Assembly (NCBI GenBank): GCA_025964685.1
Contig: JAOPYG010000103.1
Span: 1 to 38,593, forward strand
Source of the DNA: Actinoallomurus sp.
GTDB lineage: Bacteria > Actinomycetota > Actinomycetes > Streptosporangiales > Streptosporangiaceae
DNA length: 38,593 nt
Direction of reading: 5' to 3'
How positions within the stretch are numbered: the stretch's first letter is position 1; each line of letters starts with the position of its first letter. Made by a program: the position numbers and the translations under genes. The notes under the pieces were generated by a model, which worked only from the letters and a program-made list of their open reading frames with translations, did not search any database and was not told the DNA's origin. Of this stretch, positions 1 through 38,593 are shown one piece after another.

Positions 1-2120
1 ACGAAGCCGATCGAGGCGTTCGCCGGGTCGGCGCCGTACGGGCTCGCGGGCACGTCCGGGTCCTCCCATGCCTGCTCGGGCACCAGCCCGGTGGCCGAGT
101 AACGGCTCATCGAGGTGAGCAGGGCCGCCGCCGACCGCTGATCGCGTACCTGCAGGTCGTGCTCTGCCCGCTCGCCGGACAGCACCGGCCACAGATGCCC
201 AGAACCGGCGTTCCCGGTCGGCCACGGCCGCCCCTCCGGATCACAGGAGGTGGGGTCGGCGACGTGGCAGTCGCCGTAACCGTCCTCGGTGCCGGCCGGG
301 TCGGAGCCGTAGCGGTACCAGCCTCGGCCGGTCGGCGTCGTACGCCCGATGACCTTGTCGAGGATCGGCAGCGAGGCGGTCACGTCCGGGTCGTCCGGGG
401 CGAGCACGCCCAGGCGGGTCAGCTCCAGGAACCCGGCGTCGAGGACGCGCCGCTGGTCCTCGGTGGGGCCGCCGTTGCCCAGCCCGTACGTGGTCGCGGC
501 GTCCGGGTCGCCGTTCTTCGACAGCCGCAGGAAGTAGCGCTTGCCGTACGGGCCGGTGGTCGTGACGGTCCAGCCCTTGATCGAACGGGCGAAGTGGTCC
601 GCGGTCGCGCGGTAGAGCCTCGCCCGCGCGGAGTCGCCGTGCCGGTCGGCGATCTCACCGCCGGCCACCAGCCCGGCGATCTCGGCGGCGATGGTCGAGG
701 GGGAGTACCCGGACTGTTCCTCCCACCGCTCCACGCCGAACGACGGGCCGTGCGAGACGAGGAAGTCCGCCGCCTTGCGCACGTGGTCGCGCCACAGGGC
801 CGTGTCGCCGCCGAGTCCCGCCTGGTAGGCCATCAGGATCGGGTAGGCGGTCTCGTCGAGCTGGTCCCCGCCGGTGTCCGGGGCGACCTGGCCGTTCAGC
901 AGCGAGTTGCGCGGCAGCCTGCCGTCGGGCAGCTGCTGGCGTTCGAGCAGGAATCGCGCGGTCGCCCTCGCCGTCGCCAGGTCGCCATCGGTGAGGAACC
1001 CGGTGAACGCCTCGTACAGGTCGCGGGAGAACACCTCGCGGTAGGAACCGAAGTAGGTCGGCTGCCCGCCGGAGCGGTCCGCCGCGCTGAGCGCCTGCCC
1101 CCAGGGACTGGCCAGCGACGCCACGACCGCGCCGGGGAACGTCTTGTCCTCGCTCGCCTTGATGACGTTGGCGGACGTGTAATAGGCGCTCGCGTACGTG
1201 CCGGGCGGCCGCCGGAGGCCACGGTCGTAGGCACGCCAGCCGTTCTCGTAGTCGTTCGCCGTCGCGGTGAAGGGCCGTGCGGCGGCGGCTCCGGCGGTGC
1301 CGGTGGCCTCGTCCGGCGTACGCCCGAAGCCGAGCGCGAAGGTCGTCTCGCCGTGGCTGAGCGGCAGCTGCGCGGTGGCGACGACGTTGCCGTCCGGCGC
1401 CGAGTCGACGGGCGTCAGGGTGTGGTCCGCGTCCAGCATCGCCGCGCCGTCACTCGGCGTGCCGGCGTAGCCGACGCTCGCCTGCGGCAGCGGCCGGTCG
1501 GCGCGCAGCGCCACGTGAGTAGGGACGGCGTAGTCGCGGTTCGTGGCGCTGGTGCGGGTGTTCTCGTCGCTCACCACGGGGACGCCGTGCCGGACCGTGC
1601 CGGTGTCGCCGCCCGCGTTGGACGGTCCACCACCGCCATTGCCGTTGAGGCTCGTGTCGAGCCGCACGTACAGCCGGAGCGCGGTCGTGGCCTCGAGCCG
1701 GGTCCGTACGACCACGGCGTCGCGGCGGGGATCGGTCACGTACGTCGTGATGAGGCGGTACCGTCCGGCCCTGCTCGACGTCGTGACCGTGCACGCCATC
1801 CCGGTCGGGTCGGTACGCGCGGTGTAGGTCGTGTCGCGGCCCTGCAGTTCGGTGAAGCCGTGCCCGTCGGTGACGGCGAACCGCATCGACTCGACGTTCG
1901 TGTTGTCGATGGTCGGCTCGTACACGTCGGACAGCACCCCGCCCGCCACGGTGAACCAGATCTTCGAGCCGCCGTGCGCCGTGCCGACGCAGTCCTTGCG
2001 CGCGAGGTCGAAATGGGAGGCCGTCCCGGGCCCCGCCGCGGCGTGGGCGGCACCGGACGTCACGCCGATGAGGGGGACGGTGAGGGCGACGGCGAGCACA
2101 GCGGTGTGCGGACGACGCAT
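1..2120 (-). CDS. Secreted GH15 glucodextranase/glucoamylase-type glycosidase (3' end outside window)
   Basis: Exo-acting glucosidase that would release glucose from the non-reducing ends of alpha-glucans outside the cell. The frame is open from the ATG to the window edge, giving 706 codons without a stop. Residues 1-28 form a signal peptide (MRRPHTAV start, hydrophobic core, Ala-rich cleavage region). A beta-sandwich N-terminal domain of the glucodextranase type follows, then the (alpha/alpha)6 GH15 catalytic domain. The acid region reads ERWEEQSGYSPST (Glu467/Glu468) and the base region VPEQAWED (Glu682), both typical of GH15. The start is supported by GGAGG six bases upstream. The C-terminal domains, if any, lie beyond the window. 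Substrate choice between dextran and starch cannot be settled from this fragment. Confidence 0.9.
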   Translation of the reverse strand, partial: MRRPHTAVLAVALTVPLIGVTSGAAHAAAGPGTASHFDLARKDCVGTAHGGSKIWFTVAGGVLSDVYEPTIDNTNVESMRFAVTDGHGFTELQGRDTTYTARTDPTGMACTVTTSSRAGRYRLITTYVTDPRRDAVVVRTRLEATTALRLYVRLDTSLNGNGGGGPSNAGGDTGTVRHGVPVVSDENTRTSATNRDYAVPTHVALRADRPLPQASVGYAGTPSDGAAMLDADHTLTPVDSAPDGNVVATAQLPLSHGETTFALGFGRTPDEATGTAGAAAARPFTATANDYENGWRAYDRGLRRPPGTYASAYYTSANVIKASEDKTFPGAVVASLASPWGQALSAADRSGGQPTYFGSYREVFSRDLYEAFTGFLTDGDLATARATARFLLERQQLPDGRLPRNSLLNGQVAPDTGGDQLDETAYPILMAYQAGLGGDTALWRDHVRKAADFLVSHGPSFGVERWEEQSGYSPSTIAAEIAGLVAGGEIADRHGDSARARLYRATADHFARSIKGWTVTTTGPYGKRYFLRLSKNGDPDAATTYGLGNGGPTEDQRRVLDAGFLELTRLGVLAPDDPDVTASLPILDKVIGRTTPTGRGWYRYGSDPAGTEDGYGDCHVADPTSCDPEGRPWPTGNAGSGHLWPVLSGERAEHDLQVRDQRSAAALLTSMSRYSATGLVPEQAWEDPDVPASPYGADPANASIGF

Positions 2121-2188
2121 GGGTGGCCTCCGGCGTTTGTCGTGCCGCCAGCAAAGGCCCGCTGCCGATCTTCTGTCAACGTCCGGAT

Positions 2189-2204
2189 GCGGTCGCCGGA
2201 CCGC
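2189..2204 (-). terminator. Hairpin after the serine protease gene
   Basis: A perfect 6-bp stem (GCGGTC/GACCGC) with a GCCG loop lies 3 bases beyond the protease stop codon. It has no T-run, as is common for actinomycete terminators. The stem is short, so the call is moderate. Confidence 0.35.
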
Positions 2205-2207
2205 CGG

Positions 2208-2990
2208 TCAGAGTGGCAGGTTGAACGGCGCCAGCCGCGTGTAGACGCCGGGGTAGCCCGCCCGCGCGCAGCCGTACGCCCACGAGGTGAGGCCGGTGAG
2301 CCGGCCGTTCACCACGAGCGGTCCGCCGCTGTCGAACTGGCACGTGTCGCCGTGCGTCGAGCCCGCGCAGATCATGTCGCGCCGGTCGAAGGCCGAGCCG
2401 TACGCGTCCGCGCAGCGCGCGTCGGTCACGAGGGAGATGTTCGCCTGGCGCAGTCGCGTGTTGAACAGGTCGAGCTCGGAGGTCGTGCCCCAGCCGAGGA
2501 TCTGCGTCGGCGCACCGGGCAGGTGCGTGCCGGACCGGTCGATCAGCAGGGGGAGGCGGTTGATGACGGGACGGGACAGCGTCAGCACCGCCACGTCGTG
2601 GTGCTCGACCGTCTCGCCCTTGAACTCCGTCTCGCGGAAGCCCGGCTGCACCCAGATCGACCTGACCTGCACGGTCTCGCCGTCCTTCTTCGACAGGTCG
2701 GCCCGGCCGAACGTGGCGCTCAGGAGGGTCGGCGCGGCACGGAGGAAGTCGACGCAGTGCGCGGCCGTCACGACCTTGTCGGCGGTGACCAGGGCGCCGC
2801 CGCAGAACTGACCGGACGGCCGGACCACGAAGGCCGGCGTGCCGATGGCGGCCAGCCAGGGCGGCGGGGCGGCGGCGGTGCCACCGACGATCGCGTCCGC
2901 GGCCCGTGGGGTGTACACGCCGGTGAACAAGCCCGCCGACAGCAGCGCCGCCGAGGCGACGGCGGCGAGACGGCGTGGGAACAGGGGCAT
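2208..2990 (-). CDS. Secreted trypsin-like serine protease (S1 family)
   Basis: Extracellular chymotrypsin-fold endopeptidase of 260 residues. Residues 1-33 form the signal peptide and a very short propeptide. The mature enzyme would start at IVGG (34-37), whose free N-terminus forms the activating salt bridge. The triad is visible: His78 in VVTAAHC, Asp132 in HHDVAVLTL and Ser221 in CQFDSGGPL. The usual Gly before the DSGGP core is Phe here. Cysteine pairs around the His and Ser loops fit S1 disulfides. The protein ends soon after YPGVYTRLAPF, so the usual C-terminal helix is shortened. The ATG chosen has GGAGG nine bases upstream; a longer in-frame start would put extra charged residues before the signal sequence. 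Confidence 0.9.
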   Translation of the reverse strand: MPLFPRRLAAVASAALLSAGLFTGVYTPRAADAIVGGTAAAPPPWLAAIGTPAFVVRPSGQFCGGALVTADKVVTAAHCVDFLRAAPTLLSATFGRADLSKKDGETVQVRSIWVQPGFRETEFKGETVEHHDVAVLTLSRPVINRLPLLIDRSGTHLPGAPTQILGWGTTSELDLFNTRLRQANISLVTDARCADAYGSAFDRRDMICAGSTHGDTCQFDSGGPLVVNGRLTGLTSWAYGCARAGYPGVYTRLAPFNLPL

Positions 2991-3068
2991 GGGGGAGAAC
3001 CTCCGTCCGTATGGGGCAAACCTAGCGGCACCGGACATCCCGCGCGAGCCGCCGACGCGGCCCGCCGG

Positions 3069-3803
3069 TCACTGGTGCTTGCGGCCGGTGCGGCCGGAGA
3101 ACCGCGCGGCGAGGTTGCGCGGGATGAACCGGCCGGCCCCGACCAGCGCCTTGTACTGCAACCCGGGGACGCTGACGGTCTGGCCGCGGCGGAAGTCGCG
3201 CAGCGCGGCCGCGACGACGTCGTCGGCGTCCAGCCACAGGATCGACGGCAGACGGGACATGTCGATCCGCGCCCGTTCGTGGAACTCCGTGTGTACGAAG
3301 CCCGGGCAGAGGGCCATGACCGGGACGCCCGTGAAATCCTGCGCGGCGGCCTGGCTGAAGCTCACCACCCACGCCTTCGACGCGCCGTAGGTGCCGCGGG
3401 GGAAGAACGCCCCGACCGACGCGACGTTGATGACCCCGCCGCGACCGCGTTCGCGCATCGCAGGCAGTGCCGCGCGCGTCAGCCGGAGCACCGCCTCGCA
3501 GTGCACCCGCAACATCGTCAGCTCGTCCTCGAGCGGCACGTCGAGGAACCGGCCCGTGTGCCCGAACCCGGCGTTGTTGATCACCAGGTCGGCACGGCGG
3601 GCGGCGTCCTCACCGGCGGCGATGCCCTCCTCGGTGGCCAGGTCGGCGACCACCACCTCGGAGCGGCCGTGCTCATCGGCGGCGCGCGCGAGCCGCTCGG
3701 CGTCGCGGGCGAGCAGGATCAGGTCGAAACCGTCGGCGGACAGTCGGCGGGCGAAGGCCGCGCCGATTCCGGCCGTCGCGCCGGTGATGAGTGCGGTGGG
3801 CAT
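3069..3803 (-). CDS. SDR family NAD(P)-dependent oxidoreductase
   Basis: Classical short-chain dehydrogenase of 244 residues. The Rossmann dinucleotide motif TGATAGIG is at residues 7-14, NNAG at 76-79 and the catalytic set at Ser129, Tyr139 (YGASK) and Lys143. Asp54 in VVADL would sit near the adenine. The C-terminal part resembles SDRs acting on acyl or steroid-like substrates, but the substrate is not identifiable. The ATG shown starts directly at the fold (MPTALITG). There is no Shine-Dalgarno sequence; a TAACGT box lies seven bases upstream, so a leaderless transcript is plausible. The gene points away from the carboxypeptidase gene that starts about 120 bases to its right. Confidence 0.88.
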   Translation of the reverse strand: MPTALITGATAGIGAAFARRLSADGFDLILLARDAERLARAADEHGRSEVVVADLATEEGIAAGEDAARRADLVINNAGFGHTGRFLDVPLEDELTMLRVHCEAVLRLTRAALPAMRERGRGGVINVASVGAFFPRGTYGASKAWVVSFSQAAAQDFTGVPVMALCPGFVHTEFHERARIDMSRLPSILWLDADDVVAAALRDFRRGQTVSVPGLQYKALVGAGRFIPRNLAARFSGRTGRKHQ

Positions 3804-3926
3804 GCGGCGTACGTTACTGCGCCGCCGGATCGAAACCTGCCGGGCGCGGCCCGAACCAGTTCGGCGTTCGGTGCATCTACTCTGATCGCGGGGCAGGCGC
3901 GCGCCGCTGGTGAGGGAACGACGGGG

Positions 3927-5180
3927 GTGGTTGCGGTGACGGGGATCGCGGAACGCATGCTGCTGCCGCCTGCCGAGGAGACCGGCGGTCCGCGACGGCA
4001 CACCGGCCGGACCGTGGCGATCATCTGCGCGGCGGCGGGTCTGCTGCTGCTCGCGCTGGTCGCCGTCCAGATGGTACGGCCGCTGCCGTCGGCGAAGCTG
4101 CGACTGGTCACCCCCGCGAGCCGCACCCTGCCCGGCGCGCTGCGCCTGCCGTGGCCGTCCGCCGGCCAGGCGGTCGTCGAGGTCGACGGGCTCGGCCGCA
4201 TGGGCGCCTCGGGCACCGGGCGGCCGACTCCCACGGCCAGCGTCGCGAAGGTGATGACCGCCTACATCTTCCTCCAGGACCACCCGCTGCGCACCGGCGA
4301 GGAGGGCCCGACGTACCGCGTCTCCGCCGAGGAGGCGGCCCGGCTGCCGTGGCGCGTGGCGCGCGACGAGTCGCACGTTGACGTGGTCGCGAACCAGCCG
4401 TTCACCGAGCGCGAGGCCATCGAGGCGCTGATGATCGTCTCGGCGAACAACATCGCGCACGAGCTCGCCCGCTGGGACGCCGGCGGCGACGCGCCGTTCG
4501 TGGCGAAGATGAACGCCACGGCGCGGCGGCTCGGCATGACCGGCACCCGCTACACCGACCCGAGCGGCTACGACGCGACCACGGTGAGCACCGCCGCCGA
4601 CCAGGTCGTGCTGTTCCGCGCGGCGATGCGACGGTTCCCCGCCTTCGCCGAGGTCGTGAGCAAGCCGGCGTTCACGCCGCGCACCGGCGGTGAGACGCGG
4701 TCGGGCGGGAACACCCTGCTCGGCTCGTACGGCGTCATCGGCGGCAAGACCGGTTACACGAGCCAGGCCGGCGCCAACTACGTCTTCGCCGCGCGGGTCG
4801 CCGGCCGGCTGCTCGTCGGCGCGGTGATGGCGCAGCCGCAGGCCACCAGCGCGGCGGTCGCCGTGTCCGCCGCGCGGCCGCTGATCGCGGCCGCCGAGAG
4901 CTCCTTCACCCGCGTCACCCTCGCACCGCGCGGCGCCGTGCTGGCGCGGGTCGACGACGGCTTCGGGCACCGCGTCCCGCTGGCCGCGGCCGCGTCGGTC
5001 ACCGCGACCGGCTGGCCCGGGCTGACACTGCGGCTCCGCGTCGAGGGTGACCCGCCGCGGCGCGCGCACTCCGGCCGTACCGTCGCCTCGCTCATCGCGG
5101 GCGGCGACCGCGTGCCGCTGCGGCTCGCGAGGCCGCTGCGCGCGCCGGGCGTGCTCGACCGTCTCACCCGCCTCGGCTGA
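3927..5180 (+). CDS. Membrane-anchored D-alanyl-D-alanine carboxypeptidase (peptidase S11)
   Basis: Penicillin-binding protein of the low-molecular-weight class that trims the terminal D-Ala from peptidoglycan stem peptides outside the membrane. Of about 417 residues, 28-50 form a single transmembrane anchor. The active-site set is intact: SVAK (Ser105/Lys108), SANN (Ser172-Asn174) and GGKTG (KTG 274-276). The region after about 300 would be the beta-rich C-terminal domain. Starts at GTG 3927, GTG 3936 and ATG 3957 are all in frame; the first has GAGGGA at a reasonable distance and is used here. The reading frame stays open far upstream, but that stretch is antisense to the neighbouring genes and is not coding. 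Confidence 0.9.
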   Translation: MVAVTGIAERMLLPPAEETGGPRRHTGRTVAIICAAAGLLLLALVAVQMVRPLPSAKLRLVTPASRTLPGALRLPWPSAGQAVVEVDGLGRMGASGTGRPTPTASVAKVMTAYIFLQDHPLRTGEEGPTYRVSAEEAARLPWRVARDESHVDVVANQPFTEREAIEALMIVSANNIAHELARWDAGGDAPFVAKMNATARRLGMTGTRYTDPSGYDATTVSTAADQVVLFRAAMRRFPAFAEVVSKPAFTPRTGGETRSGGNTLLGSYGVIGGKTGYTSQAGANYVFAARVAGRLLVGAVMAQPQATSAAVAVSAARPLIAAAESSFTRVTLAPRGAVLARVDDGFGHRVPLAAAASVTATGWPGLTLRLRVEGDPPRRAHSGRTVASLIAGGDRVPLRLARPLRAPGVLDRLTRLG

Positions 5181-5181
5181 G

Positions 5182-5565
5182 TCAGACCGTCACGCGGAGG
5201 TCCGGCGGATCGGGCCGCCGGGTGGCGCGGCGGTAGGTGAAGGTGAAGCCCGGCCAGTTGTTGACCTGCTTTCCGCCGGCGGTCGTGTATCAGCTCATGC
5301 AGCCGCTGGTCCACACGGTGTCGCGGAAACCTGAGCTGGAGCCGCCGGTTGAAGGCGTCCTGTACGTCGGGCCGCACGTCGATGTAGCGCGCGCGTGAGG
5401 CACGTACGCAGCCGACGATGTAGGCGAACTGCGACTCGTGCATGTAGATCGTCGACGTGTGGCCGAGGTTGGTGTTCGGCCCGTAGATCAGGAACAGGTT
5501 GGAAAACCGCTCAATCCGGGATAGCTGTTGTCCAGCCAGGTGCCGCCCAGGTCATCGCCCCGCGG
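5182..5565 (-). pseudogene. Remnant of a flavin-containing (Baeyer-Villiger-type) monooxygenase gene
   Basis: Pieces of an FAD/NADPH monooxygenase are recognisable on the minus strand. Around 5521-5560 a fragment reads DDLGGTWLDNSYPG, the FAD-proximal motif normally found near the N-terminus. It runs almost directly into FSNLFLIYGPNTNLGH, which belongs near the C-terminus, so several hundred codons are missing. The frame then continues as MHESQFAYIVGCV and VQDAFNRRLQ, shifts frame near 5330, and resumes as RDTVWTSGCMS, a TGA where family members have Trp, then YTTAGGKQVNNWPGFTFTY. The final stop is at 5182. One large deletion, one frameshift and one nonsense codon make a functional product very unlikely. 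Confidence 0.8.
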
Positions 5566-5621
5566 CAGTGGCGTCGCCTCCGCGCCCGGGAATTTTCCCG
5601 CGCCGAGGTGGTTACGTGGTA

Positions 5622-5650
5622 TTAGTTACTTGAAACAAGTAAGCTACTGT
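5622..5650 (+). promoter_or_regulatory. Promoter with palindromic operator for the DoxX-family gene
   Basis: A perfect inverted repeat, TTACTTG-AAA-CAAGTAA, occupies 5626-5642. It lies between a -35-like TTAGTT (5622-5627) and a -10-like TACTGT (5645-5650) spaced 17 bases apart, so a bound dimer would block the promoter. The half-site resembles operators of HxlR/MarR-type repressors; that assignment is an inference. No gene for such a regulator adjoins it. Confidence 0.6.
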
Positions 5651-5679
5651 CGGATTCGACGTCATACCGGAGTCACACC

Positions 5680-6033
5680 ATGTTCGTGGTCACGATCATC
5701 CTCGTTGTACTGCTGGCCCTCGCCTTCGCCATGGCCGGGGGACTAAAGGTCGCCGGCGCCAAGTCGGCCATGGACCAGGCCGATCATTTCGGCATCGCGC
5801 GTGGGCGTTACAAGATCATCGGTGCGCTGGAACTCCTCGCCGTGATCGGACTGCTGGCGGGCCTGGCCGTGTGGCCACTGGGCGTCGCGGCAGGCGTCGG
5901 CCTGGTGCTGCTGATGGTCGGAGCCGTCATCGTCCACATCCGGAGCGGCGACAAGATCGCACATTTCGCGCCCGCCATCGTTCTCGGCGCTCTGGCCGCC
6001 GCCGAGGTCGTCTTCCGCGCCCTGAGCGCGTGA
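5680..6033 (+). CDS. DoxX-like family membrane protein
   Basis: Small integral membrane protein of 117 residues with four hydrophobic segments (about 2-20, 45-63, 66-85 and 96-114). The spacing and sequence, including the first helix ending in AGGLKVAG and the Gly-rich second helix, fit the DoxX-like family. Family members are often induced by quinone, thiol or organic stress, but the activity here is unknown. GGAG lies seven bases before the ATG. The palindromic operator upstream suggests repressor control. A strong hairpin follows the gene, so it is probably transcribed alone. Confidence 0.8.
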   Translation: MFVVTIILVVLLALAFAMAGGLKVAGAKSAMDQADHFGIARGRYKIIGALELLAVIGLLAGLAVWPLGVAAGVGLVLLMVGAVIVHIRSGDKIAHFAPAIVLGALAAAEVVFRALSA

Positions 6034-6067
6034 CGCGCCTCTATCAGGTACTGCGACACAGAGCACA

Positions 6068-6117
6068 GTGACCGGTCTCCGGCGCCGGGATGACGGCGTT
6101 CACCGGAGACCGGTCAC
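6068..6117. terminator. Long hairpin terminator after the DoxX-like gene
   Basis: A perfect 15-bp stem (6068-6082 with 6103-6117, GTGACCGGTCTCCGG) encloses a further 5-bp stem CGCCG/CGGCG with a small bulge. There is no T-run. Its position 34 bases after the stop codon fits a terminator for the plus-strand gene; it may also stop minus-strand transcripts. Confidence 0.65.
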
Positions 6118-6343
6118 CCCGTGAGGCCCGTGGGGCCCCCGGCCGGAGGGCGAGCCCGCGGCCAGGTGCGGCCGTCATCACTTGCGGTGCCGGTGTGGGC
6201 TCCGCTCTACCGTTGACGGTGCGGAAGCGACGCGCCCGGCCGTGCCGGGGCGTAGGCCGGCGGCTCCATCCCCCGTGGTGCCCGTGCGACGGGCCCGCGC
6301 CGGCCCGGCGGCCATCGCGCTCCGGGCGCAGGGGCCTGGCGGG

Positions 6344-6760
6344 TCAGTGGTGGCGGTAGTGGAACGTGACGCCGTACGTGCCGCTCTTCGGGGACTTGGC
6401 GACCTTCACGCCGGTCAGCGTGAAGTGGCCGATCGTCGCGCCGTGGGCGACGGTCGTCGCCGTGATCGTGCGGGCCGTATGGCCGGCGACATCGGTGATG
6501 CTCACCCGCATGCGGCCTGAGTGCAGGGCGCCGGTGTGGACGCGCAGGCCGCTCGCGGTCTTCACGCCGCCCGGGGCCTGCCACCACACCGCCGTCCGGC
6601 GGTGTTGGCCCTTCGGTGCGGCGGTCGCGCCCGGGCGGGCGGACGGGGAGGACTTGCGCGCGGCGGCGCGCTCCCTTCGCACCGCCCCCGCAGGGTCGCT
6701 GCAGCCCGCCAGCAACCCGATCGCGACGACCATTGCCGGAAGGCGGACGCCTCCGCGCAT
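6344..6760 (-). CDS. Small lipoprotein of unknown function
   Basis: A 138-residue exported lipoprotein: basic N-terminus, hydrophobic stretch and lipobox LLAGC (Cys20). A Ala/Arg/Ser-rich linker follows to about residue 50, then a compact beta-rich domain of about 85 residues ending in HYRHH. No family was recognised. The start is supported by GAGGAGG just before the ATG. It lies 30 bases downstream of the MarR gene on the same strand and may be co-transcribed with it. Confidence 0.7.
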   Translation of the reverse strand: MRGGVRLPAMVVAIGLLAGCSDPAGAVRRERAAARKSSPSARPGATAAPKGQHRRTAVWWQAPGGVKTASGLRVHTGALHSGRMRVSITDVAGHTARTITATTVAHGATIGHFTLTGVKVAKSPKSGTYGVTFHYRHH

Positions 6761-6790
6761 GCTTCCTCCTCGTTGAACGACGAGGAAACC

Positions 6791-7306
6791 CTATCGGCGC
6801 CGCCGGACGCCTTCGCGGGCGCCGAGCTTGCCCAGCAGCCGTACGAGGGTGTCGCGTTCTTCGGCGGACAGGGTCTCGGCCCACAGTGTCTCGCGTTCGT
6901 TGTGCGTGGCGAACGCCGTGCTGATGGCGTCGTCGCCCTTGGTGGTGAGGCTGAGGCGTACGGCCCGCCGGTCGTTGACGTCGGGGACCTTGCTGACCAG
7001 GCCGTCCCGGTCGAGGGTGCCGACGAGGGCGGAGACCGCCTGCCGGCTCATGCCGGACAGCTCGGCCGCGCGCTTGGCCTCCATCGGCCCGGCGATCCAC
7101 AGCGTGAACACCAGCCGGAACCCGGGGTAGCTCCAGCCGCGCGGCCGGTGCACTACGGACTCCATGTCGTAGACCACCATGTTCGTCACCCGGTAGAGGG
7201 TGAGGATGAGGCGCATCGCCTCCGGGTCGATGCCGGGGAGCCGGTCGCGGGCGCGCTCGACGGCGGCGTCGACGAAGGACCAGAAGTCGACGTCTTGTGC
7301 GCTCAC
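6791..7306 (-). CDS. MarR family transcriptional regulator
   Basis: Dimeric winged-helix repressor of 171 residues. Helix-rich N-terminus (1-60), then the wHTH domain at about 70-135: the recognition region AAELSGMSRQAVSALVGTL is followed by the wing, which contains the DRR motif (VNDRRAVRLSLT). It is transcribed away from the homogentisate-dioxygenase-like gene, and an imperfect TAAT...ATTA palindrome in the 64-base gap is its likely operator, so it probably represses that gene and itself. The start is GTG with no clear ribosome binding site; a leaderless start is possible. Confidence 0.87.
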   Translation of the reverse strand: MSAQDVDFWSFVDAAVERARDRLPGIDPEAMRLILTLYRVTNMVVYDMESVVHRPRGWSYPGFRLVFTLWIAGPMEAKRAAELSGMSRQAVSALVGTLDRDGLVSKVPDVNDRRAVRLSLTTKGDDAISTAFATHNERETLWAETLSAEERDTLVRLLGKLGAREGVRRRR

Positions 7307-7336
7307 GGACCACAGCTTAGAGTCGGAAACAGGAAC

Positions 7337-7354
7337 TAATCAAAGGTTTTATTA
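7337..7354. promoter_or_regulatory. Putative MarR operator between the regulator and the dioxygenase gene
   Basis: TAATCAAAGGTTTTATTA is an imperfect 18-base palindrome with 14 matching positions, placed centrally in the divergent intergenic region. Its AT-richness stands out from its surroundings. Binding by the adjacent MarR protein is inferred from layout. Confidence 0.5.
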
Positions 7355-7370
7355 ATCGCGGGAGTCGAAA

Positions 7371-8549
7371 ATGCCCTTCTATCGCGTGGTCGGGGAGGTT
7401 CCCCGCAAGCGCCACATCCAGTTTCGCAAGCCCGACGGCGGGCTGTACGCCGAAGAGCTCATGGGCGAGGAGGGTTTCTCGTCCGACTCGTCGCTGCTCT
7501 ACCACGTGCACCTGCCCACCGCGATCGTCAAGAGCGAGGGCGTGGACCTGCCGGCGCACAGCGTGGGCGCCGCGCCGAACCATCCGCTGATGCCACGCCA
7601 CTTCAAGCCGCACGACCTGACCGCCGGCGGTGACCCCGTGCTCGGGCGGCGGCTGCTGATGGCCAACGACGACGTGCGCATCTCGTACGTGGCCGCGGAC
7701 GCCGACGGTGACCTCTACCGCAACTCCGCGGGCGACGAGTGCGTGTACGTCGAGGCCGGCGCGGCCCGGCTCGAGTCCACCTACGGCGCGCTCGACGTCG
7801 GCCCGGGCGACTACGTCGTCATCCCGACCGGCACCATCCACCGCTTCGTGCGCACGAGCGACGCACCGCTGCGGCTCATGGTGTTCGAGGCCTCGGGGCA
7901 CATCCGGCCGCCCCGGCGCTACCTGTCGCAGTACGGCCAGTTCCTCGAGCACGCCCCGTACAGCGAGCGCGACCTGCGGGCGCCGGCCGAGCCGCTGGTC
8001 CTGGACGGCGAGGACGTTCCCGTTCTCGTACGGCACCGGGGCGGCATGTCGCGGCTGACGTACCGGCACCACCCGCTCGACGTCGTGGGCTGGGACGGCC
8101 ATCTCTATCCCTATGCCTTCAACATCAACGACTTCGAGCCGATCGTGAAGCGCACGCACGCTCCGCCGCCGGTGCACCAGACGTTCGAGGGTCCCAATTT
8201 CGTGATCTGCTCGTTCTGTCCCCGGCCATTGGACTTCCACGGCGACGCCATTCCGATTCCGTACAACCACCACAACGTCGACTCCGATGAGATGATGTTC
8301 TACGTCGGCGGTGACTATTCGGCGCGTAAGGGATCTGGCATCGATGTCGGATCGATCAGCCTGCATCCGTCCGGATTCACCCACGGGCCGGCGCCGGGCG
8401 CCGTTGAAGGGATCATCGAGGCGGTCCGCAACGGTCACACGGAAACGACCGAGATGGCAGTCATGGTGGACACCTTCCGGCCGCTCAACATCGGCGCCCA
8501 GGCCTCATCGGTCGAGGTGGGGGACTACGCCTGGACCTGGGCCCGCTAG
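7371..8549 (+). CDS. hmgA: Homogentisate 1,2-dioxygenase-like protein
   Basis: Non-haem Fe(II) dioxygenase of the bicupin homogentisate dioxygenase family, which opens the homogentisate ring to maleylacetoacetate in tyrosine and phenylacetate breakdown. The protein has 392 residues, somewhat shorter than the best-known enzymes of about 430-445. The metal site is conserved: NHHNVDSDE supplies His and Glu six residues apart, and FTHGP supplies a second His about 31 residues later. The N-terminal cupin carries GDYVVIPTGTIHRF. GGGAG lies six bases before the ATG. Control by the divergent MarR gene is likely. Related actinobacterial proteins may use other dihydroxyaromatics, so substrate identity is not certain. 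Confidence 0.87.
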   Translation: MPFYRVVGEVPRKRHIQFRKPDGGLYAEELMGEEGFSSDSSLLYHVHLPTAIVKSEGVDLPAHSVGAAPNHPLMPRHFKPHDLTAGGDPVLGRRLLMANDDVRISYVAADADGDLYRNSAGDECVYVEAGAARLESTYGALDVGPGDYVVIPTGTIHRFVRTSDAPLRLMVFEASGHIRPPRRYLSQYGQFLEHAPYSERDLRAPAEPLVLDGEDVPVLVRHRGGMSRLTYRHHPLDVVGWDGHLYPYAFNINDFEPIVKRTHAPPPVHQTFEGPNFVICSFCPRPLDFHGDAIPIPYNHHNVDSDEMMFYVGGDYSARKGSGIDVGSISLHPSGFTHGPAPGAVEGIIEAVRNGHTETTEMAVMVDTFRPLNIGAQASSVEVGDYAWTWAR

Positions 8550-8757
8550 GGAGACCGGTCGCGTCCGTATCGCTCCATCGCAGATCTCAGAATGAATTAG
8601 ATCGCCCATTCGTCGCGAACCGAAAATGCGTAATCACTGCGTGTGACGAATGCTGGTCCGGGTAGAAGATGCACCGGATCCGGGTGCCCGGCTGTGCGGT
8701 TTCGCCTCGGGCGCCCGGCTCCCACGTGACACGGCTGTTTCTACCTGAACGGAGATC
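8550..8757. other. Intergenic stretch without a recognised gene
   Basis: Part of a gap of about 400 bases between the dioxygenase gene and the end of the ABC operon. It holds AT-richer DNA (8580-8650) that could carry a plus-strand promoter for the short reading frame at 8758. No confident -10/-35 pair was found. Confidence 0.3.
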
Positions 8758-8832
8758 ATGCATACGCAAAATGTGCACGCTCGGGACCGGGGTTCGGTCG
8801 GCATCAGCGTGTACGCCATCTGCGCCATCTAG
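8758..8832 (+). CDS. Possible 24-residue peptide
   Basis: A short complete reading frame, MHTQNVHARD... ending in SVGISVYAICAI. GGAG lies only three bases before the ATG, closer than usual. It is followed 74 bases later by a perfect 20-bp hairpin, so a small transcript covering it would have its own terminator. The peptide has one Cys near the C-terminus and no close downstream gene on its strand. It could be a leader peptide that lost its operon, a small peptide, or chance. No family was recognised. Confidence 0.3.
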   Translation: MHTQNVHARDRGSVGISVYAICAI

Positions 8833-8906
8833 CGCTGACCAATAGCACGTAAGTCTCCACCCACCTCGTTGGCGCGAGCGGCGGGCGGACGAACGGCCCT
8901 CACACC

Positions 8907-8950
8907 GTGGGCGCCGGCCTTCCCGGGACGCCGGGAAGGCCGGCGCCCAC
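8907..8950. terminator. Perfect 20-bp hairpin, likely bidirectional terminator
   Basis: Arms 8907-8926 (GTGGGCGCCGGCCTTCCCGG) and 8931-8950 are perfectly complementary around a GACG loop. It ends nine bases from the ATPase stop codon and should end the ABC transporter transcript. Being symmetrical, it would also stop rightward transcripts from 8.5-8.8 kb. Confidence 0.8.
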
Positions 8951-8958
8951 GCGCCGTT

Positions 8959-10569
8959 TCAGGCGAGCACGGGCACGGCGGCGAGAAGAGTACGGGTGTA
9001 CTCATGCTGAGGCGCGTCGTACAGCTCCCCCGCCTCGGCCAGTTCGACCAGCTCACCGTTGTGCATGACCGCCACCCGGTCGCTGACCTGCCGCACCACC
9101 GCGAGGTCGTGCGAGACGAACATGATGGTCAGCTCGTACTCCTCCTGCAGCCCGCTCAGCAGCTCGAGGATCTGGGCCTGGGTCGAGACGTCCAGCGCCG
9201 ATACGGGCTCGTCGCAGACCAGCAGCTTCGGCCGCAGGGACAGCGCTCGGGCGATGCCCATGCGCTGCCGCTGGCCACCGGAGAACTCATGCGGGTACCG
9301 ATCGTGCCGCGCGGCGTCCAGCCCCACACGCTCCATCAGCTCGCGGGCGGTCCGCAGGGCCTCGCGGTCGCCGGTGCCCTGCACGCGCAGCGGGTCGGCG
9401 ATGCTGTCGCCGACCGTACGCCGCGGGTTCAGCGAGGAGACCGGATCCTGGAAGACCATCTGCAGGTCCCGGCGGATCGGGCGCAGGCGCCGGTCCGGCA
9501 GCCGCGTGATGTCCTGCCCGGCGAAGACGATGCTCCCGGCCGTCGGTTCCAGCAGCCGCACGATCATCCGGGCGAGCGTCGTCTTGCCGCTGCCGCTCTC
9601 ACCCACCACGCCGAGCGTCTCGCCGCGCCGGATGTCCAGGGACACGTCGTCGACGGCCCGCATGACGTCGTGGCGCAGCCCTCCACCCGGCCGTCGGAAC
9701 TCTCGGGTGAGGCCGGCCACGGTCAGCAGCGGCTCCCCGGGCTCCCGTCGGGCCGGACGCGGGGCGTCGATGCGGGGCACGGCGGCCAGGAGAGCACGCG
9801 TGTACGGCTCGGCGGGCGATCGCAGCACCTCGCTCACCGGTCCCTCTTCGACCGCCCGGCCGTTCTGCATGACCAGGACGCGTTCCACCGAGCGCGACAC
9901 GACGCCGAGGTCGTGCGTGACGAGCAGCAGGGCCATGCCGGTATCGGCCCGCAGCTCGTCGATGAGGTCGAGGATCTGGGCCTGCACGGTCACGTCGAGC
10001 GCGCTGGTCGGCTCGTCGGCGACGAGGATCTCGGGCTCGCACGCCAGCGCCATCGCGATCAGCGCCCGCTGCCGCATGCCGCCGGAGAACTCGTGCGGCC
10101 GGGCCCGTGCCCGCCGCGCCGCGTCCGGGATGCCGACCCGGTCGAGCACCTCCACCGCCCGGGCCCAGGCCGCCCTGCGGCCGGCGCCCGTATGCGTGCG
10201 GTAGACCTCGGAGATCTGGTCGCCGATCCGGTAGTACGGGTCCAGCGCCGACAGCGGGTCCTGGAAGATCATCGCGATGCGGCGCCCGCGCAGTCGCCGT
10301 ACGGACTCATCGTCCAGCGCGTTGACATCGTCGTCGCCGAGCATGATGCGTCCCGACACCCGGGCGCCGGAGCGCCGGTGCAGGCCCAGCAGGGCGAGCG
10401 CGGTCGTGCTCTTGCCCGACCCGGACTCGCCGACGATGCCCAGGGCGCCGCCCGCGGCGAGGTCGAAGGAGATCTCCTCCACCGCGCGCAGTGCCGCGCC
10501 CCCGTCCGCGGCGGGGAAGTCCACGGTCAGGTCCCGTACCGACAGCACGGGCGCGTCAGCATCGCTCAT
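8959..10569 (-). CDS. Fused double ATPase of a dipeptide/oligopeptide ABC transporter
   Basis: Cytoplasmic energy-coupling subunit of 536 residues containing two complete nucleotide-binding domains in one chain. In most Dpp/Opp systems these are separate proteins (DppD and DppF). Domain 1: Walker A GESGSGKST (47-55), Q-loop FQDPLSALDP, signature FSGGMRQR (161-168), Walker B ILVADEP. Domain 2: Walker A GESGSGKTT (323-331), Q-loop FQDPVSSLNP, signature FSGGQRQR (429-436), Walker B LLVCDEP. The C-terminal peptide-transporter extension is seen after each domain (YTRALLAAVP and YTRTLLAAVP). The ATG overlaps the stop of the upstream permease gene (ATGA), showing translational coupling. It is the last gene of the four-gene operon. 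Confidence 0.95.
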   Translation of the reverse strand: MSDADAPVLSVRDLTVDFPAADGGAALRAVEEISFDLAAGGALGIVGESGSGKSTTALALLGLHRRSGARVSGRIMLGDDDVNALDDESVRRLRGRRIAMIFQDPLSALDPYYRIGDQISEVYRTHTGAGRRAAWARAVEVLDRVGIPDAARRARARPHEFSGGMRQRALIAMALACEPEILVADEPTSALDVTVQAQILDLIDELRADTGMALLLVTHDLGVVSRSVERVLVMQNGRAVEEGPVSEVLRSPAEPYTRALLAAVPRIDAPRPARREPGEPLLTVAGLTREFRRPGGGLRHDVMRAVDDVSLDIRRGETLGVVGESGSGKTTLARMIVRLLEPTAGSIVFAGQDITRLPDRRLRPIRRDLQMVFQDPVSSLNPRRTVGDSIADPLRVQGTGDREALRTARELMERVGLDAARHDRYPHEFSGGQRQRMGIARALSLRPKLLVCDEPVSALDVSTQAQILELLSGLQEEYELTIMFVSHDLAVVRQVSDRVAVMHNGELVELAEAGELYDAPQHEYTRTLLAAVPVLA

Positions 10570-11555
10570 GAGAGCACGACCCTCCGGTCGACCACGGCGT
10601 ACAGCAGGTCCGCGGCGGTGTTGGCGACCACGATGGCGGCCCCGGCCACCAGCGTGAGCCCGGCGACGACCGGGAGGTCGACGTTGTTGGACGACTGCAC
10701 GATGAGCTGGCCCAGGCCGGGCAGCCCGAACAGCGTCTCGGTGAGCATCGCGCCGACCAGGATGTAGCCGAAGTCGTAGGCGCTGAGCGTGATGATCGGA
10801 GTGAGCGTGCCGCGCATCGCGTGGCGGCCGACGATCCGCCGCTCCCGCACGCCGTACGCGCGGAAGGTGCGGATGTGGTCCTCCGACAGCGTCTCGAGCA
10901 TCCCCGTACGTGTCAGCCGCGTGTAGACCGCGGCCTGCGCGATGGCGAGCGTGAACCAGGGCAGGAGCAGGTTCTTCGCCCAGGCGGCCGGGTTCTCGGT
11001 GAGCGGGACGTACACCGGGAAGTCCAGCCAGTGCAGATAGCCGCAGAAGAGCATCAGCAGGAGCATCCCGCTCACGAAGATGGGGGCGCCGTAGGCCAGG
11101 ACCGAGGCGGCCGTCACCACGCGGTCGGTGAGCCGGCCCGCGCGCAGCGCGGACAGCACTCCCGCCGAGACGCCGACGAGTAGCCACACGACCATCGCGC
11201 CGGTCGTGAGCGACAGTGAGACCGGCAGGCGCTGCCCGATCAGGGAGAGCACCGGCTGGTCGTTCTGGAACGAGAAGCCCAGACAGGGCGCCGCGCAGTG
11301 GGAGACGTCCGGGCCGGAGCTGTAGTCGCGGCCGACGAAGATGCCTTCGAGGAAGTGCCAGAACTGCAGGTACTCCGGCTGGTCAAGGCCGAGTTTGTGG
11401 TCGATCGCGGCGAGCTGGCCCCCGCCGCAGCCCTTGCCGCACACCAGGACCGCCGGGTTCGAGGGCAGCGCGTAGAAGATGACGTAGATCAACGCCACCA
11501 TCACCAGGAGCAGCACGACGGTGCTGGCGAATCGCCGCAACAGGTAGCGCGTCAC
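10566..11555 (-). CDS. Oligopeptide ABC transporter permease (DppB type)
   Basis: Integral membrane permease of 329 residues. The N-terminal TM (about 10-29) is followed by an external loop with two Cys pairs (VCGKGCGGG and CAAPC), then five more TM segments. The cytoplasmic EAA-type loop lies around FRAYGVRERRIVGRHAMRG, which contacts the ATPase. The FGLPGLGQL motif is typical of DppB. The GTG start overlaps the stop of the preceding permease (GTGA), so translation is probably coupled. The partner permease, binding protein and ATPase adjoin it. Confidence 0.93.
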   Translation of the reverse strand: MTRYLLRRFASTVVLLLVMVALIYVIFYALPSNPAVLVCGKGCGGGQLAAIDHKLGLDQPEYLQFWHFLEGIFVGRDYSSGPDVSHCAAPCLGFSFQNDQPVLSLIGQRLPVSLSLTTGAMVVWLLVGVSAGVLSALRAGRLTDRVVTAASVLAYGAPIFVSGMLLLMLFCGYLHWLDFPVYVPLTENPAAWAKNLLLPWFTLAIAQAAVYTRLTRTGMLETLSEDHIRTFRAYGVRERRIVGRHAMRGTLTPIITLSAYDFGYILVGAMLTETLFGLPGLGQLIVQSSNNVDLPVVAGLTLVAGAAIVVANTAADLLYAVVDRRVVLS

Positions 11556-12508
11556 TTCCTGCCTCCCCGCAGCGATGGGGCCTTCGGGTCCAGGGCGGTG
11601 CGCACGCCGTCGGCGAGGAGTGTGAAGGCGAGCACGTTGAGGAGCAGCAGCAGGCCCGGCACCAGGACGTACGTCGGGTCGGCCTGGAACCAGGTCGTGG
11701 CGGTGGACAACATCTGGCCCCACGACGAGTCGGGCGGGCGTACGCCCACGCCGAGGAACGACAGCCCCGCCTCGGAGATCATGTTCGAGGGCAGCAGCAG
11801 CGCGGCGTAGGTCACGAGCGGCGCCGAGACGCCGGGCAGGATCTCGCGCAGCGCGATGCGGACGCGCCCCGCCCCGGACAGCCGGGCCGCGGCGACGTAG
11901 TCCCGGGTCCTCAGCGACAGCACCTGCCCGCGGATCAGCCGTGCCACGCCGCCCCAGCCGAACAGGCCGATCACGATCATCAGGAGTATCGGCCGCGGGA
12001 ACGTTCCCGGCACGATCGCCAGCAGCGCGATGGCGAAGATCAGCTGGGGGAAGGAGATGGCCAGGTCGATCAGCCGACCCAGGAAGGCGTCGGCCACCTT
12101 GCCGCCCAGCCCGGCCGCCAGCCCGACGCTCACACCCAGCAGGATCTGCACGATGAGGGTGCCGAACGCGACGAGGAAGGAGATACGCGCGCCGCCCAGC
12201 GCGCGGGCGAACAGGTCGCGGCCGGTCGTCGGCTCCACGCCGAGCCAGTGCGCGCCGCCCGCGCCGCCGAACGCCCCGCGCGGCACACCGCCGCGCGCGG
12301 AGTCCAGCAGCTCCGGGTGGTACGTCGTCGGGTCCTGACCCTCGAGATGGATCAGCAGCGGCGCGGCGAGCGCGGCGACGATCATGACGCCCGCCACGAC
12401 GAGCCCCGCCATGGCCATCCGGTCGGCGAGCAGCCGCCGCCGTACCTGACGGCCCCGGGTCGGCGCCTCCGTAGAGACGCCGACCTCGGTGATCAACTCA
12501 GCGGTCAC
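11552..12508 (-). CDS. Oligopeptide ABC transporter permease (DppC type)
   Basis: Second membrane permease, 318 residues. An N-terminal cytoplasmic tail of about 35 residues precedes TM1 (about 35-55), followed by an external loop containing HWLGVEPTTGRDLFAR, a hallmark of DppC/OppC, and five further TM segments. The EAA-type loop reads AARLSGAGRVRIALREILPG. The late motif LSFLGVGVRPPDSSWG is also characteristic. The GTG start shares one base with the TAG stop of the binding-protein gene (TAGTG); a longer in-frame start lies inside that gene and is less likely. Confidence 0.93.
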   Translation of the reverse strand: MTAELITEVGVSTEAPTRGRQVRRRLLADRMAMAGLVVAGVMIVAALAAPLLIHLEGQDPTTYHPELLDSARGGVPRGAFGGAGGAHWLGVEPTTGRDLFARALGGARISFLVAFGTLIVQILLGVSVGLAAGLGGKVADAFLGRLIDLAISFPQLIFAIALLAIVPGTFPRPILLMIVIGLFGWGGVARLIRGQVLSLRTRDYVAAARLSGAGRVRIALREILPGVSAPLVTYAALLLPSNMISEAGLSFLGVGVRPPDSSWGQMLSTATTWFQADPTYVLVPGLLLLLNVLAFTLLADGVRTALDPKAPSLRGGRK

Positions 12509-14211
12509 TACTTCACCGAGACCATCGCGGGGTCGTACGAGCCCCGCCACTGGTCCAGGTAGGCGTTCTTGAGGTTCTTGCCGGTCAGCCGGATGTAGAT
12601 CGGGTGGATCAGCGGCACGGTGAGGGCCTGCTTGCCGATCTCGGCGTCCAGCGCGCCCCAGCGCGGCCGGGCCTGGACCGGGTCGGTGATCTGGTTGATG
12701 GCGTCGAACTCAGCGTTGATCTTCGGGTCGTTCAGCTGGGAGGCGTTGAAGTTGCCGCCGTCCTCGAGGATCTGCCGCCCGTCGAAGATCGGCGCCAGGA
12801 ACGGCCCGCCGGTCGGCCAGTCCGCACCCCACGTGGCCAGGAACATGCCCGGCTCCGTGGAGGGCTTCTGGACCGTGTCGCCGTACCCCGCGTCGTCGTA
12901 GGGCTTGAGGTTCACCGTGATGCCGGCCTGCTTGAGCGCCGCCTGCAGGGCCGTGGCCACCGCGGGACCGTCGTGGTTGTAGTCGGCGTTGCGGTGGGCG
13001 AGCGTGATGGTCAGCCCGTTCGGATGGCCGGCCTGGGCGAGCAACTCCTTGGCCTTGGCCGCGTTGCCGTTCGGACCGGCCGGGAAGTAGTCGTAGGGCT
13101 GGTAGCCGAACGCAGCCTGGTCGGGCAGGAACGTCGTCGCGGCCTTGGCGAGGGAGCTGCCGCCGACCGCATTGACCACCGACTGGCGGCTCACCGCGTA
13201 CGCGACCGCCTCCCGCACCCGGATGTCGTCGAAGGGCTTCACCTTCGTGTTGAAGGCGATGTAGTCGGTCTCGCCGAACTCACCCTTGACCGCGCGCTTC
13301 TTGAGGCTCGGGTCGGTGGAGATGCGGGCCAGCTCGGCGGGGGACAGGTCGGTGTCGGTGGTGATCGCGTTCGCGTCCTTGCCCGCGCTGGAGCTGAGCC
13401 GCTGGTTGATCACGGCCGAGTTGAGGCCGTACGTCCCCTCCAGCCGGTCCGGGCAGGCGAGGCGCTGGTCGTCCACGCTGCGCGACCAGTACGGGTTGCG
13501 GACGAGCACCAGGCTCTTGTCCTGCTCGTGGGAGGCCACCTTGTACGGACCGCTCGACACCGGGTGCTTCTCGTAACCCGTGCCGTCGTCCTTGGCCTTG
13601 GGCACCGGGGCGAACTGCGTGGCCGTCGCCACGTACGGGAAGTCGCCCTCGGGCTTGCGCAGCTTGAAGACGATGGTCTTGTCGTCGGGCGTCTGGATCG
13701 AGTCCAGCTCCTTGCCCTTGTACGGCCCCTTGTAGTCGGCGCCGCCGGCCAGCCAGTCACGCAGGTAGGGGATGCCGCCGGGCAGCTCGGGCGCGAACGC
13801 CCGCTCGACGCCCCACTTGATGTCCTTGGACGTGATGGGCGTGCCGTCGTCGAACTTCAGGCCGTCCTTGAGGTGGTACGTCCACGTCTTGGCGCCGTCG
13901 CTCGCCTTGCCGGTGTCGGTGGCGAGGTCGGGGACGACCTCGTCGCCGGCCTCGCCGGGCACCCGGTGCCGGGTGGTCAGCGTACGGAAGATCAGCGAGG
14001 TGACCGCGCCGCCGCCGGAGGTGTAGATCCGTGCGGGGTCGAGGTGGTGGGCGGTGGCGTCGCTCTGGTTCAGGACGTACAGCGTGCCGCCCTGGCAGGT
14101 CTTCGGGTCGAAGGCCGAGGTGCCGGAGGAGGAGGACGAGTCGCTGGAGGAGCACGCCGTCGCGGCGGCGAGGAGGGCGGCGGCGGTGAGCAGGGCGGGG
14201 CTTGTTCGCAT
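12508..14211 (-). CDS. Oligopeptide ABC transporter substrate-binding lipoprotein
   Basis: Extracellular solute-binding protein of family 5, 567 residues, tethered to the membrane by a lipidated Cys20 (lipobox AATAC). A Ser-rich linker (DSSSSSGTS) leads into the large periplasmic-binding-protein fold. Family features include the early strand GGTLYVLNQSD, SKDIKWGVERAFAP, the hinge-region SGPYKV and the late DWPTGGPF region typical of peptide binders. The ligand is not identifiable, but the Cys leader upstream suggests a link to sulfur supply, for example Cys-containing peptides or glutathione. The chosen ATG begins directly at a signal peptide; a weak GAGAA is the only ribosome-binding candidate. 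A longer in-frame ATG at 14256 would fall inside the attenuator region. Confidence 0.93.
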   Translation of the reverse strand: MRTSPALLTAAALLAAATACSSSDSSSSSGTSAFDPKTCQGGTLYVLNQSDATAHHLDPARIYTSGGGAVTSLIFRTLTTRHRVPGEAGDEVVPDLATDTGKASDGAKTWTYHLKDGLKFDDGTPITSKDIKWGVERAFAPELPGGIPYLRDWLAGGADYKGPYKGKELDSIQTPDDKTIVFKLRKPEGDFPYVATATQFAPVPKAKDDGTGYEKHPVSSGPYKVASHEQDKSLVLVRNPYWSRSVDDQRLACPDRLEGTYGLNSAVINQRLSSSAGKDANAITTDTDLSPAELARISTDPSLKKRAVKGEFGETDYIAFNTKVKPFDDIRVREAVAYAVSRQSVVNAVGGSSLAKAATTFLPDQAAFGYQPYDYFPAGPNGNAAKAKELLAQAGHPNGLTITLAHRNADYNHDGPAVATALQAALKQAGITVNLKPYDDAGYGDTVQKPSTEPGMFLATWGADWPTGGPFLAPIFDGRQILEDGGNFNASQLNDPKINAEFDAINQITDPVQARPRWGALDAEIGKQALTVPLIHPIYIRLTGKNLKNAYLDQWRGSYDPAMVSVK

Positions 14212-14245
14212 CAGGTTCTCATTCGAAGCGGTGACTGCGGCATGA

Positions 14246-14329
14246 CACGACTGCAAAGAAGGATGACAGTCGTGGCTTGACCAGGAAAGAGGAAGATCAC
14301 GACCGAAGGCGCGGAACGCCGGGCGGTCG
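14246..14329 (-). promoter_or_regulatory. Attenuator-like alternative pairing region upstream of the transporter operon
   Basis: Between the leader peptide stop and the binding-protein start, four segments on the minus strand can pair in alternative ways: segment 1 CGACCG (14324-14329), segment 2 CGGTCGTG (14298-14305), segment 3 CACGACTG (14267-14274), segment 4 CAGTCGTG (14246-14253). 1:2 gives 6 bp, 2:3 gives 6 bp and 3:4 gives a perfect 8-bp hairpin. This is the geometry of leader-peptide attenuation: a stalled ribosome favours 2:3 and prevents 3:4. There is no T-run after 3:4, so its role as a terminator is inferred. Confidence 0.5.
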
Positions 14330-14345
14330 GGGGCGGAGGCTCAGG

Positions 14346-14435
14346 TCAGGCCGCACACAGCGCGCTGGCCTGCCGTCGAAGATCGACGTGCAGGCGGGCT
14401 ACGAGGGGTTCGCTCCGATACACGGTCAGCATCAT
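14346..14435 (-). CDS. 29-residue cysteine-type leader peptide
   Basis: Short reading frame whose C-terminal part reads RLHVDLRRQASALCAA. This matches the actinobacterial leader-peptide pattern R-x-HVDL-x-R-x-A-S-A-x-C found before sulfur-metabolism and transport genes. The peptide begins MMLTVYRSEP. A GGAG lies 12 bases before the first ATG, slightly far. The single Cys three residues from the end is the presumed sensor: ribosomes stall there when charged tRNA-Cys is scarce. It ends 135 bases before the binding-protein gene and is followed by the alternative-pairing segments. Confidence 0.75.
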   Translation of the reverse strand: MMLTVYRSEPLVARLHVDLRRQASALCAA

Positions 14436-14581
14436 GCTGCTCAGTCACTCCTTACGTCAAACCACCGGGCGACCGAGGGTCAGTCTCCACCCTTTTAGGT
14501 AGGAAATATGAAGATTAGCCCACGGGCAACCCTCGTGCCCCAGGTGTTCCCCCGACCACGGATGCGTGGTCCACTGGGGGC

Positions 14582-15004
14582 GTGACGGAGGCCGACGAGG
14601 TGGCGCGCCGCTGCGCCGAGAAGATGTACGCGGCCGACCGCTCCTCCCGCCACCTCGGCATCGAGATCAGCGACGTCGCGGCGGGCCGGGCCCGGGCGAC
14701 GATGACGGTCGCGGACACCATGGTGAACGGCCACGGCATCGCTCACGGCGGCTACGTCTTCCTGCTCGCCGACACGGCGTTCGCCTTCGCGTGCAACACC
14801 TACGAGATCGCCACCGTCGCGGCCGCCGCCGACGTGGTGTTCGTCGCCCCCGCACGGGGCGGCGACCGGCTGGTGGCCGAGGCCGCCGAGCGCGTCCGCT
14901 ACGGCCGCAGCGGCGTCTACGACGTGACCGTCCGCCGCGACGGCGGCGAGGTGGTGGCCGAGTTCCGCGGCAACAGCCGGGCGCTTCCCGCGGGGGACCG
15001 ATGA
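14582..15004 (+). CDS. paaI: PaaI-type hydroxyphenylacetyl-CoA thioesterase
   Basis: Hotdog-fold acyl-CoA thioesterase of 140 residues. The signature NGHGIAHGGYVFLLADTAFA (residues about 43-62) closely follows PaaI, including the HGG turn and the Asp at the helix start. PaaI proteins clear dead-end aryl-CoA esters during phenylacetate degradation. No other paa genes are present in the window; the homogentisate-dioxygenase-like gene is the only other aromatic-catabolism gene. The GTG start lies immediately after a G-rich run; the ribosome-binding signal is poor, so the exact start is uncertain. Confidence 0.85.
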   Translation: MTEADEVARRCAEKMYAADRSSRHLGIEISDVAAGRARATMTVADTMVNGHGIAHGGYVFLLADTAFAFACNTYEIATVAAAADVVFVAPARGGDRLVAEAAERVRYGRSGVYDVTVRRDGGEVVAEFRGNSRALPAGDR

Positions 15005-15040
15005 CAGGGCGGCAGGCCGGGTGATGGGTGCGGGGGAGCG

Positions 15041-15970
15041 GTGAATCCGCGGCGGGAGGCGTGGGAGCTGCTGGGCGGGGAGTACGACGTCCGGGTGCTG
15101 GAGCCGTCACCGCCCGCCGCGACGACACCACTCTGGTACGCCGATGATCCCCTGGCCGGCCCGTACGGCGTCCGGCTGGTCACGCCCGTCTCCGGGCTCG
15201 GCCGCAGCTGGGACGAACTCGCCCGCGAGCGCCCGGGCCTGGCGGACTTCTGCGCGAACCGCTGGCTCGGAGCATGGCGCCGCCTCGCCCCGCTGCCGCG
15301 CGCCTTCGTCGCCACCCGGCGATCGCTGCACACCCTTGCCGAGCACGTGGTCGCGCCCGCCCGTCACGCGGCCAACGGCAAGATCGGCCTGCGCTTCACC
15401 CGTGGCGGTTTCGGCACTCCGTACTTCGGCGTCGACCGCCAGGTCCGCGTGGAGGCCGGCCGGCTGGTCGTCGACGGCACGGCGCACACGCCGGCGACGC
15501 TCGGCGAGGCGGCGTCGCTGGCCGGCGTGCCTCTCGGCATGCCGCCGGAGGTCTACCACCCGGCGACCCCCGCCGCACCGGACACGCACCTGCCGGTGAA
15601 CCCGGCCGCGGCCGAGGCGCTGGGCGGCTGGTTCGGCTTCGGCTGGTCGGTGCTCGAACAGCTCCGCTTCGACGGCCGGGCGCTCTCGCCCGGACGGGTG
15701 CAGCTGTGGCCCGAGCACTTCGACCCCGCCGTGGACCTCGGCGAGGAGGCCGCCGGGCGTCGGGCCTCCTTCGGCGCGTCGCCGGGGGATGACGCCCACC
15801 CCGAGCCGTACCTCTACGTCAGCCCGTGGCGTGAGCACACGGGCGCTTTCTGGAACGACGACACCTTCGGCGGCGCCTCGCTGACGTACGCCGCGCTGCT
15901 GGCCGCCGACGACCAGCGCGAGATCGCGCTCGCCTTTTTCCGGCAAGGACTGGCAGAGCTGGACTCCTGA
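15041..15970 (+). CDS. Conserved hypothetical protein, unrecognised
   Basis: Soluble protein of 309 residues with strongly coding composition. No signal peptide or TM segment. Visible landmarks: a Trp/Pro-rich N-terminus, RFTRGGFGTPYFG near residues 124-136, and a C-terminal block with QLWPEHFDPAVD, GASPGDDAHPEPYLYVSPW and FWNDDTFGGASLTY. The LWPEHFD/SPGD/PYLYV/W combination resembles uncharacterised actinobacterial proteins around the DUF5996 type, but that assignment is tentative. It starts at GTG, with GGGGGAG a few bases upstream, 36 bases after paaI, so the two may be co-transcribed. No catalytic function is proposed. Confidence 0.75.
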   Translation: MNPRREAWELLGGEYDVRVLEPSPPAATTPLWYADDPLAGPYGVRLVTPVSGLGRSWDELARERPGLADFCANRWLGAWRRLAPLPRAFVATRRSLHTLAEHVVAPARHAANGKIGLRFTRGGFGTPYFGVDRQVRVEAGRLVVDGTAHTPATLGEAASLAGVPLGMPPEVYHPATPAAPDTHLPVNPAAAEALGGWFGFGWSVLEQLRFDGRALSPGRVQLWPEHFDPAVDLGEEAAGRRASFGASPGDDAHPEPYLYVSPWREHTGAFWNDDTFGGASLTYAALLAADDQREIALAFFRQGLAELDS

Positions 15971-16032
15971 TCCCCCCGCCCCGGGAATGCCAAGCCGCGC
16001 TTTCCCAAGCTCAGTTAAGAAATGAATCGGTT

Positions 16033-16048
16033 CCCGTTTAACAACGGG
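16033..16048. repeat. Short inverted repeat upstream of the lipoprotein pair
   Basis: CCCGTT-TAAC-AACGGG forms a perfect 6-bp stem 150 bases before the first lipoprotein gene. It may be an operator or the end of the preceding transcript; nothing in the sequence decides between these. Confidence 0.25.
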
Positions 16049-16199
16049 CGGGCAGGCTCCCTAACTGCGGGGGCACACGGGGGGACGGCCTCGAACGCAG
16101 GCCAGACGTTCCCGCCTACGGCGAACGCGGGGCATAACGGCGGACCACGTCGTGCGCCTGCTGGTGCCTTCCACGTCACCGTGCGAAAGGAGCGACATA

Positions 16200-16793
16200 A
16201 TGCGCAAGGGAGTCAAGGCCGCCTTCGTGCTGGTCACCAGCCTCGGCTTGCTCACAACGGGGTGCGGCGACAAGCACAGGGCAGTGCCTTCGTCGGGCGG
16301 CTTCGCCCAGCCGTCATCACCTGGGCCCGAGTCTTCACCGCCGTCGACGGAGGCGCCCGAGTCCTCACCGCCGGCCACCGTGGGGCCGGAGTCCTCACCG
16401 CCGGTGGCGTCGATGACGCCGGCCGGTCCGGCAGAGGTCAAGGCCAAGGACGTGAGTATCGGCAAGATCTTGGTCGATGGCAAAGACATGACGCTCTACC
16501 TGTTCGAGAAGGACAAGGGGGGCAAGCCCAGCTGCACCGGTGCGTGCGCCACGGCCTGGCCGCCGCTGCTCACCACCGGCAAGGTCACGGCGGGGCCCGG
16601 AGTCAACGCGTCCTGGCTCGGCGAGACCGACCGATCGGACGGCACCAAGCAGGTCACCTACCACGGCTGGCCGCTGTACCACTACTCCAAGGACACCAAG
16701 CCCGGTGACATGCTCGGCCAGGGCATCAGCGCGTTCGGCGCCAAGTGGTGGGTCGTCGACGCGGGTAAGGGCGACAAGCTCGAGAAGAAGTAA
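16200..16793 (+). CDS. Secreted-repeat lipoprotein (COG4315/Lipoprotein_15 type), copy 1
   Basis: Lipoprotein of 197 residues with lipobox LLTTGC (Cys22). A Pro/Ser/Glu-rich linker with repeated PESSPP units spans about 35-75. The rest holds two copies of the secreted repeat of unknown function: the first contains LYLFEKD followed by the conserved CTGACATAWPP, the second HGWPLYHYSKDTKPGD. Both keep the family motif Y-x-[FWY]-x-x-D. AAAGGAG lies nine bases before the ATG. The function of this family is not established. It is a tandem duplicate of the next gene, with matching 5' leader sequence. Confidence 0.85.
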   Translation: MRKGVKAAFVLVTSLGLLTTGCGDKHRAVPSSGGFAQPSSPGPESSPPSTEAPESSPPATVGPESSPPVASMTPAGPAEVKAKDVSIGKILVDGKDMTLYLFEKDKGGKPSCTGACATAWPPLLTTGKVTAGPGVNASWLGETDRSDGTKQVTYHGWPLYHYSKDTKPGDMLGQGISAFGAKWWVVDAGKGDKLEKK

Positions 16794-16904
16794 CCGCCGG
16801 ATCAGCAGTCAGTCCTAGCGGCCACGCCCGTGGCGGCCGTCCCCCGTGTACGGGCGGCGCCGCCACGGCGACCGTCTCCGCGTCACCGCGAAGGAGCGGA
16901 CAGA

Positions 16905-17528
16905 ATGCGCAAGGGAGTCAGAGCCGTCTGCGTGCTCGCCGGCGTCGGCCTGCTCTCCTCAGGGTGCGGGGGCGGGCACCGGGCGGCGCCGTCCTCGGGC
17001 GGGTACGCCGAGCCGTCCTCGGCCGCTCCCGAATCGTCGCCCCCGTCGACGGAGGCACCTCCGTCGACGGGAGCGCCCTCCACGGAGGCGCCGGAGTCGT
17101 CACCGCCGTCGACGGAGGGCCCGGGGACTCCGCCTCCCGGCGCCTCGGCCGCGCCGAGCGCCGGCCCGCTCGAGATCCGGGGCAGGGAGACGCGCTTCGG
17201 CCGGATCCTCGTCGACGGCCGAGGCATGACGATCTACGTTTCCGCCAGGGACAACGCCGACTTCGAGTCCACCTGCACCGGTCCCTGCACCAAGGAATGG
17301 CCGCCGCTGTTCACCAACGGCCAGGTGAACGCCGGACCGGGCGTGAACTCCGCCTGGCTCGGCACGATCGGCCGCTCCGACGGCCCGACCCAGGTGGAGT
17401 ACAACGGCTGGCCGCTCTACTACTCCGCGAGGGACACCCGGCCCGGTGACATCAAGGGCCAGGGCGTCGTCTCGAACGGCACCACCTGGTACGTCATCGA
17501 CGCCGACAAGGGGCAGAAGGTGAAGTGA
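16905..17528 (+). CDS. Secreted-repeat lipoprotein (COG4315/Lipoprotein_15 type), copy 2
   Basis: Lipoprotein of 207 residues, paralogous to the preceding gene: it also starts MRKGV, has lipobox LLSSGC (Cys21) and a PSTEAP/ESSPP linker, longer here. The globular part aligns throughout (CTGPCTKEWPP, NGWPLYYSARDTRPGD). Both Y-x-[FWY]-x-x-D motifs have lost their central aromatic residue (YVSARD and YYSARD), suggesting divergence from the ancestral activity. GAAGGAG precedes the ATG. The stop abuts the stop of the convergent protease gene with no base between them. Confidence 0.85.
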   Translation: MRKGVRAVCVLAGVGLLSSGCGGGHRAAPSSGGYAEPSSAAPESSPPSTEAPPSTGAPSTEAPESSPPSTEGPGTPPPGASAAPSAGPLEIRGRETRFGRILVDGRGMTIYVSARDNADFESTCTGPCTKEWPPLFTNGQVNAGPGVNSAWLGTIGRSDGPTQVEYNGWPLYYSARDTRPGDIKGQGVVSNGTTWYVIDADKGQKVK

Positions 17529-18260
17529 CTAGGGCAGCTGCGGCAGCGAGGAGGGCAGCAGCCAGACGCCGCCCGCCAGCAGGGCCACCACGGCGACCAG
17601 CCCGAAACCGAACACCCACATCAGCCCGGGCATGCCGGTGAGACGGGCCAGCTGGTCGGCGTCGGAGTCGGGCGCGCGGCCACGCGCGCGCTTGGTCTGC
17701 AGCTCCATCACGGGCCGCGCGCCCGCCAGCAGCAGGAACCACGTGAACGCGTAGGCGAACGCCGCCTGCACGGTCGATGACCCGAACCACGACACCGCGA
17801 AGATCACACCACCGGTCGTGAGGACCGACAGCACCCCGTAGACGTTGCGGATCAGCAGGAGGATGGCGGCGAGCAGCAGGATGCCCGCCCAGAGCATGGC
17901 CGTGATGTGCCCGCTCGCGAGCAGTCCGGCCGCGCCGAGGCCGACCAGCGGCGGCGTGACGTACCCCGCGAACGCGGTGATGATCATGCCGGGCCCGTAC
18001 GGCTTGCCGCTCGACACGGTGACGCCCGACGTGTCCGAATGCAGGCGGATGCCCTGGAGCTGACGGCCCGTGACCAGCGCGGCGAGCGCGTGCCCGCCCT
18101 CGTGGGCGATGGTCACGACGTTGCGCAGCACCTGCCACACCGAGCGGACCGAGACCGCCCCGAGCGCGGCCACGCCGGTGACCGTCACGAGCCACCACGG
18201 GGGATGCGGTTGCGTGCCGATGACGTCATGCCAGACGTCACCGAGTGTGGACAGATCCAT
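17529..18260 (-). CDS. M50-like membrane metallopeptidase
   Basis: Polytopic membrane protein of 243 residues with the zinc motif HEGGH at 53-57, inside the second hydrophobic segment, as in M50 site-2-type proteases. About six hydrophobic segments are visible (22-42, 46-64, 90-115, 118-138, 145-185, 210-235). The second metal ligand expected near NxxPxxPxxDG is not clearly seen, so it belongs to the shorter M50B-like group common in actinomycetes rather than canonical RseP. The substrate is unknown. GAGGTGA close before the ATG gives a strong start. It is divergent from the PLP enzyme gene. Confidence 0.82.
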   Translation of the reverse strand: MDLSTLGDVWHDVIGTQPHPPWWLVTVTGVAALGAVSVRSVWQVLRNVVTIAHEGGHALAALVTGRQLQGIRLHSDTSGVTVSSGKPYGPGMIITAFAGYVTPPLVGLGAAGLLASGHITAMLWAGILLLAAILLLIRNVYGVLSVLTTGGVIFAVSWFGSSTVQAAFAYAFTWFLLLAGARPVMELQTKRARGRAPDSDADQLARLTGMPGLMWVFGFGLVAVVALLAGGVWLLPSSLPQLP

Positions 18261-18361
18261 TCATCACCTCTGAGGGGTACGACGTGTCCGGAGGCCGAGA
18301 AGTTTCGCGGGCCCGGCGAACCCATATCCTCGCCCATGTCGGCCAGTAAGGTGTTGCCACT

Positions 18362-19486
18362 ATGAGCGACCCGTTGATGAGCGTTTATCCGCCACTCGAG
18401 CCGGCCTCCCTGGTGACGCGGCGGTCCCGGCTCTTCCCGTTCGACTCGGACGGGCTCACCCTGACCCACCTGGGCCGCGGCGCCATCTGGCTGGCGCTGA
18501 AGGCCCTCGGTCTCGGCCCAGGCCATCGGCTGGCGATGCCGGCCTACCACTGCGGCTCGGAGGTCGAGGCGGCCCGCCTGGCCGGCATCGAGGTCGTGTT
18601 CTACCGGGTGCTCCCGACGCTTCAGGTCGATGAGGAAGACCTGATGCGGGTGTCCCAGCAGGCCGACGCGACCTACCTGATCTCCTACTACGGCTTCCCG
18701 ATGCCGCCTCTCCCGCCGGGCACACGGGTGATCGAGGACGCCGCGCACGCGCTGTTCTCCTACGACGGCGGCAGCGCGATCGGCTCGCGTGGCGACGCCG
18801 CCATCTTCTGCCCGCGCAAGTCGCTGGGCGTGCCCGACGGCGGCGCCGTGCTCATCCGCGGCGGCTCCATCGAGGCGACCGGACGGCCGCCGTGGAAGGG
18901 CATGGCGCGCTCGATCGCCTCCCAGGGCATGGGCTGGGCCGCCCAGTCGCGCGCCGGGGTCCTGCGCGCGCCCGCCACCAAGGTCTTCCGCAAGGTCAGC
19001 AAGACCGAGCAGGCGGTCGAGGCGGGCACCCTCACCGAGACCGTCATCGGCGAGTGGAACCTCGAGGTCGCCGACATGGAGAGCGCGGCGTCCAAGCCGT
19101 CGCGCATGACCGAATGGGCCGTGCACGGCGCGGACGGCGAGCGGATCCGTGAGCAGCGACGCCGCAACTACCAGATCCTGCTGAACTCCCTGCCCGAGGT
19201 CTGCCTCGACCGCTTCCGCGGGCTGCCCGACGGCGTCGCGCCGCTCTACTTCCCCGTACGCGTGCCCGAACGCGACCGCACCATCGCCGAGCTGCAGAAG
19301 CGCGGGGTCCGTTCCATCGAGATCTGGCCGGTGCCGCATCCGCTGCTCGACCGCACGCGTTTCGCCGAGGTGGAGCCCCTGCGCCACCAGATGCTCGCCC
19401 TCCCGGTCCACCAGGGCCTGAGCGAGTGGCACGTCGAACAGATCGCCAACGCCGCCCGAGAGGCCATCACGGCCGCGCACAAGTGA
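18362..19486 (+). CDS. DegT/DnrJ/EryC1-type PLP-dependent enzyme
   Basis: Fold-type I aminotransferase-like protein of 374 residues. The PLP region shows PAYHCGSEVEAARLAGIEVVF (60-80, split by no gaps), then IEDAAHALFS (Asp126 to the pyridine N) and PRKSLGVPDGG with Lys153 as the likely Schiff-base lysine. The family makes amino sugars or other aminated intermediates of cell-surface and secondary metabolism. No sugar-nucleotide genes lie nearby, so the substrate is unknown. AAGGTG lies eight bases before the ATG. A GAAA-loop hairpin follows the gene. Confidence 0.85.
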   Translation: MSDPLMSVYPPLEPASLVTRRSRLFPFDSDGLTLTHLGRGAIWLALKALGLGPGHRLAMPAYHCGSEVEAARLAGIEVVFYRVLPTLQVDEEDLMRVSQQADATYLISYYGFPMPPLPPGTRVIEDAAHALFSYDGGSAIGSRGDAAIFCPRKSLGVPDGGAVLIRGGSIEATGRPPWKGMARSIASQGMGWAAQSRAGVLRAPATKVFRKVSKTEQAVEAGTLTETVIGEWNLEVADMESAASKPSRMTEWAVHGADGERIREQRRRNYQILLNSLPEVCLDRFRGLPDGVAPLYFPVRVPERDRTIAELQKRGVRSIEIWPVPHPLLDRTRFAEVEPLRHQMLALPVHQGLSEWHVEQIANAAREAITAAHK

Positions 19487-19505
19487 ACGGCTGACGTCAT
19501 GCCCG

Positions 19506-19527
19506 CCGCCTGCCGAAAGGCAGGTGG
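19506..19527 (+). terminator. GAAA-tetraloop hairpin after the PLP enzyme gene
   Basis: CCGCCTGCC-GAAA-GGCAGGTGG forms a 9-bp stem with one G-U pair, 19 bases after the stop codon. No T-run follows. Confidence 0.6.
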
Positions 19528-19551
19528 TGGCTCGCACGGCGGCGGCGTGGG

Positions 19552-19740
19552 TCAGCTGCCACTCGCTCCGATCGGCTGACCCGCCGATCCCGGCACGCCG
19601 TTCCGCGGGATGTAGAAGCGGGCGGCGTGGTACGTGAACGGCTTGATCTTCGACTCGAGTCCGGCCCGGGTGATCTTGTAGTCGAGCAGGTCGCCCGTCA
19701 GCATCGGCCCTGTCTCGATCGCGGCGAGCAGCTTGCTGGA
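19552..19740 (-). pseudogene. Unrecognised 3' gene fragment
   Basis: About 60 codons on the minus strand have strong G/C bias at third positions and a protein-like composition: KLLAAIETGPML, LLDYKITRAGLESKIKPF, YHAARFYIPRNG, then a stop. The open frame continues upstream only into the terminator hairpin of the neighbouring gene, and no start with a ribosome binding site precedes the coherent part. It looks like the surviving C-terminal end of a longer gene. The family was not recognised. Confidence 0.35.
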
Positions 19741-19746
19741 GCGAGA

Positions 19747-19780
19747 GCGCCCCGGCACCGGGCATACCGGGCCGGGGCGC
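19747..19780 (-). terminator. Hairpin terminator after the TPR/F420-ligase-like gene
   Basis: GCGCCCCGGC (19747-19756) pairs perfectly with GCCGGGGCGC (19771-19780); the loop has a small inner CCGG/CCGG pairing. It lies 20 bases beyond the stop codon of the minus-strand gene. Confidence 0.65.
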
Positions 19781-19800
19781 CACTCCAAGGCGGTGAGGCT

Positions 19801-21129
19801 TCAGATCTTGCGGATCAGCACGATCGGGGTCTGCTCGTCCTCGTTGCCGGCCGGGTTGTCCGACAGGACCTTCTCGACCCACTTGCGGTCGACGCCCGCC
19901 GACGCGCCGACAACCCACGCGCCGGTGAGGTTGTTGGCGTCGACGACGCAGACGTGGCAGCCGAGCGTGGTGGAGAGCTCCTCGGACAGCTTGTCCGGGC
20001 GGCCCGGGCCGAAGAGCAGGTGGTGGTCGTGCGGTGGCAGCGCGGCGGCGACGTCGTCGATCATCGCTGCGCCCGGTCCGGCGACGCGGTAGAACCAGCC
20101 ACGCTTGCCGACGAGCTTGCCGGCAGCGCCGGCGGCGGCGCCGAGCAGGACCTTCGCGCGGCCCGCCTCCAGGATCGCGCCCTGCATGCCGGCCGGGCTG
20201 TGCAGCGGGCCGATCTTGCCGACGAACTTGCTGAGCTGCTTGGCCATGCCCTCGGGCGTGATCATCTCGAGCGGGATCATGCGGCCCTGCCCGGCCGAGG
20301 CCGGGCTCTCCGACAGCGCGAGGATGTCGTCGGGCCGCAGCTGCCCGTTGGTGGCCTCCTGGATCACCGGGAGGATGCCGCTGCGCAGCGTGATCATCTT
20401 CGTCTTGATCGGGATGCGGCGCGCGCCCACGGTGCGCTCGTCCACCGGCGCGACGGTCGGGGCCTTCGCCGGTGCCGTCTCGCCGAACTGCCGGTGCAGC
20501 ATCTCTTTGATCTGGGCGTTGGCCGCGTAGATCGACGCGCCGCGCTGCAGGACCTCTCGCGCGCCCGCGGGGTCACCCGCGTCGAGCCGCAGGTGGGCCA
20601 GGAGGGTGTAGTCCGAGGCGTACACGAGGTAGTCCGGCGCCAGCGCGATCAGCTCGGTCTGGTATTTCAGGGCGCGGACGTTGTCGCCCCGGTCCACCGC
20701 CCACTTCGACAGGCGCTTCAGTGCGTGCCGGCGCAACTGCGAGTCGTCCACCACGGACTCGAGGAGGGACTCGGACTCATCGATGCGGCCGCCGTCCTTG
20801 AGGATGTCGGCGAGCGTCAGCGCGTACCACGGGATCATGGGGTACTTCTCACGCGCGGCGCGGACGATCTCCGCGGCGCGGTCGAAGTCGCCGCGCCACT
20901 TGTGCACCTCGGCGAGCGCGGCGGTGGCGAAACGCGTGTCGCCACCGGCCGTACGAGCCGCGTTGGCGATCTCCTCGGCCTTCTTGTCGTCGCGCTCGTT
21001 CGTGAGGACGAGCCAGGAAAGCAGGGACAGCCCGTCACCGTCGAGATCGGCCCGCTTCGACTCGAGGAGCTGCTGGGCCTCTTCCGGCCTGCGGAGCCAG
21101 ATGTCGTAGGCGCGGCTAGTGATGCTCAT
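19801..21129 (-). CDS. TPR-like repeat protein fused to an F420-0 glutamyl-ligase-like domain
   Basis: Protein of 442 residues. Residues 1-215 form helical pairs of TPR type (for example WYALTLADILKDGG and ALKRLSKWAVDRGD). Residues 235-442 resemble the CofE/FbiB N-terminal domain, which adds glutamate to coenzyme F420-0 using GTP: start RRIPIKTKMITLRSGI, middle GPGAAMIDDVAAALPPHD and end VDANNLTGAWVVGASAGVD. The usual S-K-x-V-S-K-x-E-G-R motif is replaced by SESPASAGQGR, so classic ligase activity is doubtful. It may bind a nucleotide or act as a scaffold. GAGGT lies six bases before the ATG. No other F420 genes are near. Confidence 0.7.
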   Translation of the reverse strand: MSITSRAYDIWLRRPEEAQQLLESKRADLDGDGLSLLSWLVLTNERDDKKAEEIANAARTAGGDTRFATAALAEVHKWRGDFDRAAEIVRAAREKYPMIPWYALTLADILKDGGRIDESESLLESVVDDSQLRRHALKRLSKWAVDRGDNVRALKYQTELIALAPDYLVYASDYTLLAHLRLDAGDPAGAREVLQRGASIYAANAQIKEMLHRQFGETAPAKAPTVAPVDERTVGARRIPIKTKMITLRSGILPVIQEATNGQLRPDDILALSESPASAGQGRMIPLEMITPEGMAKQLSKFVGKIGPLHSPAGMQGAILEAGRAKVLLGAAAGAAGKLVGKRGWFYRVAGPGAAMIDDVAAALPPHDHHLLFGPGRPDKLSEELSTTLGCHVCVVDANNLTGAWVVGASAGVDRKWVEKVLSDNPAGNEDEQTPIVLIRKI

Positions 21130-21282
21130 GTCAGAACCTCATGCGTCGTCGGCTGTCTGCGGGGAGTCGGCCCATCATCGCAGAGATGGGCGACGCCCGT
21201 AGCGTCGGTGATCAACCCGGAGAACCGGGCGAAGCCGCCGCCTTGTGCGTGGTCACCCGCCACGGCATGGCGTAGCGGTCGA

Positions 21283-21297
21283 TACCCTAGGTTCTCG
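21283..21297 (+). promoter_or_regulatory. -10 element directly before the DAHP synthase start
   Basis: TACCCT at 21283-21288 fits the actinobacterial -10 pattern TAnnnT and ends eight bases before the GTG. No ribosome binding site is seen, so transcription probably starts at or next to the start codon (leaderless mRNA). Confidence 0.4.
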
Positions 21298-22628
21298 TGG
21301 ACCTCCTTGACTCCTGGCGCACGCTCCCAGCGGCTCAGCAGCCCGAATGGCCCGACCCCGCGCAGGTGCACGGGGTCGCCGACCAGCTCGCGAAGCTTCC
21401 GCCGCTCGTGTTCGCGGGCGAGTGCGACCAGCTCCGTACCCGGCTCGCCGCCGTGGCACGCGGCGAGGCGTTCGTGCTGCAGGGCGGTGACTGCGCGGAG
21501 ACGTTCTCCGGCGCCACCGCCGACGACGTGCGCAACAAGCTCAAGACGCTGCTGCAGATGTCGGTCGTCCTGACCTACGCCGCGAGCGTGCCGGTGGTCA
21601 AGATCGGCCGGATGGCGGGGCAGTTCGCCAAGCCGCGTTCCAAGCCGTTCGAGGTACGCGACGGCGTGGAGCTGCCGGCGTACCGCGGCGACATGGTCAA
21701 CGGCTTCGGCTTCACCGCCGAGGAGCGCGCCCCGGACCCGGGACGCCTGCTGCGCGCCTACCACGCCGCCGCGGTGACGCTGAACCTCTGCCGGGCGTTC
21801 ACCCAGGGCGGCTACGCCGACCTGCGCCAGGTCCACGCGTGGAACCACGACTTCGTCTCGACCAGCCCGGCCGGGCGGCGCTACGAGCGCCTCGCCGGCG
21901 AGATCGACCGCGCGCTGGCGTTCATGAACGCCGCCGGCGCCGACCCGGAGGAGTTCCACCGCGTCGAGCTCTACTCCAGCCACGAGGCGCTGCTGCTCGA
22001 CTACGAGCGCGCCCTGACCCGCATCGACTCGCGTTCGGGCCTGCCGTACGACGTCTCGGCCCACTTCCTGTGGATCGGTGAGCGCACCCGGCAGCTCGAC
22101 GGCGCGCACGTGGAGTTCATGCGGCACATCCGCAACCCGATCGGAGTCAAGCTCGGGCCGACGACGACCGCCGAGGACGCCCTGGCCCTGATCGACAAGC
22201 TCGACCCGCAGCGCGAGCCGGGCCGCCTGACGTTCGTCGTCCGCATGGGCGCGGGACGCGTACGCGACAATCTGCCCCCGCTGGTGGAGAAGGTCACCGC
22301 GAGCGGCGCACAGGTCGCGTGGATCTGCGACCCGATGCACGGCAACACCTTCGAGGCGCCGAGCGGCTACAAGACCCGCCGGTTCGACGACGTGCTCGAC
22401 GAGGTCGCCGGCTTCTTCGACGTGCACCGCGCCCTGGGCACGCATCCGGGCGGCGTCCACATCGAGTTCACCGGCGACGACGTCACCGAGTGCGTCGGCG
22501 GCGGCCACGAGATCGTCGAGGACGACCTGCACCAGCGCTACGAGACCGCCTGCGACCCCCGCCTCAACCGCGGGCAGGCACTCGACCTGGCGTTCATGGT
22601 CGCGGAGATGTACCGCACGACCAAGTAA
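21297..22628 (+). CDS. aroG: Class II 3-deoxy-7-phosphoheptulonate (DAHP) synthase
   Basis: First enzyme of the shikimate pathway: joins phosphoenolpyruvate and erythrose 4-phosphate to give DAHP. The protein has 443 residues, a little shorter than the 462-residue mycobacterial enzyme. Class II landmarks: FVLQGGDCAETF with the metal-binding Cys, KIGRMAGQFAKPRSKPFE, PAYRGDMVNGF, LYSSHEALLLDYE, SAHFLWIGERTRQLDGAHVE, WICDPMHGNTF and the late DDVTECVGGG. The start is GTG; there is no Shine-Dalgarno sequence and a -10 box sits just upstream. It is transcribed alone and is closed by a strong hairpin. Confidence 0.96.
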   Translation: MDLLDSWRTLPAAQQPEWPDPAQVHGVADQLAKLPPLVFAGECDQLRTRLAAVARGEAFVLQGGDCAETFSGATADDVRNKLKTLLQMSVVLTYAASVPVVKIGRMAGQFAKPRSKPFEVRDGVELPAYRGDMVNGFGFTAEERAPDPGRLLRAYHAAAVTLNLCRAFTQGGYADLRQVHAWNHDFVSTSPAGRRYERLAGEIDRALAFMNAAGADPEEFHRVELYSSHEALLLDYERALTRIDSRSGLPYDVSAHFLWIGERTRQLDGAHVEFMRHIRNPIGVKLGPTTTAEDALALIDKLDPQREPGRLTFVVRMGAGRVRDNLPPLVEKVTASGAQVAWICDPMHGNTFEAPSGYKTRRFDDVLDEVAGFFDVHRALGTHPGGVHIEFTGDDVTECVGGGHEIVEDDLHQRYETACDPRLNRGQALDLAFMVAEMYRTTK

Positions 22629-22630
22629 GA

Positions 22631-22654
22631 AGGCCCCGCCGGTCGGCGGGGCCT
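22631..22654 (+). terminator. Terminator of the DAHP synthase gene
   Basis: AGGCCCCGCCG and CGGCGGGGCCT are perfect complements, forming a long GC-rich stem that begins two bases beyond the stop codon. Confidence 0.75.
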
Positions 22655-22717
22655 CGCCGCCATCGGCTGCCCGGGTCGCAGAAGATGGCGATGGTGAACC
22701 GGGACCGCACGGACGCC

Positions 22718-22756
22718 GAAGGCGGCGCCTCCTCGTAGATCGGAGGCACCGCCTTC
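22718..22756 (-). terminator. Hairpin after the NlpC/P60 gene
   Basis: Arms 22718-22732 and 22742-22756 (GAAGGCGGCGCCTCC and GGAGGCACCGCCTTC) pair over 15 bases with one mismatch around a 9-base loop. It lies about 55 bases beyond the stop codon of the minus-strand gene. Confidence 0.6.
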
Positions 22757-22811
22757 TTGCCACCACCGGGTGAGCGGTCACCGTTACGGCACTTCTTACC
22801 GGCTCCTGGGC

Positions 22812-23813
22812 TCAGACGACGCGTACGGCTCCGGCGAAGGGCCGGGTCGCGAGGTCGGCGACGCGCACGCGGTCGCCGGTGTGCGGCGCGTGCACGAACT
22901 TCCCGTCGCCGAGGTACATCCCCATGTGGTGGATGTCGGTATAGAAGAAGACCAGGTCACCGGGTTGCAGCTGGCTCTTGGAGACGTGCATGCCGGCGTT
23001 CCACTGGTCGCCGCCGTAGTGCGGGAGGTTCACGCCCACCTGGCGGTACGCCCACATGGTCAGGCCGGAGCAGTCGAAGCCCTGCCCGGGCGTCGCGCCG
23101 CCCCAGACGTACGGCACGCCGAGCTGCGACAGGGCCGCACGGACCGCGCCGATCGCCTTGGTGGATCCGCCGGGGATCTCCGGGACCGACAGGCCACGGC
23201 CGGCGCGTTCGACGGCGTCCTTCAGCAAGGGGCGGCGCACCTTGTCGAGGGTCTTCTGGATGGTCGTCTTCTTCTGCTTGAGCTGCGTCTTGAGCTGCGC
23301 CGCCTGCGTGGCCCGGTCCTGGGCGTTCTGCCAGGCACGTTCGGCGTTCTGGATCGCCTGCGTGACCTGGCGCACCTGCGTGTCGTCCTGCTGGGTGAAG
23401 TAATGCAGCGTCGCCGCCTGGTCCAGCAGCGCCTGCGGGTCCCTCGCGGAGAACAGTGCCGGAGCCTCGTCCGGACCGCCGTTCATGTAGCGCAGGGCGG
23501 CGAGCCTGCCGACGCGCTGCTGAATGACCTTGAGGGCCTTCGCCTCGCGCTGTGACGTGGCCTTGGCGATCGTCGCCGCTCGCTGCGCCTGCTCCAACCG
23601 GACCCTCAGCCCGTCGTACTGTTCGGTGAGCTGCTCGAGCTGGGTGTTGAGCTGGTCGGCCTGCTGCCTCAGGGCGTCGATGCCGGGAGTCGGCTTGGCG
23701 CCGGCCGCCTGCGGTGGCAGGACCAGGCCGGCGGCGAGAAGAACGCCGGTAATGACGGTGTTTCTCGTGCGGTGCTGCCTATCATGCGCTTTCGCGGGTC
23801 GCGAAGGCTCCAT
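22812..23813 (-). CDS. Secreted NlpC/P60 peptidoglycan endopeptidase (RipA-like)
   Basis: Cell-wall hydrolase of 333 residues that would cut within peptidoglycan stem peptides. Signal peptide at about 18-39. Residues 45-200 form a long coiled coil rich in Gln, Leu and Ala, typical of autoregulatory arms in this group. The NlpC/P60 domain (about 218-333) carries Cys248 in GFDCSGL, His296 in HHMGMYLGDG and His308 in FVHAP. GAGGAG lies before the ATG. A ydaO riboswitch in the leader ties expression to c-di-AMP, as seen for hydrolase genes in many actinomycetes. Confidence 0.95.
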   Translation of the reverse strand: MEPSRPAKAHDRQHRTRNTVITGVLLAAGLVLPPQAAGAKPTPGIDALRQQADQLNTQLEQLTEQYDGLRVRLEQAQRAATIAKATSQREAKALKVIQQRVGRLAALRYMNGGPDEAPALFSARDPQALLDQAATLHYFTQQDDTQVRQVTQAIQNAERAWQNAQDRATQAAQLKTQLKQKKTTIQKTLDKVRRPLLKDAVERAGRGLSVPEIPGGSTKAIGAVRAALSQLGVPYVWGGATPGQGFDCSGLTMWAYRQVGVNLPHYGGDQWNAGMHVSKSQLQPGDLVFFYTDIHHMGMYLGDGKFVHAPHTGDRVRVADLATRPFAGAVRVV

Positions 23814-23836
23814 TCAGGTGCTCCTCTTCTCCTCGG

Positions 23837-23993
23837 CCGCCTACCGGGTTAGCTGACGGGTTCGGGCAAGGAGAAGCCCTACCGGTTACGGATTCACCCC
23901 GGGACCGAGAGCTGTGGGAGACAACCCCTGAAGCTCCGTGAATGGGTCCCCGGTTCGCCGGCCCGCTGGCTGCGCGACCGTACGATTCGGCGG
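23837..23993 (-). ncRNA. ydaO-type (c-di-AMP) riboswitch, copy 1
   Basis: The minus-strand leader of the NlpC/P60 gene carries the hallmark 3' half CGAACCCGTCAGCTAACCCG followed by GTAGGCGG, and the mid elements GGGGTGAATCCG and GTAGGGCTTCTCC. The 5' CCGCC (23989-23993) can pair with the terminal GGCGG (23837-23841) to close stem P1. In actinomycetes this class usually shuts off cell-wall hydrolase expression when c-di-AMP is high. The 5' boundary is approximate. Confidence 0.88.
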
Positions 23994-24025
23994 TCCGGCC
24001 GGTGCCCGGCCGGTAACACCGCTGG

Positions 24026-24054
24026 ACATTAACGGACTGTGACGGGGCGGCCAA
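24026..24054 (-). promoter_or_regulatory. Promoter for the riboswitch-NlpC/P60 transcript
   Basis: Reading the minus strand, TTGGCC (24049-24054) and TAATGT (24026-24031) are spaced by exactly 17 bases and lie about 30 bases before the riboswitch. This fits a housekeeping-type sigma promoter. Confidence 0.5.
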
Positions 24055-24330
24055 CCGGAACATGCGGAGATGGCCTTGCCTCTTTGGAGATGGTCACTGT
24101 GGGTGATGGAACTCTGGTTCTTTCCACCTAGTGCCCGCGGTGCCTTCGGCGTCGTACGCGGCGTTTTGTAGAGCTATTTCCGGTATGCGAATGTGGCTCA
24201 TCCCGCGGAGACGGCCGAGTGGCGGTCCGGCCGGAGCGCGTCCACGTGCGGTCCGAAACCCGCGCCAATCCCCGTGCGGCCCGGCCGTCCTCTGGGTACG
24301 GCGGCGCGAAAAGAGCGCTCACATGCCGAG
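24055..24330. other. Intergenic stretch, nothing recognised
   Basis: No reading frame with coding composition and no clear RNA motif was found between the NlpC/P60 promoter and the terminator of the CHAP gene. Confidence 0.4.
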
Positions 24331-24357
24331 GGCCCTCCCCACGAGGCGGGGAGGGCC
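24331..24357 (-). terminator. Terminator of the CHAP-domain gene
   Basis: GGCCCTCCCC (24331-24340) pairs perfectly with GGGGAGGGCC (24348-24357) around a 7-base loop, ten bases beyond the stop codon. Outer CCGAG/CTCGG bases could extend the stem. Confidence 0.7.
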
Positions 24358-24367
24358 GGCTCGGTCC

Positions 24368-25327
24368 TCAGGCGTTGAGGGACTCGGCGGTGCTGGGCTG
24401 GGCCACCGCGGAGTGGAGGGTGTTCCAGAACGCCAGCTCGACGTCGTCCTCCAGCTCGGTGATCTTGCCCCAGAACTCCTTGTCCTCGGCCAGTGCCGCG
24501 GTCTCCGCGGAGATGATCGGCATGACCGCCGTGCCTGCGTCGGCGGCCTCCAGGTCGGCCACGCTGACGTCGGCGGGCAGCTCCACCGGCGTGCGGTGGT
24601 GCTTGCCGCGCTTGCGGACCCGCACGTTGGGCGCGGGCATCGGCATGCGGACCTTGGACTTGCTCAGCGCCAGCGCCACGGTGCCGAACACCACGACGGC
24701 CAGCAGCCCCGTGAGGGCGGCCTGCTGATCGGGCAGCGGCGGCGCGGAGTCGTGCTGCGCGGTCGTCTGCATCTCGTGCTGCGGCGTGCTCGGCTGGGTG
24801 AGCGCCTCCGCCGACGGGGGCGGGCCCGAGTGCTTGGGCACGTACTTCTGGTCGGCCGGTGCGGCCTTGACCTTCACCTTGCCCGGGTAGCCGTAGCCGA
24901 CCACCTGGCTGACGTCGCGTGTGGCGCGGCCGAGGTGGTCGCTGTGGTTGGCCTCGATCGTGTGCAGCGTGCGGCCGTGCACCGACTCGACGATGCCGAC
25001 GTGCTCGATGTCACCGATGCTCTTCCCGCCGTTCCACGAGAAGAAGACGATCGCGCCCGGCTCGGGCTTGTGGCCCCAGGCGTGGTGCTTCTTGAACCAG
25101 TTGGCGTGGGAGGGGGTGGAGGCGAACTCACCCGCCCAGTCCTGGACGCCCGCTTTGTCCGCCGCCCAGGCGAGGAACATGTCGCACCAGGGCGCGTCCG
25201 TGAACGCGGGGTCCTTGCCGACGTGCTTGCCGTACCAGTCGCCGTACTTCGTGTAGCCGCTGGCCTTCTCGGTATAACCGAGCTGGTCCTTCGCGACGTG
25301 CAGCAGTTTCTGACCTATCGGATCCAT
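24368..25327 (-). CDS. CHAP-domain protein with an internal membrane segment
   Basis: Protein of 319 residues. The N-terminal CHAP amidase/peptidase domain (about 5-148) has Cys48 in PWCDMFLAWAA and His109 in IEHVGIVESV, the expected catalytic pair. A Pro-rich linker (about 160-200) leads to one TM segment (203-221), then a basic patch (RVRKRGKHHR) and an acidic cytoplasmic-looking tail. No N-terminal signal peptide is visible although CHAP enzymes act on the cell wall, so export would have to use the internal TM. AGGGGAG precedes the ATG. A ydaO riboswitch lies directly upstream. Confidence 0.85.
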   Translation of the reverse strand: MDPIGQKLLHVAKDQLGYTEKASGYTKYGDWYGKHVGKDPAFTDAPWCDMFLAWAADKAGVQDWAGEFASTPSHANWFKKHHAWGHKPEPGAIVFFSWNGGKSIGDIEHVGIVESVHGRTLHTIEANHSDHLGRATRDVSQVVGYGYPGKVKVKAAPADQKYVPKHSGPPPSAEALTQPSTPQHEMQTTAQHDSAPPLPDQQAALTGLLAVVVFGTVALALSKSKVRMPMPAPNVRVRKRGKHHRTPVELPADVSVADLEAADAGTAVMPIISAETAALAEDKEFWGKITELEDDVELAFWNTLHSAVAQPSTAESLNA

Positions 25328-25340
25328 GTCTCCCCTTAGG

Positions 25341-25466
25341 CCGCCTACCGGGTTAGCTGACGGGTTCGGGCTAGGAGGAGCCCTACCGTGCGAGACGGAT
25401 TCACCCCAAGGGACTTCGGTGGGTCCCCGGCTCCCGCTGCACTGGAGGCGCAGCGGGATTAGGCGG
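25341..25466 (-). ncRNA. ydaO-type (c-di-AMP) riboswitch, copy 2
   Basis: The leader of the CHAP gene repeats the same signature as copy 1: GGGGTGAATCCG, GTAGGGCTCCTCC, CGAACCCGTCAGCTAACCCG and the closing GGCGG (25341-25345), which can pair with CCGCC at 25462-25466. The 5' half carries a long GC stem (CCCGCTGC/GCAGCGGG). It ends 13 bases before the ATG, so folding could also affect ribosome access. Confidence 0.88.
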
Positions 25467-25516
25467 TCGGTCTGTCACCTCCGGGGTGGAGGTAAGTCAC
25501 AGCCCGATTACGGCGC

Positions 25517-25546
25517 AATGTATCGGAAGTTTCGCGACAACGGCAA
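25517..25546 (-). promoter_or_regulatory. Promoter for the riboswitch-CHAP transcript
   Basis: On the minus strand TTGCCG (25541-25546) and TACATT (25517-25522) are separated by 18 bases, about 50 bases before the riboswitch. Confidence 0.45.
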
Positions 25547-25929
25547 CGCGTTCGGTGGGGAAAGTCTGGAGCGAGGTACTTACCCAGTGTAACCAAGTGC
25601 CGCGACGACCCATCAGGTAACGACCGAATAACCGCGCTCACCTGCGGAAATGTGCGAACGCCCGTCGGCGGCGCGAATGGTGCCAGCGCGCAGAGTAGCG
25701 CCGCAAGTTCGTCTCAGCCCGACGGCGCCGGAGCTGCCGAGGGGCCGGGGCCGACCGGTATGAGGGGAGATAGTGCAGTTCGCTCGGGCGACCCGGCGGA
25801 GGCAGGGTTCGGGACGCCAGGGGCCGGGGGCGGCGATAACTTTCGCCAATGTCGGCGGTATAGTGAAAATTCGCCTAAGCATGCCGACTCAACGTGAAAG
25901 CGCCGCGATCCCGGCCCCCGTGGCGAACG
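25547..25929. other. Intergenic stretch, nothing recognised
   Basis: About 380 bases between the promoter of the CHAP gene and the end of the oxidoreductase gene. Short open frames here lack the local codon bias and ribosome binding sites. Confidence 0.4.
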
Positions 25930-25954
25930 TCACCCGGCCATTCGGCCACGGTGA
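25930..25954 (-). terminator. Possible terminator of the oxidoreductase gene
   Basis: TCACC and GGTGA flank an inner GGCC-ATTC-GGCC, giving an interrupted hairpin ten bases beyond the stop codon. Confidence 0.35.
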
Positions 25955-25963
25955 GCTCCGGTG

Positions 25964-26893
25964 CTAGTCGATCTCCAGGATGATCTTGCCCCGGCTGTGT
26001 CCGTCCGCGCTCAGGCGCTGTGCGTCCGCCGCCTCCGCCAGCGGGAACGTCCTGGCGACCGGCACCTTCAGCCGTCCGTCATCGACGAGGCTCGCCAGAG
26101 CCGCCAGATCGTTCGGATCCGGCCGTACGAACACGTAACGGCCGCCGCGCTCGGTGACGGACGAATCGACGATCGAGGCCCAGCGGCCGTTCGCCGTCAG
26201 CAGCTTCGGGGTGACCGTCAGCGCGTCGCCGCCGATCAGGTCGAGGGCGACCGACACCCCGCCCGGCGCGAGCCGGCGTACCTCGTCCACGAGGCCGTCG
26301 CCGTACGCCACGGGCTCCGCCCCCAGCGCGCGCAGGTGGTCGTGGCTGGCCGGGCTGCCGGTGCCGATGACCCGAGCGCCCTTCGCCACCGCGATCTGCA
26401 CGGCGAAGGCGCCGACGCCGCCGCTCGCGGCGTGGATCAGCACCGTGTCGTCGCCGTTCACCCCCAGCGCCTTGGTCAGCGCCTGGTACGCCGTGAGCCC
26501 GGCGAGCGGCAGTCCGGCGGCCTCGGTCCACGACAGCCGGGAGGGCTTGCGGCCGAGCGTGCGCACCGGCGCGGCGACGAGCTCGGCGTATGTGCCGCGG
26601 CCCACGTGGTCCTCACGGACGTACCCGATGACCTCGTCGCCCGGGCAGAACTCGCTGACGGCGGGGCCGGTGCGTTCGACGACGCCCGCGAGGTCCCAGC
26701 CCGGGATGACGGGAAAGTCGGTCTGTAGGACACCGTCCATCTTGCCCTCCCGGATCTTCCAGTCCACCGGGTTCACGCCGGCCGCCTTGGCACGGACGAG
26801 GACCGAGTCCGGGCCGACCTTGGGCTCTGGCGCGTCAGTGGCGAGTTTGAGCACGTCAGGGCCGCCATATTGGTTCATCACGATGGCTTTCAC
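25964..26893 (-). CDS. NADP-dependent quinone-oxidoreductase-like enzyme (MDR superfamily)
   Basis: Zinc-free medium-chain reductase of about 309 residues. N-terminal GroES-like domain: VKAIVMNQYGGPDVL, AAGVNPVDWKIREG, FPVIPGWDLAGVV. Nucleotide domain: HAASGGVGAFAVQIA (Rossmann) and the end SRGKIILEID. The zinc-binding Cys residues of alcohol dehydrogenases are absent, as in quinone oxidoreductases. It probably reduces quinones or enones with NADPH. The GTG start used here begins at the family N-terminus; another in-frame GTG lies at 26911, and neither has a clear ribosome binding site. It follows the GTPase operon by about 60 bases on the same strand and might be read through from it. Confidence 0.9.
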   Translation of the reverse strand: MKAIVMNQYGGPDVLKLATDAPEPKVGPDSVLVRAKAAGVNPVDWKIREGKMDGVLQTDFPVIPGWDLAGVVERTGPAVSEFCPGDEVIGYVREDHVGRGTYAELVAAPVRTLGRKPSRLSWTEAAGLPLAGLTAYQALTKALGVNGDDTVLIHAASGGVGAFAVQIAVAKGARVIGTGSPASHDHLRALGAEPVAYGDGLVDEVRRLAPGGVSVALDLIGGDALTVTPKLLTANGRWASIVDSSVTERGGRYVFVRPDPNDLAALASLVDDGRLKVPVARTFPLAEAADAQRLSADGHSRGKIILEID

Positions 26894-26954
26894 ACTCTGA
26901 GCGTTACCCACGCGAAGCGGAGATTCACCTGCCGTACGGGATCGGCCGGACGCG

Positions 26955-28658
26955 TCAGCGGAACCGCGCGTACACCGACAAGCCGATCAAAACCATGAGC
27001 AATGGCCCCAGAACGGTGAGCGCTGCGAACAGCGCGCTCCGCCCCACCTGGTGGCCGTACGGGACGAGTTCGGGCGGCCGGCCCGCGACCGGCCAGGGCT
27101 CGCGCAGCTCGTCCGCTGCCGGCCGGTCGTCGAACGCCGGATCGACCCGGCCGTCCAGCGGCAGCCCGGCGGCCCAGCCGAACAGCTCGGCCAGCGCGGA
27201 GGGCGGGCTGTCCAGCCCGGACGCGAAGTAACGGACCTCCCCGGCGGTGCGCTCCAGCGTTCGGATGGTGTTGCCGAGGCCGAGCCCGTCGAGCCAGGCA
27301 CGCGCGTCACCGTCGAGGCCGCCGCCGACCGAGGTATGCCGCAGCACGTCGGCCTTGGTGACGACGACCGCGATGCGCCGCTGCCGGCCCTGGTCATCGC
27401 GCGAGCGCAGCTCCGCCAGCAGGCGCTGCAGCGTGTCGGAGGGATCCTCATCGGAGGTCGCGGTGGCGTCCTCGATCACCCTGCGCTCGTCGGTGGAGAG
27501 CGCGAGGCGCAGCTCGGGCAGGGCGAACGGGTCGATGACGAACAGCAACGCCTCGCCGTGGTCGAGATACCGCAGGCGTTCGACGCGGGTCGCGCCCGTG
27601 TGCAGCTCACCGGCCGGATCGAACAGGTAGAGGATCCGGTGGGCGGCCGGCAGGGTCAGATCGAGCATGGTGGCCGCGGGCAGTTCGGGGCCGGTCTTGG
27701 CGAGCCGCTCACCACGGTCGAGCTCGGCGACGGCCGCGGCGTACGCCCGCGCGTCGCGCGCCTCGACGAACTCCGCGCGCCCCTGCGCGCCGGCGGCGCT
27801 CGCGCGCAGCGCGCGTACGGCCAGGAACATCAGTGTCGTCTTGCCGGCCGCCGGCCCCCCGACGAACGGCAGCGGCTCGACCCGGGACCGCCCGATCCGG
27901 CCGGGCAGCCGCCGGTGGCAGTGCGGGCAGTACGCGCCGAGCCGGAACCGGCCCAGCAGGATCGTCGTCGGCAGGCGGGTGCCGCACCGGCAGACGTGCC
28001 GGAAGGCGCCCAGCCGGTTCGGCGCCAGCCGTGAGTGCCGTTCCTCACAGTGGGGACAGGCGTACTCCGGCAGCGCGAATCGCCGGTAGCAACCGGGGTG
28101 CGGGCAGGCGAGCAGGATGCGGCGGTAGGCCATCCAGACGCGCTCGACCGCGCCGAGCACCGTGACGCACACCGACCAGCCGGCCAGCCCGGCGCCCGCC
28201 ATCGCGACGGCCGCGAGCCCGAACGCCAGGGCCGCGACGGCGAGCGGCAGCACCGACAGCGCGATGCCGGCGCACAATCCGAACCACAGCGGGAACAGCG
28301 CGAGCCCCTGGGGGAGCGGCAGCAGCGTCTCGGTCAGCGTGGAGAAGGCCCAGCGGGCCTGGGTCACGCACCAGGGCACGGTACGGCGTTCGAGGGCGAG
28401 CGCGTCACGCCACAGCTGCACCAGCAGATAGTGCGGGTAGGCGGCGTCCGGCGGCCCGGGCGCCGGACGTGTCACCGGGGACGGCCCGTTCAGGCCGGTC
28501 GCGGTGAGGGTGCGCCAGGCGGTCCGGAAGAAGCGGCCCACGCCGAGGCCGAACCCGGCGACCAGCGCGAGCGCGATCGCCACAGGCACGACGAAGACGA
28601 ACTCGGCCGCGACCAGGCCGATCCACAGCAGCACGACCAGCGCGTAGACGAACGGCAT
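26955..28658 (-). CDS. Membrane-anchored zinc-ribbon GTPase of a double-GTPase system
   Basis: Protein of 567 residues. N-terminal TM segments (1-40), further hydrophobic segments at about 118-175 and a final TM at about 545-562. Between them, Cys clusters (CPHPGC, CPHC, CRCG, CPHC; about 185-248) form zinc ribbons. The GTPase domain has P-loop GGPAAGKTT (267-275), a G3-like DPAGE (347-351) and TKAD (434-437). This fits the membrane-side partner in the DO-GTPase pairs encoded with GAP1 proteins. A membrane scaffolding or signalling role is inferred. The ATG is four bases after the stop of the GAP1-like gene. It is the last gene of the operon. Confidence 0.8.
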   Translation of the reverse strand: MPFVYALVVLLWIGLVAAEFVFVVPVAIALALVAGFGLGVGRFFRTAWRTLTATGLNGPSPVTRPAPGPPDAAYPHYLLVQLWRDALALERRTVPWCVTQARWAFSTLTETLLPLPQGLALFPLWFGLCAGIALSVLPLAVAALAFGLAAVAMAGAGLAGWSVCVTVLGAVERVWMAYRRILLACPHPGCYRRFALPEYACPHCEERHSRLAPNRLGAFRHVCRCGTRLPTTILLGRFRLGAYCPHCHRRLPGRIGRSRVEPLPFVGGPAAGKTTLMFLAVRALRASAAGAQGRAEFVEARDARAYAAAVAELDRGERLAKTGPELPAATMLDLTLPAAHRILYLFDPAGELHTGATRVERLRYLDHGEALLFVIDPFALPELRLALSTDERRVIEDATATSDEDPSDTLQRLLAELRSRDDQGRQRRIAVVVTKADVLRHTSVGGGLDGDARAWLDGLGLGNTIRTLERTAGEVRYFASGLDSPPSALAELFGWAAGLPLDGRVDPAFDDRPAADELREPWPVAGRPPELVPYGHQVGRSALFAALTVLGPLLMVLIGLSVYARFR

Positions 28659-28662
28659 GGCC

Positions 28663-31134
28663 TCACGCCCCCCGCCGCCGCAGCGCCCGCCACGCCGAGG
28701 CCAGCCCCGGGTCGCGGTCGGTGAGCGCCGACTCGACGTGCCGCCGGGCGAACCGCCCGAGGTCGTCGCCCCACTCGCTCAGCCGTGGCACCGGCGTACC
28801 CGCCTGGTGCAGGCGTACCTCGATCTCGGCGAGGTCGACGCGGTCCTCCCGGCCGGAGGCGGCGTCGAGCCAGTGGCCGGTCAGGCGTTCCCGTACCGTC
28901 TCGGGCGCGGCCGCCAGGACCTCCGCGCGCGAGCGCGCCGGCCGGTCGGCGAGCGCACCGGCCACCCCCTCGCACACCCGCCCCGTCAGCGGATCGCGCG
29001 CGTCCATCCGGCCGAGGACGCGAGCCACCTCGTGCTCCGTACCTGCCCGCAGCGCCTCGCCGTGACCGAGGACGATCCGCGCGGGACCGGCCAGTACGGG
29101 CAGCCGCTCAGCGACCAGCTCGGCGAGGCGCACGGTCTCGTGCGCGTCGAGAGGCGCGGTCTCGAAGACCCTCCGTGGGAGCCGCCGCAGCGGGGTGAAC
29201 CGCGTCATGGCCGGGCCGAGCCGTTCGATGAGACGGCGGCAGTCATCGGCCGAGGGGGGTGCCTCCCAGAGCGCGGCGAGCAGATCCTCGATGTCCGGCA
29301 GGCCGTACGGCTCGAGCTCCACCAGACCGGCGGTGGCCGCGTGCCGGTCGGCGCGCGTGGCGAGCACGAGACCGCCGGTGCGCGGGGCGCGGGTCCAGTC
29401 GTTGTCACCGAGGGCCTCGCACGCGGCGGGGGTGAGCATGGCCCGCCGCGTGTCGGGATCGGCCGTCTCCAGCCCGGCCACCACACCGGAGACCACGGCC
29501 GGGCGCCACGCGCCGGGGGTCTCGCGCACGGCGGCGGCGATGTCGCCCGCGCCGTGCCGGGCGCACGCGGCGGCGCCCGCGGTCACCTCACCTGTCTGGA
29601 TCCCCCCGCCGACCTGGTCGGCGAGGCGGACGACGCCGGCCAGCGCGTCCAGATCGGCGGCGCCCGCCAGTGCCGCGCGGAACCGGTCGGGCTGGCCGTC
29701 GCGCAGGCGGAGCCCGGGCAGGCGCTCCCGCAGCGACCGGTCCGACAGCGCGAGCGCGACGCAGTGGTCGGCGATCTCCGGCGCGACGTGCGCGAGGGCC
29801 GAGGCCAGCTCGAATCCCACGCCGGGAAGTGCTCCCGCCAGCCCCGGCCAGAGCCAGTCGGGCGCCCCGCCATGCCGTACGAGCGCGGCCGCGGTCGCTT
29901 CCTCGTCGGCGGAGACGGCCGTCGCACCCCGGCACAGCGCGAGCAGGATCGCGGCCCCGTCCGCCGAGGCGAGGACGTCACAGGCCGAAACGCCGCCCGC
30001 CTGGCTTTCGGCGGCGCTCGCCGGTACATGAGCGGCATCGTCCGGCAGGGCCCGCGTGCCGCCGCCCGGCCAGGACCACCGGCCCGGCGATGATGCGCCG
30101 GTACGCTCGCCGGCTGCCGTGCGCCGTTCAGCGGAGCCGCTGGGCGCGGCGGACAGACCGTCGTTCGGACCCTCCGGCGCGGGCATGCCGCCACCGGTCC
30201 ACCGGCCGTTGGGGTCCAAAGTGACGGGGGTCCCGCCACTCCCCGGGGCCGGCCGCCCGCCCGCTATGGGCCACCGGTCGCTCCTGGCGTTCGGCGGCGA
30301 CGGGGCCTCCTGCTCCGGGCCTCCGCTGGTGAGGAGTTCACCGATCGCGTCGATGCCGTCCAGGTCGCCCGTACGCCAGCAGTCGGCGACGACGCGGGCG
30401 AAGCGGCCCGGCCGCCTGTCGTCCCCGCCGGCCGGCTCGTCGAGACGGAACCCGCCGCCCGGCCACGCTTCCGGCACAGTGCCGACGAGGAGCTGCGGCG
30501 CGGACTCGGGATCGGCCGTGTACGTGGTGAAGGACAGGTGCGCGGCCAGGGCGGCCGGCAGGGAGTACGACAGCAGCGCGATCCACCGCGCGATGAGACC
30601 GGTGTCCTCGGCGACCAGCACGACCCGGCCGTGTCCGTCGGCCAGCGCCACCGTCACCGCGTCGAGCAGCACGGCCAGCCGGTCGTGCGCGTCCTGCTCG
30701 ACGAGCCAGGCGATGAGGAACTCCGGCTCGAACGCCTCGCCGGGGACCAGCTCCGGCGCGCCGCCGGGCGGCCCCTCCCACGCCGGTGACTCCCACAGCT
30801 CGATCGGCCGCAACCCCTCCATCTCCTGCGGCGTCGCCACCAGCGCGTGCCCGGAGAAGTTGCCGAACCGGCCGGAGTAGTCGCGGCCCGTGTAGCGGCA
30901 GCGCACCGCGACGGCGTAGTCGCCCTCCCGTCCGTACGCGAGCGAGACGGGAAAGGCCGCCAGCTCCTCCGGACCGGGCGCGGACGGCGCGTCCGGCGGC
31001 GGCCGGTACGTCATGTACGGCGTGACGGCACCGGTCACGACCGGCGGCGTGCCGGGCGAGGTGGCGACGAACTGGAACCCGGACCGGCCGGTCGGACCGG
31101 ACTCCACTGAGGTGTACCGCAGGTCCCATGCCAT
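28663..31134 (-). CDS. GTPase-associated protein 1 (GAP1-like) of a double-GTPase system
   Basis: Soluble protein of 823 residues. The N-terminal part (1-280: WDLRYTSVESGPTGRSGFQF, SLAYGREGDYAVAVRCRYTGRDY, GRFGNFSGHALV) matches the GAP1-N type domain found only next to such GTPases. A low-complexity Pro/Gly/Ser linker (about 285-395) follows, then helical repeats matching the GAP1 middle and C-terminal regions. It has no catalytic motif; a regulatory or adaptor role towards the two flanking GTPases is inferred. The ATG shares a base with the upstream GTPase stop (TGATG). A longer in-frame start inside that gene is not favoured. Confidence 0.8.
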   Translation of the reverse strand: MAWDLRYTSVESGPTGRSGFQFVATSPGTPPVVTGAVTPYMTYRPPPDAPSAPGPEELAAFPVSLAYGREGDYAVAVRCRYTGRDYSGRFGNFSGHALVATPQEMEGLRPIELWESPAWEGPPGGAPELVPGEAFEPEFLIAWLVEQDAHDRLAVLLDAVTVALADGHGRVVLVAEDTGLIARWIALLSYSLPAALAAHLSFTTYTADPESAPQLLVGTVPEAWPGGGFRLDEPAGGDDRRPGRFARVVADCWRTGDLDGIDAIGELLTSGGPEQEAPSPPNARSDRWPIAGGRPAPGSGGTPVTLDPNGRWTGGGMPAPEGPNDGLSAAPSGSAERRTAAGERTGASSPGRWSWPGGGTRALPDDAAHVPASAAESQAGGVSACDVLASADGAAILLALCRGATAVSADEEATAAALVRHGGAPDWLWPGLAGALPGVGFELASALAHVAPEIADHCVALALSDRSLRERLPGLRLRDGQPDRFRAALAGAADLDALAGVVRLADQVGGGIQTGEVTAGAAACARHGAGDIAAAVRETPGAWRPAVVSGVVAGLETADPDTRRAMLTPAACEALGDNDWTRAPRTGGLVLATRADRHAATAGLVELEPYGLPDIEDLLAALWEAPPSADDCRRLIERLGPAMTRFTPLRRLPRRVFETAPLDAHETVRLAELVAERLPVLAGPARIVLGHGEALRAGTEHEVARVLGRMDARDPLTGRVCEGVAGALADRPARSRAEVLAAAPETVRERLTGHWLDAASGREDRVDLAEIEVRLHQAGTPVPRLSEWGDDLGRFARRHVESALTDRDPGLASAWRALRRRGA

Positions 31135-32282
31135 CAGCGGACCCCGTCGAGCATCCCGAACTGGTGTAGCAGCCACAGCAGCGGATCCTCGACCCGGTAG
31201 GGGCGGATGCCGCCCGTGCCGACCGCGCCCTCACGGGGTACGCCGCCGAGCGCGGAGACACCGAACAGGCCGTAGTCGGCGTACTCATGGCTCAGATAAC
31301 GGTCCAGCTCACCGGCCTGCCAGTCGTGCAGCAGCGCACGGACCTGTTCGTGCACGGCCTCCCGGTCGTTCAGGTCGAGCGCGGCGCGTACGGTGCGGTT
31401 CTGCTGCAGCGCGCCGTCGAGCGGCAGCGCGTCGATCTTGGTGAGGGCGACCGCGGCCGGCACCGGGAGCCGCCGGCCGTGCGGCGTGTCCCGGCCGACG
31501 TGCAGCAGCTCGGTGACGCGCGCGATCACGTTGATCGGCTCGCCGTCGGGGTCGCCGCCGCCCGCCTTCAGCTCCAGCGGGTCGACCAGGAAGATGATCG
31601 CGTCGGCCGCCGCGAGATAGCGCAGGTGCAGGTCGGCCACGTCACGGCTGCGCAGATCCTCGCCCGCGGTGTCGAACAGCACCAGCGTCAGCGACATGTC
31701 CTGCTGCCGCATGCGCCGTCGCCGGGTGCGGGTGAGCAGGTAGACCAGCGGGTCGCGGGGGGTCGTGACCGCGCTGGCGGTGGCGGGCAGCAGCCGCCGG
31801 TCGCCGAACAGCGGACGGTGGAAGTCGCGCTTGTAGCGTTCGATGGTGCGGTCGTCACACGCGACCAGCGCGGTCCCGAGCTCGGCGCCGATACGGTGCG
31901 AAAGCTCGTGGAGCAGCACCGCGATGTAGGTGCTCTTGCCGGAGTTCTTCGCCCCGACCAGCGCGACGATCTTGCCTGGTGTCTCGCAGTACGCCCCGGG
32001 CAGTGGGTTGTGACATTCGGGGCAGACACGGCGGGCGGTGTCCTGACCGCACTCGGGACAGGGCGCACGACGCGGGAGCCCACGCCCGAGCCGCCGCCCG
32101 GCCTCGGGCGGATCGAACACCGGAGGCAACGAGGCGGACGCGGCCGAACCGGTGTAGGCGGCGAGCTTCTCGTCGAGCCGGGGTTGGCAGCCCGGCCCAC
32201 GCCCGGGACTGCCTCCGCAGCGGAAGGCGATCCGCTCACGAGGCACGCGCGCGAAGCAGTAGGGACACGTGATGGACGGCAT
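31134..32282 (-). CDS. Zinc-ribbon GTPase (DO-GTPase type)
   Basis: Cytoplasmic GTPase of 382 residues. Two N-terminal zinc-ribbon-like modules (CPYC...RCGG at 6-24 and CPECGQ...CPECHNPLP at 75-95) precede a Ras-like domain: P-loop GAKNSGKST (110-118), G3 DTAGED (204-209) and G4 TKID (281-284). All key GTP-binding motifs are present. It has no TM segment, unlike the second GTPase of the operon. The ATG shares a base with the stop of the 37-codon remnant upstream (TGATG), and its own stop overlaps the GAP1-like start in the same way, so production is tightly coupled. Confidence 0.85.
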   Translation of the reverse strand: MPSITCPYCFARVPRERIAFRCGGSPGRGPGCQPRLDEKLAAYTGSAASASLPPVFDPPEAGRRLGRGLPRRAPCPECGQDTARRVCPECHNPLPGAYCETPGKIVALVGAKNSGKSTYIAVLLHELSHRIGAELGTALVACDDRTIERYKRDFHRPLFGDRRLLPATASAVTTPRDPLVYLLTRTRRRRMRQQDMSLTLVLFDTAGEDLRSRDVADLHLRYLAAADAIIFLVDPLELKAGGGDPDGEPINVIARVTELLHVGRDTPHGRRLPVPAAVALTKIDALPLDGALQQNRTVRAALDLNDREAVHEQVRALLHDWQAGELDRYLSHEYADYGLFGVSALGGVPREGAVGTGGIRPYRVEDPLLWLLHQFGMLDGVR

Positions 32283-32395
32283 CAGCCCGCCTTCAGGTGG
32301 CGCATTGACAGGTCACGTAGCTCGGCGAACACAACAGAGCCCCGGGCGGCGGGACCTCGAGAGGCGGAGCCTTCGCGGCACCTGACGCCGGTCAT
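32282..32395 (-). pseudogene. 37-codon in-frame remnant of a deleted operon gene
   Basis: A complete reading frame MTGVRCREG... to ...HLKAG. It starts by TGATG overlap with the Fn3-like gene and ends by TGATG overlap with the GTPase gene, as full operon members would. Its last 13 residues, ELRDLSMRHLKAG, match the tail of the upstream protein, ELRDPPVRQLRMG. The simplest reading is a paralogue of the Fn3-like gene whose middle was lost by an in-frame deletion, leaving start, tail and both coupling junctions. It may still be translated to keep the GTPase gene coupled. A small functional peptide is the alternative. Confidence 0.55.
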
Positions 32396-34935
32396 CAGCC
32401 CATCCTCAGCTGGCGGACCGGAGGGTCGCGGAGCTCGATCGCGATGTCATCGGCGAAGCAGCGGAGCCAGAACGGCCTCGGCAGCCGGGGCATCGCGGCC
32501 TGGAGGCGCGTGGGTACCTCCACGTCGTCCCAGCTCATCACCGTTTCGCCGTCCGCCGGTCGCTGGGGGAGCGGGCCGGAGCGCGCGACCAGGACGAGCC
32601 GCCGCACCCGGGTCGCCGGCGTGATCGGTGCGGTCAGCGTGACGATCAGCGGGCCGCGCAGGCGTGGCCGCCGGAGCTCGTAGCCGACGATCGCGTGGCC
32701 GGGTACCACCGCCTCGACCGGTGTGCCGGTGACGCGGCGGCCGTACGCGGTGGCGGCCGCCGCGACCTCGATGGTCACCGCCTCGCCTTCGGGCGAGGGG
32801 AGGCGTACGCCGCCGTGGGCGTCGTAGCCGGCCCGGCCGACCGGCAGCCGGTGCGTCTCGCCGTCGCCGGAGTGCCAGCACACCTCGGCCTCGGTGACGT
32901 CCGGCGGCCAGTCGAAGCCCAGCATGATGACATCGCCGCGTCGTTGGGTGACCAGCTCGCGCGGCGGTGTGAGGTTCACGTGGTCGCGGTGTGCGCCGAT
33001 CGTGGCGACGTCGCCGCTGACCGACACCGCGAGCAGCACGCCGGGGCCGGTGCGCACCGCGACGCCGCCGGGCACCGGCGCGGTGCGCAGGACGCGCCCG
33101 GCCCGGCGCACCTCTTCCACGGCGAGCGTCGTACCGGCGGGCCACGGCGGCGGGCCGTTCATCGCGACCATCTCCACCTGGCCGTGCCGGGGCTCGTCGT
33201 AGGTCACCACGAGGTGTCCGGCCGGGTCCTGCTCGACACTGAGGTCGCTGACGGGATCGGGCCGCGCGGCCGGGGTCGCCGCGGCGTGCACGCCGGGGGT
33301 GATGATCTCGTGTCCGTCGGCGCTGAGGTACGCGGCCGCGATCCGGTAGTGGTACGTCGTGCCGTTGGCGACCGTCTCGTCGCGGAAGCCGCCTCGTTCG
33401 GCCGGGATCGGCGTGCCGTCGCGGGTTACCAGGACGCGTACCGCCTCTGGCGGGCAGGCCCAGCGCGCCGCGACCACGCCGTCGGTGGCGCGCAGGAACA
33501 CGTCGGCGGGCTCCGGGCGTACGTGCAGCGGGCCGGCGACGGCGGGCGCGGAGGCCGCCGCGCCGCGTACCGCGAACACCGCGTAGTACAAAGGAGCGTT
33601 CAGCGGCGGCGCCGCGTCACGGGCGAAACCGTCGCCGGAGCGCAGCGTCTCGCCGTCACCGGGGTGACGGGGCACGCGCCCGAGGCAGCGGGCGACGATG
33701 TAGCCGATGTCGCCGACCCGTGACGGCGTCTGCGGCCACGACAGCGCCACCTCCGTGCCCTCGATCACCGCCTCGATCCGGCCGGGCGCGCGGGGCGGCA
33801 GCCCGGCCTGCAGGTCCGCCGCGCCGGGCAGGTCGCCGACGAGCCGCAGCGCGTCGGCGAGCCGCAGCCACGCCTCGTCGGGATCGGAGAGTACGAGCGC
33901 GGCGGCCTCCTGCCGCAGGGCGGTCGCCGCCGTGATGCGCCGCCGGGCCTCGGCGGCCAGGATCTCCGCGTCACCGGACAGCTCGGCCGCCCCTGCCACG
34001 TCGGCGAGCTCGGCGGCGGCGTGGATCTCCCCGGCGTCGATGAGGTCGCGCAGCCGCGCGGCCAGGCCGCCCGGCGTGCCGCTCTCGCGAAGGACCGAGA
34101 AGACCAGCCGCCGCGCGTGGTCGTCGTCCACGCCGAGGTCATCGGCGGCGAACCGGAGCAGCGCGCCCTGCGAGGCCCGCTGCTGGTGCCGCTCGCGCAG
34201 CCGCGCCACCACGTCGTAGAGGATCAGCTCACCGAGGCGGTCGCCGGCACCCTTCAGCGTGATGAGCACCGTGTCGGCGTTGGTGCGGTTGCCGTCGTGC
34301 GGCCGGCGGCTCCACTGTTCGCTCACCCGCCGGATCGCCGGGCGCAGGTCCGGTGTGCCCCCGAGCACCCGGCCGGCCCGCTTTTCGCCGGTGACGAACT
34401 CGCGCAGGTGACGCGCGCCCAGGGCGTCGAGCGCGTCGCGGGCGCGGGGATAGCCGGCGTACGGCGGCGCGGACGGCAGGACGTCGGGCTCGCGGATCTC
34501 GATCCCGGCCGCGCGGGCCAGCTCCGCCGCCTCGCCGCCGATCTCGCGCAGGTCACCGGGGGCCAGCATCGCCATCTCACCGGCGGCGTCGAGCAGCCGG
34601 TGGCGCAACTCCGCACGCCGGCGGTCGGTCTTGCCCGTGGCGGTGGTCAGCTCGGCGCGCAACGGCGCCAGGTCGCCCAGCACGGCCCGCTCGAACAGCG
34701 GTGCGAGCTTGAGATGGTCGCCCTCCAGCCGGTCGATGAGCCGCCGGAAGCGCAGCTGCCCCCGCGACTTGCGCCAGCACATCCGTACGCTCTTGACGCT
34801 TTCGGCCACCTCGCGGGAGTTGAGCGGCTCTATGAGGGCATAGCGCACGCGCAGGTCGTCAGGCGGCTGGTTGCCGGCCACCCGGGCGGGCTCCAGCACC
34901 TCACGGACATAACGTTGTTCGTCAAAGACCGGCAC
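32395..34935 (-). CDS. Large Fn3-like protein of the Hsp70/double-GTPase operon
   Basis: Protein of 846 residues with no signal peptide or TM segment. Residues 1-440 are mostly helical (for example LRFRRLIDRLEGDHLKLAPL), and the remainder is a series of beta-sandwich units with fibronectin-III character (EVALSWPQTPSRVGDIGYIV, TTYHYRIAAAYLSADGHE, VIMLGFDWPPDVTEAEVCW). No enzymatic motif was seen. It is probably an adaptor or client of the Hsp70, whose gene ends eight bases upstream. The GTG start at 34935 is the first after the Hsp70 stop; longer in-frame starts would overlap Hsp70 coding sequence. Confidence 0.7.
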   Translation of the reverse strand: MPVFDEQRYVREVLEPARVAGNQPPDDLRVRYALIEPLNSREVAESVKSVRMCWRKSRGQLRFRRLIDRLEGDHLKLAPLFERAVLGDLAPLRAELTTATGKTDRRRAELRHRLLDAAGEMAMLAPGDLREIGGEAAELARAAGIEIREPDVLPSAPPYAGYPRARDALDALGARHLREFVTGEKRAGRVLGGTPDLRPAIRRVSEQWSRRPHDGNRTNADTVLITLKGAGDRLGELILYDVVARLRERHQQRASQGALLRFAADDLGVDDDHARRLVFSVLRESGTPGGLAARLRDLIDAGEIHAAAELADVAGAAELSGDAEILAAEARRRITAATALRQEAAALVLSDPDEAWLRLADALRLVGDLPGAADLQAGLPPRAPGRIEAVIEGTEVALSWPQTPSRVGDIGYIVARCLGRVPRHPGDGETLRSGDGFARDAAPPLNAPLYYAVFAVRGAAASAPAVAGPLHVRPEPADVFLRATDGVVAARWACPPEAVRVLVTRDGTPIPAERGGFRDETVANGTTYHYRIAAAYLSADGHEIITPGVHAAATPAARPDPVSDLSVEQDPAGHLVVTYDEPRHGQVEMVAMNGPPPWPAGTTLAVEEVRRAGRVLRTAPVPGGVAVRTGPGVLLAVSVSGDVATIGAHRDHVNLTPPRELVTQRRGDVIMLGFDWPPDVTEAEVCWHSGDGETHRLPVGRAGYDAHGGVRLPSPEGEAVTIEVAAAATAYGRRVTGTPVEAVVPGHAIVGYELRRPRLRGPLIVTLTAPITPATRVRRLVLVARSGPLPQRPADGETVMSWDDVEVPTRLQAAMPRLPRPFWLRCFADDIAIELRDPPVRQLRMG

Positions 34936-34943
34936 GTCCGAGG

Positions 34944-36527
34944 TCAGTCCACGCGCATGTGGGCCAGGTCCGTACGGGACTCCTGCACCTCGTCCTCGGA
35001 CATGCCGCCGACGCGCACATCGAGGGTGAGCTGCTCCTCGGTCTCCTTTTCGACCGCGGTGACGTGCAGCAGCCCGGCGGTGTCGAGGGCGAACCTCACC
35101 AGGATGGGATAGCCGGCCGGCTTGCCGGGCGGGATCTTCAGCTCGCCGTCCGCGATCGGGTTGTTGTGCGCGACCTCGGTCGACTCCGCGCTGCCGGCCT
35201 GCTCGACCACGATGATCTTCACGATGGTCTGGTCTTCGTCGACGGTACCGAACTCGCGTGACTTGCCGCGCGGCAGCGCGTCGTTGGCGTGCACGAGGTG
35301 AACGACGTGCTCCTGCCCGGTGACCGGGTCGAGGGCGATGACGCCGAACGCGCGCGAGGCCACGGTCGTGATCTGGCGCGCCGCGATGCGCTCCTGTTCG
35401 GCCTCGGACAGACCGGCGCGGGAGGCCAGGTCGCGGGCCTTGTCGCCCTCGCCCTTGGCCAGCAGCTGGCGGTAGGTCTCCTCGAAGGCGTACAGCGCGG
35501 CGCCCTTGGCCACCGCGAGATCGGGATCTTGCAGCTTGGGCTTCAGCGACAGCTCGCTGGACAGCCGCTGGGGCACCGCGGGCATCTTGGTGGAGCCGCC
35601 GACGAGCACCAGGTCGTCGTAGTCGCTGACGCCCTTTTCCGCCGCCGTCGCGAGGGTGCGCCCGGTGATCTCGATGGTGCGGTCGAGCAGATCCCTGGTG
35701 ATCTCCTCGAACTTGTCCCGGGTCAGCTCGATCGTCGCGACCCGGCCCTCGTGCATGACGCGTACGACGTGCTGCGTGCGCACCGACAGGGCCTTCTTGG
35801 TCTCCTCCGCGTCGTGGCGGAGCTGCTGCTCGGTGTGGCGGTCCTCGAGCGGGTCGCCGACGTCGGGATGCTCCTCGCTGAAACGCTCGGCGAGGTATTC
35901 GACCAGCCGCGAGTCCCAGTCGGCGCCGCCGAGCTCGTGGTCGCCGTCGGTGCACACGACGCCGATGTCACCGTCGCGCAGGGTGATGACGGTCGTGTCG
36001 AACGTGCCGCCGCCCAGGTCGTACACCAGGATGGTGCGGTTCTGGTCGGGGTTGAGCACGCCGTAGGTGATCGCGGCGGCCACCGGCTCGGAGATGATGT
36101 CGATGACGTTGAGCCCGGCGATGTGCCCGGCCTTGCGGGTGGCGTCGCGCTCGGCCGCGCCGAAGTAGGCGGGTACCGTGATGACGACGTCGGTCGCCTC
36201 CTCGCCGGTCGTGGCGGTGGCGTCGGAGACCAGCTTGCGCAGGACGAACGCGGAGATCTCCTCGGGGGAGTAGTCGCGTCCGTGCAGGTCGCGGGTGACC
36301 TCGTGGCCCATGTCCCGCTTGATCAGGCTCACCACCAGCTCGGGGGAGAGCACGGCGGTGTCCTTGGCCGGCGCGCCGACCACGACGTTGTCCCCCGACT
36401 CGAAGTAGACGACCGACGGCGTCGTGTCGGTGCCCTCCATGTTGCGCAGGACCGTGGGACGTCCGACGTCGCCGATCCGCGCGATGCAGGAATGGGTCGT
36501 GCCAAGATCGATTCCGTAGACAGCCAT
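34944..36527 (-). CDS. Hsp70 (DnaK-like) chaperone lacking the C-terminal lid
   Basis: ATP-driven chaperone of 527 residues, against about 620-640 for housekeeping DnaK. The actin-like ATPase is intact: DLGTTHSC (7-14), YDLGGGTFD (169-177) and VGGSTKMP (309-316). A beta-type substrate-binding part follows (about 400-510, with GQEHVVHLVHANDALPRG and GLLHVTAVEKETEEQL). The protein then stops, so the helical lid and the C-terminal tail are missing. An insert between the ATPase and the beta domain (GEGDKARDLASRAGLSEAEQ) is unusual. GGAGGGG precedes the ATG, which is one base after the grpE stop. It is a system-dedicated paralogue. Confidence 0.92.
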   Translation of the reverse strand: MAVYGIDLGTTHSCIARIGDVGRPTVLRNMEGTDTTPSVVYFESGDNVVVGAPAKDTAVLSPELVVSLIKRDMGHEVTRDLHGRDYSPEEISAFVLRKLVSDATATTGEEATDVVITVPAYFGAAERDATRKAGHIAGLNVIDIISEPVAAAITYGVLNPDQNRTILVYDLGGGTFDTTVITLRDGDIGVVCTDGDHELGGADWDSRLVEYLAERFSEEHPDVGDPLEDRHTEQQLRHDAEETKKALSVRTQHVVRVMHEGRVATIELTRDKFEEITRDLLDRTIEITGRTLATAAEKGVSDYDDLVLVGGSTKMPAVPQRLSSELSLKPKLQDPDLAVAKGAALYAFEETYRQLLAKGEGDKARDLASRAGLSEAEQERIAARQITTVASRAFGVIALDPVTGQEHVVHLVHANDALPRGKSREFGTVDEDQTIVKIIVVEQAGSAESTEVAHNNPIADGELKIPPGKPAGYPILVRFALDTAGLLHVTAVEKETEEQLTLDVRVGGMSEDEVQESRTDLAHMRVD

Positions 36528-36528
36528 G

Positions 36529-37095
36529 TCAATCCCCTCCGGCCGGGTCGGCCGCCATCCGGGCGACGATGACCTCGGCCCGTCGAACGACCTTTTCGCC
36601 GCGGACGAAGCCGGTGCGCTGGACGGTCACGACCGTGCCGTCCAGCTCCACGTCGTCCACATCGCGTGTGCCGGCGGGGCGGTGCCTCGCCGGATCGAAC
36701 GGATCGCCCTCATCAACGGGCATGCGCTCGACCCCCGTGCGCGCGATGATCTCGGCCAGCTCGTCGGCGATCGCCGCCAAGAGCTTGGGTACGTGTGCAG
36801 GATCCGCCGTCTCCCGCTCCGACTCACGCCGGACCAGGTCATAGAGGCGGTAGAGCGATGTGCGGACCGGCTCGAAGGCGGACTGCAGCTCGTTGTGCCG
36901 CAGCCGCTGGTTCTCGTCGTGCAGCCGGTCGATGACGCGCTCGCGGTGCACGGCCCGATCATGCTCGCGGCCCGTCGTCCGCGCGAGGTCGGCCAGCACA
37001 CCGTGAATGCGGTCGAGGGATGCCTCAATGGACCCATCGGCGGAGGCCGACGGGGACCTGGTCCCGCCATTGGGGGAAGAGGGATCATCGGGCAT
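36529..37095 (-). CDS. grpE: GrpE-type nucleotide exchange factor
   Basis: Partner that would release ADP from the adjacent Hsp70. It has 188 residues: a disordered acidic and Ser/Pro N-terminus, a coiled-coil stretch (about 25-75) and the beta-rich head with MPVDEGDPFDPARH and a final VVRRAEVIVAR strand typical of GrpE. First gene of the operon. The ATG at 37095 has no Shine-Dalgarno sequence; TATGGT nine bases upstream could be a -10 box for a leaderless mRNA. An in-frame ATG at 37149 would add 18 residues. Confidence 0.85.
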   Translation of the reverse strand: MPDDPSSPNGGTRSPSASADGSIEASLDRIHGVLADLARTTGREHDRAVHRERVIDRLHDENQRLRHNELQSAFEPVRTSLYRLYDLVRRESERETADPAHVPKLLAAIADELAEIIARTGVERMPVDEGDPFDPARHRPAGTRDVDDVELDGTVVTVQRTGFVRGEKVVRRAEVIVARMAADPAGGD

Positions 37096-37700
37096 GGGAC
37101 TCGCACCATAACTCTGAGTGAGCAAACTCGCCACTCCCATTGTGTCCATGCCCGGATGCGGACACCAGCCTTATCGGCACTTCACTTGGCTCCGGCGGAA
37201 TTACTCATCGGTCCAGCTTGACAAGCCGTTGACTTCCAGAGCACCGCGAACTGGGACAGAACGGCACTGTTCCGGCAAGGCAATGGACCGGCCGATGGGC
37301 AGGCCCATCGCACCCGGCGAGCCATTTCCGAATTCCTCCCCGGAAAGGTCCGCACACCATCACGGACCTGGTGCTTCTCGCCTCCGTCGATGACCGGCCT
37401 TCGCGTTCCACACGCGCTCCCACCGCCCGGACCCGTCACCGGCGAACGACCGCGCCCGGCGATTACCGGCCCGCCGGTCGGCGCGTGGGAGGTATTCGCC
37501 GGAATCTCCGCTCAACCGCCGGAGACCGCCCCGCAAGCCGCGCGCTGCCGCTGGAGGTGGGGAGGTGCCACGCGACGTGGAGAGGTGGCGATGGCGAGTT
37601 CGGTGTGCGATGGGGGCGCGACGCCGTCGAGTGACTTGCCCGGCGATGTCGGTGCCGGGTCATCGCCGACGCCGCGGCCCGGCGGGCGGGTTCACCGCGC
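37096..37700. other. Intergenic stretch with no recognised gene
   Basis: About 600 bases between the GrpE gene and the MBL remnant. It should contain the promoter of the chaperone-GTPase operon. The open frames in it do not show consistent coding bias or known motifs. The end near 37690 may include more of the decayed MBL-fold gene. Confidence 0.4.
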
Positions 37701-37711
37701 GCGACCGGGCC

Positions 37712-37925
37712 GGCTTCGAGGTGAAGGTGTACGGGGCCCGGTCACCGACGTTCCCCGCTTCGGGAACGTCGGCCTTTCACCGACGACGCGGTGTTCCATC
37801 CGGGCGACGCGCTGACCGTTCCGCCGGATGTCGAGGTCGACACCCTGCTCCTGCCGGTTCCACGGTCGGTCACCTGGCCGACCACGTCCGCGAGGCCGTC
37901 CCTGACGGCCGAGCCGAGCCGTGGG
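37712..37925 (+). pseudogene. Remnant of an MBL-fold metallo-hydrolase gene
   Basis: Successive fragments of the C-terminal half of an MBL-fold hydrolase (UlaG-like) lie in different frames on the plus strand: GFEVKVYGAR from 37712, VPRFGNVG from 37750, DAVFHPGDALTVPPDVEVDT then LLLPV from 37785, and LADHVREAVPDG from 37874. Order and spacing follow the family, but at least three frameshifts and the missing N-terminal metal-binding half mean it cannot work. It runs into the 3' end of the convergent CvnD-type gene. Confidence 0.7.
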
Positions 37926-38540
37926 CTAGCGGACGGCCGCACCGGGCTGGCGCTGGCGCTCGGCCATGACGGACAGCACGTGCTCCACCAGCGTGATCAG
38001 TACCTGCTTGCCCGACTCGCGCTTGCGCACGTCGCACAGGATGACCGGGATCTTCGGGTCGAGGTCGAGGGCGGCCCGGATCTCCTCGGAGTCGTACCTC
38101 AGCGCGCCGTCGAAGCAGTTGACCCCGATGATGAACGGAAGCCGGCGGCGCTCGAAGTAGTCGATCGAGGGGAAGCAGTCGGCGAGACGCCGGGTGTCGG
38201 CCAGCACGACCGCGCCCAGGGCACCGAGCGCGAGCTCGTCCCACATGAACCAGAAGCGGTCCTGACCGGGCGTACCGAACAGGTAGAGGACCAGGCCGTC
38301 CCGGATGGTGATACGGCCGAAGTCCATCGCCACGGTCGTTGTGGTCTTGCGCTCCACGCCGGAGACGTCATCGACGCCGACGCTGCGGTCGGTGAGCTGT
38401 TCCTCGGTCCGCAGCGGCCGGATCTCGCTGACCGCGCCGACCATGCTGGTCTTGCCGACACCGAATCCACCCGCCACGAGGATCTTCACGGCGAGCGGCA
38501 TGGCAGCGCCCCGGGAGGGGTCAGAGCGCTTGGAGTCCAT
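37926..38540 (-). CDS. Conservon small GTPase (CvnD type)
   Basis: Ras/MglA-like nucleotide-binding protein of 204 residues, the last component of actinomycete conservons (sensor kinase, roadblock protein, DUF742 protein, GTPase), which act together at the membrane in development and signalling. P-loop GGFGVGKTS (24-32) and G3 FGTPGQDRF (89-97). The G4 motif is altered to GVNCFDG, as usual for the group. The ATG lies inside the end of the DUF742 gene (20-base overlap), so the two are coupled. A second in-frame ATG at 38501 is possible. Confidence 0.92.
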   Translation of the reverse strand: MDSKRSDPSRGAAMPLAVKILVAGGFGVGKTSMVGAVSEIRPLRTEEQLTDRSVGVDDVSGVERKTTTTVAMDFGRITIRDGLVLYLFGTPGQDRFWFMWDELALGALGAVVLADTRRLADCFPSIDYFERRRLPFIIGVNCFDGALRYDSEEIRAALDLDPKIPVILCDVRKRESGKQVLITLVEHVLSVMAERQRQPGAAVR

Positions 38541-38593
38541 TCAGCACTTCCTTCAAAAGCCGTTCATTGGGAAGACGATTGTCCGGCTCGGGC
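38521..38593 (-). CDS. DUF742 protein (CvnC type), C-terminal end only
   Basis: The last codons of the gene enter the window: PEPDNRLPNERLLKEVL then NGLQAL and a stop. The ending LLKEVLNGLQAL is the usual DUF742 terminus, and overlap with the CvnD start supports the assignment. These proteins carry a winged-helix-like domain and are the third conservon component. The rest lies beyond the right edge. Confidence 0.8.
   Translation of the reverse strand, partial: PEPDNRLPNERLLKEVLNGLQAL

Follow-up and report, generated by a model that had tools for sequence, protein, structure and literature searches.

A GAP1-N2-type double-GTPase operon of Actinoallomurus sp. with GrpE, a lidless Hsp70 and a putative adaptor protein

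Systems centred on GAP1-N2 proteins have been predicted from comparative genomics by Kaur, Burroughs, Iyer and Aravind (2020, PMC7159879). According to excerpts of that study, they comprise two DO-GTPases, one of them with TM helices, and a protein containing FN-III repeats; HSP70 and GrpE genes are found in about 14% of GAP1-N2 neighbourhoods, and fusion to DnaJ or TPR regions is given as typical of the FN-III protein in this HSP70 theme. In the same excerpts the systems are predicted to be conflict systems and are linked with a multicellular habit, while a passage of a further paper (PMC11237479) mentions DO-GTPase/GAP1-N2 in passing. A search of the open-licence PMC literature, in which subscription work may be missed, returned neither experimental tests of DO-GTPase/GAP1 systems nor another study of an operon combining Hsp70, GTPase and fibronectin-like genes.

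The window analysed here is the whole stretch of 38,593 nucleotides from Actinoallomurus sp. (contig JAOPYG010000103.1). An operon running on its minus strand from 37095 to 26955 was confirmed by reading the frames and their junctions directly: six core genes follow each other head-to-tail, with junctions between -1 and +8 bases. The GrpE and Hsp70 genes are separated by one base, the Hsp70 and Fn3-protein genes by 8 bases, and the GAP1 and membrane GTPase genes by 4 bases. TGATG overlaps, already pointed out in a preliminary description made from the letters alone, occur at three junctions, namely between the Fn3 protein and a 37-aa frame, between this frame and the soluble GTPase, and between the soluble GTPase and GAP1. 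The same description counted seven packed frames with gaps of -1 to 8 bases; the spacing and the six core genes stand, while the 37-aa frame seems not to be conserved. It is doubtful because it has no match in Pfam and because a locus from the same genus (L037) has the Fn3 gene running straight into the GTPase gene with an overlap, leaving no space for it; its status as a true gene is not supported. Features are reported in Table 1. Heat-shock operators were also searched for: no match to CIRCE was found, and a single HAIR-like site, with 3 mismatches and located within a gene, compares with a chance expectation of 0.36. Control of the operon through HAIR or CIRCE was discarded, the matches not being above chance.

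Table 1. Features of the operon, with positions in the window and the evidence for each assignment. Pfam cut-offs: GrpE 25.8, HSP70 20.6, DO-GTPase2 27, GAP1-N2 and GAP1-M 24 bits each.
Feature	Position	Strand	Evidence
GrpE-like nucleotide exchange factor, 188 aa	36529..37095	-	PF01025 49.9 bits, E 3.8e-13; PDB GrpE 3a6m E 1.2e-6
Lidless Hsp70, 527 aa, nucleotide-binding domain and SBDbeta, without SBDalpha	34944..36527	-	PF00012 353.9 bits; DnaK alignments
Putative adaptor (Fn3/helical protein), 846 aa, GTG start	32395..34935	-	AlphaFold and Foldseek FN-III; module distribution
Ndom-coding part of the putative adaptor (first row of alignment A6)	34408..34935	-	A6 search
37-aa frame between the adaptor and soluble GTPase genes	32282..32395	-	probably no conserved gene
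Soluble DO-GTPase, 382 aa	31134..32282	-	PF19993 38.7 bits; zinc-ribbon Cys
GAP1, 823 aa	28663..31134	-	PF20013 (GAP1-N2) 123.2 bits, PF20014 (GAP1-M) 83.5 bits
Membrane zinc-ribbon GTPase	26955..28658	-	PF19993 75.8 bits; hydropathy and Cys positions

The names first given to GrpE, Hsp70, GAP1 and the two zinc-ribbon GTPases are borne out, all five products scoring over the Pfam cut-offs; the profiles place the GTPases and the 823-residue protein in the DO-GTPase and GAP1 families, and not in unrelated ones. DO-GTPases of these systems are of the TRAFAC type, with a conserved Walker B glutamate and two N-terminal zinc ribbons; here both GTPases match the profile, and the DTAGE or DPAGE stretch is conserved. 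The soluble GTPase has the P-loop GAKNSGKS and the motifs DTAGE and TKID, along with the zinc-ribbon cysteines C6, C9, C22, C32, C75, C78, C87 and C90, all eight being invariant in the 11 rows of alignment A3. The hydrophobic stretches of the membrane GTPase (1-44, 118-171 and 538-566) fit a 4+1 arrangement, the N-terminal helices being merged in a simple hydropathy plot.

GAP1, encoded beside the GTPase genes, matches the N2 and M profiles, with no match to a GAP1 C domain; a helical C-terminal domain follows in the structural model (pLDDT 83.9), where a low-confidence insert spans about 274-379 and residues 384-822 are all-helical and alpha-solenoid-like. N2 and M are conserved, and mean identity is 33% over the C-terminal half versus 51% over residues 1-270. 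The model found no match in PDB at E <= 0.001, and a known effector fold was thus rejected for the C-terminus; a surface for a sensor or a target, if there is one, may lie in this helical part.

The AlphaFold model of the 846-aa protein (pLDDT 92.4) consists of a helical region, here called Ndom, covering about residues 1-175, of more helices up to about residue 380, and of FN-III-like beta domains to the end. The protein itself has no Pfam match. Its model matches the FN-III arrays of fibronectin (Foldseek best E 2.9e-13), and fn3 is matched at E <= 1 by 6 of the 30 family members aligned (best 1.5e-5), in agreement with the large Fn3-like protein of the preliminary description. DnaJ was found in none of the 30 members, and TPR_19 in two, with a best E of 0.014. 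Taken together with the Pfam matches to HSP70 and GrpE, these profile and model matches assign the operon to the GAP1-N2-type double-GTPase systems, HSP70/GrpE sub-type, a kind already described from comparative genomics (PMC7159879), and the identification proposed at the outset holds.

GAP1-N2 is present in 152 of 345 genomes of the window's order and in 50 of 394 genomes of its class; as it is missing in the remaining 344 of 394, the system is not generally essential. In the order, 80 loci were fetched, which are part of the GAP1-N2 matches and were chosen solely by them; loci ending at contig ends (L041, L045, L054, L057, L105) are included. All six components were found on one strand and in the order seen in the window in 63 of the 80, and since the loci had been fetched only by GAP1-N2, the genes are grouped together above chance; the lack of joint conservation, named at the outset as a refutation, was not observed. 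On the strand of GAP1, Hsp70 occurs in 69, GrpE in 66 and the Fn3 protein in 76 of the 80 loci. The plain gene order was also seen in 64 of 80 named loci retrieved with the Fn3 protein as query, from Actinomadura, Actinoallomurus, Thermomonospora, Sphaerisporangium, Nonomuraea, Herbidospora and others, a set which overlaps the previous one and is biased, the Fn3 protein itself having been the selector. Five loci of one genus (g34: L068, L070, L073, L074, L075) have the Fn3 protein with no linked Hsp70 in the fetched stretch, and three more (L053, L060, L066) have neither.

Distance matrices of the six proteins, compared over 62 loci including the window, correlate pairwise with r between 0.872 and 0.975, the species tree not being controlled for. 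Flanking genes were compared at genus level only, cross-genus clustering being blurred by overlapping antisense frames: of the 8 fetched loci of the genus, 6 contain a relative of the GTPase gene lying upstream and 6 a relative of the dehydrogenase lying downstream. Plasmid or phage relatives of the Fn3 protein were absent at E <= 1e-10, as were relatives in a pattern-based scan of viral contigs, and mobility of the operon was rejected on both grounds.

The distribution of the single modules was then evaluated in the 394 genomes of the class. Ndom was searched with alignment A6, whose 32 rows come mostly from loci for which GAP1-N2 or the Fn3 protein, and not Hsp70, had been the criterion of choice, and gave at least 88 matches in 52 genomes (best 8 candidates per genome). 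Hsp70s of the window's kind were collected at E <= 1e-85, a cut-off set after the best DnaK had been observed at about 1e-76, and gave at least 89 matches in 50 genomes (best 3 candidates per genome); for the adaptor-family modules, the best 2 candidates per genome were taken. Elements were considered adjacent when located on the same contig and strand. Among the matches listed, such a Hsp70 immediately precedes 82 of 88 Ndoms on the same strand, with a match-to-match gap of 14-973 bases (median 178), and, conversely, 82 of 89 such Hsp70s have a Ndom behind them. One of the six Ndoms lacking a listed Hsp70, in genome G616, is preceded by a Hsp70 fragment (L286).

The pair is mostly found away from GAP1-N2: 67 of the 88 listed Ndoms lack a GAP1-N2 within 12 kb on their own contig and strand. 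Two stand-alone arrangements were seen, one with Hsp70 followed by a Ndom protein, the other with GrpE, Hsp70 and a long Ndom/Fn3 protein in frames of 1,211-1,507 aa. The occurrence of the chaperone pair without GTPases was not noted in the preliminary description. From the opposite side, 55 listed GAP1-N2 matches comprise 18 accompanied by both Ndom and Hsp70, 31 by neither, and 6 discordant cases, three with Ndom and no linked Hsp70 (G110 twice, G098) and three with Hsp70 and no detected Ndom (G557, G485, G657). Genome G039, whose GAP1 is not on the contig shared by its Ndom and Hsp70, is counted both in the 67 and in the 31, and probably represents a single system broken across contigs. The GAP1-N2 loci of genome family f20 (L238-L240) share with the window the FN-III protein, the two DO-GTPases, GAP1 and their order; unlike the window, their FN-III protein contains no detected Ndom, and neither Hsp70 nor GrpE was detected in the fetched stretch.

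The Hsp70 had been described as shortened, and it is; what is missing, the lid, and the loss of the arginine on which J domains dock had gone unremarked. Each of the 69 Hsp70s aligned from the order (68 of the 80 loci, plus the window) terminates at the end of SBDbeta, without a lid, and the Hsp70s adjoining Ndom in the loci examined from other families end at most 68 residues further on. Residues were mapped by motif onto E. coli DnaK, taking R167 to be the residue four before E171, and the linker to be that counted back from G400. The ATPase-residue equivalents D8, T11, K70, E171, D194, T199 and D201 are conserved in every aligned row. At the R167 position, where the window has D143, no arginine is present in any of 104 system Hsp70s (69 from the order, where D occurs 60 times and N 9 times, and 12, 13 and 10 from other families). 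In the comparison rows, two of which (L004 and L005) are one gene, the arginine is found in 18 of 20, the other two (L310, L311) being system Hsp70s already counted. A Hsp70 located beside a partial Fn3 match, in a 834-aa frame without Ndom (L241), has K at this position.

The linker VLLLD is substituted in the Hsp70 rows of the order. At the D393 position, T388 in the window, D is found in none of the 69 rows of the order, in all 15 comparison rows that could be read, L310 and L311 being left out, and in 4 of 10 type-C linkers. N170 and T173 are retained in all 10 type-C rows and in 11 of the 13 type-B rows, and the J site is not lost as a whole. The F426 position is F in 93 of the 104. When a tree was built from the nucleotide-binding domain, the 106 rows belonging to the systems, 2 of which are duplicates, grouped as one clade (local support 0.951) that excludes the 17 others. 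Given this single clade and the relatedness of the genomes counted, loss of R167 may be a single event. Two lidless Hsp70s from another genus (L306, L307) retain both the R167-type arginine and D393; one of them (G342:C105) has a J-domain match at a distance of about 1 kb. The two offer a small natural contrast only.

In excerpts of the structural and genetic literature (PMC4199505, PMC13012618, PMC8215388), from which the roles of R167, L391 and D477 are taken, R167 of DnaK docks the HPD motif of the J domain and is required for J proteins to act, D35 of HPD touching R167 and H33 touching L391 (PMC13012618, PMC8215388); E. coli DnaK R167H is active only with J proteins bearing a compensating change (PMC4199505), and J-domain proteins are called obligatory cochaperones of Hsp70 (PMC7289447). 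A J-domain profile was built from 20 DnaJ loci and matched 30 of 30 DnaJ loci used as control, those 20 included. With it, no ORF of at least 80 aa in the system loci was matched at E <= 10 with HMMER filters on. A profile-profile comparison with the Fn3 family gave a probability of 0.1%, and the idea of a degenerate J domain in Ndom or in the middle of the Fn3 protein, raised by a DHPRY or RPD stretch seen by eye in relatives, was dropped on these two negative results. A J-domain gene near one system (G011:C88:351678-351878) adjoins another Hsp70 (349288-350700) and is about 8 kb from the system Hsp70 (341745-343361), beyond the fetched stretch. In the genome of the window there are four J-domain matches elsewhere, and the system Hsp70 could be served in trans by a housekeeping DnaJ.

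Ndom follows Hsp70, FN-III proteins can accompany the GTPases alone, and the window protein has both parts; this fusion link suggests that the 846-aa protein is an adaptor, in which Ndom recruits a lidless, J-independent Hsp70 and the FN-III part contacts the GTPase/GAP1 core, a reading which we hold to be somewhat probable. GrpE, the lidless Hsp70 and Ndom would form a separate chaperone unit, plugged onto a GAP1-N2 double-GTPase core made up of the soluble zinc-ribbon GTPase, the membrane zinc-ribbon GTPase and GAP1. Ndom would substitute for a J protein by binding Hsp70, and the FN-III part would bind the GTPase/GAP1 assembly, which would be loaded, remodelled or released at the membrane through ATP cycles of Hsp70 reset by GrpE. 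We infer the physical binding, the role of Ndom as a J substitute and the GTPase/GAP1 complex as client. Weighing against this reading are the discordant loci, the relatedness of the genomes counted, the residues of the J site that are kept, the J-domain gene near one system and a housekeeping DnaJ that could serve in trans. With the J-docking arginine missing and the operons yielding no match to a J domain, Ndom would be the likeliest driver of Hsp70, either as a J substitute or as a lid in trans. An adaptor linking the chaperone to the GTPase core is supported by the coupling of the genes, but the direction of this link is not; the interpretation first advanced is in this sense partly supported, and its chaperone-controlled GTPase switch at the membrane is a candidate function. 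More tentative, and rather short of probable, is the broader proposal of an actinomycete Hsp70 clade that is free of J control, lidless and Ndom-driven, mostly stand-alone and recruited through FN-III fusion to a double-GTPase/GAP1 switch.

Two other roles can be envisaged for the chaperone unit. Ndom might act as a lid in trans, closing the SBDbeta of the lidless Hsp70, as could fit the absence of a lid from the Ndom-linked Hsp70s examined, the helical model of Ndom and the F kept at the F426 position; the loss of R167 is a hint at the J site rather than at a lid, and we consider a lid in trans unlikely. The Hsp70 might otherwise be an ordinary folding helper served by the housekeeping DnaJ, with the operon providing co-expression only. 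Its ATPase residues, kept in all rows, and the J-domain matches elsewhere in the genome would agree with such a helper, but the R167 position is changed in 104 of 104 system Hsp70s, the linker contacting J is altered and the pairing with Ndom is close, which makes this very unlikely.

For the system as a whole, the published prediction (PMC7159879) and its association with a multicellular habit favour a conflict role against invaders, in which the FN-III part senses the invader, the GTPases and GAP1 work as a threshold switch, and Hsp70 forms or gates an assembly halting the infected cell. The patchy presence of GAP1-N2 in order and class and the lower conservation of the C-terminal half of GAP1 are consistent with it. 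No toxin, nuclease or protease was, on the other hand, recognised in the operon by Pfam, PADLOC gave no match for the six proteins, the Fn3 protein lacks plasmid, phage and viral-contig relatives, and the gene order is retained in the order and the neighbours in the genus; such a role seems somewhat unlikely. The retained order and neighbours and the lack of mobile relatives are fitted at least as well by a resident regulator of envelope or development, whose GTPases would report the state of membrane or wall while the chaperone unit maintains the complex or senses misfolded envelope protein. The hydrophobic stretches of the membrane GTPase and a pattern resembling vertical descent, to which the high matrix correlations also belong, speak for a resident regulator, but its absence from most genomes of the class and the heat-shock operator searches, with no CIRCE match and a HAIR-like site not beyond chance, speak against it, and it is held here as a possibility in some doubt.

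If the adaptor reading and the proposed clade are correct, a group of Hsp70s without J-docking arginine or lid, with their ATPase residues and a close genetic partner kept, would be a natural test of alternative Hsp70 drivers. An adaptor with two separately assayable halves, of which natural versions lack either one, would also give a concrete handle on DO-GTPase/GAP1 systems.

The chaperone half of the system, i.e. lid loss, R167 loss and pairing with Ndom, was not found described in the literature searched, of which Kaur et al. (2020, PMC7159879) was available in excerpts; Ndom may already be displayed in the figures or source data of that study. Compared with the HSP70 theme as given in those excerpts, the window operon differs in having Ndom and no detected J domain, and shares zinc-ribbon DO-GTPases, one of them membrane-bound, GAP1-N2, the FN-III protein, HSP70 and GrpE. 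Unlike the DnaK/DnaJ/GrpE machine, its Hsp70 is lidless, with an altered linker and no R167 equivalent, in an operon without a detected J protein; like that machine, it combines a Hsp70 ATPase site and a SBDbeta with most pocket residues with a GrpE partner.

Five loci of genus g34 (L068, L070, L073, L074 and L075) contain the Fn3 protein, the GTPases and GAP1, while Hsp70 and GrpE were not linked to them within the stretch fetched. The open frame of their Fn3 protein spans 1,332-1,519 aa in the first four loci and 570 aa in L075. Operons made up of a lidless Hsp70 and a protein with the N-terminal helical domain of the Fn3 protein (Ndom), without DO-GTPase or GAP1, were observed at L242-L246 and L278-L297. 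These stand-alone operons come in two arrangements; for L280, L283 and L287, just one partner of the pair was detected.

At L042, L078, L097, L099, L236 and L237 an additional Hsp70, or a fragment of one, lies inside or adjoining the operon. The Hsp70 of L306 (G342:C105) is lidless and retains the J-docking arginine R167 and the linker D393 (E. coli DnaK positions), and a J-domain match is located about 1 kb from it. In genome G011, a J-domain gene adjoins another Hsp70 (together G011:C88:349288-351878); some 8 kb separate this J-domain gene from the Hsp70 that belongs to the genome's second GAP1-N2 system.

The GAP1 of the window includes a long segment, modeled with low confidence, at which most relatives show a gap in the alignment; this insert is probably disordered.

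Features of the window, with coordinates, strand and basis
Feature	Coordinates	Strand	Basis or note
Small GTPase gene	37926..38540	-	ATP_bind_1, PF03029 match; upstream of operon
GAP1 insert, residues about 274-379	gene 28663..31134	-	structure model and alignment

A relative of the small GTPase is also found upstream in six of the eight same-genus loci fetched. Its gene resembles the D gene of a conservon.
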